Assembly (NCBI GenBank): GCA_948471115.1
Contig: CAOKRJ010000005.1
Coordinates: 1 to 54,969 of the forward strand
Origin: an uncultured Clostridium sp.
GTDB lineage: Bacteria; Bacillota; Clostridia; TANB77; CAG-508
Direction of reading: 5' to 3'
Length of the DNA: 54,969 bases
In this document: positions 1 through 54,969 of the stretch, one piece after another
How the letters are laid out: each line of letters opens with the position of its first letter
How positions within the stretch are numbered: the first letter of the stretch is position 1
Translations under genes and position numbers: made by a program
Notes under the pieces: model-generated
What the model saw: the letters and a program-made list of their open reading frames with translations, nothing else
The model's database searches: none
What the model was told of the DNA's origin: nothing

Positions 1-6
1 TCGAGT

Positions 7-27
7 AAAATTTACTTCGTAAATTTT
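7..27. repeat. REP-like palindrome, AAAATTTRC family
   Basis: Perfect 9-bp inverted repeat (AAAATTTAC, 3-nt loop, GTAAATTTT). Close relatives lie at 5306-5326 and 7100-7120, with similar flanks (AGTAAAATTT on one side, TTCAYG/CCATG on the other). It lies just 3' of the small minus-strand gene and could also act as a hairpin for it, though no clear T-run follows. Confidence 0.55.
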
Positions 28-37
28 TCACGACATG

Positions 38-262
38 CTATTCAATTTTTCTATCGCGTCCACATAATTTTTCATATTCTTTACATTTTATTTTATATTC
101 CATTTGCATACACATATATCTATAATACATATAAGCCTGTTCATATTGTAGTATGGGGTTAAAAGCAGGATTATGATATGCTTCTGCGTTCATAGCATTA
201 GGGTCAAAATTCATATTGTCATATGGCGAAAAATTAGAAAAGTCGAAATTATTCTTATCCAT
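38..262 (-). CDS. Small hypothetical protein, Asn/Tyr/Met-rich
   Basis: A 74-residue protein of unknown function. I place the start at the ATG beginning MDKNNF (position 262), because a GGAGG ribosome site lies directly upstream; an ATG at 274 overlaps that site and would read through it. The N-terminal half is rich in Asn, Phe, Tyr and Pro. The C-terminal half is charged and has two Cys (CKEYEKLC). There is no signal peptide or membrane segment. I do not recognise a family. The composition is loosely like small spore-coat or coat-associated proteins, but that is only an impression. Confidence 0.6.
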   Translation of the reverse strand: MDKNNFDFSNFSPYDNMNFDPNAMNAEAYHNPAFNPILQYEQAYMYYRYMCMQMEYKIKCKEYEKLCGRDRKIE

Positions 263-400
263 AAAGACCTCCATTCAATAAATCATATTAAAAATATAGA
301 TAGAATATGCAAAAATTTAAAACTATCATAAAATTAAACACATTGAATATAATTAATAAAAAGATTAAATAAAGAGAAGGAAAGAACTAGGTTCTGACCA

Positions 401-424
401 CAGAAAGGAATGATACTAAAATGA
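401..424 (+). promoter_or_regulatory. AAGGAATGATA leader with 4-codon upstream ORF overlapping the start
   Basis: The ribosome site GAAAGGA is followed at once by a tiny ORF, ATG ATA CTA AAA TGA (410-424), whose stop overlaps the gene start as ATGA. The same arrangement, with one codon changed, occurs before the genes at 7193 and 34181, so it may be a translational-coupling leader. Confidence 0.4.
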
Positions 425-786
425 ACAATTATATAATTAAAATGTCTACGGGGATTGCTATTTCTGTCGTATTAACATTAATTTTATTATTTGCATTTTC
501 AATTATTTTAGCATATACAAATACCAGTGAAGCAACAATTGTACCCGTAATAATAGGCATAACAGGAATTAGTATATTATCTGGAAGTTCAATTGCGACA
601 TCTAAAATAAAGAAAAGAGGAATAGTAAATGGAATGATAGTAGGAGGAATATATATATTTATGCTATATCTGATTTCAAGTATATTAAGTGAACAATTTA
701 GTTTAAATATGTATTCAATCATTATGATGGTTATTGGAATTATTGCTGGAGCTATAGGAGGAATTGTAGGAGTAAACTTAAAATAA
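421..786 (+). CDS. TIGR04086 family membrane protein (DUF3792-like)
   Basis: A 121-residue protein with four hydrophobic segments (about residues 8-32, 39-57, 67-90 and 97-118) and small Gly/Ile-rich turns. Length, four-helix layout and the GGIVGVNLK-like end match the TIGR04086/YrzE-type membrane family widespread in Clostridia and bacilli. The function of that family is unknown. The gene stands alone, with its own GAAAGGA ribosome site, and faces the XRE regulator gene across a bidirectional terminator. Confidence 0.7.
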   Translation: MNNYIIKMSTGIAISVVLTLILLFAFSIILAYTNTSEATIVPVIIGITGISILSGSSIATSKIKKRGIVNGMIVGGIYIFMLYLISSILSEQFSLNMYSIIMMVIGIIAGAIGGIVGVNLK

Positions 787-867
787 TTTTAAGGCACAAA
801 ATTGTAAATTCATACAAAGAACATTTTAGAATTCAAAAGTGTATATGAAATGTGCGATTACAGTAAA

Positions 868-966
868 GAACAAATAAGAAAAATCTTTAATTTGTTCTTG
901 CCCCATTTGAGTTTTCGACTGTAAGGAGAAAATCTCAAGGGCTAGGGATTATAGCTTTTATATAAA
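868..966 (+). ncRNA. Duplicated structured element, copy 1 (candidate RNA)
   Basis: About 100 nt that closely matches 37604-37709. It begins with a hairpin (GAACAAAT ... ATTTGTTC), then a second stem built on TTGAG ... CTCAA around a conserved CGACTGTAAGGA loop, then GGGCTAGGGATTATAGC. This copy has lost about 11 nt from the first hairpin relative to copy 2. No protein is encoded. I do not recognise it as a known riboswitch; a small RNA, a regulatory leader or a non-autonomous repeat are all possible. Confidence 0.45.
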
Positions 967-996
967 AAATAAACGGGAAAACCCTGCTTATTTTTT
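963..996. terminator. Bidirectional rho-independent terminator
   Basis: AAAAATAA-aCGGG-AAAA-CCCtG-c-TTATTTTTT hairpin with A/T tracts on both sides. It lies between the convergent + strand element/TIGR04086 gene and the minus-strand XRE gene, and ends 2 nt from the XRE stop codon. Confidence 0.65.
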
Positions 997-997
997 A

Positions 998-1321
998 CTA
1001 ATCCTCTGATATAATATTCGCAATTTTATAAATAAGACGTTGTTTTTCAGGTGAGCAATTTTTTAACAAATCACTCAAGTCGTTATTCAAATAATTTTCT
1101 GAATCATCAGATGCTCCTGATATAATTTCGGCCTCTGATACACTTAAAAGATTACAAATTTCACTTAGACGTTTTAAATTGACTTTTGTAGTACCAGTCT
1201 CAATTCTGCTTAGATAAGCAATAGAAACATTTAGAGACTCTGCAAGATTATCTTGAGTCATACCTTTTGCTAATCTTGACTTCTTTAAACGTTCACCAAT
1301 TAATTTATAATCAACAGCCAT
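998..1321 (-). CDS. XRE-family HTH transcriptional regulator
   Basis: A 107-residue DNA-binding protein. Residues about 6-62 form a Cro/C1-type helix-turn-helix domain (IGERLKKSRLAKGMTQDNLAE, then LSRIETGTTKVNL), which is the classic XRE pattern. The acidic C-terminal 40 residues probably mediate dimerisation. It is preceded by a GGGGGCAT-type ribosome site and no other minus-strand gene is near, so it is probably monocistronic. The target is unknown; autoregulation is common in this family but is not shown here. Confidence 0.85.
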   Translation of the reverse strand: MAVDYKLIGERLKKSRLAKGMTQDNLAESLNVSIAYLSRIETGTTKVNLKRLSEICNLLSVSEAEIISGASDDSENYLNNDLSDLLKNCSPEKQRLIYKIANIISED

Positions 1322-1521
1322 AATAATGCCCCCATTCTAGCAAAAAATTTGCTCCCAAATTAGAAAATATAAAAAGTTTCCTAACAGTAAATATAACATG
1401 TTAAAAATTGAGATAAAAGAAACACGGAAGTTAATATTTACAAACCCCTTTAATAGCATTTCAAAAAGATATAATAATATTACAAAAGTGTTAAATTTTT
1501 ATTACAATTTAGTAAATCTTA

Positions 1522-1549
1522 TTGACTTATATTTTAAAATAAATAAAAT
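1522..1549 (+). promoter_or_regulatory. Candidate sigma-A promoter for rsmD
   Basis: TTGACT (1522-1527), 16-nt spacer, TAAAAT (1544-1549), about 40 nt upstream of the chosen rsmD start. The rest of 1322-1589 has no other feature I can support. An open frame running into rsmD from 1398 has no ribosome site and is not conserved-looking. Confidence 0.45.
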
Positions 1550-1589
1550 ATATACAGAGTATATTAATTTCCATAAAGAGGAGATAATT

Positions 1590-2147
1590 TTGAGAATTAT
1601 AAGTGGAAAAGCAAGAGGAACAAAATTGAATACTTTAGAAGGATTAGATACAAGACCAACTTTGGATAGAATAAAAGAATCATTATTTAATATAATACAA
1701 AATAAAATTTATGAATCCAAAGTATTGGACTTATTTGCTGGTAGTGGAGCACTAGGAATAGAAGCACTTAGTAGAGGAGCAAAAGAAGTGATATTATGTG
1801 ATAATTCATATAAAGCAATTCAAATTATAAAAGAAAATGTAAAAAAAACACATTTTGAAAAACAAAGCAGAATCATTAAAAATGATTATAAAAAAATACT
1901 TGACATATTAAAAAACGAAAAATTTGATATAATATTCTTAGACCCACCATATGAATCTCAATTTGATATTCAGGCATTAAAAATAATAATAGAAAATGAT
2001 GTGCTATCAAAAGAAGGTATAATAATATTAGAGACAGACAATAAAAAGGAAAAAAAAGAAAATTTAAATAAATTAGACATAAATGTGTATGATTTAAGAA
2101 GTTATGGTAGAGTTAGTTTATTTTTCTTAAATCGAAAGGAGAAATAG
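1590..2147 (+). CDS. rsmD: 16S rRNA (guanine(966)-N(2))-methyltransferase RsmD
   Basis: A 185-residue Rossmann-fold methyltransferase that methylates G966 of 16S rRNA using S-adenosylmethionine. I use the TTG start at 1590: it follows an AGAGGAG site and gives the family N-terminus MRIISGKARG; an in-frame upstream extension to 1398 adds 64 unrelated residues. The SAM-binding motif DLFAGSGALGIEA starts at residue 47 and the catalytic DPPY at 118. The usual neighbour coaD is absent; the next gene starts 4 nt later, so the two are probably co-transcribed. Confidence 0.93.
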   Translation: MRIISGKARGTKLNTLEGLDTRPTLDRIKESLFNIIQNKIYESKVLDLFAGSGALGIEALSRGAKEVILCDNSYKAIQIIKENVKKTHFEKQSRIIKNDYKKILDILKNEKFDIIFLDPPYESQFDIQALKIIIENDVLSKEGIIILETDNKKEKKENLNKLDINVYDLRSYGRVSLFFLNRKEK

Positions 2148-2150
2148 CAA

Positions 2151-2588
2151 ATGGAAATTTTTACATTATTAGAGACTTTAGAAGAACTAATGGACGAAAG
2201 CAAATCTATTCCACTTACAAACAAAGTATTAGTAGATAAAGAACAAGTATTAAATTTAATTAAAGAAATTAGACTAAAGTTACCAGAAGAATTAAAACAA
2301 GCGAAATGGGTTAAAGAAGAAAGAACAAGAATATTAGTAGAAGCACAAAAAGAAGCAGAAGGAGTAGTTAAAGAAGCAGAAAATAGAATAATTGCAATGG
2401 TTGACGAGAATGAAATAACAAGAAAAGCATATGAACAAAAAAATGAAATAATACAAACAGCAAATGAAATGGCAAGAGAGATTTCAAATGGAACAAAAGA
2501 GCATGCAGATGCAATATTAGAAAGAATAGAAACTGTATTGCTAGATACACTAAAGACAATTCAAAACAATAGAAAAGAACTAAAATAG
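2151..2588 (+). CDS. Coiled-coil ATPase/SepIVA-DivIVA-like protein
   Basis: A 145-residue, highly charged helical protein with no membrane segment. Residues 50-110 have repeated Ala/Glu/Lys heptads (VEAQKEAEGVVKEAEN) like the stalk of ATP synthase subunit b, so such proteins are often labelled ATPase. Position next to rsmD, and upstream of ftsK here, matches the SepIVA/DivIVA-like cell-envelope proteins found beside rsmD-coaD in other Gram-positives. A role in division or envelope organisation is inferred from context only. It has a good GGAGAAATAGCAA ribosome site and shares an operon with rsmD. Confidence 0.6.
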   Translation: MEIFTLLETLEELMDESKSIPLTNKVLVDKEQVLNLIKEIRLKLPEELKQAKWVKEERTRILVEAQKEAEGVVKEAENRIIAMVDENEITRKAYEQKNEIIQTANEMAREISNGTKEHADAILERIETVLLDTLKTIQNNRKELK

Positions 2589-2602
2589 ACCTAAATTATA
2601 AT

Positions 2603-2680
2603 GAGGGGGCAGGGGAATACCCCTGTCTATTATTAATGAATAGTGAATTATTAATTATAAATTATTCACTATTAATTAAG
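2603..2680. repeat. Two hairpins: GC-rich palindrome and AATAGTGAAT inverted repeat
   Basis: CAGGGG-AATA-CCCCTG (2610-2625) is followed by a second inverted repeat with arms AATAGTGAAT and ATTCACTATT. It fills the gap between the coiled-coil gene and ftsK. A relative of the second arm (ATTCACTATTCATTA) occurs at 10840. The first hairpin lacks a T-run and is not a typical terminator. Confidence 0.5.
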
Positions 2681-2694
2681 AAGGAGAAGATTAT

Positions 2695-5274
2695 ATGGCA
2701 AAGAAAGGTAGAAAAAGAAACTCACCAACAGCAAAAAAAACAACAGCGAAAAAAGGAAATAGCAATAAAAGAAAAAAAGTTGATAGAAATATTCAATTCT
2801 TCATGATTACAATAGTAAGTATATTACTTGCAATATTAATATATGTTAAATCAGGTTATATAGGAAAAAGTTTAAGCCCAATGCTTGGAGGAGTAATGGG
2901 AATGATAAAATACATAGTACCAATAGGAACATTCATCATTGGAGTAACAATGTTAAAGGAAGACAAAGACTATTTAAAAACCAAATTAATTCAATACACT
3001 GTAGTAATAATGTGTATATGTTCAATAATGACAATAATACAAATAAACAGTAGAGAATTAAATATAAATGATGATTTATCAGATATAATAGATTTAGCAT
3101 ATAATCAAGGTGCCCAAAATCAAGGAGGGGGAATTGTAGGAGTATTAGTATCATATCCATTAATAAAACTATTTGGAATGTTAGGAGCAACTACAGTATC
3201 TGTTGGAATGGCATTAATATTAATAATATTTACATTTGGAATCAAACCAGCAGAGTTAATAGACATGCTAGTTAATGCATTAAGAGGAAAAAAAGACGAT
3301 TATGAAGATGAAGAAGAACTAGAAGAAGAAATAATAGATGAAGAAGAAATAGAAAGACAAAAAAGAAGAATAAAAGAAGAAAAAATGAATAAAAGCAAAA
3401 AGAAACCAATAAATCATGTAAGTAAAGAAATTGCAGCAATACAAGCAGAAATGAATGATGTAGAAGAACAAATTACAATAAACAATTTAGAAGAAGAACC
3501 AAAAGCAAAATATAATATAACATTACCTTTTATAGGAAAGAATAAAAAACAAGATAAGCTAGATGAGTCAGAAGAAATAGAAGAAAATATATTTAAGAAT
3601 AAACCAGAACTAAGTAATCCAAATGTGATAGAAGCAGATTTATTTAAAGATAGACAAGAGCAAAAAACAAACAATCCTGAGGTAATAGAATCAAATCTAT
3701 TTAAAGAAGCGCAAGAAGAAAAAGAAGAAAAAACTAAACAAGTATTACAACTAGAACATACACAGGTAGTAGAAGACGAAAACTATGAAACACCACCAAT
3801 TGCAATACTTGAACCAGGGGAACCAAAACAACTAAAAGGAGGAAAAAGAGCAATTACAGACAATGCTACAAAACTTCAAAAGACGTTATTTAGTTTTGGT
3901 GTATCAGCAAAAGTAGAAAATGTTGCAGTAGGACCTGCAATTACTAGATATGAATTAAAACCAGCAGAGGGAGTTAGAGTAAATAAAATTGCAAACCTAG
4001 CAGATGATATTGCATTAAATTTAGCGGCACCAAGTATAAGAATTGAAGCTCCAATTCCAGGAAAACAAGCAGTAGGAATAGAAATACCAAACATAGAAAC
4101 AGAAGTAGTACACTTAAGAGATGTAATAGATTCAGAAGAATTTGCAACATCAAATTCTAAAGTATCAGTAGGTCTAGGAAAAGATGTAAGTGGGCAAAGA
4201 ATTATTGCAGACATAGCGAAAATGCCACACTTATTAGTAGCAGGAAGTACAGGTTCAGGAAAAAGTGTATGTGTAAATACGTTAATAACAAGTATAATTT
4301 ATAAAGCAAAACCAAGTGAAGTAAAACTTGTAATGGTAGATCCAAAAATAGTTGAACTTTCAGTATATAATGGCATACCACATCTATTAATCCCAGTTGT
4401 AACAGACCCAAGAAAAGCAGCAGGAGCATTAGCATGGGCAGTTCAAGAGATGGAAGACAGATATTCTAAATTTGCGTCAAAAGGAGTTAGAGACTTAAAA
4501 GGTTATAATCAAGCATTAATAAATGAAGCAGGTAATGAAGAAGATGTTGTAGGAAAACTACCATTAATAGTAATAATAATTGATGAGTTAGCAGACTTAA
4601 TGATGGTTGCTGCAAAAGATGTAGAAGATGCAATATGTAGGCTAGCACAAAAAGCAAGAGCAGCAGGAATGCACTTAGTAATAGCAACACAGAGACCATC
4701 AGTAGACGTTATTACAGGATTAATCAAAGCAAATGTACCATCAAGAATAGCATTTGCAGTTTCTTCTCAAATAGACTCTAGAACAATATTAGACATGGCA
4801 GGAGCAGAAAAACTTTTAGGAAAAGGAGACATGTTATTTTATCCTACAGGTGTACCAAAGCCAGTAAGAGTTCAAGGAGCATATGTATCAGACAAAGAAG
4901 TTGAGAAAATAGTAAGTTTCTTAAAAAAAGACGGAGAAGCTACATATAATGAAGAAATAATGGAAAAAATAGAAAATGCGAATACAACAGACAAAGAAAA
5001 AGCAATGTTAGAAGCAGAAGAATGTGACGACACAGACCCATTCTTAAATGAAGCAATAGAAGTTGTAATAGATATGGGGCAAGCCTCAGCCTCAGCAATA
5101 CAAAGAAAATTCAAAGTAGGATATGCAAGAGCAGGAAGAATAATAGACCAAATGGAAGAAAGAGGAATTATATCAGGCTATCAAGGAAGCAAACCAAGAG
5201 AAGTATTAATGACAAGAGAAAGATGGGAAGAACTGAAAATGGCTCCAGAACAAACTGATAATCAAGGGGAATAG
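2695..5274 (+). CDS. ftsK: FtsK/SpoIIIE-family DNA translocase
   Basis: An 859-residue ATP-driven DNA pump anchored at the division septum that moves chromosomal DNA. The N-terminus is Lys/Arg-rich, then come at least four membrane segments (about residues 32-53, 64-88, 97-117 and 147-182). An acidic, Lys/Glu-rich linker runs to about 380. The motor domain has Walker A GSTGSGKS at 517-524 and Walker B IIIDELADL with Asp630. The C-terminal winged-helix gamma domain (about 785-850) reads KOPS/SRS-type sequences. Length is in the family range. Whether it serves vegetative division (FtsK) or sporulation (SpoIIIE) cannot be told from sequence alone. Ribosome site AAGGAGAAG. Confidence 0.95.
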   Translation: MAKKGRKRNSPTAKKTTAKKGNSNKRKKVDRNIQFFMITIVSILLAILIYVKSGYIGKSLSPMLGGVMGMIKYIVPIGTFIIGVTMLKEDKDYLKTKLIQYTVVIMCICSIMTIIQINSRELNINDDLSDIIDLAYNQGAQNQGGGIVGVLVSYPLIKLFGMLGATTVSVGMALILIIFTFGIKPAELIDMLVNALRGKKDDYEDEEELEEEIIDEEEIERQKRRIKEEKMNKSKKKPINHVSKEIAAIQAEMNDVEEQITINNLEEEPKAKYNITLPFIGKNKKQDKLDESEEIEENIFKNKPELSNPNVIEADLFKDRQEQKTNNPEVIESNLFKEAQEEKEEKTKQVLQLEHTQVVEDENYETPPIAILEPGEPKQLKGGKRAITDNATKLQKTLFSFGVSAKVENVAVGPAITRYELKPAEGVRVNKIANLADDIALNLAAPSIRIEAPIPGKQAVGIEIPNIETEVVHLRDVIDSEEFATSNSKVSVGLGKDVSGQRIIADIAKMPHLLVAGSTGSGKSVCVNTLITSIIYKAKPSEVKLVMVDPKIVELSVYNGIPHLLIPVVTDPRKAAGALAWAVQEMEDRYSKFASKGVRDLKGYNQALINEAGNEEDVVGKLPLIVIIIDELADLMMVAAKDVEDAICRLAQKARAAGMHLVIATQRPSVDVITGLIKANVPSRIAFAVSSQIDSRTILDMAGAEKLLGKGDMLFYPTGVPKPVRVQGAYVSDKEVEKIVSFLKKDGEATYNEEIMEKIENANTTDKEKAMLEAEECDDTDPFLNEAIEVVIDMGQASASAIQRKFKVGYARAGRIIDQMEERGIISGYQGSKPREVLMTRERWEELKMAPEQTDNQGE

Positions 5275-5275
5275 A

Positions 5276-5425
5276 GCAAAGCGTGAGAAATTTTGGGGAT
5301 GCAGTAAAATTTGCTTTGCAAATTTTCCATGCTTCGCCAAATTTCACTCGTTATTTAGTAAAGCAAGGTAAAAATAAAATAATTTGCAAAGCAAATTATT
5401 AGATGAAAAAATTGAAGATTTTTTC
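5276..5425. repeat. Large imperfect palindrome plus two smaller hairpins (REP-like)
   Basis: The core AAAATTTGC-TTT-GCAAATTTT (5306-5326) sits inside a roughly 75-nt imperfect palindrome: GCGTGAGAAATTT on the left faces AAATTTCACTCGT on the right. A second palindrome, AATAATTTGC-AAA-GCAAATTATT (5378-5400), and a third, GAAAAAAT ... ATTTTTTC (5404-5424), follow. No protein-coding potential. It may end ftsK transcription, but related copies at 7-27 and 7100-7120 suggest a dispersed repeat family. Confidence 0.6.
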
Positions 5426-5446
5426 AGATAAGAAGGAGATGAAACA

Positions 5447-6973
5447 ATGGCTAAAAAAGACTTATTTCATAAGCTATCATATACAGAACAACTAGAAGAA
5501 ATTTTAGAAAAAAAGACTTTTTCAGCAGACTGTAAAAATCTCCTTTTAAGTATGCTATATAAAATAGATACATCATATAATGATTATGAAACAGTAAAAA
5601 GAATGGTAGACCCTAAAAGACAAGTTATTGAAGATATATTAAATATAATAAAAGACTGTAATGAGATCAAACTTATAAGTTCGGCAAAAATGGAGCAATT
5701 CAAGAAAAAGAATATAAGATTTAAAGTAGACCAGCAAAAGAAAAAAATAGAAACAGAACAAAATGAAAATGCAATGTTAAATGCTTTATACAATTTACCA
5801 ATTGAAAAAAAAGTATATTTAGATGAAGAACATTCTGCAATAAGAAACTCATTACCATTTATACTAGAAAAAGGAAAAAGTATAAATAGAGCGGAAATCA
5901 TAAGAGACTTTGATGCCTGGTCATGGAACACAACATTTAGTGAAATTCCAAATATAGAAGCAAACCTAATTTATCAAAATCTACAAATGTTACTAGGAAA
6001 AGAATTTTTAGAAGAATGGATGAAATTAGAAAACACTAAGAATTCCCTAGAAATGTTAAATAATAAATTAAATGAAATATTAGAAAGAAAAGAATCAGAA
6101 GAATTTTTATTTTTAATTTTCAAGCTATCAATTATAATATGTTCAGAAAATGATACAAAAGAAAAGAAAAGATTAAAAGAAGAATTCATATGGAATGCTA
6201 AAGAACTAAAAAGACTGAATGATACAGTAAAACTAGTAAAAGAAAGTTCAAGCATAAAAGCAAAAGCAATACAAGAAATAGAAAAAATAGATAAAACATT
6301 AAATGATAAAAAACTATTTGAAAAAGAATTAAAAAGAATTAATGCAAAAGAAACAGATTTTAGAATTTTAACACCAGATGATTTAGAGGTTAGGCTAAAT
6401 AGACAAAGAAAAAAACTAGAAAACAGAATAAAAGAAGCCAATAACATGTTATATGTAAAACAATATATGGCTGTAAAGGCTAAAATAATGAAAGAAAATG
6501 ATTTGCTAAAAACTATAGAAGAGACAGAAAAAAAGGAAGAATATATCTTGAAAATACAAAAATATTTTATCAAAGGAATAACATCAAAAATTCTTTTAGA
6601 AGAAAACAAGAAGCAAATAATAGACTTAATGTATATTTTAAGATATTATGAATTTCTACCATATTTTGGTGAAAAATATATAAATGACATAGAAGAATTA
6701 AAACAAATAATAAATAAAACAGAAGATATACTTATAAACAAACTAATGGAATTTAAAATAGTAAATAAACTCTCAGGAGATAAAGAATTTGATAAGAGTA
6801 TAATAAAAAGAATTTTTAGAATAAGAATGATAAACTTAGAAAATATAAACATTGAATTTGTTAATAACAATGAAGTAATATTTTATGATGTGGAAACAAT
6901 AGAAAAAAAATTTGAAATAGAAAACGAAGGAATTAAATTAAAATATAATAAAAAAATAAAATTATTTGACTAA
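5447..6973 (+). CDS. Long coiled-coil protein of unknown function
   Basis: A 508-residue soluble protein that I do not recognise. Residues 1-60 are helical; about 90-120 are a Lys/Gln/Glu-rich coil; 120-200 contain the only less charged, Trp-bearing patch (FDAWSWNTTF); 200-380 are long Lys/Glu heptads predicted to be coiled coil. The last 60 residues alternate Asn/Ile/Phe and may form a small beta domain. No signal peptide, membrane helix or nucleotide-binding motif. Ribosome site AGAAGGAG is good and codon use matches the neighbours, so it is a real gene. A structural or scaffold role is possible but unproven. Confidence 0.75.
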   Translation: MAKKDLFHKLSYTEQLEEILEKKTFSADCKNLLLSMLYKIDTSYNDYETVKRMVDPKRQVIEDILNIIKDCNEIKLISSAKMEQFKKKNIRFKVDQQKKKIETEQNENAMLNALYNLPIEKKVYLDEEHSAIRNSLPFILEKGKSINRAEIIRDFDAWSWNTTFSEIPNIEANLIYQNLQMLLGKEFLEEWMKLENTKNSLEMLNNKLNEILERKESEEFLFLIFKLSIIICSENDTKEKKRLKEEFIWNAKELKRLNDTVKLVKESSSIKAKAIQEIEKIDKTLNDKKLFEKELKRINAKETDFRILTPDDLEVRLNRQRKKLENRIKEANNMLYVKQYMAVKAKIMKENDLLKTIEETEKKEEYILKIQKYFIKGITSKILLEENKKQIIDLMYILRYYEFLPYFGEKYINDIEELKQIINKTEDILINKLMEFKIVNKLSGDKEFDKSIIKRIFRIRMINLENINIEFVNNNEVIFYDVETIEKKFEIENEGIKLKYNKKIKLFD

Positions 6974-7010
6974 CAAGAAAAACACTAAATATATTATAAA
7001 AAAGTTATAT

Positions 7011-7170
7011 TTTAGGTGTAGGGGCGGACGAAATGAGAGAAAATATAAAAATAAGAAAATCTATTTTATTATTTTTATATTTTCGCGAATGAGTCATGGA
7101 AAATTTGCGGAGCAAATTTTACTGAGTGTGCGTCCGCGTAGTGAAGCCACTTATGTTCCCCAATTTATGA
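7011..7170. repeat. Composite REP-like intergenic repeat
   Basis: Contains GTAGGGGCGGACG (about 7018-7030), matched in inverted sense by GTGCGTCCGCG (7128-7138), and the palindrome AAAATTTGC-GGA-GCAAATTTT (7100-7120) flanked by GTCATGG and ACTGAG. In inverted orientation it matches the 5306-5326 core and its flanks. An open frame through it (6966-7175) reads the repeat rather than a real protein. Confidence 0.6.
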
Positions 7171-7196
7171 CTTAGAAAGGAATGATAGAAAAATGA
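7171..7196 (+). promoter_or_regulatory. AAGGAATGATA leader with ATGATAGAAAAATGA upstream ORF
   Basis: CTTAGAAAGGA is followed by ATG ATA GAA AAA TGA (7182-7196), whose TGA overlaps the ATG of the downstream gene at 7193. Same layout as at 401-424 and 34161-34184. Confidence 0.4.
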
Positions 7197-8839
7197 AAAT
7201 AAGTTTTTTAGGAGCAACTACAGGAGTAACAGGTTCTAATTTTTTAGTAGAAGGAGCAGGAAAAAAATTTTTAGTAGACTGTGGAATGTATCAAGGTCAA
7301 GCAAAAGAAGAAGAAAAAAACTTTGACATATTTGCATATAAGCCAGAAGAAATAGACTTCATGCTTTTAACACATGCACATATAGACCATTCAGGAAGAA
7401 TACCCAAATTATATAATGATGGATTTAGAAATCCAGTATATGCAACCAAAGCAACCTGCGATTTATGTAATATAATGTTACCAGACAGTGGGCATATACA
7501 AGAAATGGAAATGGAATGGAAAAACAGAAAAAGAATGAGACAAGGAAAAACATTGTTAAATCCTTTATATACAGCAGAAGATGCACAAAAATCATTAGAA
7601 ATATTTGAACCAATAAAATATAATGAGATAATTGATATAGATGACAACATAAAAGTAAGATTTAATGATGCTGGGCATATGTTAGGTTCAAGTATAATAG
7701 AGTTATGGATAACAGAAAACGGAAAGACAGAAAAGGCGGTATTTTCAGGAGATATAGGAAATAATGATATACCACTTTTATCATCTCCAACAATGATAGA
7801 GGATGCAGACTATTTAGTTATGGAATCTACATATGGTAATAGATTACACATGAAAAATGAAACTAAAGCAGAAGATTTTTTAAATATAGTCTCAAGTACA
7901 CTTTTACAAGGAGGAAATGTAATTATTCCGTCATTTGCAGTAGGAAGAACACAAGAAATATTATATGAATTAAACAAAATAAAAGATGGTACAAATGATG
8001 TAGAATTTATAAATAAATACAATATTTTAATGAATACACCAGTATATGTAGATAGCCCTCTTGCAATATCAGCAACAGAAATTTTCAAGCAAAATGAAGA
8101 CTTATTTGATGAAGAAGTAAAAGAAGAAATACAAAGAGGAGATAATCCACTTGAATTTGATGGTCTAAAATTTACAAAATCGGCAGAAGAATCAAAAGCA
8201 CTAAATGAAAGTACAGAACCATGTATAATAATATCAGCAAGCGGAATGTGTGATGTTGGAAGAATAAAACATCATTTAAAACATAACTTATGGAATCCAA
8301 AATCAACTATACTATTTGTAGGTTATCAAGCACAAGGTACTCTAGGTAAAGCAATAGTAAATGGAGCCAAAAAAGTAAAAATATTTGGAGAAGAAATAGC
8401 AGTTAATGCAAAGATAGAATATATTGAAGGATACTCAGGTCATGCGGACCAAGAATGGCTATTAAACTTTATATATTCATTTTTCTCAAAACCAAAGCAA
8501 ATAATTTTAGTCCATGGAGAAGAAGAAGCAAAGAATGTATTAAAGCAGAAAATTGAAGAAACAACAGATATTCCAGTAACTATACCTAAATTAGGAGAGA
8601 AATATGAACTTAAAAATAATGAAATAAGTTTATTAGAAACAATACAATTACCAGAAAGAATAGATGCTATAAATGATGATATATTAGCAAAGGTAAAAAC
8701 TATAAAGAACGAAATAGAAGATATGGAAACAATATTAAGGGATGATATATTAACTCAAGATGCTATTGGCAATAAAGAAAGAGAAATAAGATTACGTTTA
8801 CGTGAAATCGAGCGTTTAATTGTAGAGATTATACAATAG
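7193..8839 (+). CDS. Beta-CASP metallo-beta-lactamase RNase/exonuclease
   Basis: A 548-residue MBL-fold RNA-processing nuclease of the CPSF73/YSH1-like bacterial group. The zinc site HAHIDH is at residues 61-66, with further metal ligands in the GHMLGSS and FSGDIG segments. The beta-CASP insert occupies about 190-400, and a C-terminal ILVHGEEEA motif follows the SGHAD signature. The last 60 residues are a charged helical tail. The first residues MKISFLGATTGVTGSNF match the family start. Substrate RNA is unknown. It has its own leader and faces no partner gene; the downstream GH15 gene begins about 100 nt later after a REP. Confidence 0.9.
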   Translation: MKISFLGATTGVTGSNFLVEGAGKKFLVDCGMYQGQAKEEEKNFDIFAYKPEEIDFMLLTHAHIDHSGRIPKLYNDGFRNPVYATKATCDLCNIMLPDSGHIQEMEMEWKNRKRMRQGKTLLNPLYTAEDAQKSLEIFEPIKYNEIIDIDDNIKVRFNDAGHMLGSSIIELWITENGKTEKAVFSGDIGNNDIPLLSSPTMIEDADYLVMESTYGNRLHMKNETKAEDFLNIVSSTLLQGGNVIIPSFAVGRTQEILYELNKIKDGTNDVEFINKYNILMNTPVYVDSPLAISATEIFKQNEDLFDEEVKEEIQRGDNPLEFDGLKFTKSAEESKALNESTEPCIIISASGMCDVGRIKHHLKHNLWNPKSTILFVGYQAQGTLGKAIVNGAKKVKIFGEEIAVNAKIEYIEGYSGHADQEWLLNFIYSFFSKPKQIILVHGEEEAKNVLKQKIEETTDIPVTIPKLGEKYELKNNEISLLETIQLPERIDAINDDILAKVKTIKNEIEDMETILRDDILTQDAIGNKEREIRLRLREIERLIVEIIQ

Positions 8840-8857
8840 CAGTGAGATGTGAGAGAT

Positions 8858-8884
8858 GTAGGGGCACGGTGCACCGTGCCCATT
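8858..8884. repeat. REP-like 20-bp perfect palindrome
   Basis: GTAG followed by GGGCACGGTGCACCGTGCCC (8862-8881) and ATT. A near copy is at 10863-10889. The GTAGGGGCAC start is also the start of the RAYT element terminal repeats at 46084-46155, so it may be mobilised by such an enzyme. Confidence 0.65.
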
Positions 8885-8938
8885 AATAAATTTTATAAAA
8901 ATGCTAAAACATTAACAATAAAAAAAGGAGAAAATCAA

Positions 8939-10834
8939 ATGAACAAATATTTTAATGATGCAATTATAGGAAATAATAAAATCAGAGCGGGACTAACAAA
9001 AAAAGGAGAACTAATAAGACTATTTTATCCAAATATAGACTTTAAGCAATTTATAGAAGAATTCAAAGTAGGGGTAAAAGTAAATGATTCAGGACTAATT
9101 CATCTAGAACAAGATATAAACAATGTATATGATCAATACTACTCAGATGGGACAAATGTATTAAACACAGAAATAGAAAATACATATTTTAAATTAGGAA
9201 TAATCCAAACAGATTGTGCTCCAATAGGAGGAGATAATTTACTAATAAGAAAATACAAATTAATAAACAAAAATACAATTCCATTAGAAGTTAAGCTAAT
9301 AGTAAAGTCTAAACTATTAACAAACCAAAATAATGATGTAGCCTCAAGAATAATAGATAATGGGCTAATACAATACACTCATGACTATAATTTTTCTATA
9401 TTTTCAAACAAAGATATAATGTCACATAAATTACATGGAGTAGACGAAGTGATAGAAAGTGGAGTATTAGGAGACAAAGACTATATAGGAATGACAAACA
9501 ATTCAGGAATTATATATGATTTAAAAGTAATAGAGCCAAATGGAGAAATTGAAATACCATTATACATATATATTAATGATAATAGCGAGAAATATAGATT
9601 ACCATATATAGAAAAAGATATAGACAATATTGTAAAAAATGACTATAACGGAGAAATATATAAAACAAAAAAATATTGGAGAAGATACTTAAAAAGTCAT
9701 TCAAATATTGAATTTGAAAATAATAGCTATGAACAAATGGTAAAAAATGTTTATGATAGAACAATATTATTATATCCATTACTAGGAAACTCTGAGACAG
9801 GAGGCATAGCAGCAGCAATGGAGGTAGATGAAGGAAAAACAGCATGTGGAAGATATGCATATTCATGGCCAAGAGATGCAGTATTTATAACAAGTGCCTT
9901 AGACTTATTAAATATGGCGAAAGAAACAGAAAAATTCTATAAAAATTTCTGTAAAAACACGCAAAGTAAAAATGGTATGTGGGAACAAAGATTTTACACA
10001 GATGGTAGATTAGCTCCAGCATGGGGGTATCAAATAGATGAAACCTCAAGTGTAATATTCGGAGTATATAGCCATTATTTAAAAACAAAAGACTTTAGAT
10101 TTTTAAAAGACAATTTCAAAATGTTAGAAAAAGCCACAAAATACTTAGAAAAATATATTAACAAAATTTTAAAAGGTGAAAAGCTAGAAAAAATAAGTTA
10201 TGATTTATGGGAAATGCATGAAGGAGTGAGCTTATATTCACTATCAAGTATTTGTGCGAGTTTTGAAGCAATGATAAAAGTAAATGAGCTAATATTACCA
10301 GAATTTGTAAACAATAGACTAAAACAAAATGAAATAAAAGTACAAAACCAAACATTACAAGACAAACTGAGAAAAATAAAAGAATTTATGGTAAACAATT
10401 TTTATGATGAAAAAAATAATTATTATAAAAGAAATTTGAAAGATAAAAAAATAGATATAAGTGTAATAGGAGCAATTGTACCATTTAATATATTTTCTGC
10501 AAAAGAGAAAAAGATAGAAAATACAGTAGAGAGAATAAACATGACATTAAGAACATACACAGGAGGGTATTTAAGATTTGAAGAAGACCATTATACAGGA
10601 GATAGACCATGGGTAATAGCAACACTATGGATGGCATTATACTACATAGAAATAGGTAAAACAAAAGAAGCAAGAGAGTGTTTTGATTTTGTAGTAAAAA
10701 CACAAAATCCTCATGGTTTCTTAGCAGAACAAGTAGATAATGAAAAAATGGAACCAGCATGGGTAATAGGCTTGGGTTGGTCACATGCGATGTTTATACT
10801 AGTGCTAAATAAATTAAAAGAATTAGAAAAATAA
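8939..10834 (+). CDS. Glycoside hydrolase family 15 (glucoamylase-like)
   Basis: A 631-residue enzyme predicted to hydrolyse alpha-glucosidic bonds (glucose release from glycogen, maltodextrin or isomaltose-type sugars; some GH15 are trehalases). The N-terminal 250 residues form the beta-sandwich domain; the (alpha/alpha)6 catalytic barrel follows. The substrate-site segment WPRDAVF is at 310-316 and WEQRFYTDGR near 348, with acidic catalytic candidates in the WEMHEG and AEQVD segments. There is no signal peptide, so it acts in the cytoplasm. Start chosen at 8939 because AAAGGAG lies 8 nt upstream; the longer frame from 8849 reads through the REP. Groups with pgm, manA and pfk. Confidence 0.88.
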   Translation: MNKYFNDAIIGNNKIRAGLTKKGELIRLFYPNIDFKQFIEEFKVGVKVNDSGLIHLEQDINNVYDQYYSDGTNVLNTEIENTYFKLGIIQTDCAPIGGDNLLIRKYKLINKNTIPLEVKLIVKSKLLTNQNNDVASRIIDNGLIQYTHDYNFSIFSNKDIMSHKLHGVDEVIESGVLGDKDYIGMTNNSGIIYDLKVIEPNGEIEIPLYIYINDNSEKYRLPYIEKDIDNIVKNDYNGEIYKTKKYWRRYLKSHSNIEFENNSYEQMVKNVYDRTILLYPLLGNSETGGIAAAMEVDEGKTACGRYAYSWPRDAVFITSALDLLNMAKETEKFYKNFCKNTQSKNGMWEQRFYTDGRLAPAWGYQIDETSSVIFGVYSHYLKTKDFRFLKDNFKMLEKATKYLEKYINKILKGEKLEKISYDLWEMHEGVSLYSLSSICASFEAMIKVNELILPEFVNNRLKQNEIKVQNQTLQDKLRKIKEFMVNNFYDEKNNYYKRNLKDKKIDISVIGAIVPFNIFSAKEKKIENTVERINMTLRTYTGGYLRFEEDHYTGDRPWVIATLWMALYYIEIGKTKEARECFDFVVKTQNPHGFLAEQVDNEKMEPAWVIGLGWSHAMFILVLNKLKELEK

Positions 10835-10862
10835 TATTATTCACTATTCATTATATTGCACT

Positions 10863-10889
10863 GTAAGGGCACAGTGCACCGTGCCCATT
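10863..10889. repeat. REP-like imperfect palindrome
   Basis: GTAA then GGGCACAGTGCACCGTGCCC (10867-10886) and ATT; one base differs from the perfect palindrome at 8862-8881. It lies in a 226-nt gap before the phosphoglucomutase gene, which shows nothing else but a run of A/T-rich sequence. Confidence 0.6.
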
Positions 10890-11060
10890 GAAATGTAATG
10901 ATAAATTGTTTTAAATACAAATTAAGTACCCTGTGCTTTGCACATATTTATATGATAAATCTTCAAATTAATAGATATTTTCAAAAGATATTTACAAAAA
11001 CACAAAAATGTGATAAAAATATATACAGAAATACTTAGGTATTAAAAAGGAGTGGTAAAG

Positions 11061-12785
11061 ATGGAGTATCTTGAGAAATATGATCAGTGGCTAAATAATG
11101 AAATGTTTGATGAACAGACAAAAAAAGAATTAGCAAATATAAAAGGTAATAACGAAGAAATAAAAGACAGATTTTACAAAGATTTAGAATTTGGAACCGC
11201 AGGACTTAGAGGAATAATAGGTGCAGGAACGAACAGAATGAACTATTATACTGTAGGAAAAGCAACACAAGGTTTAGCTAATTTTATAATAAAGGAAAAA
11301 GGAGAAAACCAAGGAGTAGCCATTGCATATGATTCAAGGAGAATGTCTCCAGAATTTAGTAAACGTGCTGCACTAATCTTAAATGCCAATGGAATAAAAA
11401 CATATTTATTCGATTCATTAAGACCAACTCCAGAATTATCATTTGCAGTAAGAGAACTAGGCTGTATTGCTGGAATTGTAATAACAGCAAGCCATAATCC
11501 ACCAGAATACAATGGATATAAAGTCTATTGGGCAGATGGAGCACAAATAATTGCTCCAAAAGACAAACAAATAATTACAGAAGTAAATAATATAGAAGAC
11601 TATTCAGAAATAAAATTGATATCAGAAGAAGAAGCTAAAAATAAGGGATTATTTAATATAATTGGAAAAGAAATTGATGATAGATACATGGAAGAATTAC
11701 ACAAACTTGTATTAAATCCAGAAACAATAAAAGAAATGGCAAAAGATATAAAAATTGTATATACACCATTCAATGGTACAGGAAATTTACCAGCAAGAAG
11801 AATTTTAGACGAATTAGGATTTGAAAATGTCTATGTAGTTCCAGAACAAGAAATGCCAGATGGAGAATTTACAACCTTAGCATATCCTAACCCAGAAGAT
11901 CCAAAAGCATTTGAATTAGCATTAAAATTAGCAAAAGAGGTAGATGCAGATATAGTTTTAGCAACAGATCCAGATGCAGATAGGTTAGGAGTATATGCAA
12001 AAGATGTTAAAACAGGAGAATACAAAGCGTTCACAGGAAACATGTCAGGACTATTAATTGCTGAATATCAGTTAAGTCAAAGAAAAGAGAAAGGACTACT
12101 TCCACAAAATGGTGTACTTATCAAAACTATAGTATCATCTAATATGGCTGACCAAATGGTTAAAGAATATAATATTGAATTAATAGAAGTATTAACAGGC
12201 TTTAAATATATAGGAGAACAAATAAGAGTCTTTGAGCAAAATCATAAATATGAATATATATTTGGATATGAAGAAAGCTATGGATGTTTAGTAGGTACAC
12301 ATGCAAGAGATAAAGATGCCATAGTAGCAATCATGGCTCTTTGTGAGGCAACAGCATACTACAAAAAACATGGGTTAACTCTGTGGGATCAAATGATAAA
12401 CATCTATAATAAATATGGATATTATCGAGAAGACTTAGCAAGTATCACACTAAAAGGGGCAGATGGAGCAACAAAAATACAAAACATGATGTCAAAAATG
12501 AGAAATAACCCACCTGTAAGAATAGGTAGATGGGATGTAAAAGCCGTAAGAGACTATAGAATTCAAGAAAGAAAAGAAATGATGACAGGGAACACATCAA
12601 AAATAGACTTACCAACATCAAATGTGTTATACTATGAATTATCAAATGATGCATGGTGTTGTGCAAGACCATCAGGAACAGAACCAAAAATAAAATTTTA
12701 TATAGGTGTTAAAGGAAATAGTCTAGAAGACTCAAAACAGCAAGCAGAGACTCTAAAGGCAGAGGTATTAAAATTAACAGAATAA
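11061..12785 (+). CDS. pgm: Phosphoglucomutase/phosphomannomutase (alpha-D-phosphohexomutase)
   Basis: A 574-residue alpha-D-phosphohexomutase that interconverts glucose-1-phosphate and glucose-6-phosphate (and possibly mannose phosphates). The catalytic phosphoserine is Ser144 in TASHNPPEYNGYK; the Mg loop DPDADR is at 303-308; the sugar-binding GYEES and phosphate-binding RPSGTEPK motifs follow near the C-terminus. Length fits the PgcA/PgmB2 type. The AAGGAG ribosome site overlaps an in-frame GTG at 11052, so the ATG at 11061 is the start. It links the GH15/glycogen step to glycolysis, and supplies glucose-1-phosphate for the dTDP-rhamnose enzymes encoded later. Confidence 0.93.
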   Translation: MEYLEKYDQWLNNEMFDEQTKKELANIKGNNEEIKDRFYKDLEFGTAGLRGIIGAGTNRMNYYTVGKATQGLANFIIKEKGENQGVAIAYDSRRMSPEFSKRAALILNANGIKTYLFDSLRPTPELSFAVRELGCIAGIVITASHNPPEYNGYKVYWADGAQIIAPKDKQIITEVNNIEDYSEIKLISEEEAKNKGLFNIIGKEIDDRYMEELHKLVLNPETIKEMAKDIKIVYTPFNGTGNLPARRILDELGFENVYVVPEQEMPDGEFTTLAYPNPEDPKAFELALKLAKEVDADIVLATDPDADRLGVYAKDVKTGEYKAFTGNMSGLLIAEYQLSQRKEKGLLPQNGVLIKTIVSSNMADQMVKEYNIELIEVLTGFKYIGEQIRVFEQNHKYEYIFGYEESYGCLVGTHARDKDAIVAIMALCEATAYYKKHGLTLWDQMINIYNKYGYYREDLASITLKGADGATKIQNMMSKMRNNPPVRIGRWDVKAVRDYRIQERKEMMTGNTSKIDLPTSNVLYYELSNDAWCCARPSGTEPKIKFYIGVKGNSLEDSKQQAETLKAEVLKLTE

Positions 12786-12871
12786 GGTTGAAAAAGAGAG
12801 AAAAATTCTTTTCCAATATAGAATTTGAACCTTTAAAGAAATGAAGATAAATATTAAAAGGAAGCGATAAT

Positions 12872-13819
12872 ATGCTAGAACCAATATTTTTTAAGCCAAT
12901 CTATAAACAAGTAGTTTGGGGAGGAAACAATATAAAAAATTTTTTAAGTAGAAAAATAGAAGAAAAAAATATAGGAGAAAGTTGGGAAATATCTGCACAT
13001 AGTAATGGAATAAGTCAAATACTAAACGAATCATTTAATAATGAAAACTTATATGAATTATTTAATGATAAAAGTAAAAGAAAAGAAATTTTCGGTAATA
13101 AATGTCTAGAAATGGATAGATTTCCAATATTAGTAAAATTTATAGACGCAAAAGAAAATTTATCAATCCAAGTACATCCAGACGATGAATATGCTAGAAA
13201 ATACGAGAACGATTCAGGCAAAAATGAGGTTTGGTACATAATGGACTGTACAGAAAATGCAAAAATTGTTTATGGTTTCAAAGAAAATATTAAACAACAA
13301 AATCTTAAAGAATCAATAAAAGATATTGAAAACAATGTAAAATATGTTAATGTAAAAAAAGGTGACTTTATATCAATACAAGCAGGGACAATTCATGCTA
13401 TATGTGGAGGAATGATATTATGCGAAATTCAACAAAGTAGTGATGTAACATATAGAGTATATGATTGGAACAGAATTGGATTAGATGGAAAGCCAAGACA
13501 ATTACACACAGAAAAAGCTCTTGAAGTAATAAAATTAGACAATAAAACAGAAGTATATAACTATAGTAACTTTGATAATATAATAAATATATATAATTCT
13601 AATAATTTCAATATAGATTTAATTAATAGTAAAAGTAATATAATAGAACACTCAAATATAGACACATTTATAGCATATATAGTTTTAGAAGGAACAGGAA
13701 AAGTTAAAACAAACAACTTTGAAAAAGATATTCAAATAGGTAATGTATTTTTAATTCCAGCAGAATTAGGAGAATATACTATAAATGGAAACATGAAATT
13801 AATGAAAGTATATATATAA
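12872..13819 (+). CDS. manA: Mannose-6-phosphate isomerase, class I
   Basis: A 315-residue zinc enzyme of the cupin fold that interconverts mannose-6-phosphate and fructose-6-phosphate. Zinc ligands lie in QVHPDDEYA (Gln100, His102) and the GTIHAI segment; EIQQSSDVTYRVYDW follows, as in the short Bacillus-type ManA. Length is typical. Ribosome site AAAAGGAAG. It lies between pgm and pfk, so it fits a sugar-phosphate group; it may also feed GDP-mannose precursors. Confidence 0.93.
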   Translation: MLEPIFFKPIYKQVVWGGNNIKNFLSRKIEEKNIGESWEISAHSNGISQILNESFNNENLYELFNDKSKRKEIFGNKCLEMDRFPILVKFIDAKENLSIQVHPDDEYARKYENDSGKNEVWYIMDCTENAKIVYGFKENIKQQNLKESIKDIENNVKYVNVKKGDFISIQAGTIHAICGGMILCEIQQSSDVTYRVYDWNRIGLDGKPRQLHTEKALEVIKLDNKTEVYNYSNFDNIINIYNSNNFNIDLINSKSNIIEHSNIDTFIAYIVLEGTGKVKTNNFEKDIQIGNVFLIPAELGEYTINGNMKLMKVYI

Positions 13820-13834
13820 ATTTAAAAAAATATA

Positions 13835-13862
13835 TTGTAATTTTAAAAAATATTGGTATAAT
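13835..13862 (+). promoter_or_regulatory. Candidate sigma-A promoter for pfk
   Basis: TTGTAA (13835-13840), 16-nt spacer, TATAAT (13857-13862), about 50 nt upstream of the pfk start. Confidence 0.5.
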
Positions 13863-13911
13863 AATATAAAAAAGAGACCATATTTGGTAAATAGAAGGGA
13901 AATGATAAAAA

Positions 13912-15045
13912 ATGAAAAAGGTAGCAATTTTAGCAAATGGTGGAGATGTAGCTGGATTTAATGCTGTAATAAGAGGAATTGTAAAAACAGCAGAAAATAA
14001 TGGAGTAGAATGCTATGGATACATAGAAGGGTATAAAGGTTTATTAGAAAACAATTATATAAAACTTGAATCAGCAAATACTGCATCAGGAATTTTGCAT
14101 AAAGGTGGTTCAGTCATAGGTTCATCAACAAATTCAAATGTATTTCATTATAAAGTAGAAGAAAATGGACAAACAGTATACAAAGACTTATCAGACATAT
14201 GTGTTCAAAATGTTAAAGATGCAGGATTCGATTGTATTTTTACATTAGGAGGAGATGGAACACAAAAATCTGCCAGAGACTTTTCATTAAAAGGAATTAA
14301 TGTAATAGGAGTACCAAAAACAATAGACAATGACGTAGCATGTACAGACATTACATTTGGGTATAATACAGCAGTATCAGTTGCAATGGAAGCACTTGAT
14401 AGATTACACTCAACAGGAGAAACTCATCATAGAATAATGGTATTAGAAGTTATGGGAAGATATGCTGGATGGATTGCACTAGAATCTTCAATAGCAGGGG
14501 GAGCAGATGTTGCCTTAATACCAGAAATACCATATGATTTAAACAAAGTAGCAGAAAAAATAAAATCTAGAATAAAAATAGGAAAAAGATTTAGTCTAGT
14601 AGTAGTAGCAGAAGGAGCTAAACCATTAAATGGAGAAATAACAGTAAAAGGTGTAAGAGATAATGGAACAGGTGTTGATAATACAAAACTTGGTGGAGTT
14701 GGAGAGACAGTAGCAAAACAACTAGAAGGACTAACAGGACTAGAATCAAGAAACACGACTTTAGGATATATGCAAAGGGGAGGAACACCAACAGCATATG
14801 ATAGAGTACTTTCAACAAAATATGGTTCGAAGGCAATGGAACTTGCATTACAAGGAAGATTTGGAGTACTAGCAGTATTAAAAAATGGAAAATTAGATTC
14901 AGTATCACTAGAAGATGTTGTAGGAAACAACAAAGAAATTGGAGCAGTATCAGGAAATACAGAAAACAGTAATATAAGAAGAGTAACAATGGATGATGAT
15001 TTAGTAAAAACAGCAAGAAATATAGGAATATCTTTAGGAGATTAA
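13912..15045 (+). CDS. pfkA: 6-phosphofructokinase
   Basis: A 377-residue phosphofructokinase that phosphorylates fructose-6-phosphate to fructose-1,6-bisphosphate. Donor-site GGDGT is at 113-117, catalytic PKTIDND at 135-141, and MGRYAGW plus GGTPTAYDR follow. Known family logic: Gly at the GGDG position (Gly116) marks ATP users, while Lys in PKTIDND (Lys136) is typical of PPi-type and mixed-group enzymes. This protein has Gly plus Lys, so the phosphoryl donor is uncertain. It is longer than the 320-residue E. coli enzyme. The last gene of the sugar group, followed by a strong terminator. Confidence 0.92.
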   Translation: MKKVAILANGGDVAGFNAVIRGIVKTAENNGVECYGYIEGYKGLLENNYIKLESANTASGILHKGGSVIGSSTNSNVFHYKVEENGQTVYKDLSDICVQNVKDAGFDCIFTLGGDGTQKSARDFSLKGINVIGVPKTIDNDVACTDITFGYNTAVSVAMEALDRLHSTGETHHRIMVLEVMGRYAGWIALESSIAGGADVALIPEIPYDLNKVAEKIKSRIKIGKRFSLVVVAEGAKPLNGEITVKGVRDNGTGVDNTKLGGVGETVAKQLEGLTGLESRNTTLGYMQRGGTPTAYDRVLSTKYGSKAMELALQGRFGVLAVLKNGKLDSVSLEDVVGNNKEIGAVSGNTENSNIRRVTMDDDLVKTARNIGISLGD

Positions 15046-15052
15046 GACAAAA

Positions 15053-15091
15053 GGACATGACTTGGTATCTTACCATCCATGTCCATTTTTT
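15053..15091 (+). terminator. Rho-independent terminator after pfk
   Basis: GGACATG ... CATGTCC stem with an inner GGTA/TACC pairing, followed by ATTTTTT. Confidence 0.8.
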
Positions 15092-15111
15092 ATATTAAGG
15101 AAAGAATAATA

Positions 15112-15462
15112 ATGAAAGATGGAATAAAAAATAATAAAGAATATTATATATATATAATTAGATGTGAAGATAATTCTTTATATACAGGTATAACAACAGA
15201 TTTAGATAGAAGAATGCAAGAGCACTTAGAACAAGGTAAAAGAGGAGCAAAATATACAGCAAGTCATCATGTAAAAAAAATGGAAATCGCATGGAAAACA
15301 ATAGATAAAGCAAGTGCTTCAAAACTTGAATACCATATCAAAACATTAAAAAAAGTGCAAAAGGAAGAACTAATAAAAAATCCTAGTGTATTAAAAGTAA
15401 TGCTGTCAAATAAAATAGAATATAATAATTATACATATACAAAGTTTAGAAATGGAAAATAA
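15112..15462 (+). CDS. GIY-YIG nuclease superfamily protein (UPF0213/YhbQ type)
   Basis: A 116-residue small GIY-YIG domain protein. The motif appears as YIYIIRC ... LYTGIT, followed by the RRMQEH helix Arg and the conserved YHIKTLKK segment. This stand-alone family is thought to act on DNA or RNA structures, but its role is not settled. Start chosen at 15112 behind AAGGAAAG; an ATG at 15079 lies inside the pfk terminator. It is followed by the yqeG promoter, so it may be transcribed alone. Confidence 0.88.
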   Translation: MKDGIKNNKEYYIYIIRCEDNSLYTGITTDLDRRMQEHLEQGKRGAKYTASHHVKKMEIAWKTIDKASASKLEYHIKTLKKVQKEELIKNPSVLKVMLSNKIEYNNYTYTKFRNGK

Positions 15463-15499
15463 TAAAAATATACCTAAAAAACAAAAATTATTAAAACTC

Positions 15500-15528
15500 T
15501 TGATATAGTTCAAAGTTTAATATATAAT
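15500..15528 (+). promoter_or_regulatory. Sigma-A promoter for the yqeG operon
   Basis: TTGATA (15500-15505), 17-nt spacer, TATAAT (15523-15528), 32 nt before the yqeG GTG start. Confidence 0.65.
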
Positions 15529-15559
15529 ACAAACAATAAAACAAATAAGGAGTACAAAA

Positions 15560-16063
15560 GTGATTTTATATCCCAAATTTTATTTAGAAAATGTAAAAGA
15601 AATAAGCATAGATTTGCTAAGGAACAATAATATAAAAGGTTTAATTTTAGATGTTGACAATACTCTAATAGATATCAATAGAAAAATATTAGATGGTGCT
15701 GAACAATGGTGTGATAATCTAAAGAAACAGGGAATAAGAATATGTATTTTATCTAATACAAGTAATGAAGAAAAAGCAAAAAACGTAGCACAAGATCTTG
15801 AGATACCATATATATTTTTTGCTAGAAAGCCATTTAAGAAAGGATTTTATAGAGCACAAAAATTATTAGAAATAGAAAAAAGTGAACAAATAGCAGTAGT
15901 AGGGGATCAATTATTTACAGACATCATTGGAGCAAATAGAGTAAACATGATACCAATATTAGTACAACCATTAGATAAAAAAGATTTATGGTATACAAAA
16001 ATAAAAAGACCAATAGAAAATTTATTCATAAGACGATATATAAAAAGTACGGAGGAAAAATAA
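15560..16063 (+). CDS. yqeG: YqeG family HAD-IIIA phosphatase
   Basis: A 167-residue HAD-superfamily phosphatase. The nucleophile motif DVDNTL (Asp31, Asp33) and the C-terminal GDQLFTDIIGAN motif are intact, as is the SNTS motif II. Related enzymes act on phosphatidylglycerophosphate or small phosphoesters; the substrate here is not shown. Start is GTG at 15560 behind AAGGAG. The next gene starts directly after its stop, so the three genes to 17897 form an operon. Confidence 0.88.
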   Translation: MILYPKFYLENVKEISIDLLRNNNIKGLILDVDNTLIDINRKILDGAEQWCDNLKKQGIRICILSNTSNEEKAKNVAQDLEIPYIFFARKPFKKGFYRAQKLLEIEKSEQIAVVGDQLFTDIIGANRVNMIPILVQPLDKKDLWYTKIKRPIENLFIRRYIKSTEEK

Positions 16064-16798
16064 ATGTATATAAATGATGTTCATATATTATATTATGTAC
16101 TAGTTGCAATAATAGGAATGCTTACTGGTCAATTTATATATTGGTGTAATAAAAGGTTACCTGAAAAAAAGAAGATATTGACAATAAATTTTTTTAAAGA
16201 ACTAAAATTGAATTATCCATTGATGTTATTAAATGCAATAATAAATTTAATAATATTATATTTATATGGAATGCAAAAGGATTTTAGTGATAACATTAAT
16301 TTATACAAATATTTAATATTATCTCCAATGTTAATATCAGCTTTTTACATAGACTATAAATTACATATAATACCAAATAGATTGAATTTAACCATATTTG
16401 AAATCGGTTTAATAATAGCAGTAATTGGTGGAATATCAGACATAAATTTTGCAATAAATGCGATAGAAGGAATGTTAGTTGGAGGAGGAACATTTTTTAT
16501 AATCACATTAATAGGAGGACTAATAGCAGGAAAAGAAGCAATGGGATATGGTGATGTAAAATTTATGGCGGCATTAGGGCTATATTTTGGATTTGCAAAT
16601 ATGGTATCTATCATATTTATGTCTTTCTTAATTGGAGCAGTATTAAGTATAATACTATTATTAATGAAAAGAAAGAAAGCCAGTGAATATATTCCTTTTG
16701 GACCATTTATAGTTATATCATGTTATATAACTATATTGATACCACTTAATTCTTTGTTAAACATATTTATACAAATATTTACTTTAGGACATGGTTAG
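16064..16798 (+). CDS. Type IV prepilin peptidase (A24 family)
   Basis: A 244-residue polytopic membrane aspartyl protease that cuts, and in some cases N-methylates, type IV pilin-like leader peptides. The two catalytic Asp are visible: Asp97 in DYKLHIIPN and Asp164 in the GYGD motif. About seven membrane helices. The N-terminal region lacks the zinc-binding Cys pairs of PilD, as is usual in short Gram-positive versions. No pilin genes are in this window, so its substrates are elsewhere. It overlaps the next open frame slightly and shares the yqeG operon. Confidence 0.88.
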   Translation: MYINDVHILYYVLVAIIGMLTGQFIYWCNKRLPEKKKILTINFFKELKLNYPLMLLNAIINLIILYLYGMQKDFSDNINLYKYLILSPMLISAFYIDYKLHIIPNRLNLTIFEIGLIIAVIGGISDINFAINAIEGMLVGGGTFFIITLIGGLIAGKEAMGYGDVKFMAALGLYFGFANMVSIIFMSFLIGAVLSIILLLMKRKKASEYIPFGPFIVISCYITILIPLNSLLNIFIQIFTLGHG

Positions 16799-16829
16799 AA
16801 TAATTTATTTGTTAATAGGAGGAAATTAC

Positions 16830-17897
16830 ATGAATCCAAGATTACAATATTTAAGAAATACTTTAAAAGCTCAATATATAGAAGGAATGATAATATCAAA
16901 TCCAGTAAATATAAAATATTTAATAGGAATTGATGCAGAGGGAATTTTATTATTGACTAGAAAAGAAAATATATATATCACAGATTCAAGATACATAGAG
17001 ATGGTACAATCAAAATTAACTATAACAGACGAAGTTATAGTCAATGATGTTAAAAACATAACATGTGAAGACTACCAAAATTTCTTTAGTTTTTGTGAAA
17101 ATGTTGGATTTGAGGAAGACTATGTAACATACTCTAGATATAAAGAATATATGCACAAATATAGAATAAATAATTTGATGGAAACAGAACAAATAATAGA
17201 AAAACAGAGAACAATAAAAGACAAAGTCGAAATAGATAATATAAAAAAAGCATGTGAAATAACAGATAAATGTTTTAAGCATTTATTGGACTTTATAAAA
17301 ATCGGTATGACAGAAAAAGAGATAGCTTATGAAATACAAAAGTATTTTATTGCAAATGGAGCAAGTGGATTAGCCTTTGACTCTATTGTTGCTTCAGGAG
17401 TTAACTCATCAATGCCACATGCTGTGCCAACAGATAAAATTATAGAAAATGGAGACATAATTACATTAGACTTTGGATGTAAATATAATGGATATTGTTC
17501 AGACATGACAAGGACAATATTTGTAGGATATGTAAAAGAAGAAATAAAAGAAATATATAATTTAGTGTTAAAAAATCAAAAACAGACACTTGAAGAAATG
17601 TATGATGGGGTCAATACAAAAATATTATTTAAAATGGTAGAAAATGATTTCAAAATACATAAATATGAATTACCACATGCACTAGGACATGGAGTAGGGT
17701 TAGATGTGCATGAAGAACCTTCAATAAGTTTAAGAAAAGAAAATATATTAAGAGAAAATATGATAGTTACAGATGAACCAGGAATATATATACCAGGAAG
17801 ATTTGGAGTAAGAATAGAAGATACTGTATTAATAACAAAATCTGGATGTGAACCATTAACAAAATCATATAAAGGATATATAATTATTAAAAAATAA
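16830..17897 (+). CDS. Xaa-Pro aminopeptidase/dipeptidase (M24 family)
   Basis: A 355-residue metallopeptidase that removes N-terminal residues before proline. The N-terminal creatinase-like domain covers about 1-125; the pita-bread catalytic domain follows, with metal ligands in TLDFGCKYNGYCSDMTR, the HALGHGVGLDVHEEP helix-turn, TDEPGIY and VRIED. Start chosen at 16830 behind AGGAGG. In many Firmicutes this gene (yqhT/papA) is directly followed by efp; here about 5.9 kb separates them. Confidence 0.93.
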   Translation: MNPRLQYLRNTLKAQYIEGMIISNPVNIKYLIGIDAEGILLLTRKENIYITDSRYIEMVQSKLTITDEVIVNDVKNITCEDYQNFFSFCENVGFEEDYVTYSRYKEYMHKYRINNLMETEQIIEKQRTIKDKVEIDNIKKACEITDKCFKHLLDFIKIGMTEKEIAYEIQKYFIANGASGLAFDSIVASGVNSSMPHAVPTDKIIENGDIITLDFGCKYNGYCSDMTRTIFVGYVKEEIKEIYNLVLKNQKQTLEEMYDGVNTKILFKMVENDFKIHKYELPHALGHGVGLDVHEEPSISLRKENILRENMIVTDEPGIYIPGRFGVRIEDTVLITKSGCEPLTKSYKGYIIIKK

Positions 17898-17902
17898 AAA
17901 AT

Positions 17903-18022
17903 ATGAAACGAAAAGTTGGAAAGATTAAATATAAAAATGAAGAAAATGTATATATTGAGAATTTATTACAATTATTGGAAAATAAAGACAAAAAAGGACA
18001 AAATAATAAAAAAGTTTATTAA
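17903..18022 (+). CDS. Possible 39-residue Lys/Asn-rich peptide
   Basis: Begins 5 nt after the peptidase stop. Reads MKRKVGKIKYKNEENVY then a Leu-rich helix and a KDKKGQNNKK tail. It has no clear ribosome site and could be chance or the remnant of a lost gene. The rest of 17898-18201 is A/T-rich and contains one promoter candidate. Confidence 0.25.
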   Translation: MKRKVGKIKYKNEENVYIENLLQLLENKDKKGQNNKKVY

Positions 18023-18028
18023 AATCTA

Positions 18029-18057
18029 TTGATTACTTTTTAAATTTATGCTAAGAT
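18029..18057 (+). promoter_or_regulatory. Candidate promoter for the accessory genes
   Basis: TTGATT (18029-18034), 17-nt spacer, extended TGC-TAAGAT (-10 at 18052-18057). It would give a roughly 140-nt untranslated leader to the gene at 18202. Confidence 0.4.
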
Positions 18058-18201
18058 AAAATTATGTTGATCAATGAAAAAATTATAAAATATTAACTGT
18101 TATAAAATGGTAAAGTTTTTCTAATGAAATAGTACTTATTGTTAATTAAATTAGTAAACAGTAAAATACTATAATTAAAGTTAAAATATCAGGAGGTAAA
18201 T

Positions 18202-18906
18202 ATGATAAATAGAGTTTTTTGCTACTCTAACGATGAGGCAAAAAAAAATGGTAATAATACTTCAGCTGGAAAAATGCTAGCTCAAATTGCTGGGATGGTA
18301 TTACTTTTCTGTGTAATACAAATAATTTTTGTGTCTATCAGTATAGGAAGTTCAGATGATTCTTTTTCAAATTACACATTTTCGTTAATATCAATTATAA
18401 TTTTTTTAGTTATTATTGCATCTTATATTATATATTGCAGATCAAAATTTTATTCACAATTAACAGGATTTGCAACTGATACAGATAATAATATATATTT
18501 TGTAATAAAATTGAACAATGCAGCAAGTTTTGCAATTGGAGGAATAGCTGTTGGAAATTCCATTGACAGAGCTTTAGATAAAAGTAATAGTTTAGCAGGT
18601 GATGTTGCACAAGGAACAGGAGCAGTACTAGCATGGTATTCACTAAATAAGTCAGTAAAAATCATGCAAAATCCAGAAATAATAGCAAAAATGGTAGAGT
18701 GTGCGACAACAACTACTGGAGCAGAGATAAGACAGATTTTAAAAATACATAATTATGAGGAAGATTCCAGAAAAGTAAAAATTAAGTGTGATTATAAAAT
18801 AATGAACAATGGAAGAATAAAATGCAATAAAACAATTAATGTTTATAAATCTTATAATTGTTTTAATCAACTAATGGATAATTTATTAAGCAAAAGGAGG
18901 GAATAA
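18202..18906 (+). CDS. Membrane protein of unknown function
   Basis: A 234-residue protein with two clear membrane helices (about 28-50 and 56-81), then a Gly/Ala-rich amphipathic region (AASFAIGGIAVGNSIDRAL) and a cytoplasmic-looking tail with scattered Cys. The ending DNLLSKRRE is basic. I do not recognise the family. Excellent AGGAGG ribosome site. It ends 1 nt before the zinc-ribbon gene, so the two are probably co-translated. More T-ending codons than in the core genes suggest a different origin. Confidence 0.7.
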   Translation: MINRVFCYSNDEAKKNGNNTSAGKMLAQIAGMVLLFCVIQIIFVSISIGSSDDSFSNYTFSLISIIIFLVIIASYIIYCRSKFYSQLTGFATDTDNNIYFVIKLNNAASFAIGGIAVGNSIDRALDKSNSLAGDVAQGTGAVLAWYSLNKSVKIMQNPEIIAKMVECATTTTGAEIRQILKIHNYEEDSRKVKIKCDYKIMNNGRIKCNKTINVYKSYNCFNQLMDNLLSKRRE

Positions 18907-18907
18907 A

Positions 18908-19384
18908 ATGTTTTGCAAAAAATGTGGTAGTTTTGTTGAAAATGGAGCAAGCTTTTGCGGTAAATGTGGGACACCAATAGATAGTCAATTAAATACTGAA
19001 AATATAAATAATGATTTTAAAGAAAAAGAAAAGATGCAAGAGAATTTAGATATAACAAGTAATGTAACAAATGAAAATGCGAATAATAATCAACAAAATA
19101 AATATTATGATAGTCAGCAGAATTACAATAATATAGTAAATTCTGATACAAAAAAATATGCAATAGGATCTATCGTTATTCCATCAATAGCAATAATAAT
19201 ATATTGGTTTATAGGATTATCAGTTTATATTGCAATATTAATAGCTACATTAGGATTTAATTTTGCTAAAAAAGGTACATCTTATAGTAAAATTCTTTCT
19301 AATATTGGATATGTAATGAATATAATACTGATGATAATTGCTATTTTTATGGGATTAATTTCTATATTTGAAAAATTTGCATAA
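18908..19384 (+). CDS. Zinc-ribbon membrane protein
   Basis: A 158-residue protein. Residues 1-22 are a zinc ribbon with two CxxC pairs (MFCKKCG and FCGKCG). A long Asn/Gln/Lys-rich linker follows, then two membrane helices (about 86-115 and 128-152). This layout (zinc ribbon, low-complexity linker, helices) is common in Firmicutes membrane proteins of unknown function. It follows 18202 directly and has its own AGGAGGG site. Confidence 0.8.
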   Translation: MFCKKCGSFVENGASFCGKCGTPIDSQLNTENINNDFKEKEKMQENLDITSNVTNENANNNQQNKYYDSQQNYNNIVNSDTKKYAIGSIVIPSIAIIIYWFIGLSVYIAILIATLGFNFAKKGTSYSKILSNIGYVMNIILMIIAIFMGLISIFEKFA

Positions 19385-19528
19385 AATATGAATTACAATA
19401 ACAAAAGAGATTTTATTAAGTTTAAATACATAATTTTAAATATTTTTACAAAATTCATTTACTTTTTTATAAAATATGTTAATAATATAAATATCAGTTT
19501 ATACAAAAAATATTAGGAGGAATTATTT

Positions 19529-20629
19529 ATGAAAAAAACAAAAGCATGTATTATATTACTTATTATAATATTAATCAATATTATACTTTTTTCAAAAGTT
19601 AATGCACATTCAGTTGAATTGGATCCAGAATCTTTAATTGGTTTTCCATTTGTGATAACTAATGGAAATGGTAATATTTCAATTAGTAAATCTGAAACAG
19701 GATATAATTTATATTTTCAATCTGTTGAAATTCCAAATGAAACTTTTACACAGATAGAAGAAACTAAAAATAAGGGAAAAACAGAATTAAGTGCTATAAA
19801 AACAATAATGGATGAATTAAATTCAGAATGTGACGATTTGCAAGAAATATATGATAGAGCATATAAAGAATATAAAGACAAAGTGGATGCTAATGTAACT
19901 GGTTCAGATTTAGAATCATCAAAAACTGCTTATGAAACAGCTAGAACAAATTATCAAAATAAATTAGATGAATACAATGCAAAGGTAAGAGAGTATAATG
20001 ATACAAGTAAAGAAATGATTGCAAAAATAAATGACTTAACGCCTTCATATGTTGAGGGAAATTGGACTCAAATAAATGATGGAAGTTTTAGTATTGATTT
20101 ATCAAAATTTAATGGTGAAAGATCTTTTGCAATATGGGCGAAATTAGTTCGCTCAGATGGAACAATTTATTATGATGAGGAAACATATACATTATCAGGA
20201 ACAAAAGGGAATGACACAAATATAGCTTCAATTCGACTAGATAAAACAGTATTATTATTAGAAAAAGGAGAAAGTTATATATTAAATGCTACATTAAATC
20301 CAGAAGATTTAACAGATAAGCCTTTGGTTTGGACAAGTGATAATGAGAAAATTGCAAAAGTTGAAAATGGAAAAGTAACAGGAATAGCGGATGGTACTGC
20401 AAATATAGAAGTCAAAACTGAAGATGGTAAATATACTGCTACTTGCAAAGTAACAGTTGGTACTAAAACTTCAGATTCATCTAATGATGATAAAGTTCAA
20501 GATGATACTGTAATAAATTCAAAACTTCCTCAAACAGGAACATCAGCTTATATAATTGTTAGTGTAATAATTATAATAACTATAATGGGAATTGCTACTT
20601 TTATAAAGATTAAACATTTAGATTTTTAA
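19529..20629 (+). CDS. LPXTG-anchored surface protein with BIG_2 Ig-like domain
   Basis: A 366-residue cell-wall protein. A signal peptide covers about 1-26. An N-terminal beta region is followed by a coiled coil (about 75-170) and a second beta region. A bacterial Ig-like (BIG_2) domain occupies about 235-310 (LDKTVLLLEKGESYILNATL ... VTGIADGTANIEVKT). The sorting signal is LPQTG at 333-337, then a hydrophobic helix and KIKHLDF, so sortase should attach it to peptidoglycan. No sortase is encoded in the window. AGGAGG ribosome site. Part of the insertion between the Xaa-Pro peptidase gene and efp. Confidence 0.88.
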   Translation: MKKTKACIILLIIILINIILFSKVNAHSVELDPESLIGFPFVITNGNGNISISKSETGYNLYFQSVEIPNETFTQIEETKNKGKTELSAIKTIMDELNSECDDLQEIYDRAYKEYKDKVDANVTGSDLESSKTAYETARTNYQNKLDEYNAKVREYNDTSKEMIAKINDLTPSYVEGNWTQINDGSFSIDLSKFNGERSFAIWAKLVRSDGTIYYDEETYTLSGTKGNDTNIASIRLDKTVLLLEKGESYILNATLNPEDLTDKPLVWTSDNEKIAKVENGKVTGIADGTANIEVKTEDGKYTATCKVTVGTKTSDSSNDDKVQDDTVINSKLPQTGTSAYIIVSVIIIITIMGIATFIKIKHLDF

Positions 20630-20634
20630 TTATA

Positions 20635-20663
20635 AAAATAAAGAGCTTATAGCTCTTTATTTA
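20635..20663. terminator. Bidirectional terminator
   Basis: AATAAAGAGC-TTATA-GCTCTTTATT, perfect 10-bp stem with A and T tracts, between convergent genes. Confidence 0.85.
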
Positions 20664-20700
20664 ATTGGTGTAAGAATAAAAAAGAAAATGCTTGTACAAA

Positions 20701-21480
20701 TTATTTACCAGCAAAAAATGCTTGAGTATTTGATGAAGAACCTAAAACTATTAAATAATCTGTACAACCAATAGGTAACTGAGTAGCAAACTTTGCTTTT
20801 GCAGGATTTTCATTACTATTTTTAGTGGTCATGTTGTAAGTTGATATAATATAAGTTTTTCCATTATATTTTATAGAATTACCATTACCTGTTCCTATAA
20901 TTTTTGAATCTAAATAGAAAGAACTAACATCATTATTAGTAAAGTCAATAGCATAATCTACAATTACCCATTCCATATCACTTTGTGCATTTTCATATTT
21001 ATAAATTGAAAAATCACTATTACAATATTCTTTGAATTGTTCAGCTGCAGAATTTCCCCTTGTTACATTTGTTACTTTAACAGGAACATCTATATATTTT
21101 TTAGAACTATATTTTGAAGCATATCCCCATTCACCAATAGATAATGGATTAGATTTTGAAGATGTTTTTGTAGTTGTAGAATTGGATTCTAGGGAAGAGG
21201 AAATATTTTGGTTAGGATTATCATCACTACTTGATGTATTTGAATTATTCATTGAATTATTATTATCTGTTGTATTTGATGTGTTTGAATAAGAACTAGA
21301 AGGTTTTTCTGTTTGTTGCTCAGAGATTGAAGAATTGAAATTTGAATCTTTTTTTTGTTTTTCATCCATATTAGAACTTTTATCTTTATTAATAGCATAA
21401 AATATTACTCCAAGAATCACAAAACCAACAAAAACAGCACAAATTATAACTACTTTGATTGTTGATTTATTAGTTTCCAT
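20701..21480 (-). CDS. Membrane-anchored extracellular protein, unknown function
   Basis: A 259-residue protein. One N-terminal membrane helix (about 9-30) serves as an anchor. A Ser/Asn/Thr-rich linker (35-105) follows, then an extracellular beta domain (about 110-259) that begins GEWGYASKYSSKKYIDVPVKVTN-like strands. It resembles DUF4352/DUF5067-type ligand-free beta sandwiches but I cannot assign it firmly. Excellent AGGAGGT site. A promoter on the same strand lies about 40 nt upstream. Confidence 0.72.
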   Translation of the reverse strand: METNKSTIKVVIICAVFVGFVILGVIFYAINKDKSSNMDEKQKKDSNFNSSISEQQTEKPSSSYSNTSNTTDNNNSMNNSNTSSSDDNPNQNISSSLESNSTTTKTSSKSNPLSIGEWGYASKYSSKKYIDVPVKVTNVTRGNSAAEQFKEYCNSDFSIYKYENAQSDMEWVIVDYAIDFTNNDVSSFYLDSKIIGTGNGNSIKYNGKTYIISTYNMTTKNSNENPAKAKFATQLPIGCTDYLIVLGSSSNTQAFFAGK

Positions 21481-21516
21481 TAAATTTTACCTCCTTTCTT
21501 TAATATTTTTATATAT

Positions 21517-21544
21517 TTTATAATACTATAAATAATAAAGTCAA
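21517..21544 (-). promoter_or_regulatory. Sigma-A promoter for the 20701-21480 gene
   Basis: Read on the minus strand: TTGACT (21544-21539), 16-nt spacer, TATAAA (21522-21517). The 223-nt gap 21481-21703 holds this and nothing else I can support. Confidence 0.55.
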
Positions 21545-21703
21545 TAAAAATTTTATATTTTTTAATTATATAAATATATTAATTACCAAAAACTAAATTT
21601 ATATTGACATGAGCTAAAAATTAATGAAAGAATAAGTACATAATAGTATTCTGAAATAAAGATGCTTTAGTGCATTAAAGTAATATTGGTTATTGTATAA
21701 ATT

Positions 21704-22687
21704 TTAAATTATATCACATATAGTTTTATAAAATTCAAAAGCATCTTTATTTAATTTGGAGAAATTGTTAAAAATTATTGAATAAATTAAATAATCTTCC
21801 CAAATAGCTACGTCTTTTACTTCTCTTTCTGAAAGCAAAGAATAATCATTTACATAATTTCGCAATCCGATTACTTTAGTGTATAAATCAAATCCTTTTT
21901 GAGTTTTAACCCATTTATTTTCGTCACTAGCCCAATAGGTCATAATAGCTATAATTAAAGCCAAAATTATAGAAAATACAAGCAAAACATATTTTCCTAA
22001 AACAAAAGAATAAAATGATTGGAAAACAAATAAATAAATTAATATGACAGAAAACTTTCCAAATTTTCCAAGAGATCTTTCATTAACTAATCCTTTGGAA
22101 ACTGCTTCTTCTAGTGCTAAATCATACCATTTTATTCTCAAATTATTACTTCTAGCTTGCATCTTTTCAGATTGCCTTATATATTCGCTTATTTTTGTTG
22201 TTCCGATGTAAATCATATCTTGTTCATGACTACATAAAAATTTTAAGTCTTTTGGTAATTTTTCACAACTTTTATCTGTTCTTTCTATTTTTTTATCATC
22301 AGTTAATTTAAAATAGCCCTTATTTATTAGATATATTACACTTGCAATAAAGTCCTTTCTTATTTCTATTCCATCCAGTATAAAACTTAAAGTAGTAGGA
22401 GAATATTCATCTAAAATATCTCGATAATATTGAAAATCCATATTTTTTATAACAATTTTTTCCTCTAATTTCTGTGTAATTCTTTTCTCCCTTCGATTAC
22501 ATATCCAATAATAAAATGGTAAGAGACATAAAACGGCTACATTAAAAAACATGAAGAATTTAGATAAAGAATAATTTTCTAAACTATCTGCAATAAAATA
22601 TATAAAAGATAAAGCTAAAATTGCAGAACCAATAATTATAATGAGGTAAAAGAAACCTTTTAATTCATCTATTATAGAAATTTTCAT
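21704..22687 (-). CDS. DUF2207-like membrane protein lacking the extracellular domain
   Basis: A 327-residue protein. Two N-terminal membrane helices (about 12-35 and 43-62), a cytoplasmic region with the pattern YRDILDEYSPTTLSFIL ... KDFIASVIYLINKGYF, two more helices (about 210-250) and a C-terminal LRNYVNDYSLLSEREV ... WEDYLIYSIIF segment. Those cytoplasmic signatures match the C-terminal half of DUF2207 proteins, whose full-length members also carry an N-terminal extracellular domain that is missing here. Function unknown. Ribosome site AAGGA. Adjacent to the IS110 remnant. Confidence 0.68.
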   Translation of the reverse strand: MKISIIDELKGFFYLIIIIGSAILALSFIYFIADSLENYSLSKFFMFFNVAVLCLLPFYYWICNRREKRITQKLEEKIVIKNMDFQYYRDILDEYSPTTLSFILDGIEIRKDFIASVIYLINKGYFKLTDDKKIERTDKSCEKLPKDLKFLCSHEQDMIYIGTTKISEYIRQSEKMQARSNNLRIKWYDLALEEAVSKGLVNERSLGKFGKFSVILIYLFVFQSFYSFVLGKYVLLVFSIILALIIAIMTYWASDENKWVKTQKGFDLYTKVIGLRNYVNDYSLLSEREVKDVAIWEDYLIYSIIFNNFSKLNKDAFEFYKTICDII

Positions 22688-22779
22688 AAAATCCTTGTAT
22701 GATATATTTAATAACTTAAATAACCATACGACTCCTTTCTTTATTAATGTAAAAATATTTAATATAATCTATATGTGAT

Positions 22780-22979
22780 AACTGTGGACTTTTAATAAAT
22801 TTCTATAGCTTAGACTATTTCAAAGGAGCTTACTGCCACAGTTTCGTTTTAAATTGTTTATAGGTTGGATAAGCCATTGACTATTCGTCTTTGAGTTTTT
22901 ATGTCACGCAAGTTTATGAGGACGAACACATGTGGAAGGTTGTCATAGTTATTAATATTTTTGAAAGGTGGTACTTTTT
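22780..22979 (+). ncRNA. Candidate IS110 bridge-RNA region (left-end leader)
   Basis: IS110 elements encode a bridge RNA in the non-coding DNA beside the transposase; in IS621 it lies upstream of the gene. Here about 200 nt upstream are less AT-rich than their surroundings and have two long-range stems: AACTGTGG (22780-22787) with CCACAGTT (22836-22843), and TTCGTC (22884-22889) with GACGAA (22921-22926), each closing a large internal loop. That two-loop layout is what target and donor loops would need. RNA identity is inferred, not shown. Confidence 0.5.
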
Positions 22980-23486
22980 ATGATTTATGTTGGTATTGAT
23001 AATCCAACTCTTTCTTTACAAATCAAACAAGCTATTCTTCAAATTGAACTTTATACAGAACAAATCGAAGAAGTTGAAAAATTATCTAAACAAATTCTTG
23101 ATGAGATGAAATCTAAACTTTTAACTATTCCTGGTATGTCATATAACCAAGCAACTGTAATTCATGGATTTATTGGTGATATTAGTCGTTTTAATAAATC
23201 TTGTCAATTACTTGCTTATGCTGGTTTGGATTCATCTATATATCAATCTGGTAATTTTGAAGCACATTCTACAAGAATGTCCAAACGTGGCAATTCATTA
23301 CTTAGATATAATCTCGTTTATGCCACTCACAATTTAGTCTTACACAACAAAACCTTTAAAGAATATTATGATTTAAAACGTTCTCAAGGCAAGACTCATT
23401 ATTGTGCTCTTGGACAATGTGCTCATAAACTTGTTAGAATAATTTTCAAAATGTTAAAAAGCAATGTTGATTTTGATTTAGATTAA
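22980..23486 (+). pseudogene. IS110-family transposase, RuvC-like domain deleted
   Basis: A 168-residue product. The first seven residues, MIYVGID, are the normal IS110 start (DEDD/RuvC-like domain strand 1), but the next residue already lies in the helical region before the Tnp domain (QIKQAILQIELYTEQIEEV). About 200 residues holding the remaining DEDD catalytic residues are missing. The C-terminal transposase_20 domain is intact (LLTIPGMSYNQA, LLAYAGLDSSIYQSG, RMSKRGNSLLRY). The frame is open across the junction. GTG at 22968 is in frame, but GAAAGGTGG favours ATG at 22980. It probably cannot transpose alone. Confidence 0.8.
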
Positions 23487-23513
23487 TTAAATATTTATTT
23501 TTCAATGTGTTTC

Positions 23514-23543
23514 ACCGTTTTTTTTTAATTTACTAAAAACGGT
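23514..23543. terminator. ACCGTTTTT inverted repeat (right end or terminator)
   Basis: ACCGTTTTT ... AAAAACGGT hairpin 28 nt after the transposase stop. It may end its transcript or be part of the element right end. The remainder of 23544-23732 is A/T-rich with no feature. Confidence 0.5.
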
Positions 23544-23732
23544 TATTAAAGTTGACTTCTTTTCTATTTATAAATTTTTAAAAAAATTTTCATTTTTCTA
23601 TTGACTTTTCATAGTTGGTCTCCTTTTATAATTCAATTATATATCAAATAAAACAATCTGTAAATAAATTATTTAATTTATATTATAATTAATAATTTTT
23701 TGTTAGTTCGGTATTATATTATAAAAAAACTC

Positions 23733-23761
23733 TTGATTTTTCGTGATAAATATAATATCAT
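23733..23761 (+). promoter_or_regulatory. Candidate sigma-A promoter for efp
   Basis: TTGATT (23733-23738), 17-nt spacer, TATCAT (23756-23761). A separate TATAAT at 23751 has no matching -35. The insertion upstream means efp now relies on its own promoter. Confidence 0.45.
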
Positions 23762-23822
23762 ATTAAATGAAAAAATACTTATTATAAAATTAAGGTAATA
23801 AAATAAAAAGGAGAGATTTTAA

Positions 23823-24389
23823 ATGGCAGAAGTATATATGGCTGGAGATTTAAGAAATGGAACTACATTTGAATTAGATAACTCAGTATTTAGAGTAGTA
23901 GAATTCCAACATGTAAAACCAGGAAAAGGAGCAGCTTTTGTAAGAACAAAAATAAAAAATGTAATTACTGGATCAGTTCTTGAGAGAACATTTAACCCAT
24001 CAGAAAAATTGCAAGGTGCTGAAATTGAAAAAAGAGAAATGCAATATTTGTATAGTGATGGAGACTTATATTATTTTATGGATAATGAAACATATGAACA
24101 AATACCTCTTAATGCAGAACAATTAGGAGAGAGCTTAAAATATATAAAAGAAAATATGAATGTAAAAATACTTTCATTCAAAGAAAAGGTATTTGCAGTC
24201 GAACCACCAATGTTTGTAGAATTAGAAGTAACATATACAGAACCAGGATTTGCAGGAAATACGACAACTACATCAGGAAAGCCAGCTACGCTAGAAAATG
24301 GATTAGAAATTAGTGTACCAATGTTCATAAATATTGGAGATATAATAAAAATAGATACAAGAACAGGAGAATATATGGAGCGTATCTAA
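23823..24389 (+). CDS. efp: Elongation factor P
   Basis: A 188-residue three-domain translation factor that binds between the P and E sites and relieves stalling at polyproline. The KOW-like domain carries the loop [10 protein letters not shown] with the tip Lys35; two OB domains follow, ending MERI as in typical EF-P. Length and sequence are standard. AAGGAGAG ribosome site. Its usual upstream partner (Xaa-Pro peptidase, 16830-17897) is separated by accessory DNA. Confidence 0.97.
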
Positions 24390-24415
24390 TAAATTAAGAG
24401 ACTATTATATTAATG

Positions 24416-24446
24416 GTAATAGGGTACATTGCATGTACCCTATTAC
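24416..24446. terminator. Bidirectional terminator, 14-bp perfect stem
   Basis: GTAATAGGGTACAT, 3-nt loop, ATGTACCCTATTAC; serves efp (+) and the M23 gene (-), which converge here. Confidence 0.85.
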
Positions 24447-24450
24447 TATA

Positions 24451-25051
24451 CTATATATAATCTAGGGGATTAACTGCTTTACCATCAAATTTAATAGTAA
24501 TATGTAAATGACAACCAGTAGTTGAGCCATTTGTTGGTTTTCCATTAGAATCGTAAAAAGGATTACCAATAACATCATAAACATATTTTGGACCTACTTG
24601 ACCAATTACTTGACCAGCAATTAATGAATCCCCAACGGAAACTAAAAAATTTGGAGAAACATGGCAATAAGAAATTTTATAAGAACCAGATATACAAACT
24701 ATAGTATAACCGCCACTACCGCTAAATCCAGTATAAATAACTTTAGAATCCATAATTGATAAAAAATAAGTATTTTCATTAGCAGGAATATCGATTCCTT
24801 GATGATAACTAGAAGCACCAATAGTAGGAGATGTTCTAGGACCAAAATAAGAAGAAATTATATGATTGGATGGGAGAGGCCAGTAAAATCCGAAATAAGC
24901 TAGAATAAATAGAAGAAAAATTAATATCATAGTTCGAATAATATTCTTCAGTTAAAGTAACTGGGGGAAAAGAAAAAATTGTGATAAAGATAGAAATGAT
25001 AACGATAAAAACAAGTGATAATAAAACTGTGTTAAAAAAATTTTTAAACAT
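24451..25051 (-). pseudogene. M23-family metallopeptidase, frameshifted
   Basis: A membrane-anchored peptidoglycan endopeptidase of the LytM/M23 type, split between two frames. The start at 25051 has a strong TAGGAGGT site and encodes a signal anchor (MFKNFFNTVLLSLVFIVI) plus a short extracellular stretch to EEYYSNY. The catalytic domain is in the +1 frame from about 24930 (WPLPSNHIISSYFG, zinc ligands in SYHQGID and HLHI). A single extra base, perhaps in the T5 run near 24921-24925, would explain the shift. The catalytic part alone has no signal or ribosome site. Real decay or assembly error. Confidence 0.75.
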
Positions 25052-25117
25052 AAAAAAGGACCTCCTAAAATAAGATTAGCCCCCGATATAAAAATTACTA
25101 AAAAGTTTATGAAATAT

Positions 25118-25543
25118 TCATTTTTTAAATGCAAAGAACTTACTTATAAAGAAATTCAAGATTATTACAATAACACTTATAATTAATTTGCTAACTAATC
25201 CATCAAAATACGTAATATTCAAAATCGAAAATAAAATCCAGAAACCAACAGACTCTACTATCATTGTAAAAGTTCTACCTAAAATAAATTTACCAAACTC
25301 TTTAAGATTTTCACTAAATGTAGAAGCAGTTGAATTAAACACTAATTTACGATTGGTAAAATAAGCAAATAAGACTGCAATAACTATACCAATATTACTT
25401 GCGAGATTTTCCTCAATATGAAATAATAAAGACAAAACCATAAAAGATATAATATTAACACAAGTAGTTAATACACCAAAAATTACATATAAGATAATCT
25501 CACGTGTACAAAATTTTTTTATTATTTCCTTCAACTTTTCCAT
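25118..25543 (-). CDS. GtrA-family membrane protein
   Basis: A 141-residue protein with four membrane helices (about 16-38, 43-62, 85-104 and 113-135) and the family motif VFNSTASTFSENLKEFGKF between helices 2 and 3 preceded by the FAYFTNRKLVF signature. GtrA proteins are thought to flip undecaprenyl-phosphate-linked sugars or to support cell-surface glycosylation. Its presence fits the large glycan locus that starts 2 kb away. Ribosome site GGGAGG is about 15 nt from the ATG. Confidence 0.85.
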   Translation of the reverse strand: MEKLKEIIKKFCTREIILYVIFGVLTTCVNIISFMVLSLLFHIEENLASNIGIVIAVLFAYFTNRKLVFNSTASTFSENLKEFGKFILGRTFTMIVESVGFWILFSILNITYFDGLVSKLIISVIVIILNFFISKFFAFKK

Positions 25544-25737
25544 TTAAAATTATATAGCCTCCCAAATTATTAATATAAAGATAATAACACATTAAATAAA
25601 AAAATACAATATTTTTTGAAAAATACTAAACACCTCCAATAAATAAAATCAAGTAACAAGATGAAAACTTTGATAAGTCAACTAAAATGTTGATTTTTTG
25701 TATAAAGTAATGCAAAGTAGATCAAAATTAATAAAAT

Positions 25738-25766
25738 TTGCCTATTATATAACATTATGGTATAAT
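25738..25766 (+). promoter_or_regulatory. Sigma-A promoter for argS
   Basis: TTGCCT (25738-25743), 17-nt spacer, TATAAT (25761-25766). The leader is only about 30 nt, so there is no room for a T-box. Confidence 0.65.
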
Positions 25767-25798
25767 AGGCTAAATTTATGTCAAGGAGTATGAAAAAA

Positions 25799-27511
25799 AT
25801 GATAAATTTTGAAAAAGAAGTAGCAAAAATGATAAGTGAATGTACAAAAATAAGTAAAGAAGAAATAGTAGAATACATAGAAATACCACCAGACGATAAA
25901 ATGGGAGACTATGCATTTCCATGTTTTAAATTAGCAAAAACCTTAAAAAAAGCACCAGTAATAATAGCAAGTGAAATAAAAGAGAACATAAAAATTAATG
26001 GACAAATAATAGAAAAAATGGAGACTATTGGTGGATATTTAAATTTTTATATAAATAAAAATACACTAATTAAAAATGTTTTAGAAGAAATAGAGAGTAA
26101 AAATTCAAAATATGGAAAATCTAATATTGGAAAAGAAAAAAACATTGTAATAGACTATTCTGCACCAAATATAGCAAAACCATTTCACATAGGACATTTA
26201 CGTTCAACAGTAATTGGAGGAGCATTATATAATATATACAAATATTTAGGTTATAATGTAATTGGAATAAATCATTTAGGAGATTATGGAACACAATTTG
26301 GAAAAATGATAGAAGGATATAAACTATGGGGAAAAGAATACAATTTAGACGAGAATCCAATAGAAAAATTAACAGAAATTTATGTAAGAATAAACAATCT
26401 ATGTAAAGAAGATGAAAATGTATTAAATGAATGTAGAAACAATTTCAAGAAATTAGAAGAAGGAGACAAATACTGTATAGAGTTATGGGAGAAATTTAAA
26501 AATTTAAGTTTAAAAGAATTCCAAAAAGTGTATGATTTATTAGGAAGTAGTTTTGATTCTTGGAATGGAGAAGCCTTTTATACAGATAAAATGCCAGAGG
26601 TAATAGAAATATTAGAACAAACAGGAAAATTAGAAGAATCAGAAGGGGCAAAAATCGTAAATCTAGAAAAAGTGGGAATAAATACGCCAATAATAATAGA
26701 AAAATCAAATGGCTCTTCAACATATGCAACAAGAGACTTAGCAGCCATACTATATAGAGCACGAACATACAACTTTGATAAAGCATTATATGTAACATCA
26801 TATGAGCAAAATTTACACTTTAGGCAAATATTTGAAACAGCAAAACTTTTAGGAATAGGTGAAAAATACACAAAATCATTAGAACATGTAGCTTTTGGAA
26901 TGGTATTATTAAAAACAGGAAAAATGTCAACAAGAGAAGGAAATGTAATAAAATTAGAAGAATTACTAAATGAAGCAATATCAAGAGCAAAAGCAATAAT
27001 AGAAGAAAAAAATCCAAATCTTGAAAACAAAGATGAAATAGCAAAAAAAATAGGAATAGGAGCAGTTATATTTAATGACTTATCAAACAGTAGAATAAAA
27101 GACGAAATATTTGACTGGGACACCATATTAAACTTTCAAGGAGAAACAGGACCATATATTCAATATATGTATGTAAGAACAAAAAGCATATTAGAAAATA
27201 TAGAAAAACTACCAGCAAGTAAAGAAATAAATATAGAAGAATTACAAGATAATGAGGCTATAAAAATAATCAAACTAGTATATAAATTTAACAATATACT
27301 AGAAAATGTTATAAGCAAAAACGAGCCATCAATACTATCAAGATATTTAATAAACATTGCTCAAGCATATAGTTCATACTACAATTCAAACAAAATTTTA
27401 GTAGAAGATATAGAAAAGAAAAATGCAAGAATATATCTAACATACATGGTAGGAAACATTTTAGAAATAGGAGCAAACCTATTAGGAATAAAAATGCCAG
27501 AAAAAATGTAA
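25799..27511 (+). CDS. argS: Arginine--tRNA ligase
   Basis: A 570-residue class I aminoacyl-tRNA synthetase charging tRNA-Arg. N-terminal Add-1 domain (1-100), catalytic HIGH motif as KPFHIGHLRST, KMSKS-like loop KMSTREGN, and the C-terminal DALR anticodon-binding domain (from about 455). Start chosen at ATG 25799, 10 nt after AAGGAG; upstream in-frame ATGs at 25778 and 25790 overlap or crowd that site. Apparently monocistronic. Confidence 0.95.
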   Translation: MINFEKEVAKMISECTKISKEEIVEYIEIPPDDKMGDYAFPCFKLAKTLKKAPVIIASEIKENIKINGQIIEKMETIGGYLNFYINKNTLIKNVLEEIESKNSKYGKSNIGKEKNIVIDYSAPNIAKPFHIGHLRSTVIGGALYNIYKYLGYNVIGINHLGDYGTQFGKMIEGYKLWGKEYNLDENPIEKLTEIYVRINNLCKEDENVLNECRNNFKKLEEGDKYCIELWEKFKNLSLKEFQKVYDLLGSSFDSWNGEAFYTDKMPEVIEILEQTGKLEESEGAKIVNLEKVGINTPIIIEKSNGSSTYATRDLAAILYRARTYNFDKALYVTSYEQNLHFRQIFETAKLLGIGEKYTKSLEHVAFGMVLLKTGKMSTREGNVIKLEELLNEAISRAKAIIEEKNPNLENKDEIAKKIGIGAVIFNDLSNSRIKDEIFDWDTILNFQGETGPYIQYMYVRTKSILENIEKLPASKEINIEELQDNEAIKIIKLVYKFNNILENVISKNEPSILSRYLINIAQAYSSYYNSNKILVEDIEKKNARIYLTYMVGNILEIGANLLGIKMPEKM

Positions 27512-27551
27512 AAATCAAATGTGATTTTTTGATGAAAAAACACAAAAAAAG

Positions 27552-27580
27552 TTGATAAAAAATAAAATATAATATATAAT
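27552..27580 (+). promoter_or_regulatory. Sigma-A promoter for the LCP gene
   Basis: TTGATA (27552-27557), 17-nt spacer, TATAAT (27575-27580). Probably the first promoter of the polysaccharide locus. Confidence 0.65.
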
Positions 27581-27636
27581 GTAAAAAATAAATGAAAAAT
27601 AACCAAAATTTGGGCAAAAAAAGGAATGATATAACA

Positions 27637-28719
27637 ATGGATAAAGAATATGATTATGAAAATGAAGGGATAAAAAGAAAGAGAAAAAAAACAAAAAGGA
27701 AAAAAAAGAAAAATAAATTTTTAAAAATACTTGTAAGGGTTATACTACTATTAATAATATTAATAGTAGTAATGGTAGGAGTATTAATAGGATATGTATT
27801 TAATAAATTATCAAAAATAGACTATGAAGCAAAAGGCTTAGACAATGTAGAAATAAATGAAGGAGTAGAAAATGAAGGCTATTTAAATGTGGCACTCTTT
27901 GGAATAGATGCAAGAAGCAATGAATATGACCAAAACTCAGGAAGTGACACTATAATGATAGTCAGTCTAAACAAAAAAACGAAAGAAGTAAAAATGGTAT
28001 CAGTATATAGAGACTCATATCTATGTTACGAAGATAATAAATACACAAAACTAACAGACATATATAGAAAAAGTGGACCAGAAAAAACAGTAAGTGTATT
28101 AAATAAAAACCTAGACTTAGACATATCAGAATATGTAGCAATAAACTTTGAAGTTGTAGCAGATGTAATAAACTATGTTGGAGGAATAGAAATAGACGTA
28201 GGAAAAGCAGACATGCAATGGATAAACGGATATATTCAAGAAAATATAAAAGTAACAGGAATAAAATCATCAAACATACCAAAAGCAGGAAAACAAAAAC
28301 TAGATGGTATACAAGCCCTAGCATATGCTAGAATAAGATATGTAGGAACAGATATAAACAGAGCAGAAAGACAAAGAGAAGTATTAATGAAAACATTTGA
28401 CAAAGTAAAGAAAATGAATGCAGTACAATTAAATGGATTAATAGACAAAGTACTACCAAAAGTAAAAACAACAATAAGTACATCAGAAATTTTAGGACTA
28501 GCAACAGGAATGACACAATATAATATCACAAAAAGCGAAGGATTTCCATACAGATGGGCAGACTATCAACCAGCAGAAGTATATTACCTAGCACCAAAAA
28601 ACTTAGAAGAAAATGTAATACAACTACACCATGAACTGTTCAGTGAAGAAGAATATAAAGTATCAAATACATTAAAAAAGATTAGTGATAATCTTATAAC
28701 AAAAACAGGTATAAAGTAG
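27637..28719 (+). CDS. LytR-CpsA-Psr (LCP) family glycopolymer ligase
   Basis: A 360-residue membrane-anchored phosphotransferase that attaches undecaprenyl-linked surface polymers to peptidoglycan. A very Lys/Arg-rich cytoplasmic start is followed by one membrane helix (about 31-55). The LCP domain (from about 85) has GIDARS, GSDTIMIVSLN, VSVYRDSY and the Arg pair in INRAERQREVL, all typical active-site segments. Start chosen at ATG 27637 behind AAAGGAATGAT. It opens the glycan locus and is the likely final-step ligase for its product. Confidence 0.92.
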   Translation: MDKEYDYENEGIKRKRKKTKRKKKKNKFLKILVRVILLLIILIVVMVGVLIGYVFNKLSKIDYEAKGLDNVEINEGVENEGYLNVALFGIDARSNEYDQNSGSDTIMIVSLNKKTKEVKMVSVYRDSYLCYEDNKYTKLTDIYRKSGPEKTVSVLNKNLDLDISEYVAINFEVVADVINYVGGIEIDVGKADMQWINGYIQENIKVTGIKSSNIPKAGKQKLDGIQALAYARIRYVGTDINRAERQREVLMKTFDKVKKMNAVQLNGLIDKVLPKVKTTISTSEILGLATGMTQYNITKSEGFPYRWADYQPAEVYYLAPKNLEENVIQLHHELFSEEEYKVSNTLKKISDNLITKTGIK

Positions 28720-28772
28720 ATAACACTATACTCTCAAGTTGGGATAGAATAAAAAACTAGGAGGAGAAAGCA

Positions 28773-29456
28773 GTGAATATAAATGATACAACAACAGTAT
28801 GTATTAATAGAACTGTTAATGTAAGTATGAAAACAAAAAGTATTAGTAAAATAATGAAGCGAATAGTAGATTTATTAGCTGGTATAATAGGAATGATAAT
28901 ACTAATACCATTAATGTTAATTATCAAAATCGCAAATATATTTACAAAAGACAAAGCATCAATATTTTTTGTTCAAAACAGGATTGGAAAAGACGGAAAA
29001 ATATTTAAAATGTATAAGTTCAGGACAATGATAATAGGAGCAGAAGAAGAGCTAGAAAAACTATTAATAGAAAACGAAGACCTAAGAAACGAATATGAAC
29101 TTAACAAAAAAATAAAAGACGATCCTAGAGTTACCAAAATAGGAAAATTTCTCAGAAAAACTAGTTTAGATGAATTCCCACAATTCATAAACATACTAAA
29201 AGGAGAAATGAGTTTAGTTGGACCAAGACCATATTTAAAAAGAGAAAAGAAAGATATTGGTAAAGACTATTATAAAATAATAGAAATGACACCAGGATTA
29301 ACAGGTTTATGGCAAGTATCAGGAAGAAGTAACATAAGTTTTGAAGAAAGAGTAAAATTAGATATGGAATATTACAAAAAGAATTCATTTTGGGGAGACA
29401 TGAAAATTTTATTAAAAACTATTACTGCAGTTTTAAACAAAAAAGGGGCAGTATAG
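28773..29456 (+). CDS. Priming polyprenyl-phosphate sugar-1-phosphate transferase
   Basis: A 227-residue bacterial sugar transferase (PF02397, WbaP/WcaJ catalytic-domain type) that starts glycan assembly by moving a sugar-1-phosphate from a UDP-sugar to undecaprenyl phosphate. It has one re-entrant membrane helix (about 29-51), then KMYKFRTM, DDPRVTKIGKFLRKTSLDEFPQ-type motif and LVGPRP, followed by TPGLTGLWQVSGRS. This is the short form with only the catalytic half. GTG start behind GGAGGAGA. A hairpin terminator candidate follows. Confidence 0.92.
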   Translation: MNINDTTTVCINRTVNVSMKTKSISKIMKRIVDLLAGIIGMIILIPLMLIIKIANIFTKDKASIFFVQNRIGKDGKIFKMYKFRTMIIGAEEELEKLLIENEDLRNEYELNKKIKDDPRVTKIGKFLRKTSLDEFPQFINILKGEMSLVGPRPYLKREKKDIGKDYYKIIEMTPGLTGLWQVSGRSNISFEERVKLDMEYYKKNSFWGDMKILLKTITAVLNKKGAV

Positions 29457-29499
29457 GTAAATAACAATTCTTTTTAATCTAATAGTATATAAATGTAGA

Positions 29500-29526
29500 G
29501 GGCACACGTTTTGTGATGTCCTTTTT
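29500..29526 (+). terminator. Probable terminator after the priming transferase
   Basis: GGGCACAC ... GTGATGTCC hairpin with G-T pairs, followed by TTTTT. The preceding GTAGAGGGCAC resembles the REP family seen elsewhere. Confidence 0.5.
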
Positions 29527-29628
29527 GGTTTTAGATGAAATTATCCCCACAACCACAAATTTATATATAAGGCAAGCTGTGAACTGTAGCAAGGAATACC
29601 AAAAATTTCCCTAAAATATGCAAAACCA

Positions 29629-29658
29629 TTGACTTTTATCCTTATTTTTATATATAAT
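29629..29658 (+). promoter_or_regulatory. Sigma-A promoter for the glycosyltransferase operon
   Basis: TTGACT (29629-29634), 18-nt spacer, TATAAT (29653-29658), about 100 nt upstream of the GT2 gene. Together with the terminator at 29500 this separates the LCP/priming genes from the assembly genes. The rest of 29457-29764 shows nothing further. Confidence 0.6.
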
Positions 29659-29764
29659 ACAATAGAATATTACAAAAACAAACTAGAGGCAAAAAGGTTG
29701 AAAAATAATTGTAATAATTCTTTTCCAACCGAGGTATATGCCTTAGGAAGGAATGATAGCAAAA

Positions 29765-30607
29765 ATGGTTGTAGATATAATATGTCCTCTATATAATGCA
29801 GAGAAATATGTAGAAAAACTGCATAAATCATTAGAAATGCAAGAAAATGTAAAAATAGGAAACATACGATATGTAGTAACCAAAGGAAAAGACCAAACAG
29901 AAGAAAAAGTAAAAAAATTAAACTGTATCTATAAAGCAATAGAAGCACAAGACTTTTCTCACAGTCTAACAAGAGAAAAGGAAGCATTTGAAAGCAAAGC
30001 AGATATAGTTGTATTTGTGACTCAAGATGTAATTATAGAAAAAAAAGACTGGTTAGAAAAACTAATAAAACCAATTGAAAATAGCGAAGCAGAAGCCTGC
30101 TATAGTAGGCAAATTTGCACAAATAATTCTATGGAAAAATACACAAGAGAAAAGAATTATCCTGAAAACTCAAAAATAGTTTCTAAAGATGATATAGAAA
30201 AATTAGGTTTAAGAGCATTTTTCTTTTCTGATGCATCATCAGCAATAAAGAGAGAAACATTTGTAAAACTAAATGGATATGATAACAAAAACTTATCAAT
30301 AAGTGAAGATATGTATATTGCGTATAAATTAATTACAAATGGATATAAAATAAAGTATTGTGCAAACTCAGAGGTCATTCATTCACATAATTTCACACTA
30401 AAACAACAATATGATAGATATTATGAAACAGGGAAATTTTTTAAAGAAAACAACTATCTAAATAACTATAAAGTAAATAGTACAGGAGGAGATTTAGCAT
30501 TCTATATTTTAAAAAGAGCAATAAAGGACAAAAACTGGAAAGTAATTATAAAATGGTTACCTAATATGGGGGCTAGATTTATAGGAATGAAACTCGGTAA
30601 AATTTAA
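29765..30607 (+). CDS. Glycosyltransferase family 2 (rhamnosyltransferase-like)
   Basis: A 280-residue inverting GT-A enzyme. N-terminal DIICPLYNAEKYVEKL nucleotide-sugar fold, TQDV as the DxD-equivalent at about residue 88, and DASSAIKRETFVKLNGYD ... SEDMYIAYKLI acceptor/catalytic segment. It resembles RfbF/RfbN-type rhamnosyltransferases, which agrees with the dTDP-rhamnose genes downstream; the linkage is unknown. Start taken as ATG 29765 (MVVDIICP); the upstream ATG at 29753 is part of the AAGGAATGATA leader. Confidence 0.82.
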   Translation: MVVDIICPLYNAEKYVEKLHKSLEMQENVKIGNIRYVVTKGKDQTEEKVKKLNCIYKAIEAQDFSHSLTREKEAFESKADIVVFVTQDVIIEKKDWLEKLIKPIENSEAEACYSRQICTNNSMEKYTREKNYPENSKIVSKDDIEKLGLRAFFFSDASSAIKRETFVKLNGYDNKNLSISEDMYIAYKLITNGYKIKYCANSEVIHSHNFTLKQQYDRYYETGKFFKENNYLNNYKVNSTGGDLAFYILKRAIKDKNWKVIIKWLPNMGARFIGMKLGKI

Positions 30608-30611
30608 AAAT

Positions 30612-30715
30612 AATTGCCATTGGGCGTTGTTGTTCTTCAAAAGAAAACCCTTTGGCGTGCAAAAGCACGTCTCCAGTATTTCTTTTTCGAACGCCTAGAC
30701 CAATAACGATTCTTT
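30612..30715. repeat. Roughly 100-nt imperfect palindrome (repeat or structured RNA)
   Basis: Left arm CATTGGGCGTTG ... TTCAAAAGAAA pairs imperfectly with TTTCTTTTTCGAACGCC ... CCAATAACG on the right, enclosing a short GCGTGC-AAAA-GCACGTC hairpin. It fills the gap between two glycosyltransferase genes. It is less AT-rich than its surroundings, so it is likely a MITE/REP-type insertion or a structured transcript. Confidence 0.55.
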
Positions 30716-30768
30716 TTAAATTTTATAAATATTACGATTTTGTTCTTTAGAAAGGAATGATACAGGAA

Positions 30769-31968
30769 ATGGAGGTAAAAACAGTTGTAATTATCAATGA
30801 TTTTAACTATACCCAAGGTGGAGCAAGTAAAGTAGCAATAGACACTGCAAAATTATTATTAAAACAAGGACTTAAAGTTTATTTCTTTTCAGCTGTTAAT
30901 AAACCAGAAGAAGATATAAAAGGGATTGAATATATAACAACAAATCAGAAAGAATCATTAAAAGAAAAAAACAAAATATTAGGTTGTATAAATGGAATTT
31001 ATAATATAAAAGCAAAAAAAGAATTAAAAAAGCTACTCATGACATTAGATAATAAAACAACAATAATACATATACATGGATGGACGAAAGCATTATCTAG
31101 TAGTATATTTAAAATAGCACACGAATTAAACTTTAAAATAGTAGTAACAATACATGAATACTTTATGCAATGTCCAAATGGAGGATTTTTCAATTATAAA
31201 GAAAATAGAATTTGTAACTTAAAACCATTATCTTTAAAATGTATAAAATGCAATTGTGATTCTAGAAACTATATCATAAAACTATATAGAATACTTAGAC
31301 AGAAGGTGCAAAATAGAATTATAAAAAAAATAGAAGCAAATGCTATATATGTATCAGAATTTAGTAAAGACATTTTAAAAAATTCACTTATAAAGAATTG
31401 GAATTCTACAGTCATTAACAATCCAGCAGGATATGAAAAAGAAGAAAGAAACTTAGAAAAAAAAGACATATTAGTATATGTAGGAAGATTATCAAAAGAA
31501 AAAGGAGTAAACTTATTTTGCGAAAGTGTAACAAAACTAAATAAAACTGGAATAGTAATTGGGGATGGACCATTAAAAAATGAACTAGAGCAAAAATATA
31601 AAAACCTTAAATTTGTAGGTTGGAAAACAAAAGAAGAAATAAAAAATATTTTAAAAGAAAGTAAAGCATTAGTATTTACATCACTATGGTATGAAACAAT
31701 GGGAATGACAGCGATAGAAGCATTATCATTAGGAGTGCCAGTAATAGTAGGAGACAAAAGTGCAACAGCCACATATATAACAGACAATATAAATGGTTTA
31801 AAATATGAAAATGGAAATGTAGAAGACTTATATGAAAAACTAAAAATATTAGAAGATAATAAGCTAGTACAAGAAATGAGCAAAAATGCCTATAATTTAT
31901 ACTGGAAAAAGCCATTTTCAGAACAAAGATATAAAGAAGAAATAATGGCATTTTATAATAAATTATGA
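30769..31968 (+). CDS. Glycosyltransferase family 4
   Basis: A 399-residue retaining GT-B enzyme. The N-terminal Rossmann half has FNYTQGGASKVAIDTAKLL and a Cys-rich insert (about 150-165, CNLKPLSLKCIKCNCDS) also found in some bacterial GT4 proteins. The C-terminal donor half has VYVGRLSKEKGVNLFCE and the E(x7)E region SLWYETMGMTAIEALSLGVPVIVGD. Donor is a nucleotide-sugar of unknown identity. Start taken as ATG 30769 (MEVKTVV); ATG 30757 belongs to the AAGGAATGATA leader but is in frame, so either could be used. Confidence 0.88.
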   Translation: MEVKTVVIINDFNYTQGGASKVAIDTAKLLLKQGLKVYFFSAVNKPEEDIKGIEYITTNQKESLKEKNKILGCINGIYNIKAKKELKKLLMTLDNKTTIIHIHGWTKALSSSIFKIAHELNFKIVVTIHEYFMQCPNGGFFNYKENRICNLKPLSLKCIKCNCDSRNYIIKLYRILRQKVQNRIIKKIEANAIYVSEFSKDILKNSLIKNWNSTVINNPAGYEKEERNLEKKDILVYVGRLSKEKGVNLFCESVTKLNKTGIVIGDGPLKNELEQKYKNLKFVGWKTKEEIKNILKESKALVFTSLWYETMGMTAIEALSLGVPVIVGDKSATATYITDNINGLKYENGNVEDLYEKLKILEDNKLVQEMSKNAYNLYWKKPFSEQRYKEEIMAFYNKL

Positions 31969-31984
31969 AGGAAAAAATAAAAAA

Positions 31985-32881
31985 ATGGAAAAAATAGTGA
32001 TAATTCTATTGAATTATAACAATTATAAAGATACAATAGAATGTATAAATAGTATAAAACAAAATACAAGTGAAAATAATTTTATATATGAAATAGTAGT
32101 TGTAGATAACAAATCAACAAATGAATCATTATTAGAACTAAAAAAAATAAAAGGAATAACACTAATACAAGCTAGCAAAAACGCAGGATTTTCATCAGGA
32201 AACAATATAGGAATTAAATATGCAATAGAAAACAAATCAGAATATATATTACTTTTAAATAATGATACAATAATTACAGAAAATAGCATTAATAAAATGT
32301 ACCTTGAACTAAAAAAACATCATGACATTGGAATAATGTCTTCAAGAATAATGTACTGGGAGAATAAAGACTTAATAAATTGTTGTGGTGGAGAAATAGA
32401 CTATTTCAAAGGTACTGCTGTTATTTATGGAAAAGGAAAAGAATATAAACACAATGATAAAGAATTTACTTATACAAAATTTGTAACTGGTTGTTGTATG
32501 TTAATAAAAACAAAAATAATAGAAGATATTGGTTTCTTGCCAGATGAATACTTTATGTATTATGAAGATGTAGATTTTTGTGCAAAAGTGCAACAAAAGG
32601 GATATAAAATTGGAGTTTGTTTAAGTTCTATAATATACCACAAAGAGAGTGCAGCTTCAGGTGGAGCAGAAAGTCCATTTGCAATAGAATGGAATACAAG
32701 AAATAGAATTATTTTTATAAACAAATACAAATGCTATGGAATATTAACAAAATTATTTTTCTATTCAACAAGAATCATAGTTGCAATAAAATATAGACTA
32801 AAAAACCAAAGAGAAAGTTTAAAAGCATTAAAAAAAGGAATAATAGAAGGGAGAAAGTTTATTAAAAATGGAAAAGAGTAA
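31985..32881 (+). CDS. Glycosyltransferase family 2 (WbbL-like)
   Basis: A 298-residue GT-A enzyme. It shows ILLNYNNYKDTIECINSI, NAGFSSGNNIGI, the DxD-type LLLNNDTI and the acceptor-site EYFMYYEDVDFCAKVQQKGYKIG, all hallmarks of the WbbL/rhamnosyltransferase group. Cytoplasmic, with an amphipathic C-terminus. Its 3' end overlaps the next gene by 14 nt, so the two are translationally coupled. Confidence 0.88.
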   Translation: MEKIVIILLNYNNYKDTIECINSIKQNTSENNFIYEIVVVDNKSTNESLLELKKIKGITLIQASKNAGFSSGNNIGIKYAIENKSEYILLLNNDTIITENSINKMYLELKKHHDIGIMSSRIMYWENKDLINCCGGEIDYFKGTAVIYGKGKEYKHNDKEFTYTKFVTGCCMLIKTKIIEDIGFLPDEYFMYYEDVDFCAKVQQKGYKIGVCLSSIIYHKESAASGGAESPFAIEWNTRNRIIFINKYKCYGILTKLFFYSTRIIVAIKYRLKNQRESLKALKKGIIEGRKFIKNGKE

Positions 32882-34145
32882 ACAAAAACAAAAACTAGAA
32901 ATAATAATTTTTATAATATTACTTTTCCTTCAAAATTTTGCTATTGTAAATACCAAAGAATTTGGTATTGCAGCAATAACTATCTTTTTAATATATATAT
33001 TTATAAGACATAGAATGTATCAAAAAATAGATAAAAAATCTGTAATAATTGTATCAGCTATAGTTTTATTTGTAGTTATATCACAACTATTAAATAAAGC
33101 ATTTAACTTTTTACAATTAGGCAGATATTCAATGATTTTATTTATTGGTTGGACAAGCATTAAATACATGGAAAAGGTACAAGAAATGAATCAAAAGGAC
33201 TTTTTCAATAAGGTGTTTTATTTTGCATTAATAATAATAACAGGATATGGAGTATATCAGTTAATAGCAAGTAAATTACAAATGCCAATGTTCTTTAATA
33301 TATTCAACAATAATCCATCTTATGGGGCAAGAGGGCTTTTTGAAAGCTATTCTGGTTGGACAAAAGATATAAGGATATATACAACATTTTATGAACCATC
33401 AGCATATGCAATATTTCTAACAATAGCATATTTCTATGCTATGACTTTTGGTAATTTAGACAAAGATAAAAGATTTACTATAACAGTATTAACACTATTT
33501 AACATATTCTTCACATATTCTAGGAGTGGTTGGGTAGTATTTGCATATTATATTGCTATATACATAGCATTCAAATTATTTAAAAACAATAAACCATTAA
33601 TGAAACTAACAAAAATAGGAATAATACTATTACCATTAATAACATTAGCAATAATGAGCACTTTAGGTATATATGTATTTAAAGATGCCTCTTCAACAGC
33701 TAGAACATACTCATCTTTATATTATTTAGTAAACTCATTTAATAGTATAAAAGGAATATTAGTAGGACATGGACTAGGAGCAATGCTTAGAATACCAGCA
33801 GGATTAGAATATAAAGGATATGTAGTAGAAACATTTTCACATAATGGATATATAGACATTGTATATCAATTAGGAATACCATTCTTCATAATAATGACAT
33901 ATGCAATAATAAAATATCTAAAAGCAAAGAAAATAGAAGATGAATGGCTAATCTATGCAACAATTTTTACACTATGTTGCTCTGGAAGCATGTATTCTGT
34001 AGAAAGCATAATAGCAATAGTATGTTTAGTTATTGGAGACTTTAAACTTAGAGAACATAAAAAAATAGAAGAAGAGACAGACAATATGTTAAAAGAAAAC
34101 AAAATATTATCTAAAATTTTATCAATAATAAAAAAAGAAGATTAG
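32868..34145 (+). CDS. O-antigen ligase/polymerase-like (Wzy/WaaL family)
   Basis: A 425-residue integral membrane protein with about 10-12 helices and a large loop (about residues 135-190, including YGARGLFESYSGWT and TTFYEPSAYA). The central TYSRSGWVVFAYYIA and GHGLGAMLR segments match the Wzy_C/O-antigen ligase family. In this setting, with a flippase and GTs, it most likely polymerises the repeat unit. Begins inside the preceding GT2 gene. Confidence 0.85.
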   Translation: MEKSKQKQKLEIIIFIILLFLQNFAIVNTKEFGIAAITIFLIYIFIRHRMYQKIDKKSVIIVSAIVLFVVISQLLNKAFNFLQLGRYSMILFIGWTSIKYMEKVQEMNQKDFFNKVFYFALIIITGYGVYQLIASKLQMPMFFNIFNNNPSYGARGLFESYSGWTKDIRIYTTFYEPSAYAIFLTIAYFYAMTFGNLDKDKRFTITVLTLFNIFFTYSRSGWVVFAYYIAIYIAFKLFKNNKPLMKLTKIGIILLPLITLAIMSTLGIYVFKDASSTARTYSSLYYLVNSFNSIKGILVGHGLGAMLRIPAGLEYKGYVVETFSHNGYIDIVYQLGIPFFIIMTYAIIKYLKAKKIEDEWLIYATIFTLCCSGSMYSVESIIAIVCLVIGDFKLREHKKIEEETDNMLKENKILSKILSIIKKED

Positions 34146-34160
34146 GAAAAATTTGTGACT

Positions 34161-34184
34161 TAGGAAGGAATGATAGCAAAATGA
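34161..34184 (+). promoter_or_regulatory. AAGGAATGATA leader with ATGATAGCAAAATGA upstream ORF
   Basis: TTAGGAAGGA followed by ATG ATA GCA AAA TGA (34170-34184); the TGA overlaps the glf ATG at 34181. Confidence 0.4.
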
Positions 34185-35288
34185 AAGAATACGACTACTT
34201 AATAGTAGGAACAGGGCTTTTTGGAGCAATATTTGCATATGAAGCAAATAAAAAAGGAAAAAAATGTTTAGTCATAGATAAAAGACCTAATATTGCTGGA
34301 AATATCTATACAGAAAACACTCAAGGTATAAATGTACATAAATATGGAGCACATATTTTTCATACAAGTGACAAAGAAATTTGGGATTATATAAATCAAT
34401 TTGCAGAATTTAATAGATACACAAATTCACCTGTTGCAGTCTATAAAGGTGAGTTATACAATATGCCATTTAATATGAACACATTTAACAAACTATGGGG
34501 AGTAATAACTCCAGATGAAGCGAAAGCAAAAATAGAAGAAGAAAAAGCACAAGCAGGAATTATAGAGCCAAAAAACTTAGAAGAGCAAGCAATTAGTTTA
34601 GTAGGAAAAACAATCTATGAAAAATTAGTAAAAGGATATACAGAAAAACAATGGGGAAAAAAAGCAACAGAATTACCAGCATTTATTATAAAAAGACTTC
34701 CAGTTAGATTTATATATGATAATAATTACTTCAGAGACACATATCAAGGAATTCCAATTGGAGGATATACACGGAATAATAGAAAAAATGTTAAAAGGAA
34801 TAGAAGTAAGATTAAACTGTAATTTTTTTGAAAAAAGAGAAGAATATCAAAAAATTGCAGAAAAGATAATATTTACAGGAATGATAGATGAATACTATAA
34901 TTATAAATATGGTGAACTAGAATATAGAAGTTTAAAATTTGAAACAGAAATTTTAGAAACAGAAAATTTCCAAGGAAATGCAGTAGTAAATTATACTGAA
35001 TATGAAATACCATATACAAGAATAATAGAACACAAGCATTTTGAATATGGAGTTAATACTCCAAAAACTGTAATAACAAAGGAATATCCAAAAAATTGGG
35101 TAAAAGGTGATGAACCATATTATCCAATGAATGATGAAAAAAACAATAAATTATATGAGAAATACAAAAAATTAGCTAAAAATGAAAAAAATGTCATATT
35201 TGGTGGAAGATTAGGCGAATATAAATATTATGATATGCACAATGTTATAAAAGCAGCATTAGAATGTGTAAAAACGGAAATAGGTTAA
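34181..35288 (+). pseudogene. glf: UDP-galactopyranose mutase, single-base frameshift
   Basis: Encodes the FAD enzyme that converts UDP-galactopyranose to UDP-galactofuranose. The first frame (to 34822) has the FAD motif VGTGLFGA, NIYTENTQGINVHKYGAHIFHT and YTEKQWGKKATELPAF. It ends correctly at IPIGGYT, then reads wrong residues. The correct continuation GIIEKML ... FGGRLGEYKYYDMHNVI is in the other frame to 35288. Removing one base, such as the C at 34772, restores a normal protein of about 368 residues. The rest shows no decay, so it is either a very recent mutation or an assembly error. Confidence 0.88.
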
Positions 35289-35298
35289 AGGAGAGCAA

Positions 35299-36747
35299 AT
35301 GGAAGACAAAAAAATAGCTAAGAATTATATATATAATTTAATTTATCAGGTTCTAGTAATAATTTTACCACTAATAACAACACCATATGTTTCAAGAATA
35401 TTAGGGGCAGAAAACATAGGAATATACAGTTATACATTATCAATAGTAACATATTTTGTACTTATTGGCTCACTTGGAATAGCAACATATGGTCAAAGAG
35501 AAATAGCGTATGTGCAATCAGACAAAAAGAAAAGAAGCTCCATATTTTGGGAAATTATAATTTTTAGAATAATAACTATGATAGTAGTAAGTATATTCTA
35601 TTATTTCATGTATATAAAAGGAACACAATATACTTCATACTATAAAATTTTAATATTAGAATTAATATCAAGTTGTTTAGATATAAGTTGGTTCTTCCAA
35701 GGAATGGAAGAATTTAAGAAAACAGTACTAAGAAACACAATAGTAAAAGTATTAAGCATAATTTGTATATTTAGTTTAGTAAAAACAGTAAATGATTTAA
35801 GTGTATACATTCTTATATATGCACTTTCAAACTTAGTGGGAAATATATCTTTATGGGCATATCTTCCCAAATATATACAAAAAATAGACATAAAAGAATT
35901 AAAATTACTAAGACATTTAAGACCTGTAATAGCATTATTTATACCACAAATTGCAATACAATTATATACAGTATTAGACAAAGTAATGATTGGTGCAATG
36001 GTTGAAAACAAAGTAGAAAGCGGATATTATGAGCAAGCACAGAAAATAATAAAAATCTTACTTACAATTGTAACAGCACTAGGAACTGTAATGTTACCTA
36101 GAATTGCAAATAAATTTGCAGATGGAAAGACCGACGAAATAAAAAGAAATATAAAAACATCATTTAAATTTACTTATTTATTAGCATTTCCGATGCTATT
36201 TGGTATAATAGCAATTTCAAATAGATTTGTGCCAGTATTTTTAGGAGCTGGATATGAAGAGGTATCTTTATTAATAAAAATAATAAGCCCTATAATCTTA
36301 ATGATAGGTCTAAGTAATGTTATAGGAAATCAATATCTATTGCCTACTAAAAGGCAAAAAGCATTCACTATATCAGTATTATGTGGTGCAATAGTAAACC
36401 TAATTTTAAATTTCATATTAATAAAAAGATATGAAGCAATAGGAGCATCAATAGCAACAGTAATAGCAGAAACAACAGTAGTTGCAATTCAATTTATATG
36501 TGTTAGAAATGAAATAAAATTTTTAGAAATTATCAAATTAGGGTTGAAAAATCTAATTGCAAGTATTATCATGTTATTTATAGCAATATTAATAGAAAAA
36601 ATCATGAAAAATCAGTCATCATATATAATAATATTAATACAAGTATGTACAGGAATAATAGCTTATTTTGCAATGTTACTAATATTAAAAGATAAATTCA
36701 TAATAGAAATCAAAGACAAATTTATAAAGAAAAAAATTAAATTATAG
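35299..36747 (+). CDS. Oligosaccharide flippase (Wzx/RfbX family)
   Basis: A 482-residue MATE-like exporter with about 14 membrane helices. It moves undecaprenyl-linked repeat units across the membrane. Signature start NYIYNLIYQVLVIILPLITTPYVSRILGAENIGIYSYT-type (seen at 9-46) is highly characteristic. The central QLYTVLDKVMIGAMVENKVESGYYEQAQKI segment also fits. Starts 10 nt after the glf stop behind AAAGGAG, so it belongs to the same operon. Confidence 0.93.
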   Translation: MEDKKIAKNYIYNLIYQVLVIILPLITTPYVSRILGAENIGIYSYTLSIVTYFVLIGSLGIATYGQREIAYVQSDKKKRSSIFWEIIIFRIITMIVVSIFYYFMYIKGTQYTSYYKILILELISSCLDISWFFQGMEEFKKTVLRNTIVKVLSIICIFSLVKTVNDLSVYILIYALSNLVGNISLWAYLPKYIQKIDIKELKLLRHLRPVIALFIPQIAIQLYTVLDKVMIGAMVENKVESGYYEQAQKIIKILLTIVTALGTVMLPRIANKFADGKTDEIKRNIKTSFKFTYLLAFPMLFGIIAISNRFVPVFLGAGYEEVSLLIKIISPIILMIGLSNVIGNQYLLPTKRQKAFTISVLCGAIVNLILNFILIKRYEAIGASIATVIAETTVVAIQFICVRNEIKFLEIIKLGLKNLIASIIMLFIAILIEKIMKNQSSYIIILIQVCTGIIAYFAMLLILKDKFIIEIKDKFIKKKIKL

Positions 36748-36763
36748 AGAGGAATACTTTGAA

Positions 36764-37531
36764 ATGAAAGAAAAAATTGATTTAGCAATAATTTGTTGCT
36801 ACAATAACGAAAAGCAATTAAATGAATTATTGTTAGAAAGTTATAATGAACAAAATGTAGAATGTGAAAAAATATTAATAGATAATAGTAATAACAGCTT
36901 TTCATCTGCTGCAAAAGCATTAAATTATGGTGCAAGCATTTCTAAATCAAATTACTATATATTTCTTCATCAAGACATTAAATTCTTAGACTCAAACTCA
37001 CTAAAAAACATTTATGAAGAGCTAAAAAAATGTGAAGGAATACTAGGAGTAGCAGGAGTAAAAGAAAATGAAAAAAAAGTATTTACATCAATTGTTCATG
37101 GTAAAAACAAACAAATAGCAGGAAAAGGAAAAATAGATAAAAAAGAAGAAGTATTAACAGTAGATGAATGTTTATTTGGAATGAGTAAAACTATTTATGA
37201 AAAAATCAAATTTGATGAACAAACCTGTGATAACTGGCACTTTTATGCAGTAGACTTATGTTTAAGTGCTAGTGAGAAAAACATAAAATCATATATAGTT
37301 CCAGCGAGTATTTGGCATGCATCTATAGGGTGCAAAAATAAAAGCTTTTATAATTCATTACAAAAAATGAAAGAAAAATATAAAGGAAAAAGACAATATA
37401 TAAAAAGTTGTTGTATAAGAGCAGACGTTAACAAACCAAAATATTATACTATAATTAGAGATTATCTAGGAATGAGATATGGAAAAATAAAAAAATTATT
37501 ATCTCTTCAAAGTTATAAATCTCATTCTTAA
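36764..37531 (+). CDS. Glycosyltransferase family 2-like protein
   Basis: A 255-residue GT-A protein. IICCYNNEKQLNELLLESY opens the fold; IFLHQDIKF (about 67-75) is the DxD-equivalent with Gln-Asp-Ile; CDNWHFYAVDLCLSASEKN and the IWHASIGC segment match small glycan-locus GTs. The basic C-terminus suggests membrane association. Last gene before a new promoter and structured leader at 37567. Confidence 0.8.
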   Translation: MKEKIDLAIICCYNNEKQLNELLLESYNEQNVECEKILIDNSNNSFSSAAKALNYGASISKSNYYIFLHQDIKFLDSNSLKNIYEELKKCEGILGVAGVKENEKKVFTSIVHGKNKQIAGKGKIDKKEEVLTVDECLFGMSKTIYEKIKFDEQTCDNWHFYAVDLCLSASEKNIKSYIVPASIWHASIGCKNKSFYNSLQKMKEKYKGKRQYIKSCCIRADVNKPKYYTIIRDYLGMRYGKIKKLLSLQSYKSHS

Positions 37532-37566
37532 AACATGCAATTTTTCCTCATATTTAAAAATATATA

Positions 37567-37595
37567 TTGAAAATAAAAAATAACATTGCTATAAT
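37567..37595 (+). promoter_or_regulatory. Sigma-A promoter directly before structured element copy 2
   Basis: TTGAAA (37567-37572), 17-nt spacer, TATAAT (37590-37595). The predicted start point is within a few bases of the first hairpin of the element at 37604. Confidence 0.6.
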
Positions 37596-37603
37596 ACAAT
37601 ATA

Positions 37604-37709
37604 GAACAAATAAGAAAAATCAAAGATTTTTCTTTAATTTGTTCCGCCCGATTGAGTTTTCGACTGTAAGGAAAAAATCTCAAGGGTTAGCGATTATAGC
37701 ATTTATATA
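37604..37709 (+). ncRNA. Structured element copy 2 (candidate 5' leader RNA)
   Basis: A long hairpin, GAACAAAT-a-AGAAAAATC / GATTTTTCT-tta-ATTTGTTC, then the TTGAG ... CTCAA stem with the conserved CGACTGTAAGGA loop and GGGTTAGCGATTATAGC. Copy 1 is at 868-966. A further hairpin (37704-37738, TATAATAGGAAAG with CTTTCATATTATA) follows, just upstream of the weak ribosome site of the gene at 37761. Transcript start, structure and position make a regulatory leader plausible; the ligand or role is unknown. Confidence 0.5.
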
Positions 37710-37760
37710 ATAGGAAAGTAAAACTTTCATATTATATAAAAAAGAAAGGTAAAACTATAC

Positions 37761-38510
37761 ATGAAAACAAAAATATATATAGCAACACATAAAAAAATAG
37801 AAACGCAAAAAGAAGAAGGATATACACCAATTCAAGTAGGTGCAGAAATAAATGAAGAACTACCATATTTAAAAGACAACACAGGGGACAACATATCAAA
37901 AAAGAATAAGAACTATTGTGAACTAACAGCATTATACTGGATATGGAAAAACACATCAGAAGACATAGTAGGCTTAACTCATTATAGAAGATTTTTCTTT
38001 AAAAACATATTATCAAAACAATTATTAAAAATCAAAGACATAGAAAAAATTTTAACAAGAAATGATATTATTTTACCAAACAAAGTACACTTAGACATAA
38101 CAATAGAAGAACACTATAAAAAATATCATCATATAGAAGACTTACAAAAATGTAAAAAAATAATAGAAAAAATGTATCCAGAATATAAAGAAGCATTTGA
38201 AAAAATACTAAAAAGAAAAAGCTTATATGCTTTTAATATGTTTATTATGAACAAAAATAAATTTAATGACTATATGGAATGGTTATTTAATATATTTAAT
38301 GAACTAGAAAAAACAATAGATATATCAGGTTATGATGAATATAATAAAAGAATATATGGATTTCTTTCAGAAAGATTATTCAATGTATGGATTGAAAAGC
38401 AAAACTTAAAAGTAAAAGAAATGGTAGTATTAAATATAGAAGAAAAGAGAGGAAAACAAATTAAAGAATATTTAAAAACTATAATAAAAAGAGATAAAAA
38501 AAATACTTAG
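37761..38510 (+). CDS. DUF4422 glycosyltransferase (capsular type)
   Basis: A 249-residue protein with the family start KIYIATHKKIE ... YTPIQVGAEIN and the core NYCELTALYWIWKNTSEDIVGLTHYRRFF, ending SERLFNVWIEKQNLK. DUF4422 proteins are glycosyltransferases found in capsule and exopolysaccharide loci (galactose or GlcNAc-type transfer has been proposed for the family). Cytoplasmic. Ribosome site AGAAAGGT is weak and lies behind the structured leader, so translation may be regulated. Confidence 0.88.
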   Translation: MKTKIYIATHKKIETQKEEGYTPIQVGAEINEELPYLKDNTGDNISKKNKNYCELTALYWIWKNTSEDIVGLTHYRRFFFKNILSKQLLKIKDIEKILTRNDIILPNKVHLDITIEEHYKKYHHIEDLQKCKKIIEKMYPEYKEAFEKILKRKSLYAFNMFIMNKNKFNDYMEWLFNIFNELEKTIDISGYDEYNKRIYGFLSERLFNVWIEKQNLKVKEMVVLNIEEKRGKQIKEYLKTIIKRDKKNT

Positions 38511-38521
38511 GAGGGAAAAAG

Positions 38522-39355
38522 ATGAAAATATTAATTACAGGGTCAAAAGGAATGCTAGCAAACGCAATAAAAGAAGAATTAAAAAACGAAGAACTAATAT
38601 GTACAGATGTTGAAGAATTAGACATTACAAACTCAGAACAAGTTAATGAATTTGTAAAGAAAACTAAACCAGAATACATAATAAACTGTGCAGCATATAC
38701 AGCAGTAGATAAAGCAGAAGAAAACAAAGAACTAGCATATAAAATAAATGCAATTGGACCAAAAAATCTAGCAATTGCAGCAAATGAAAATGATGCAATT
38801 ATAATGCATGTAAGCACAGACTATGTATTCGGTGGAGACAAACCAGTAGAAGAAGACTATAAGGAAGATGATGAAAAAAATCCACAAGCAGTATATGGAA
38901 CTACAAAACTAGAAGGAGAAAAACTAATAGAAGAAAACTGTTCAAGATACTATATTTTTAGAACAGCTTGGTTATATGGAGAAGGAAGAAACTTTGTAAG
39001 AACAATGTTAGAATTAAGCAAAACAAAAGATGAAATAAAAGTAGTAAACGACCAACATGGAAGTCCTACATATGCAGTAGACTTAGCCAATATAATACAT
39101 CAAGTAATAGACAAAAAAATAAAATTTGGAGCATATAATTCCACCAATATAGGTTACACAACCTGGTATGACTTTACAAAAAAGATATTTGAAATAAAAA
39201 ATATAAAATGCAAAGTAACACCAGTCACAAGTGAAGAATTCAAAAGTCCTGCAAAAAGACCCAAAAACTCTAAAATGTCAAAAGACAAATTATTAGAAAA
39301 TGGAATAAAAATACCAACCTATGAGGATGCATTAAAACGTTATCTATTAAAATAG
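38522..39355 (+). CDS. rmlD: dTDP-4-dehydrorhamnose reductase
   Basis: A 277-residue short-chain dehydrogenase that makes dTDP-L-rhamnose from dTDP-4-dehydro-L-rhamnose with NAD(P)H. NAD-binding GSKGMLANAI (7-16), catalytic YGTTKLEGE (Tyr-x3-Lys), and RTAWLYGEGRNFVRTM are intact. It is the last pathway step but the first gene of the rml group. Strong GGAGGG site 12 nt after the DUF4422 stop. Confidence 0.95.
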   Translation: MKILITGSKGMLANAIKEELKNEELICTDVEELDITNSEQVNEFVKKTKPEYIINCAAYTAVDKAEENKELAYKINAIGPKNLAIAANENDAIIMHVSTDYVFGGDKPVEEDYKEDDEKNPQAVYGTTKLEGEKLIEENCSRYYIFRTAWLYGEGRNFVRTMLELSKTKDEIKVVNDQHGSPTYAVDLANIIHQVIDKKIKFGAYNSTNIGYTTWYDFTKKIFEIKNIKCKVTPVTSEEFKSPAKRPKNSKMSKDKLLENGIKIPTYEDALKRYLLK

Positions 39356-39375
39356 AATTTTTACAAATTTAACTG

Positions 39376-39413
39376 GACTTGACGAGAACAGTAACACCAC
39401 TGTGCCCATGAAA
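39376..39413. repeat. Partial RAYT-end-like repeat
   Basis: Contains AACACCACTGTGCCCATG, which shares ACACCACTGTGCCC with the inner end of the 72-bp RAYT terminal repeats (46141-46155). Lies in the rmlD-rmlA gap. Confidence 0.5.
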
Positions 39414-39445
39414 AATATTTATATTAAATTAAGGAGATAATAAAC

Positions 39446-40327
39446 ATGAAAAATAGAAAAGGTATAATTTTAGCAGGAGGAAGTGGAACAAGGCTATATC
39501 CACTAACACTAGCAATATCAAAACAAATAATGCCAGTATATGACAAACCAATGATATATTATCCACTATATGTATTAATGGAAGCAGGAATAAGAGACAT
39601 ACTAATAATAACAACAAAAAGGGACAACGAAACATTTAAAGAATTATTAGGCGATGGAAGTAAATGGGGAATGAACTTTGAATACACAATTCAAGACAAA
39701 CCAAATGGACTAGCAGAAGCCTTTATAATAGGGGAAAAATTTATAGGACAAGACAATGTAGTATTAATACTAGGAGACAACCTTTTTTATGGAGGAAATT
39801 TAAAAGAAATATTAAAAAGAGCAAATGCAAGAGAAAATGAATCTACAATATTCGGATATAAAGTAAAAGACCCTAGAAGTTATGGAGTTGTAGAAATGGA
39901 TGAACAAGGGAATGCAATATCAATAGAAGAGAAACCAGAAAATCCAAAATCTAACTATGCAGTACCAGGACTATACTTTTATACAAACGATGTAATAGAA
40001 ATAGCCAAAAATGTAAAACCATCAGCAAGAGGGGAATTAGAAATAACCTCTGTAAACGAAATATATATGCAAAAGAAAAAACTAAAAGTAGAAAAATTAG
40101 GAAGAGGAATGGCTTGGTTTGATACAGGAACACATGATGCATTACTTGAAACAGCAAGCTTTGTACAAACAATACAAAAAAGGCAAGGACTTCAAATTTG
40201 TTGTCCAGAAGAAATTGCATTTGAAAATGGATGGATAACAGCAGACCAACTAGAAGAACTAGCAAAAAGTCTATTAAAAACAGACTATGGTAAATTTCTA
40301 AAAAACCTAGCAGAAGATGTAGACTAA
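39446..40327 (+). CDS. rmlA: Glucose-1-phosphate thymidylyltransferase
   Basis: A 293-residue nucleotidyltransferase, first step of dTDP-L-rhamnose synthesis (glucose-1-phosphate + dTTP). [11 protein letters not shown] (9-19), [11 protein letters not shown], the metal-binding LGDNLFYGG and the [12 protein letters not shown] end are all present. Full length. AAGGAG ribosome site. Its substrate could come from the phosphoglucomutase encoded at 11061-12785. Confidence 0.96.
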
Positions 40328-40375
40328 TAAATGTAGAAGAAACAATTTGTACATAATAAAGGGAAGGAAATAAAA

Positions 40376-40930
40376 ATGGGAAAATTCAAAAAAAAGGAAA
40401 CAGGAATAGAAGGATTATATGTAATAGAACCAACAGTATTTGAAGACAATAGAGGATTTTTCATGGAAACATATAACAAAAAAGACTTTGAAGAAATAGG
40501 GATAAATACAGAATTTGTACAAGACAACCAATCAAAATCAATAAAAGGAGTATTAAGAGGATTACACTTTCAAAAAGAATATCCACAAGCAAAACTAGTA
40601 AGAGTTATAAAAGGCGAAGTATATGATGTTGCAGTAGATTTAAGAAAAGACTCAAAAACATATGGAAAATATTATGGAGTAACACTAACAGAAAAAAATA
40701 GACTACAATTTTTTATACCAAGAGGATTTGCTCATGGATTTTTAGTACTATCAGAAGAAGCAGAATTCACATATAAATGTGATGACCTATATCATGCAAA
40801 TGATGAAGGGGGAATAATCTGGAACGATAAAAAAGTAAACATAGAATGGCCATTAGAAAAAGTAGGAGGAATATCTAATATAATTCAATCCGAGAAAGAT
40901 AAGAAATGGACAAACATAAATGAAATATAA
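40376..40930 (+). CDS. rmlC: dTDP-4-dehydrorhamnose 3,5-epimerase
   Basis: A 184-residue cupin that epimerises C3 and C5 of the 4-keto sugar. Catalytic His is in GVLRGLHFQ, with the DVAVDLRKDSKTYG strand and the RGFAHGFLVLSEEAEFTYKC segment holding the base/acid residues. Complete. In the order rmlD-A-C-B, spacing under 100 nt, so one operon. Confidence 0.95.
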   Translation: MGKFKKKETGIEGLYVIEPTVFEDNRGFFMETYNKKDFEEIGINTEFVQDNQSKSIKGVLRGLHFQKEYPQAKLVRVIKGEVYDVAVDLRKDSKTYGKYYGVTLTEKNRLQFFIPRGFAHGFLVLSEEAEFTYKCDDLYHANDEGGIIWNDKKVNIEWPLEKVGGISNIIQSEKDKKWTNINEI

Positions 40931-40968
40931 AATTTTTGTTAAGAAAAAAATGAAAGGAAATAATAAAA

Positions 40969-41940
40969 ATGAAAAAAAACATACTAATAACAGGAGCAGC
41001 AGGATTTATAGGAAGCAACTTTGCCCATTACTTTAGCAATAAATATTCTGAATATAATCTAATAATTTTAGATAAACTAACATATGCAGGAAATCTTCAT
41101 AACCTAGACAAAATAAAAGACAAAATTACATTTATACAAGGAGATATATGTGACTTCGATTTAGTAATGAAAATATTTAAAGACAATAATATAAACGGAG
41201 TAATACACTTTGCAGCAGAAAGCCATGTAGATAATAGTATAAAAACGCCATTTATATTTACACAAACAAATGTAATAGGAACACATACACTATTAGAAGT
41301 TGCAAAACAAGTATGGGGAGAAGGAAGCGAAAATAAATTTGTACATATATCAACAGATGAAGTATATGGAACATTAGGGGAAGATGGATATTTTACAGAA
41401 ACAACAAGAATAAACCCAAACAGTCCATATTCAGCATCAAAAGCAAGTTCAGACTTAATAGCAAGAGCATATTATGAAACATTTAAAATGAATGTAAACA
41501 TAACAAACTGTTCAAACAACTATGGTGCATATCAGCATCATGAAAAATTAATACCACACATGATAAGCCTAGCACTAAAAGATGAAAAACTACCAGTATA
41601 TGGAGATGGAAGAAACATAAGAGATTGGTTATATGTAGAAGACCATTGTAAAGCAATAGACATTGTATTCCATAAAGGAGAAAAAGGAGAAAGATACAAT
41701 ATAGGAGGACACAATGAAAAAAGAAACATAGACATAGTAAAACTAATATTGAAACATCTTGGAAAAGAAGAAGACTTAATAGAACATGTAACAGATAGAA
41801 AAGGTCATGACTATAGATATGCAATAGATCCAACAAAGATAAAAGAGAAATTAGGTTGGGAACCAGAAACGAAATTTGAAGATGGAATAATAAAAACAAT
41901 AGATTGGTATTTAGAACATAAAGAATACTTAGATATATAA
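40969..41940 (+). CDS. rmlB: dTDP-glucose 4,6-dehydratase
   Basis: A 323-residue extended SDR enzyme that converts dTDP-glucose to dTDP-4-keto-6-deoxyglucose. GAAGFIGSNFAHYF (8-21) binds NAD; HISTDEVYG and YSASKASSD contain the catalytic Thr-Asp-Glu and Tyr-x3-Lys. NCSNNYGAYQHHEKLIP is also diagnostic. The last gene of the glycan locus, followed by a strong terminator. Confidence 0.96.
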   Translation: MKKNILITGAAGFIGSNFAHYFSNKYSEYNLIILDKLTYAGNLHNLDKIKDKITFIQGDICDFDLVMKIFKDNNINGVIHFAAESHVDNSIKTPFIFTQTNVIGTHTLLEVAKQVWGEGSENKFVHISTDEVYGTLGEDGYFTETTRINPNSPYSASKASSDLIARAYYETFKMNVNITNCSNNYGAYQHHEKLIPHMISLALKDEKLPVYGDGRNIRDWLYVEDHCKAIDIVFHKGEKGERYNIGGHNEKRNIDIVKLILKHLGKEEDLIEHVTDRKGHDYRYAIDPTKIKEKLGWEPETKFEDGIIKTIDWYLEHKEYLDI

Positions 41941-41964
41941 AAATTGAATAAAAAAGAAGCAAAA

Positions 41965-41992
41965 AACACATATTATACATATGTGTTTTTTT
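41965..41992 (+). terminator. Terminator ending the polysaccharide locus
   Basis: AACACATAT-TATAC-ATATGTGTT, perfect 9-bp stem followed by seven T. Confidence 0.88.
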
Positions 41993-42079
41993 AGTTCTAT
42001 TTTACTTATTTGGTTTACATTCATCGAAGGCTAGACCATAAGAAATAAATTTATATAAATAAAAACAAAGGAGACAATT

Positions 42080-42925
42080 ATGAAACTAATATTACAATTA
42101 ACAGAATTCGTTGTATATGCAGTACTTATAGTTTTAATAACCAAAAACTTTTTAATAAAAGTACTTAGAAAACTTGCAAGTGCATTAGACTTAGAATCAA
42201 AAGCAGTGGGGGATATATCAGGAGTAGCAACATCTATGCCAGAGGTAATAAGTGTATTTTTCACATCATTACAAGGGATGTTTGCCACTAGTATATTCAA
42301 CATATTAAGTTCAAATACAATAAACTTTATTCAATATTTCATATCCATTTGTAAAAATAAAAACCAAAAAGTACTAAAAAACGATGCACTAAAATCAGAT
42401 ATTGTAATGGTAATAATAACAATACTAATTCCAGCAAGTATCATAATATTTAACATAGAAATAAATATAGGTTTTGTACCAATATTCATAATGCTATTTA
42501 TATTATTTTATATAATAAACACAAATACACATAAATTATATCTATCACATGCAAAAACAAAAGAATTAAAAGAATTTGAAGAAGAAAAAAAATGGGTAAA
42601 AGGAAAAAAAGATATTATAGTAAAAAACATAATATATCTAATAATAATAGGAATTGCATTATTTATAATAGGTGAATTATTAGGAAATGTAGTAAGAAGA
42701 CTAAGTATAACTTTTAATATACCACAAAGTGTAATAGGAATAGCACTTGGATTTATAACAAGTCTACCAGAATTAATAACATTTATAGAATCACAGAAAA
42801 ACTCTAAGAATAACAACAATGAAGTAGAGGGAGTAGTAGAAGCCACAAACAATCTATTAACATCAAACATAATAAATTTATTTGTAGTCTTAACAATAGG
42901 AATAATAGTAACAGCAATAATATAA
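42080..42925 (+). CDS. CaCA-type sodium/calcium exchanger-like protein
   Basis: A 281-residue membrane protein with about eight to nine helices and two inverted alpha-repeats. Repeat 1 has GDISGVATSMPEVISVFF ... ATSIFNILSSNTIN; repeat 2 has IALGFITSLPELITFIE ... NNLLTSNIINLF. The paired (T/S)S(M/L)PE motifs hold the ion-binding Glu of the cation/Ca exchanger superfamily. Ion specificity is not known. The central loop is Lys/Glu-rich. GGAG ribosome site. Not obviously linked to the glycan locus. Confidence 0.82.
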   Translation: MKLILQLTEFVVYAVLIVLITKNFLIKVLRKLASALDLESKAVGDISGVATSMPEVISVFFTSLQGMFATSIFNILSSNTINFIQYFISICKNKNQKVLKNDALKSDIVMVIITILIPASIIIFNIEINIGFVPIFIMLFILFYIINTNTHKLYLSHAKTKELKEFEEEKKWVKGKKDIIVKNIIYLIIIGIALFIIGELLGNVVRRLSITFNIPQSVIGIALGFITSLPELITFIESQKNSKNNNNEVEGVVEATNNLLTSNIINLFVVLTIGIIVTAII

Positions 42926-42954
42926 AAGGATTATATCTTTTTATATTATTGCAT

Positions 42955-42978
42955 GTAGGGGCGCCCTTTGGGCGTCCG
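42955..42978. repeat. REP-like hairpin, GTAGGGGCGCC type
   Basis: GTAGGGGCGCC-CTTTG-GGCGTCC, a G-T-tolerant stem. It starts with the same GTAGGGGC as the repeats at 8858 and the RAYT ends. It is one of three features in the 575-nt gap 42926-43500, with the palindrome at 43267 and the promoter at 43358. Confidence 0.6.
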
Positions 42979-43266
42979 TTTTCCGTTATAAGATAATGTT
43001 TTTACAATATATTATTTAGAATTTTAATATTTTTGTTATACCAATTAATAATATATATATCAATAAAAATACATATTAAATGTTGGAGCAGACCTTGTGT
43101 CAATCAATAAAAAAACAGAAATCTTAATATTTATATCTATTATAAAAATGTAAAAAAAAAATTATATCTATCATTAAAAAATATTTTTAGCGACAAAAAA
43201 ATCTTTCATAAAATGCAAAAAAACAAAAAGTGCTCAAAAGCCACGAATGTAAAGGATTGGCTGTGA

Positions 43267-43300
43267 TACCAAAATATACCAAAAATGGTATATTTTGGTA
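43267..43300. promoter_or_regulatory. Perfect 14-bp-arm inverted repeat, candidate operator
   Basis: TACCAAAATATACC, 6-nt loop, GGTATATTTTGGTA. Perfect symmetry, no T-run, located 58 nt upstream of the -35 of the surface protein promoter. Could be a transcription-factor site or a hairpin; the symmetric AT-rich arms favour a protein-binding site. Confidence 0.5.
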
Positions 43301-43357
43301 AAAATTACTCCTAGAAAAAAAATGTCAAAAAAAATGTAAAAATTTATGAAAAAAGTA

Positions 43358-43386
43358 TTCACAAAAATATAATCTTGTGCTATACT
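43358..43386 (+). promoter_or_regulatory. Promoter of the switchable surface protein gene
   Basis: TTCACA (43358-43363), 17-nt spacer, extended TGC-TATACT (-10 at 43381-43386). It leaves an untranslated leader of about 108 nt with two SD-like sites: AAGAAAGGAGG at 43421-43431, and the functional ATAGGAGGT before the ATG. Confidence 0.6.
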
Positions 43387-43500
43387 AATGGAGTAACAAA
43401 ATATTTTAGTAAATTTTGCAAGAAAGGAGGAAACCTATATTTTTTACTAAGTATTAAAAATGTATTTTGTTATGTAAAAAAATAGGAGGTAGAAAGAAAA

Positions 43501-45939
43501 ATGAATTTAAAAAAATTAACAAGAATTATTTTATTAGTAGCAGTATTATTAGTACTAAGCATCGTACCAGTTAATGCCGTAGTATTCAATGCTGCATTTG
43601 ATAGCGATTTCTATGTTAACTGTTATCCAGATCTAAAAGCAGCATTCGGAAATGACGCTAACGCTGCATATGATCATTACTTAACATATGGAATCAAAGA
43701 AGGAAGAATTGCATCACCAGTATTTGATGTAAAAACTTATATAAGAAATTATCCAGACTTACAAGCTGCATTCGGAGACAATTATGAAGCAGCATACAAC
43801 CATTTCTTAGCAAATGGAATGAACGAAGGAAGATTAGCTTCAGACTCATTCAATGTTCAAGTTTACATAGCTAATTATCCAGACTTACAAGCTGCATTCG
43901 GAAATGATGTAGCAGGAGCTTATAACCATTATTTAAATTATGGTATGGCTGAAGGTAGAGTATGTGGCTCTATAGAAGCTGGAGCAGAAGCTCCAGAAGA
44001 CCATGTTCATGCTTATGAAATATCTAGAGTTTTAATAACAGCAACATGTATAAATGACGGAGAAGCAGTATACAAATGTGAATGTGGTGATGAAAAAGTA
44101 GATGTAATTCCAGCATCTGCAGAATATCACGATTATAAAGAAGTTGCATCAGGAGCAGATAACGTTAAAATTTATAAATGTACTATTTGTAATGATACTT
44201 ATTCTGAGGTTATTACAGATGAAGCACATGAGCATGATTATGTTGAAATAGCAGGTTCAAAAGTTGAAGCAAAATGTACAACAGAAGGAAAAATATTCAA
44301 ACAATGTTCTGATCCAGAATGTAATGATATTATAGAAGAAAAAATACCTATGATAGATCACGTATCATCAACTCCAGAAGGAACTGGAAAAATAACAGAA
44401 GGTGTAACATCTTGTGAAAAAGATGGTGCAGAAGAAGTAACTTGTGATGTTTGTCGTCAAAAATTCATAAGACCAATCTCTGCTCACAAATTTGAAAAAG
44501 TATCAGAAACAGCTGCTACTTGTACAGCAGAAGGAGTAGTAACATATAAATGTAAAGCTTGTGGAGAAACTAAAGTAGAAACTACAGAAAAAGTAGAACA
44601 TACTTATACATCTCCAATTGCAATATCAGATGCAACATGTGAAAAAACTGGTTTAAGTATGAGCGTTTGTACAGTTTGTGCAAATGAAAAAAGAGAAGTA
44701 TTACCAGCATTAGGACATAGTAAAGAAGGATTAACACCTGACTTGAGATATGTTGATGCAAAAGGAAAAGTTGTAATGCAAGAAGATGGTGTAACACCAG
44801 TAGCAGTAGAAGAAAACATTGCAAATGGCGAAAAAAATTGTGAATATTCAATAGCTGAAGAATACATTTGTGTAAACCATACAAATGGTGGTCATTGTGA
44901 TAAAAAAGAAGGAAAAATGTTAGTTGTAGTTACAAATGCAGCAGGACATAGAATAGATACAACAGAACCAGTTACAGTAGGAACAATTGAATATGTAGCT
45001 GGAGAACCAGTTAAGGAAAATGGAAAAATTGTTGTAAATGAAGGAGCAAAAGCAGATTGTAAACATGATGAAGTAAAAGTATTCACATGTGCAAACTGTG
45101 AAGAAGAACAAGTTGTAGTAATCACAGAAAAACTAGCACATAAAGTATTAGAAGGTTCAACTGTAGTATATGGAGCAACATGTAAAGCAGATGGATACAA
45201 AACATATACATGTACAACATGTAATGAACAAGTAACAGAAGAAACAGGAGAAAAAGCTTTAGGACATAACTATGTATTTGTACCAGAAACATGTACAGAA
45301 GTTGCAAATATAGCTTGTACAAGATGTACTTTAACAGCTGAAGACAAAGCTTCTGAAGGATATACAGCTTTCAAAGATTCTTTAACAGCTGAACAAAAAG
45401 TTGCATTAGGAAAACCATCTGCTGATGGACACGACCCTATAGGAGAAATTAAAGTAATAGATGGTGTAGAATGTAAATATTGTAAAAAATGTGGAGAATG
45501 GGTTCCAGTATCTTCTCAACCAATAACACATACACATGCAACAGATTTAACAGGAAAAACATTAGTAGAAGTTACTCCTAATACAACATATAAAATTGCA
45601 GATTGTGGAGTAGCAGGTTGTACAGGAATAGAAAATATTTCATGGAATGGTAGTGATTCTACAGTTGAAATAGAGGGTGCAACATATAATGTAGATACTA
45701 CTGATGGAAATAAACTTTCAAAAGGATCAACAGCACCAGCACATGTACACGCAACAGATTTAACAGGAAAAACATTAGTAGAAGTTACTCCTAATACAAC
45801 ATATAAAATTGCAGATTGTGGAGTAGCAGGTTGTACAGGAATAGAAAATATTTCATGGAATGGTAGTGATTCTACAGTTGAAATAGAGGGTGCAACATAT
45901 AATGTAGATACTACTGATGGAAATAAACTTTCAAAATAA
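43501..45939 (+). CDS. Secreted surface protein: YPDL repeats plus CxxC module array (expressed copy)
   Basis: An 812-residue secreted protein. Signal peptide about 1-26. Three repeats of about 36 residues (28-145) share YxxxYPDLxAAFG ... YNHYLxxGxxEGR, known from bacterial surface and wall-associated proteins. From residue 165 there are about ten modules of the form ATCxxxGxxxYxCxxCG with a spaced His; the Cys pairs could bind metal or form disulfides. Two identical 62-residue tails close it (DLTGKTLVEVTPNTTYKIAD). No LPXTG or membrane anchor. From residue 165 on, it is matched by the inverted cassette at 46976-49003. Strong AGGAGGT site. Confidence 0.85.
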   Translation: MNLKKLTRIILLVAVLLVLSIVPVNAVVFNAAFDSDFYVNCYPDLKAAFGNDANAAYDHYLTYGIKEGRIASPVFDVKTYIRNYPDLQAAFGDNYEAAYNHFLANGMNEGRLASDSFNVQVYIANYPDLQAAFGNDVAGAYNHYLNYGMAEGRVCGSIEAGAEAPEDHVHAYEISRVLITATCINDGEAVYKCECGDEKVDVIPASAEYHDYKEVASGADNVKIYKCTICNDTYSEVITDEAHEHDYVEIAGSKVEAKCTTEGKIFKQCSDPECNDIIEEKIPMIDHVSSTPEGTGKITEGVTSCEKDGAEEVTCDVCRQKFIRPISAHKFEKVSETAATCTAEGVVTYKCKACGETKVETTEKVEHTYTSPIAISDATCEKTGLSMSVCTVCANEKREVLPALGHSKEGLTPDLRYVDAKGKVVMQEDGVTPVAVEENIANGEKNCEYSIAEEYICVNHTNGGHCDKKEGKMLVVVTNAAGHRIDTTEPVTVGTIEYVAGEPVKENGKIVVNEGAKADCKHDEVKVFTCANCEEEQVVVITEKLAHKVLEGSTVVYGATCKADGYKTYTCTTCNEQVTEETGEKALGHNYVFVPETCTEVANIACTRCTLTAEDKASEGYTAFKDSLTAEQKVALGKPSADGHDPIGEIKVIDGVECKYCKKCGEWVPVSSQPITHTHATDLTGKTLVEVTPNTTYKIADCGVAGCTGIENISWNGSDSTVEIEGATYNVDTTDGNKLSKGSTAPAHVHATDLTGKTLVEVTPNTTYKIADCGVAGCTGIENISWNGSDSTVEIEGATYNVDTTDGNKLSK
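43993..44011 (+). other. Putative inversion crossover site, copy A
   Basis: CCAGAAGACCATGTTCATG, in frame (PEDHVH) at the junction between the YPDL repeats and the CxxC array. An exact inverted copy is at 48979-48997. Flanking DNA differs, and the match is longer than others I noticed between the two paralogs (up to about 15 bp). Confidence 0.5.
45538..45936 (+). repeat. Tandem 213-bp coding repeat, two copies
   Basis: 45538-45723 and 45751-45936 are identical over 186 bp, separated by a short linker (period 213 bp, 71 codons). It encodes the duplicated C-terminal tail of the surface protein. Sequence identity without drift suggests recent duplication. Confidence 0.88.
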
Positions 45940-45975
45940 TTATAAAATGATTATTTTAATTTCTATGATTATAAT

Positions 45976-46011
45976 AAAAAAACAAAGAGACATTAAGTCT
46001 CTTTGTTTTTT
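45976..46011 (+). terminator. Terminator of the surface protein gene
   Basis: CAAAGAGACATTAAGTCTCTTTG stem-loop (given as arms CAAAGAGAC / GTCTCTTTG) with A and T tracts. The same terminator ends the inverted cassette (46870-46906), so it was duplicated together with the gene. Confidence 0.88.
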
Positions 46012-46083
46012 ATACTATTTTTCATTTTTTTTTCATTTATTGGTACAATTCTTAATGTATAACCCATTGGAACTAATACTATC

Positions 46084-46710
46084 ATTAAAAATTGTAGAGA
46101 AAATGTAGGGGCACCGTTTGCGGGAATGCCCGTGAGACATGACACCACTGTGCCCTATATAATATCATATATAATGATTACTATTTTCTTCCCATTTTAT
46201 AGGATTGTTAATTATATAATTACATATCGCAAGATATTCTCTTTCATTTCTAATAATATGTTCATAATAATTTCGTTGCCAGCATATTTTTGACCTTGAG
46301 GAAACTCGTCCTTTAAAATATCGTATAATATTTCCTATTGTGGTTGCATTTCTTTTTTCTATTTCTAATATTATATGTATATGGTTTGGCATTATTTGAT
46401 AGATATTAATATTGGATTTTTTATATTTTCTCTGTATATTTAATAATTCTTTTTCTACTATTTTTCCTGCCTGATTTAATTCCATTTTATTTCTATTATT
46501 TCTCCTAATAAACATTCTCTATTTTGGATACATATTGTTATAAAATATAATCCTTCTTTTTTATAATCCCATTTCTTTAACCTAATAGAATGTCGTTTAT
46601 ACATTTTTTTATTATATTGCATATTTACCTCTTTCTTTGGGCACAGTGGTGTCATGTCTCACGGGCATTCCCACAAACGGTGCCCCTACATTTTCTCTAC
46701 AATTTTTAAT
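46084..46710. mobile_element. RAYT/Y1-transposase element with 72-bp terminal inverted repeats
   Basis: A 627-bp unit. The repeats 46084-46155 and 46639-46710 are inverted and differ at one base. They enclose a single Y1-type transposase gene. It lies between the convergent surface protein gene and silent cassette. I see no clear target duplication, which agrees with HUH-type transposition. Confidence 0.78.
46165..46622 (-). pseudogene. REP-associated tyrosine transposase (Y1_Tnp/RAYT), frameshifted
   Basis: HUH-type single-strand transposase related to IS200/IS605 TnpA. The N-terminus starts at ATG 46622 behind AAAGAGGT and reads MQYNKKMYKRHSIRLKKW ... FITICIQNRECLLGEII, then meets a stop. 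The rest (from about 46485) is in the other frame: ELNQAGKIVEKELLN, the HUH motif MPNHIHIIL, KGRVSSRS, and the tyrosine helix region EYLAICNYIINNP. One base lost in the A-run at 46485-46488 explains it. A -1 slip on that run is also possible, as in other transposases. Confidence 0.75.
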
Positions 46711-46869
46711 ACTACTTTAATTTTGTAATATTTTCAATTTTTGTCCTTAAATTTTTAATAATTTGAAAATTATAGGCGAATTGCCTAAAGATTAAAATAA
46801 ATTGATTTTAAATATGTATATATAATAACATCATTGCCTGTTTTTGTAAATATCTTTTAACGAACATAT

Positions 46870-46906
46870 AAAAAAACAAAGAGACTTAATGTCTCTTTGT
46901 TTTTTT
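46870..46906 (-). terminator. Terminator of the silent cassette
   Basis: Same CAAAGAGAC / GTCTCTTTG stem and loop as 45976-46011, in inverted orientation, with T tract on the minus strand. Confidence 0.85.
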
Positions 46907-46975
46907 ATATCAAATTAAATTGTTTTTCATCTATGCTCATTAGATATATTTACAAAAGTAAGTTAATACATTATT

Positions 46976-49003
46976 TTAAGCATTATTTGCTACAAAATTA
47001 AATGTAATGTCTATTGGAGCTTTAACATTATCTGCATCACTGAATGTGATAGTAATTCCACTATCTCCACATTTTTCTGCTGATAACCAAACTAAGAATT
47101 GGTTTCCATTAGAAGATGTAGTCCATTGATCCACACATGTTAAATCATCTGCTTCTATTTTGTAATCTCCTGCACTAACTTTTACTTTATCTTTAGCTAT
47201 ACCTAAATCTAATACTAAACAGAAAAATTTTTTTGTTTCGCCATTAGGATTTGTAGTTGCTCCTACTTTTTCAGCTGTTTCTGTAACTGTTACAGTTTTT
47301 CCTGTTGAAGATACTGTAATATTATTAGCTTGTGGTGTAGCAGATTGATGAACTCCTGCTTTTACACTTGTAATACTTAATGGTGTTTTTTCTGAGTCTA
47401 CTTCACCTTTTTCTCCAACTGTGATAACTCCTGTTTTAGCATCAACAGTTACTGCCCATACTTCTTTTAATGTATCTACAGATGTAATAGTGTTAGCTTT
47501 GCTATCAAAAGTAACTTCTTTTTCTCCGCAAGTTCTACATAATGCATAATATTTACTATTTTTATTAACAACTGTTCCAACAAAATCATGTCCTAATGGT
47601 GTATTTTTATCTACAGCTGTTTTTTGATCTCCTGTTAATGTTTTATAGAAATCATCATATCCAGCTTCAGTTCCTTTTAAGTCACATCCTCTTGTACATA
47701 CTATAGCTGCTCCTTTGATACATGTTGCTGCTTCGTATGCATAATTATGACCTAATGCTTTTTCGTTTGTTTTTTCTTCTATTTTTTCATTACATGTTGC
47801 ACATGTGTATGTTTTTCTTCCTTCTTCATTACATGTTGCACCATATACTACTGTTGTATTTGCTTTTGGAGTATGATCTAATTTTTCAGTAAGTACTACA
47901 ACTTCTTCTTGTTTGCATCCTTCATTTGCGCATGTAAATAATTTTACTTCTGCATGTTGACAATCAGATTTTCCACCTTTTGTTACAACATATTTTCCTT
48001 CTGAATTCTTTTGAGGAACTCCTTTTTCATCACATAAAATTGATCCTACGATAACATCTTTAGTTGAGTCTATTCTATGTCCTAATTTTTTAGCTATGAC
48101 TTTTACTTGAATTTTGTTACATGTATCACATTCAAAAGCTTCTATTAAATCATGTTCGCAATCTGCAGCTGTTTGAGTATTGTCTATTTTTGAAGCATCA
48201 AATTTTCCAGATTTATCTGTAAGAATATAATTTCCTTTTTCGTCTACTTCAACCCATCCTTTTGTAGCTATTCCTGTATGATTTAATTTTTTAGAGATTG
48301 TTCTTTTTTCATCTCCGCAAACTTTACAAACACTTAAAGTTAATCCTTCTGTTTGACAATCTGCTGGTATCACTTCTTTAGCATTTGTATAATCATGGTC
48401 TATTTTTTCAATTGTATCTGCTTTTGTTTTTCCACATACTTTACATTTATATGTTGTTACACCTTCTGCTGTACATGTTGCAGGTACTTCTGTTACTTTT
48501 TCATAGCTATGAGCTGAGATTGGTCTTGTGAATTTTTGGTGACATACATCACATGTAACTTCTTCTTCACCGTCTGTTGTACATGATACTGCTCCAGTTA
48601 ATATTTTTCCTTGTCCTTCTTTTGTTGAAGATTTGTGATCTATTTTAGCTATTGTTTCTGTTAATTTTTCTCCACAAACTTCACATTGTTTAAATATTTT
48701 TCCTTCTTCAGTACATTTTGCTTCTATTCTTGAACCTTCGATTTCAAGATAATTATGATCATGAGCTTCTTCTTTAACTATTTCAGTTTTAACATTTCCA
48801 CAAACATTACATTTGTAAATTTTTACATTTTCAACTTCTGATGGTATTTCTACATAATCATGATATTCTTCTGATGCAGGAATTACATCTGTTTTTGTTT
48901 CTCCACATTCACATGTATAAACTCCTTCACCATTATCTTTACATGTTGCTGTAATTAATGTTTTTGTAAGTTTATAGTCATGAACATGGTCTTCTGGGTC
49001 AGT
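46976..49003 (-). pseudogene. Silent, startless paralog of the surface protein C-terminal region
   Basis: Open for 676 codons from a TAA at 49006-49004 to the stop at 46976. No ATG, GTG or TTG occurs in its first 208 codons; the first possible start is a GTG at 48373. It has no signal peptide and no YPDL repeats. It is collinear with the expressed protein from PEDHVH on (CxxC modules such as YTCECG, YKCKVCG, SVCKVCG), then ends in a different beta-rich domain of about 200 residues (from FDSKANTITSVD). The frame is intact despite the lack of a start, which suggests selection as an expression cassette rather than decay. Inversion at the 19-bp site would yield a protein of about 837 residues. 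Confidence 0.82.
48979..48997 (-). other. Putative inversion crossover site, copy B
   Basis: Exact inverted copy of 43993-44011, in the same reading frame of the silent cassette, and only three codons after its upstream stop. Nothing like the YPDL region is found upstream of it. Confidence 0.5.
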
Positions 49004-49112
49004 TTAATAAATGGGAAAATAGGGGGGCTTAATTCGTATTAGAGTAAAATAATTTATACTCTTAAAGATATATTTTAAGAATATAAATTTAGCAATAGAA
49101 ATGCATTAAAAT

Positions 49113-50276
49113 TTAACTTATTTTTTTAATTTCTTCTTTCATGAAATCTAAAGATACAGAAGTATATGTATCACTAGTTATGGAACTACCTTCAATATGA
49201 CCAACCATTGCTTGAATTACCACTAAAGCAATAGACTTTTCTTGACAACGAGTAATAAAGGTATGCCTAAGTGTATGAGTTCTTAAATAATTAGATATAT
49301 TGTTTTTATTTAGAGAATCTAGAAAGTCATTAATTCTTTTAGGTAAAATTAAAGAATTTCTTTGGTAGTCCCAAAATAATAAGTTATGAATATTAGAAAC
49401 TCCTTGCTTTAATATATCTAAAATAATTTTCTTAGTCTCAGATGTCATAGGGAATGTTCTTTTACCTTTATCTATATTTGTCCTTCGATTATATGTCTTT
49501 GTATGTTTACCTAAAACGTATTTATTATTTTTTTTAGTTAAAGTTCTATATACAGTAATAGTATTTTTCTCCAAATCTATGCAATCACTAGAAAGTGCTA
49601 AAATTTCGCCAATCCTCATACCTGTATTTAATTGTAATAAAACGATTTGTTTATATTGTTCATTAACATTTGATATATTTAAACATTCAATTAATTTTTG
49701 CTCTTCATCAATAGTTAATGCTTGAATTCTTTTAGTTTCCTTTTTAGAAATTGGTTTATTCAAAGTCTCATCATTCATAGGATTAAAAGTTATTTTCCTT
49801 CTTGATAGAGCAATATTAAAGGTTTTATATAATAATCTCCAAATTTTATTAATAGAATTATTAGAATACTCTCTAATGTTATCTTTAGCATCTTCAATAT
49901 CATCAACAGTAATAAGATGAATAGGTTTATTTATAAAGTTACTACAAGTTTTTTTAATCTGTTCTTTAGTACCCAAATCCCTAGTATAAGTAGAATCACC
50001 TATCAAATTATCTTTATACTTTTGTTCAATATGTTTCTCTAATATCTTAATAAAAGTATCTTTATCTTTTTCAAAGTAAGTACCATTATTAAGCATAAAC
50101 TTTATATCAGTAACTCTTTTTTTAAACTCCTTTACTTTTTCATTCTTTTTCTGTTGGATTGTCTTTCTTTGACCATTGTAATGAAATTGAAAAAACCATC
50201 TCTTTAAAGTTTCACTATAATATAATGAACCCTCACCATTTCCAACAGATTTTCTTCTACGATTTTTTGCTTCCAT
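49113..50276 (-). CDS. Tyrosine recombinase/integrase
   Basis: A 387-residue site-specific recombinase. The N-terminus (about 10-45, GSLYYSETLKRWFFQFHYNG) looks like the AP2-type arm-binding domain of Tn916-like integrases, then comes the SAM-like core-binding domain (about 70-165) and the catalytic domain. Catalytic residues are all visible: Arg221 (TGMRIGE), His334 and Arg337 (HTLRHTF), His360 (GHIEGSS) and Tyr371 (SDTYTSV). No phage or conjugation genes are nearby, and it sits about 110 nt from the silent cassette on the same strand. It therefore may be a local invertase, or the last remnant of an integrated element. Leader GAAAGGAATGA precedes it. Confidence 0.9.
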   Translation of the reverse strand: MEAKNRRRKSVGNGEGSLYYSETLKRWFFQFHYNGQRKTIQQKKNEKVKEFKKRVTDIKFMLNNGTYFEKDKDTFIKILEKHIEQKYKDNLIGDSTYTRDLGTKEQIKKTCSNFINKPIHLITVDDIEDAKDNIREYSNNSINKIWRLLYKTFNIALSRRKITFNPMNDETLNKPISKKETKRIQALTIDEEQKLIECLNISNVNEQYKQIVLLQLNTGMRIGEILALSSDCIDLEKNTITVYRTLTKKNNKYVLGKHTKTYNRRTNIDKGKRTFPMTSETKKIILDILKQGVSNIHNLLFWDYQRNSLILPKRINDFLDSLNKNNISNYLRTHTLRHTFITRCQEKSIALVVIQAMVGHIEGSSITSDTYTSVSLDFMKEEIKKIS

Positions 50277-50448
50277 AAAAAATTCATTCCTTTCAAATAA
50301 TTTCTAAAATATAGTACTACAATAAAGAAAAAATGTCACCTATATCTCTTTTGGAGACATATATATAGTTGAAAAAAGAATGAAAATGTGCTATAAATAA
50401 AAAGTAAAAAAATTGGGTCAATTTTAACTAAAGAAAAAGATTATTAAA

Positions 50449-50478
50449 TTGACAACAAATATAAAGCGATTTGCATAT
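50449..50478 (+). promoter_or_regulatory. Possible promoter for the nucleotidyltransferase gene
   Basis: Perfect TTGACA (50449-50454) but only a weak -10 (GCATAT, 18-nt spacer). The rest of 50277-50501 shows no further feature apart from a short weak hairpin near 50340-50369. Confidence 0.35.
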
Positions 50479-50501
50479 ATGTGACAAAGGAAGGTAAGAA
50501 T

Positions 50502-51083
50502 ATGGAAAAAGTAGGAGTTTTTTTAAGTAGAATGCAACCAATACATAACGCCCATTTATGGATGATAGAAAATGCGTTAAAAGAAAATGATAAAGTACTT
50601 GTAATAATAGGAAGTGCTAATAAATTTGGAACAGAGAGAAACCCATTACCTATAGATATGAGAAAGCCAATGGTAGAAAATGCCATACAAGAATATTTTG
50701 GAAGCAAAAATTATCCAAAACATAGTATCAAAGTAATTACACTTTCAGACTGGTCATCAGAAGAAAATAATGATGATAAAGAATGGGGAAGATTAATTTA
50801 CTATAATGTAGTTGGAAATATGGGAGTAAGGGAATTCTCATATTATAGTTCAGAAAATCCAAAAATAATAAAAGGATGGTTTGAAGAAGAATTAATACAA
50901 AGAATTAATTTTAGATTTTTTTCAAGAGAAAATGAATTTAATGGACTTTCTGCAACAAAAGTTAGAGAGGCAATTATAAGAAATGATGATGAATTTATTA
51001 GAAAAAATTGCCCTAAGGAAGTTTTCGAAACATTTTGTAATAATGGATTAAAAAATAGGTCAAAAATAAAGGAAAATCGTTAA
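50502..51083 (+). CDS. Nicotinamide-nucleotide adenylyltransferase-like (NadM type)
   Basis: A 193-residue HIGH-superfamily nucleotidyltransferase. The HxxH motif appears as QPIHNAH (His15, His18); a Rossmann fold follows with VIIGSANKFGTERNPLP; the C-terminal SATKVREAI is the ISTTKIR-like motif. It resembles archaeal-type NadM and the nucleotidyltransferase domain of NadR, so NMN adenylation in NAD synthesis is likely, though other adenylyl transfers are possible. Start chosen at ATG 50502 behind AAGGAAGG. Confidence 0.82.
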   Translation: MEKVGVFLSRMQPIHNAHLWMIENALKENDKVLVIIGSANKFGTERNPLPIDMRKPMVENAIQEYFGSKNYPKHSIKVITLSDWSSEENNDDKEWGRLIYYNVVGNMGVREFSYYSSENPKIIKGWFEEELIQRINFRFFSRENEFNGLSATKVREAIIRNDDEFIRKNCPKEVFETFCNNGLKNRSKIKENR

Positions 51084-51124
51084 CAGACAGATATATATTT
51101 TACATAAAAAGTTACACAAAACAA

Positions 51125-51153
51125 TTGACTATTTCCAAAATTTGCTATATAAT
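51125..51153 (+). promoter_or_regulatory. Sigma-A promoter for the MBG-repeat protein
   Basis: TTGACT (51125-51130), 17-nt spacer, TATAAT (51148-51153). Confidence 0.72.
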
Positions 51154-51212
51154 ATAAAAAGTAGAAAAATAAATATAAATATAAAAAAATATCAATTAAG
51201 GGGGAAATAAAG

Positions 51213-54200
51213 TTGAAAAATATTAAAAATCTTAGCAAAGTTATTATTATAGCAATATTAGTAGCAATGATAATAACAGTAGCATACCCAATAATAGTAT
51301 TAGGAGCAAATGAAAAAAATCTACCAGTTATAACACCAATGCAAAGAGCAGGAGAGATAAGAGCTGGACAAGAGTTAAAATTTAAAATTACAGATGATAC
51401 GAAAGTATCTTATATTTTTTATGCTTGGAATCGTCGTACAGATGGAGGAAAATCAACATGTATCGAACTAGAAAAAGAAGAACCAGAATACGAATTTAAG
51501 ATTAATGCACCAACACAACCAGGCTTATATGAATTTAGTATAGCAGCAGAAGATTATTATGGGAATACTACATATTGGATGAATATTCCTTATATAATAA
51601 CAAATAATTTAAGTGGAGTACAAGACAATACTGCACCAGAATTTATATTCAACACTCCAAATGAATACCCATATAATGATTCAACAATTCCTCAAGAAAT
51701 GCCAATTACAATTAGAGCAAAAGATCCTTCAGGAATATATTATATAGGATATAAATGGACAAGAGAATTAGAGACGAAAGTTACAGGAGCAACACTTGTA
51801 TATAAAAAAGATACTGTAAAAATCACAGCACCAAAAGAACAAGGAGTTTGGTATTTAATATTGTATGCACGTGATGGTTCAAACAATCTTTCAGAATGTT
51901 ACTATACAAGAGTAACAGTTAAAGATCAAGTAGCACCAACATTAACACTAAATGGTAAAGCAGATGTAGATGTACCATTAAATGGAACATTTACAGATGA
52001 AGGAGCAACATTTAGTGATAATTGTGATGCAACAAAAATAGTATATGCAAACGAAAAAGTAGATACATCAAAAGTAGGAGAACAAATATTAACATATACA
52101 GCTAGAGATAATGCAGGAAATGTATCAAATACAGTTACTAGAAAAGTAACAGTAGTAGCTCCATATAAAACTTATGAATTAACAGCACCTACAAAAACAG
52201 AATACAAAGTAGGAGACAAAATAGACTTAACAGGAGCAAACATCAAAGTAATAGATGAACGTGGAAATATATCAAATGTTACACCAACAGAAGATATGTT
52301 TACAGGATTTTCAACACAAAGTGTTGGTTCAAAAGAAGCAACATTTACATATGAAGGTACAAGTATTAAATATAAATATGAAGTAAAAGCATTAAAATAC
52401 GATATGAGTGGTGTAAAATTTACAGGAACAGAAGCAACATATGATGGTACAGCACACAATATAGCAGTTGATGAAACAACATTACCAGAAGGAGTAACAG
52501 TAACAGGATATATTGGAAATGGACAAACATCAGCTGGAGAACATAAAGTAAAGGTAACATTTGCAGGTGATGAAAATCATGAAAAAATAGAAGACATAGA
52601 AGTAACACTAAAAATAACACCTAAAACAATAACAGTAATAGCAGAAAACAAAACAAGCGAATATGGAGTAGAAAGCTTAGAAAACTTAACAGCAAGACTA
52701 GCAGTAGCAGGAGATGCAGAAAATGGAGAAGACTATACAAACAATGTATTAGTAGGAACAGACACATTAGAAAGTATAGGAGTAATAGCTTCATTATCAA
52801 CAACAGCAACAACAAGTTCAAATGTAGGAGAATATGAAATAACAGGAGAAAGTAAAGTATATGGAAACTATACAGTAACAATAAAACCAGGAAAATACCA
52901 AATAACAGAAAAAGCAATAACTGTAATAGCAGAAGACAAAACAAGTGAATATGGAGCAGAAAACTTAGAAAAACTAACAGCAAGACTAGCAGTAGCAGGG
53001 GACGCAGAAAATGGAGAAGACTACACAAACAATGTATTGGTAGGAACAGACACTTTAGAAAATATAGGAGTAACAGGAGCATTAGCAACAACAGCAACAA
53101 CAAGCTCAAATGTAGGAGAATATGCAATAACAGGAGAAAGTAAAGTATACGGAAACTATACAGTAACAATAAAATCAGGAACATATAAAATAACAGAAAA
53201 AGCAATAACAGTAATAGCAGAAGACAAATCAAGCGAATATGGAGCAGAAAACTTAGAAGAACTAACAGCAAGACTAGCAGTAGCAGGAGACGCACAAAAC
53301 GGAGAAGACTATACAAATAATATATTAGTAGGAGAAGACACATTAGAAAGTATAGGAGTATTAAATACATTAACAACAACTGCAACAACATCAGTAATAG
53401 GAGACTACCCAATCACAGGAACAGATGGAAAATATGGAAACTATACAGTAACAGTAATCGAAGGAACATATAAAATAACTAAAAAAATCCCAACAATAAA
53501 TGAACTAACATATAACTTACCAGCAAGTAAAATGTATAATGGAGAAGAAAGACCAATAAAAGTAAATGCAAAACAAGGAATAGAAGGACTAGGAAAAATA
53601 ACAATAAAATATAATGGAGAAACAACAGCACCAATAAATGTGGGAGAATATAAAGTAACAGTAGACATAGCAGAAGGAGAAAACTATGGAGAAGCAACAA
53701 ACATAGAATTAGGAACATATACAATAACAGCAAGAGAAATAACAGTAATAGCAGAAGACAAAACAAGTAAATATGGAGCAGAAAACTTAGAAACATTAAC
53801 AGCAAGACTAGCAGTAGCAGGAGACGCACAAAACGGAGAAGACTATACAAATAATAAATTAATAGGAACAGACACATTAGAAAGTATAGGAGTAATAGAA
53901 GCATTAACAACAGATGCAACAACAAGCTCTAGTGTAGGAGACTATACAATAACAGGAGAAAGCAAAGTATATGGAAACTATACAGTAACAATAAAACCAG
54001 GAACATATACAATAACAGCAAGAGAAATAACAGTAATAGCAGAAGACAAAACAAGTAAATATGGAGCAGAAAACTTAGAAACATTAACAGCAAGACTAGC
54101 AGTAGCAGGAGACGCACAAAACGGAGAAGACTATACAAATAATAAATTAATAGGAACAGACACATTAGAAAGTATAGGAGTAATAGAAGCATTAACAACA

Positions 54201-54969
54201 GATGCAACAACAAGCTCTAGTGTAGGAGACTATACAATAACAGGAGAAAGCAAAGTATATGGAAACTATACAGTAACAATAAAACCAGGAACATATACAA
54301 TAACAGCAAGAGAAATAACAGTAATAGCAGAAGACAAAACAAGCGAATATGGAGTAGCAAGCCTAGAAGAATTAACAGCAAGACTAGCAGTAGCAGGAGA
54401 CGCACAAAATGGAGAAGATTATACAAATAATACATTAGTAGGAGAAGACACATTAAAAAGTATAGGAGTAATAGATACATTAGAAACAACAGCAACAATA
54501 ACATCAGTAGTAGGAGAATATCCAATAACAGGAGAAAGCAAAGTATATGGAAATTATACAGTAACAGTAATCGAAGGAACATACAAAATAACTAAAAAAG
54601 TACCAACAAAAGCAGAATTAGCATATAACCTACCAGCAAGCAAAATGTATAATGGAGAAGAAAGACCAATAACAGTAAAAGCAAAACTAGGAATAGTAGG
54701 ACTAGGAAAAATAACAATAAAATATAATGGAGAAACAACAGCGCCAATAAATGCAGGAGAATATAAAATAACAGTAGACATAGCAGAAGGAGAAAACTAT
54801 GCAGAAGCAACGAATATAGAATTAGGAACATATACAATAACAGCAAGAGAAATAACAGTAATAGCAGAAGACAAAACAAGTAAATATGGAGCAGAAAACT
54901 TAGAAACATTAACAGCAAGACTAGCAGTAGCAGGAGACGCACAAAACGGAGAAGACTATACAAATAATA
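51213..54969 (+). CDS. Large secreted MBG/Ig-like repeat protein (partial, runs off the window)
   Basis: At least 1252 residues, still open at the window end. TTG start behind AAGGGGG. Signal peptide about 1-33 (VIIIAILVAMIITVAYPIIV). Residues 35-235 are two Ig-like beta domains; 235-316 is a DUF5011-type Ig domain (VTVKDQVAPTLTLNG ... YTARDNAGNVS); about 316-470 hold two more beta domains, the second starting ATYDGTAHNI. From residue 471 on come MBG-type units of 96 residues (ITVIAEDKTSEYG ... KVYGNYTV). Such proteins are stalk-like adhesins or surface proteins. The anchor must lie beyond the window. Confidence 0.85.
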   Translation, partial: MKNIKNLSKVIIIAILVAMIITVAYPIIVLGANEKNLPVITPMQRAGEIRAGQELKFKITDDTKVSYIFYAWNRRTDGGKSTCIELEKEEPEYEFKINAPTQPGLYEFSIAAEDYYGNTTYWMNIPYIITNNLSGVQDNTAPEFIFNTPNEYPYNDSTIPQEMPITIRAKDPSGIYYIGYKWTRELETKVTGATLVYKKDTVKITAPKEQGVWYLILYARDGSNNLSECYYTRVTVKDQVAPTLTLNGKADVDVPLNGTFTDEGATFSDNCDATKIVYANEKVDTSKVGEQILTYTARDNAGNVSNTVTRKVTVVAPYKTYELTAPTKTEYKVGDKIDLTGANIKVIDERGNISNVTPTEDMFTGFSTQSVGSKEATFTYEGTSIKYKYEVKALKYDMSGVKFTGTEATYDGTAHNIAVDETTLPEGVTVTGYIGNGQTSAGEHKVKVTFAGDENHEKIEDIEVTLKITPKTITVIAENKTSEYGVESLENLTARLAVAGDAENGEDYTNNVLVGTDTLESIGVIASLSTTATTSSNVGEYEITGESKVYGNYTVTIKPGKYQITEKAITVIAEDKTSEYGAENLEKLTARLAVAGDAENGEDYTNNVLVGTDTLENIGVTGALATTATTSSNVGEYAITGESKVYGNYTVTIKSGTYKITEKAITVIAEDKSSEYGAENLEELTARLAVAGDAQNGEDYTNNILVGEDTLESIGVLNTLTTTATTSVIGDYPITGTDGKYGNYTVTVIEGTYKITKKIPTINELTYNLPASKMYNGEERPIKVNAKQGIEGLGKITIKYNGETTAPINVGEYKVTVDIAEGENYGEATNIELGTYTITAREITVIAEDKTSKYGAENLETLTARLAVAGDAQNGEDYTNNKLIGTDTLESIGVIEALTTDATTSSSVGDYTITGESKVYGNYTVTIKPGTYTITAREITVIAEDKTSKYGAENLETLTARLAVAGDAQNGEDYTNNKLIGTDTLESIGVIEALTTDATTSSSVGDYTITGESKVYGNYTVTIKPGTYTITAREITVIAEDKTSEYGVASLEELTARLAVAGDAQNGEDYTNNTLVGEDTLKSIGVIDTLETTATITSVVGEYPITGESKVYGNYTVTVIEGTYKITKKVPTKAELAYNLPASKMYNGEERPITVKAKLGIVGLGKITIKYNGETTAPINAGEYKITVDIAEGENYAEATNIELGTYTITAREITVIAEDKTSKYGAENLETLTARLAVAGDAQNGEDYTNN
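52629..54969 (+). repeat. Two-level MBG repeat array (288-bp units in about 1.11-kb blocks)
   Basis: Units begin (codon ATA of ITVIAE) at 52629, 52917, 53205, 53739, 54027, 54315 and 54852. Within a triplet the period is exactly 288 bp; between triplets it is 534 or 537 bp, because an 82- to 83-codon spacer domain (YNLPASKMYNGEERPI) follows every third unit. Blocks therefore repeat every 1110-1113 bp. 53721-54008 and 54009-54296 appear identical. Confidence 0.88.

Follow-up and report, generated by a model that had tools for sequence, protein, structure and literature searches.

A putative shufflon-like system on the chromosome of uncultured gut Clostridia for exchanging the C-terminal part of a secreted protein

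A tyrosine recombinase acting at 18-bp sites very probably exchanges cassettes for the C-terminal part of a secreted protein behind one constant gene start, forming a shufflon-like switch on the chromosome of an uncultured gut Clostridium. We analysed a stretch of 54,969 nucleotides from this genome, here referred to as the window, and compared the genome with five others of the same genus, so that the set comprised six species. The invertible locus that a first-pass annotation had proposed from the window alone is a sound finding, which is now better supported and broader than in that annotation: it is a genus-wide shufflon-like system for a secreted protein. At the level of nucleotide sequence, its architecture, its site, the reading frames and the silence of the reversed cassettes are demonstrated, and site-specific inversion at a 19-bp repeat with an 18-bp core is supported as the process that would swap the C-terminal part of the protein; switching in the window's own population is inferred. 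Plasmid pili, phage tails, DNA methylases and mycoplasma surface proteins are all known to undergo a programmed exchange of modules; in the literature that we searched, no earlier account described such a system for secreted proteins encoded on the chromosome of Clostridia.

In the mechanism we propose, a single promoter-bearing gene start, encoding a signal peptide and YPDL repeats, would end in the 18-bp site, and each cassette would begin with the same site in frame, the cassettes being arranged as convergent pairs with one member forward and the other reversed. The recombinase would pair two inverted sites and recombine them within the conserved 18 bp, whereupon the segment between the sites would flip, bringing the other cassette into an in-frame fusion with the constant start. 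This start has a ribosome-binding site and presumably the promoter, and reading would continue from it into the new cassette, which would bring its own stop codon, followed by a terminator-like hairpin.

The locus and its cassettes across the genus

The features of the locus are collected in Table 1. The expressed-side gene lies where the first-pass annotation had placed it; its expression and the surface location of its product are inferences, predicted from the signal peptide only. In the structural model, the constant part of the protein consists of three helix pairs. The reversed cassette (49003-46976, minus strand) agrees with its first description in being open for 675 amino acids, in having a TAA three codons before the homology begins, and in lacking any start-type codon until a GTG 208 codons in. 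Its homology to the expressed gene sets in together with the 19-bp match, as had been noted, with 77% identity over the next 315 bp versus 33% over the 60 bp upstream. Inversion of the intervening 5005 bp would exchange the present product of 812 residues for one of 837 residues (164 + 673), in line with the original prediction.

Table 1. Coordinates of the locus features in the window
Feature	Position	Strand	Description
Expressed-side gene	43501-45939	+	812 aa
Constant N-terminal part	43501..43992	+	Signal peptide (predicted) and three YPDL helical repeats, 164 aa
Site, expressed side	43990..44010	+	GNN CCAGAAGACCATGTTCAT; 18-bp core 43993-44010, G at -3
Cassette A, currently fused	43993..45939	+	Cys-rich CxxC array and tandem C-terminal repeat, 648 aa
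Terminator-like hairpin, cassette A	45974..46011		38 bp; exact inverted match to 46871-46908
Insertion between cassettes	46071..46723		REP/RAYT-like, 85-bp inverted arms (92%)
Transposase-like ORF	46165..46515	-	REP-associated tyrosine (Y1) type, 116 aa
Terminator-like hairpin, cassette B	46871..46908
Silent cassette B	46976..48997	-	673 codons from site, start-less, in-frame TAA just upstream, different C-terminal domain
Site, silent side	48980..49000	-	18-bp core 48980-48997, G at -3
Tyrosine recombinase	49113..50276	-	387 aa; Phage_integrase and SAM-like core domains, N-terminal arm-binding-like region; probable invertase

One element of the earlier description has to be revised. It had seen no other mobile genes around the recombinase, yet the REP-associated transposase-like ORF and its inverted arms lie between the two cassettes. 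Because of this insertion, the gap between the cassettes measures 1036 bp in the window, as against 78-225 bp in those gaps of relatives that were examined; the latter contain terminator-like hairpins, and the REP/RAYT-like insertion is absent from them. Searches of Pfam and NCBIfam with the variable secreted YPDL/Cys-rich protein gave no match above the cut-off, and no meaningful match to the full surface protein came from PDB sequence or fold searches (best E 0.25; model pTM 0.30; TM-scores of about 0.06).

From the comparison set we collected 17 cassettes, all of which are open over their full length and which are arranged in convergent pairs whose outer ends carry the sites. Wherever the upstream flank of a silent cassette is assembled, an in-frame stop lies 2-12 codons before the site, and these cassettes mostly lack a start codon for 60-208 codons. 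The constant N-terminus of the window protein is 96-98% identical to that of three species and 61-65% identical to that of two, and the identity between cassettes spans 17-91%. Most cassettes encode 25-36 Cys with CxxC arrays; three encode 6-7 (L063:5032-6693, L062:2097-3845 and L067:2-1705), and the one of these that was modelled is predicted to form a parallel beta-helix (mean pLDDT 71, about 75-95 over much of the helix), which resembles tailspikes and adhesins as a fold class only. On the basis of this prediction, switching would give the exposed part a different fold in two species or more.

The first-pass annotation had described a two-cassette switch; in relatives, the reservoir comprises multiple segments with up to nine sites. 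In two relatives, G001 and G005, further cassette pairs adjoin the recombinase on other contigs, and in G001 the site is also found beside other chromosomal flanks (C5, C32), so that recombination at a distance is possible. G005 retains direct-repeat sites, which is only suggestive of inversion without deletion between direct sites. Outside the genus, cassettes of this kind were not found in 292 genomes of the family, where other genera have only weaker Cys-rich repeats in single genes.

Silent, start-less homologous cassettes are also typical of RecA-dependent gene conversion of the pilE or vls type, and some cassettes within one genome share near-identical blocks, so conversion may act additionally. 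That it acts instead of site-specific inversion is extremely improbable: conversion needs no exact shared site, dedicated recombinase or inverted convergent pairs, and it would not give segment contigs with both ends linked to both flanks, such as that described below.

The 18-bp site

The exact 19-bp inverted match between 43993-44011 and 48979-48997 was found as first reported, and this word has only two copies in the genome, even when three mismatches are allowed. By itself, an exact run of 19 bp within a 77%-identical region is not striking; the next longest exact runs in this region are 15 and 14. What is striking, judging from the available genomes, is the exact conservation of the 18-bp core at 21 sites in six species. 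The core, CCAGAAGACCATG(TT/AA)CAT with a G three bases upstream, occurs in two copies here, in one copy in G002, a relative without a recombinase beside nadM, and in up to nine copies elsewhere. For G002, as for G004, assembly gaps limit statements on missing parts. Every copy forms an in-frame junction between constant region and cassette, the start of a silent cassette, or the end of a contig. We estimate that about 2e-4 such sites would be expected per genome by chance; the six genomes contained one further match with two mismatches, unrelated to the system, and a scan of IMG/VR for the site gave two matches in unrelated sequence, near chance expectation.

Taken on its own, the window shows one orientation and a 77%-identical inverted copy, as would a static inverted duplication, in which a start-less copy is decaying and the 19-bp match reflects a conserved coding motif (the peptide encoded in frame by the site is PEDHVH or PEDHEH). 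We consider this explanation very improbable. When positions with the same residue were compared among 14 cassettes, the codon was the same in 513 of 513 comparisons within the site but in only 73% of those in the rest of the cassettes, indicating that the DNA itself is constrained and leading us to reject a plain coding motif (PEDHVH) as the reason for the 19-bp identity. Moreover, all 15 distinct upstream flanks, including non-coding ones, have retained the G at -3, although these flanks are otherwise dissimilar and those upstream of silent copies are mutually unrelated; the full-length open frames of all cassettes likewise speak against decay, and the relatives' contigs, which stop exactly at the site, behave as if both orientations were present. 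The pattern of conservation points to a putative recombinase recognition sequence with one fixed and one free side.

Opposite orientations and the recombinase

The window genome's own assembly contains one orientation only, and no inverted junction was seen in it. As a check, the first-pass annotation had suggested looking for the opposite orientation in related strains, and in related species both orientations could indeed be traced; the occurrence of both in natural populations, a criterion for an inversion system, is met in the relatives and not in the window. In G001, the contig carrying the N-terminal flank (C16, 43726 bp) stops at the last base of the site and C32 begins there, and a third contig (C48, 3861 bp) consists of a cassette pair with a site and one extra T at each end, each end overlapping both C16 and C32 by 19 bases. 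When de Bruijn graphs of this locus were built, one orientation gave a single unitig, while both orientations together (k = 55 or 77) gave unitigs that match C48 exactly as deposited, with its terminal T on either side, and that reproduce C16 and C32 exactly at their ends. On the recombinase side, contig C4 ends at the site plus GA, the prefix shared by both ends of its neighbouring segment. In G003, the last base of the site is where two contigs end, namely C40 (16660 bp), which carries the N-terminal flank, and C20 (25446 bp), which carries the recombinase flank; in G004 one contig places 93 identical bases of N-terminal flank and the site before two different cassettes. As far as assembled contigs can tell, these data show that both orientations were present together in the G001 population, and they strongly suggest the same two orientations in G003 and G004. 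For the relatives, a static duplication is refuted by the exact contig stops, the links of C48 and the graph simulation.

Contig breaks of this kind could also stem from mixtures of strains with different fixed cassettes rather than from ongoing switching, given that these are metagenome assemblies and that alternative cassettes, too, branch at the last shared base. We regard this as unlikely, as in G001 a single segment is linked at each of its ends to both flanks, which requires this segment to be present in both orientations, and G003 and G004 show the signature again. Identical contigs would, however, result from two co-resident strains, each fixed for one of the opposite orientations, and this cannot be excluded.

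The recombinase of the window is complete and, as had been stated, has intact catalytic motifs (the Arg of GMR, HxxRH, GH and the Tyr), ending about 17 residues after the catalytic Tyr motif. In all five species that have at least two sites, its gene adjoins nadM. The enzymes encoded at the locus in G000, G001, G003 and G005 form one clade (support 100/100), whose sisters or nearest outgroup enzymes include ones located beside mobile-element genes. Among solved structures, those closest to it are the entries 6EMY-6EN2 for an Int protein, which we take to be the Tn1549 integrase. With core-binding and catalytic domains related to integrases of conjugative elements, the enzyme qualifies as an ICE/Tn916-Tn1549-type integrase, and its supported clade is derived from ICE-type integrases. 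The enzymes of G001 and G005 are devoid of the N-terminal arm-binding-like region, and in these two genomes the last codons of the recombinase run into the site.

That this neighbouring enzyme performs the inversion is likely but not shown. The inversion could be real and yet be catalysed in trans by a different recombinase, with the gene at the locus being a leftover integrase: most of these genomes contain other tyrosine recombinases (9 matches in G000), and the locus family itself descends from integrases of mobile elements. We deem this improbable, because the locus gene has been kept beside nadM and next to a site in species with several sites, because the motifs of the window copy are all intact and the enzymes form a clade of their own, and because G004 has both junctions although its single recombinase homologue is the one at the locus, itself cut by the contig end.

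Implications and comparison with known systems

Through inversion by the neighbouring recombinase, uncultured gut Clostridia would be able to change a surface protein without turning it off. We infer that the benefit lies in varying a structure on the surface that binding partners, phages or the immunity of the host would encounter; a role in antigen, adhesin or phage-receptor variation is likewise an inference. The system also represents a second origin of shufflon enzymes, from integrases of integrative elements, two species having apparently lost the arm-binding region, and it provides a practical rule: in metagenome assemblies, inversion can be recognised from contigs that end at one and the same short in-frame word. 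A more far-reaching reading is conceivable, though we stop just short of favouring it: a genus-wide chromosomal shufflon, derived from a conjugative-element integrase, would supply one expression site with cassettes whose folds differ (either a parallel beta-helix or a Cys-rich array that may bind metal), drawing on reservoirs at two or more places in the chromosome, its enzyme acting at a distance and perhaps rearranging the chromosome between distant sites. If true, this would make the system a fold-swapping surface diversifier.

Among known systems, the R64 shufflon (Rci, sfx, PilV) is similar in its constant N-terminal gene part, its opposed C-terminal cassettes, its short repeated in-frame sites and its adjacent tyrosine recombinase. 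Its sfx sites are conserved on one side and variable in the other arm (PMC11852207), an asymmetry that recurs here, with 18 bp fixed on the cassette side and a variable upstream side apart from the G at -3. Unlike R64, however, the present system resides on a Clostridia chromosome, its variable product is a Cys-rich protein secreted to the surface and not the tip adhesin of a type IV pilus, its site is of unrelated sequence, as far as described, and its recombinase belongs to the branch of ICE integrases and has no counterpart of the additional C-terminal domain that has been described for Rci; it gave no match to an Rci model. Since two defining features of Rci/PilV, the enzyme type and the pilus adhesin, are not met, we do not class the system as R64-type despite its similar working.

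The invertible promoters of Clostridia and Bacteroides (cwpV, flgB, PSA) share with our system the phase variation of the surface of gut bacteria by tyrosine recombinases, but there regulatory DNA is flipped on or off, whereas here the exchange concerns coding segments and leaves the gene switched on; the invertible DNA consists of two convergent coding cassettes and starts inside the gene, so it is not an invertible promoter. In the vsa and vpma systems of Mycoplasma (HvsR, Xer1), a single expression site receives one of several silent surface genes through site-specific inversion. These are whole lipoprotein genes in Mollicutes, in contrast to the internal in-frame junction after 164 residues that we describe.

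In the Rin shufflon of Bifidobacterium prophages, a tyrosine recombinase flanks variable C-terminal receptor-binding segments and acts with an asymmetric 11-bp site (PMC6109161). Rin has no arm-type domain, as is the case for the G001 and G005 enzymes, while the window enzyme retains an arm-binding-like N-terminus, and Rin serves a receptor-binding protein of a phage tail rather than a chromosomally encoded secreted protein. The invertible hsdS loci of Firmicutes such as Streptococcus pneumoniae combine an expressed gene with inverted silent paralogues and a nearby tyrosine recombinase that swaps modules of the coding sequence (PMC4948785); hsdS inversions form inverton group 145 (PMC11892184). 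They concern specificity subunits of DNA methylases and not secreted proteins, an identity (type I restriction-modification S subunit) that our variable gene did not meet, and they differ from the single short site that is here common to cassettes of different predicted fold. Judged by analogy of function, the Rin system and the invertible hsdS loci of Firmicutes are the nearest parallels to the switch described here.

Recombinase end and nadM flank

At two loci the frame of the tyrosine recombinase, the probable invertase, stops within or directly past the putative recombination site, so that inversion may alter its last residues. In two same-genus relatives (contigs G005:C27 and G001:C4), nadM is followed by a gene that we read as pyrG, CTP synthase; in the window genome this gene lies on a different contig, from which it follows that the chromosome past nadM is rearranged.

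Features of the window, its genome (G000) and relatives (G001, G005); C, contigs; L, extracted loci
Feature	Genome	Position
Recombinase frame		L069:1-1116
Recombinase frame	G005	L062:9381-10502
Gene following nadM in relatives	G000	G000:C1:34826-36421
DUF1016_N/YhcG-type gene	G005	L062:4092-5238
RelE/ParE-like toxin ORF	G001	L066:4750-5142
YPDL and Cys-rich protein	G001	L078:5888-8056
Large secreted protein	window	51213-54968
REP/RAYT-like insertion	window	46071-46723

Further YPDL and secreted proteins

G001 encodes a separate YPDL and Cys-rich protein lacking the recombination site. In the window, a second large secreted protein, whose gene carries 288-bp tandem repeats (~96 residues per unit, 86-93% matches), reads off the end of the window contig.

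Genes and insertions between cassettes

Between the cassette pairs of the relatives lie the toxin-like ORF and the DUF1016_N/YhcG-type gene, the latter apparently split into two overlapping frames. The window insertion combines 85-bp inverted arms with an ORF resembling a REP-associated tyrosine transposase, and related short repeats occur at dozens of places across the genome, which suggests the presence of a REP/RAYT family in this Clostridia genome.

Follow-up and report, generated by a model that had tools for sequence, protein, structure and literature searches.

An open reading frame that lacks a start codon is very probably the silent C-terminal cassette of a site-specific inversion system, which would exchange the C-terminal part of a secreted and probably surface-exposed protein in an uncultured Clostridium sp. 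The frame occupies positions 46976-49003 on the reverse strand of the window, by which we mean the whole stretch of 54,969 nucleotides analyzed. In the proposed mechanism, a single locus would provide a ribosome-binding site, a signal peptide and a constant helical-repeat domain that ends in an 18-bp crossover site encoding the residues PEDHVH, and the cassettes would bear the same site at their first codons. Crossover between the inverted sites at 43993-44010 and 48980-48997, made by the tyrosine recombinase encoded at 49113-50276, would exchange one entire C-terminal part, along with the terminator behind it, for another and keep the reading frame. Each cassette would then be expressed in some cells or at some times and thereby stay intact. 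Such a shared in-frame site would explain the open frame, its conservation and the contig breaks described below together.

The Silent Frame Lacks Start Signals

From stop to stop, the silent frame comprises 675 codons with zero stops, and the remaining five frames of the same DNA contain 31-85 stops each. Based on a first-order Markov model of this sequence, 57 stops are expected; none of 300 simulated sequences was free of stops, and their longest open run was 116 codons. Third-position G+C is 7.3% in the silent frame, compared with 8.4% in the expressed gene. Neither ATG nor TTG occurs in frame across the 675 codons, and the sole candidate start codons are GTG at codons 211 (window position 48373) and 624, both without a preceding Shine-Dalgarno-like sequence. 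Several Met residues are encoded in the expressed cassette as opposed to no in-frame ATG in the silent one (46979-49003). An in-frame stop is located two codons ahead of the 18-bp site. The silent frame matches the expressed gene (43501-45939, forward strand) in the latter's C-terminal part, with 50% protein identity over 509 aligned residues.

The first-pass annotation had described this long open frame as lacking a start codon and a ribosome site while keeping its Cys modules and a terminator. All of this holds: beyond the missing start signals, an alignment of 14 cassettes has 33 invariant columns, most of them Cys, His or Gly, and the frame is followed by a hairpin that perfectly mirrors the one behind the expressed cassette. 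A promoter scan gave 40 matches compared with 50 expected by chance and cannot be used to judge promoter absence at the silent cassette. Its transcription by read-through from the recombinase gene, located upstream on the same strand, is possible.

The Expressed Gene and the Invertible Segment

The features of the locus are as follows:

43483-43490, forward strand: Shine-Dalgarno sequence TAGGAGGT of the sole expressed copy, ahead of the ATG, assigned by sequence
43501-43992, forward strand: constant N-terminal part with a signal-peptide-like start and three helical repeats (YPDLKAAFGND...HYLxYGxxEGR)
43993-44010, forward strand: putative crossover site of 18 bp at the expressed cassette, with the sequence CCAGAAGACCATGTTCAT and the in-frame translation PEDHVH
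43993-45939, forward strand: C-terminal cassette that occupies the expressed position (648 codons and a stop)
45974-46011, forward strand: terminator-like hairpin that follows the expressed cassette and lies within the invertible segment
46071-46155 and 46639-46723: 85-bp inverted repeats (92%) flanking the REP-associated transposase
46165-46515, reverse strand: REP-associated (Y1, IS200-like) transposase, a passenger between both terminators
46871-46908, reverse strand: terminator-like hairpin behind the silent cassette, the perfect mirror of 45974-46011
46976-48997, reverse strand: silent C-terminal cassette, 673 codons plus stop, assigned by frame and homology
48980-48997, reverse strand: putative crossover site of 18 bp at the silent cassette, again CCAGAAGACCATGTTCAT with the translation PEDHVH, inverted relative to 43993-44010
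49113-50276, reverse strand: tyrosine recombinase of 387 amino acids (Pfam PF00589, E 2e-19), the candidate invertase

The constant coding region is 492 nt long, and AlphaFold2 models it as three alpha-helical modules (pLDDT 81.5). Beyond these constant repeats, the expressed protein consists of the Cys-rich C-terminal part. No family match to the expressed protein or to the silent cassette was obtained in Pfam, NCBIfam or PHROGs. Foldseek searches retrieved zero matches with E ≤ 0.001 for the constant domain and no meaningful structural relatives for the cassette model (pTM 0.39; top TM below 0.11), and plasmid records yielded just distant matches of 26-34% to Cys-rich proteins.

The expressed and the silent cassette face each other, and the expression locus and the recombinase gene flank one 5-kb invertible segment in the window. 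Inverting the segment 43993-48997 in silico results in an in-frame, stop-free protein of 837 codons, which reads ...AGAEAPEDHVHDYKLTK... at the junction between the constant part and the silent cassette. The window's own contig represents a single orientation only. We infer that inversion is active in the strain of the window and that the crossover inverts rather than deletes the segment. The protein would be exposed at the surface and presumably serve antigenic or adhesive variation. Another long secreted protein with repeated domains is encoded at 51213-54969 and continues past the contig end; opposite its repeats, the other strand has long, Leu-rich frames that are open but spurious.

The 18-bp Site Marks the Start of the Cassettes

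The homology between the expressed and the silent cassette begins abruptly at CCAGAAGACCATGTTCAT. We found 21 copies of the site pattern CCAGAAGACCATGNNCAT in six genomes of the genus, G000 (the genome of the window) to G005 (2, 9, 1, 2, 2 and 5 copies), and the reversed control pattern is absent from the same six genomes. A 19-base version of the site does not occur in 379 further genomes of the order, all of them from other genera. The site is present at the 5′ start of every cassette whose 5′ end is contained in sequenced contigs, and the flanks upstream of it are unrelated save for a G at position –3, found in 19 of 19 cases. The dinucleotide before the final CAT of the site is TT in 18 copies and AA in three. 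All three AA sites belong to G005, where they make up three of the five copies (L045 5351 and 9394; L051 4032). Since ATG-NN-CAT is palindromic, this dinucleotide may lie in the region of strand exchange.

One crossover site of G001 (L086 6718-7896) adjoins another surface-protein-like gene, which is located away from the main locus and encodes a membrane anchor, PKTGTVDIIGYVLVIALVSAGGIFIIRKKH, at its end. The 19 matches to the site in viral contigs are single matches with no relative of a cassette or of the constant region nearby, and we regard them as chance.

Alternative Junctions and Contig Ends

Eleven of the 21 sites are located within 100 bp of a contig end, compared with 0.22 expected, and for G001 alone the accumulation of sites near contig ends has a probability of 3e-17. 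Three of the six genomes have contigs that break off at the site. Two contigs of G003, that of the constant region and that of the recombinase gene, both stop on the last base of the site, and the same is true for contigs C16 and C32 of G001, one bearing the constant region and the other a different flank. Because a repeat of 18 bp is by itself too short to interrupt an assembly with k ≥ 21, these breaks point to mixed junctions.

Two genomes contain such junctions directly. In contig C27 of G004, the constant region is joined to one cassette, and at the other end of this contig 75 bp of the constant region plus the site, together 93 bp identical to the constant gene of this contig, are fused to a second cassette. 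The constant region thus precedes two cassettes, and both junctions are present in the sequenced DNA. In G001, the ends of C5 and C44 represent the same cassette start behind two different upstream flanks; from the site onward they agree over 77 bp. The recombinase contig C4 shares an overlap of 77 bp with the start of C44. This shows that the sequenced populations of G001 and G004 contain more than one arrangement, and the same is likely for the G003 population; the genome of the window gives no sign of this kind. The mixed junctions could also stem from coexisting strains with fixed orientations instead of switching within a clone.

The exchange might alternatively be due to RecA recombination or gene conversion between the roughly 77%-identical inverted cassettes, the 18-bp site being a mere conserved edge of homology. 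Inverted arms of 224-315 bp with 76-78% identity are indeed available, and the expressed cassette of G004 is a mosaic of sharp blocks, 89-97% identical to the expressed cassette of the window and 83-87% identical to its silent cassette (L046 1958-3646). This mosaic suggests that homologous recombination or gene conversion also shapes the cassettes. As the source of the junctions themselves we consider it improbable: the changes sit on the 18-bp site and not across the arms, a class B cassette of G001 (see below) is found behind two different, non-homologous upstream flanks, and RecA would have nothing to pair upstream of the silent sites, which share no homology there.

A Candidate Recombinase Adjoins the Silent Cassette

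Site-specific crossover, the reading we prefer, calls attention to the tyrosine recombinase gene, which is located 116 bp from the site of the silent cassette on the same strand. Its product is most similar to Tn1549 Int, Xer-type recombinases and phage integrases: it matches a PHROG integrase with an E value of 2.9e-46 and Tn1549 Int (6emy/6en0) over residues 121-386 with an E value of 1e-7. By inspection of the four full copies in the genus, the integrase motifs R, HxxR, H and Y are present (LNTGMRIGE, HTLRHTF, VGHIEG and SDTYTSV). In the alignment with Tn1549 Int, the tyrosine is shifted by one column from the nucleophile, and the residue assignment rests on this inspection. The gene has nadM and pyrG as neighbors, and it adjoins a site in G000, G001, G003 and G005. 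No orthologue was seen beside the system in G002, where the contig ends inside the cassette. Five further integrase matches exist in the genome of the window, and one of these could act on the site instead. The recombinase encoded at 49113-50276 is most likely the enzyme that catalyzes the crossover.

The integrase relatives of other genera belong to mobile elements, and direct repeats of TTGCATTA or TTGCAGTA occur downstream of them (L018, L022, L025, L026 and L042). Downstream of the recombinase gene in the window, a TGCATTTCTATTGC remnant is found. The mobile-element relatives with their TTGCATTA repeats, together with this remnant, suggest that the recombinase may be a domesticated mobile-element integrase. 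We also considered an analogous cassette system at integrases of other genera that are located near contig ends and rejected it, as tRNAs or TTGCATTA repeats, a typical setting of mobile elements, and no cassette are found downstream of them.

In G005 and G001, the reading frame of the recombinase enters the site and ends with KKLCPRRP or KKLCPRRPCS (L045 9377-9406, L053 3-24 and L047 58-75), so that its last codons and stop are supplied by the site and the adjoining cassette. This close linkage, with the recombinase stop codon within or just past the site in these two genomes and the gene 116 bp upstream on the same strand in the window, could also speak for expression of the silent cassette in place, either by read-through or coupling from the recombinase gene or as a protein of 465 amino acids from the internal GTG at 48373. 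We think this very unlikely. That GTG is not preceded by a Shine-Dalgarno-like sequence, the conserved frame extends 210 codons upstream of it, the Cys-rich domain would be without a secretion signal, and recombinase and cassette use different frames where they overlap.

Cassettes Are Preserved and Diversified within the Genus

Relatives of the cassettes are encoded in four of the five other genomes of the genus and in none of 50 genomes outside it. The expression locus is always found next to rfb genes and a gene for a cation exchanger. The cassettes fall into two classes. Class A contains 25-36 Cys residues, and its structure is modeled as mostly beta (pLDDT 77, pTM 0.39). Class B, found in G005 and G001, contains six to seven Cys residues and resembles class A only at the start, in G001 over the first ∼50-135 residues with 30-50% identity; one of its members has a weak match to PF20585 (pectate-lyase-like adhesive domain) just under the curated cut-off. 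A paralogue of 722 codons in G001 (L088 5891-8056) combines the constant helical repeats with a Cys-rich part of its own and has no crossover site, and it is possible that it represents an unswitched ancestor.

Thirteen non-expressed cassettes from four genomes comprise 7,999 codons without a single stop, whereas simulated neutral change of 5-28% introduces 8-35 stops per cassette. Maximum-likelihood estimates (F3x4) of dN/dS are 0.03-0.10 for pairs that include the silent cassette of the window, where dS is saturated. Among pairs of an expressed and a silent cassette, the one with the least saturation (G5C1_expressed/G5C27d) gives 0.26. We discarded Nei-Gojobori estimates of 0.6-0.99 as misleading, with third positions ∼92% A/T and pS at a plateau of 0.40-0.46. 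Based on the lack of stops, a maximum-likelihood dN/dS below 1 and the invariant Cys, His and Gly residues, the cassettes are maintained as protein. A young, truncated duplicate, that is, a pseudogene whose frame is open through recency, would fit the lack of a start, a ribosome site and a recognizable promoter of its own but is hardly credible, since the frame is old, as judged by saturated synonymous sites and a protein identity of 50% with the paralogue, has no stops in 675 codons where the simulations give 8-35, and shows a startless layout with the same site that is found in 13 cassettes from four genomes.

The first-pass annotation had proposed that the silent cassette is preserved by being moved behind the expressed N-terminus through inversion or gene conversion, and had named dN/dS and stops in relatives as checks. 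The former is below 1 by maximum likelihood and the latter are absent from the 13 non-expressed cassettes. The proposal itself is supported in both parts: inversion by the identical inverted 18-bp sites at in-frame junctions, the adjacent tyrosine recombinase, the in-frame product and the junctions in G004 and G001, and gene conversion by the mosaic cassette of G004.

The distribution of loci differs between the genomes. In G005, the expression locus and the recombinase gene are located on separate contigs, each with further cassettes, and in G001 the sites are spread over six contigs. These observations raise the tentative idea, which we hold to be possible and less than probable, that one domesticated mobile-element recombinase shuffles C-terminal adhesin modules of two unrelated folds between the expression locus and several storage loci across the chromosome, causing large inversions, while conversion makes new cassettes.

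Comparison with Known Systems

In MAGs, long open frames without a start are usually labelled as pseudogenes or assembly errors. The locus described here offers a search recipe for hidden surface variation in uncultured bacteria: short, identical inverted sites where homology begins on the 5′ side, sites at contig ends and an integrase gene nearby. If the system is active, a single cell line would present several different surface modules on a common anchor, with implications for phage resistance, adhesion and host recognition among gut-type Clostridia. A recombinase with a new short site is also a possible additional tool enzyme.

Systems of the vsa and shufflon type are recognized by a single expressed copy with start signals, inverted in-frame sites and a recombinase gene at the locus, all of which we found in the window. 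The vsa locus of Mycoplasma pulmonis contains one expression site, which supplies the promoter, the ribosome site and 714 nt of constant coding region, the silent genes lack the 5′ end, and site-specific inversion sets the 5′ part before another silent 3′ part, with a recombinase gene (HvsR) nearby (PMC2268961). The Clostridia locus shares the single expressed 5′ part (492 nt compared with 714 nt), the silent 3′ parts and the nearby tyrosine recombinase. It differs in its Cys-rich and beta-helix cassettes as opposed to the vsa lipoproteins, in its unrelated 18-bp site, in its walled host, in the spread of sites over several contigs and in a recombinase closer to Tn1549/Tn916-type and phage integrases.

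In the R64 shufflon, Rci exchanges the C-termini of pilV at one-sided sfx sites, which consist of a 12-bp variable left arm, a 7-bp conserved core and a 12-bp conserved right arm (PMC11852207). Here too, alternative C-termini follow a constant N-terminus, the recombinase gene is located beside cassettes in opposite orientations, and the site is conserved on one side only. The shufflon acts on a plasmid-encoded pilus tip, whereas the gene described here encodes a chromosomal surface protein with cassettes of 550-690 codons, and the table of site flanks shows no sfx-like 31-bp layout. Judged by the difference in sites and by the best database matches of the recombinase, the system would not be assigned to either the Rci or the HvsR family.

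The vpma genes of M. agalactiae and the vsp genes of M. bovis are silent surface-protein genes switched by inversion, with the Xer1 recombinase encoded beside them (PMC2268961). A tyrosine recombinase gene adjoining a family of silent surface-protein sequences is common to both arrangements; in vpma and vsp the site belongs to the 5′ untranslated region, so that inversion switches entire genes, whereas here it lies within the coding sequence. The surface protein CwpV of Clostridioides difficile is likewise under the control of site-specific inversion, and its C-terminal repeats vary between strains. That inversion is a promoter-proximal on/off switch of one gene, in contrast to the exchange of C-terminal coding sequence proposed here.

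Tn1549 Int recognizes 11-bp AT-rich inverted repeats around a variable crossover region of 5-7 bp (PMC5871717). The recombinase of the window matches this integrase, but its gene is fixed at the nadM/pyrG locus together with surface-protein cassettes and without a surrounding transposon, and its putative site is dissimilar. Inversion-type mechanisms of this kind are known from a few other bacteria, and this uncultured genus of Clostridia apparently is a new addition to them.
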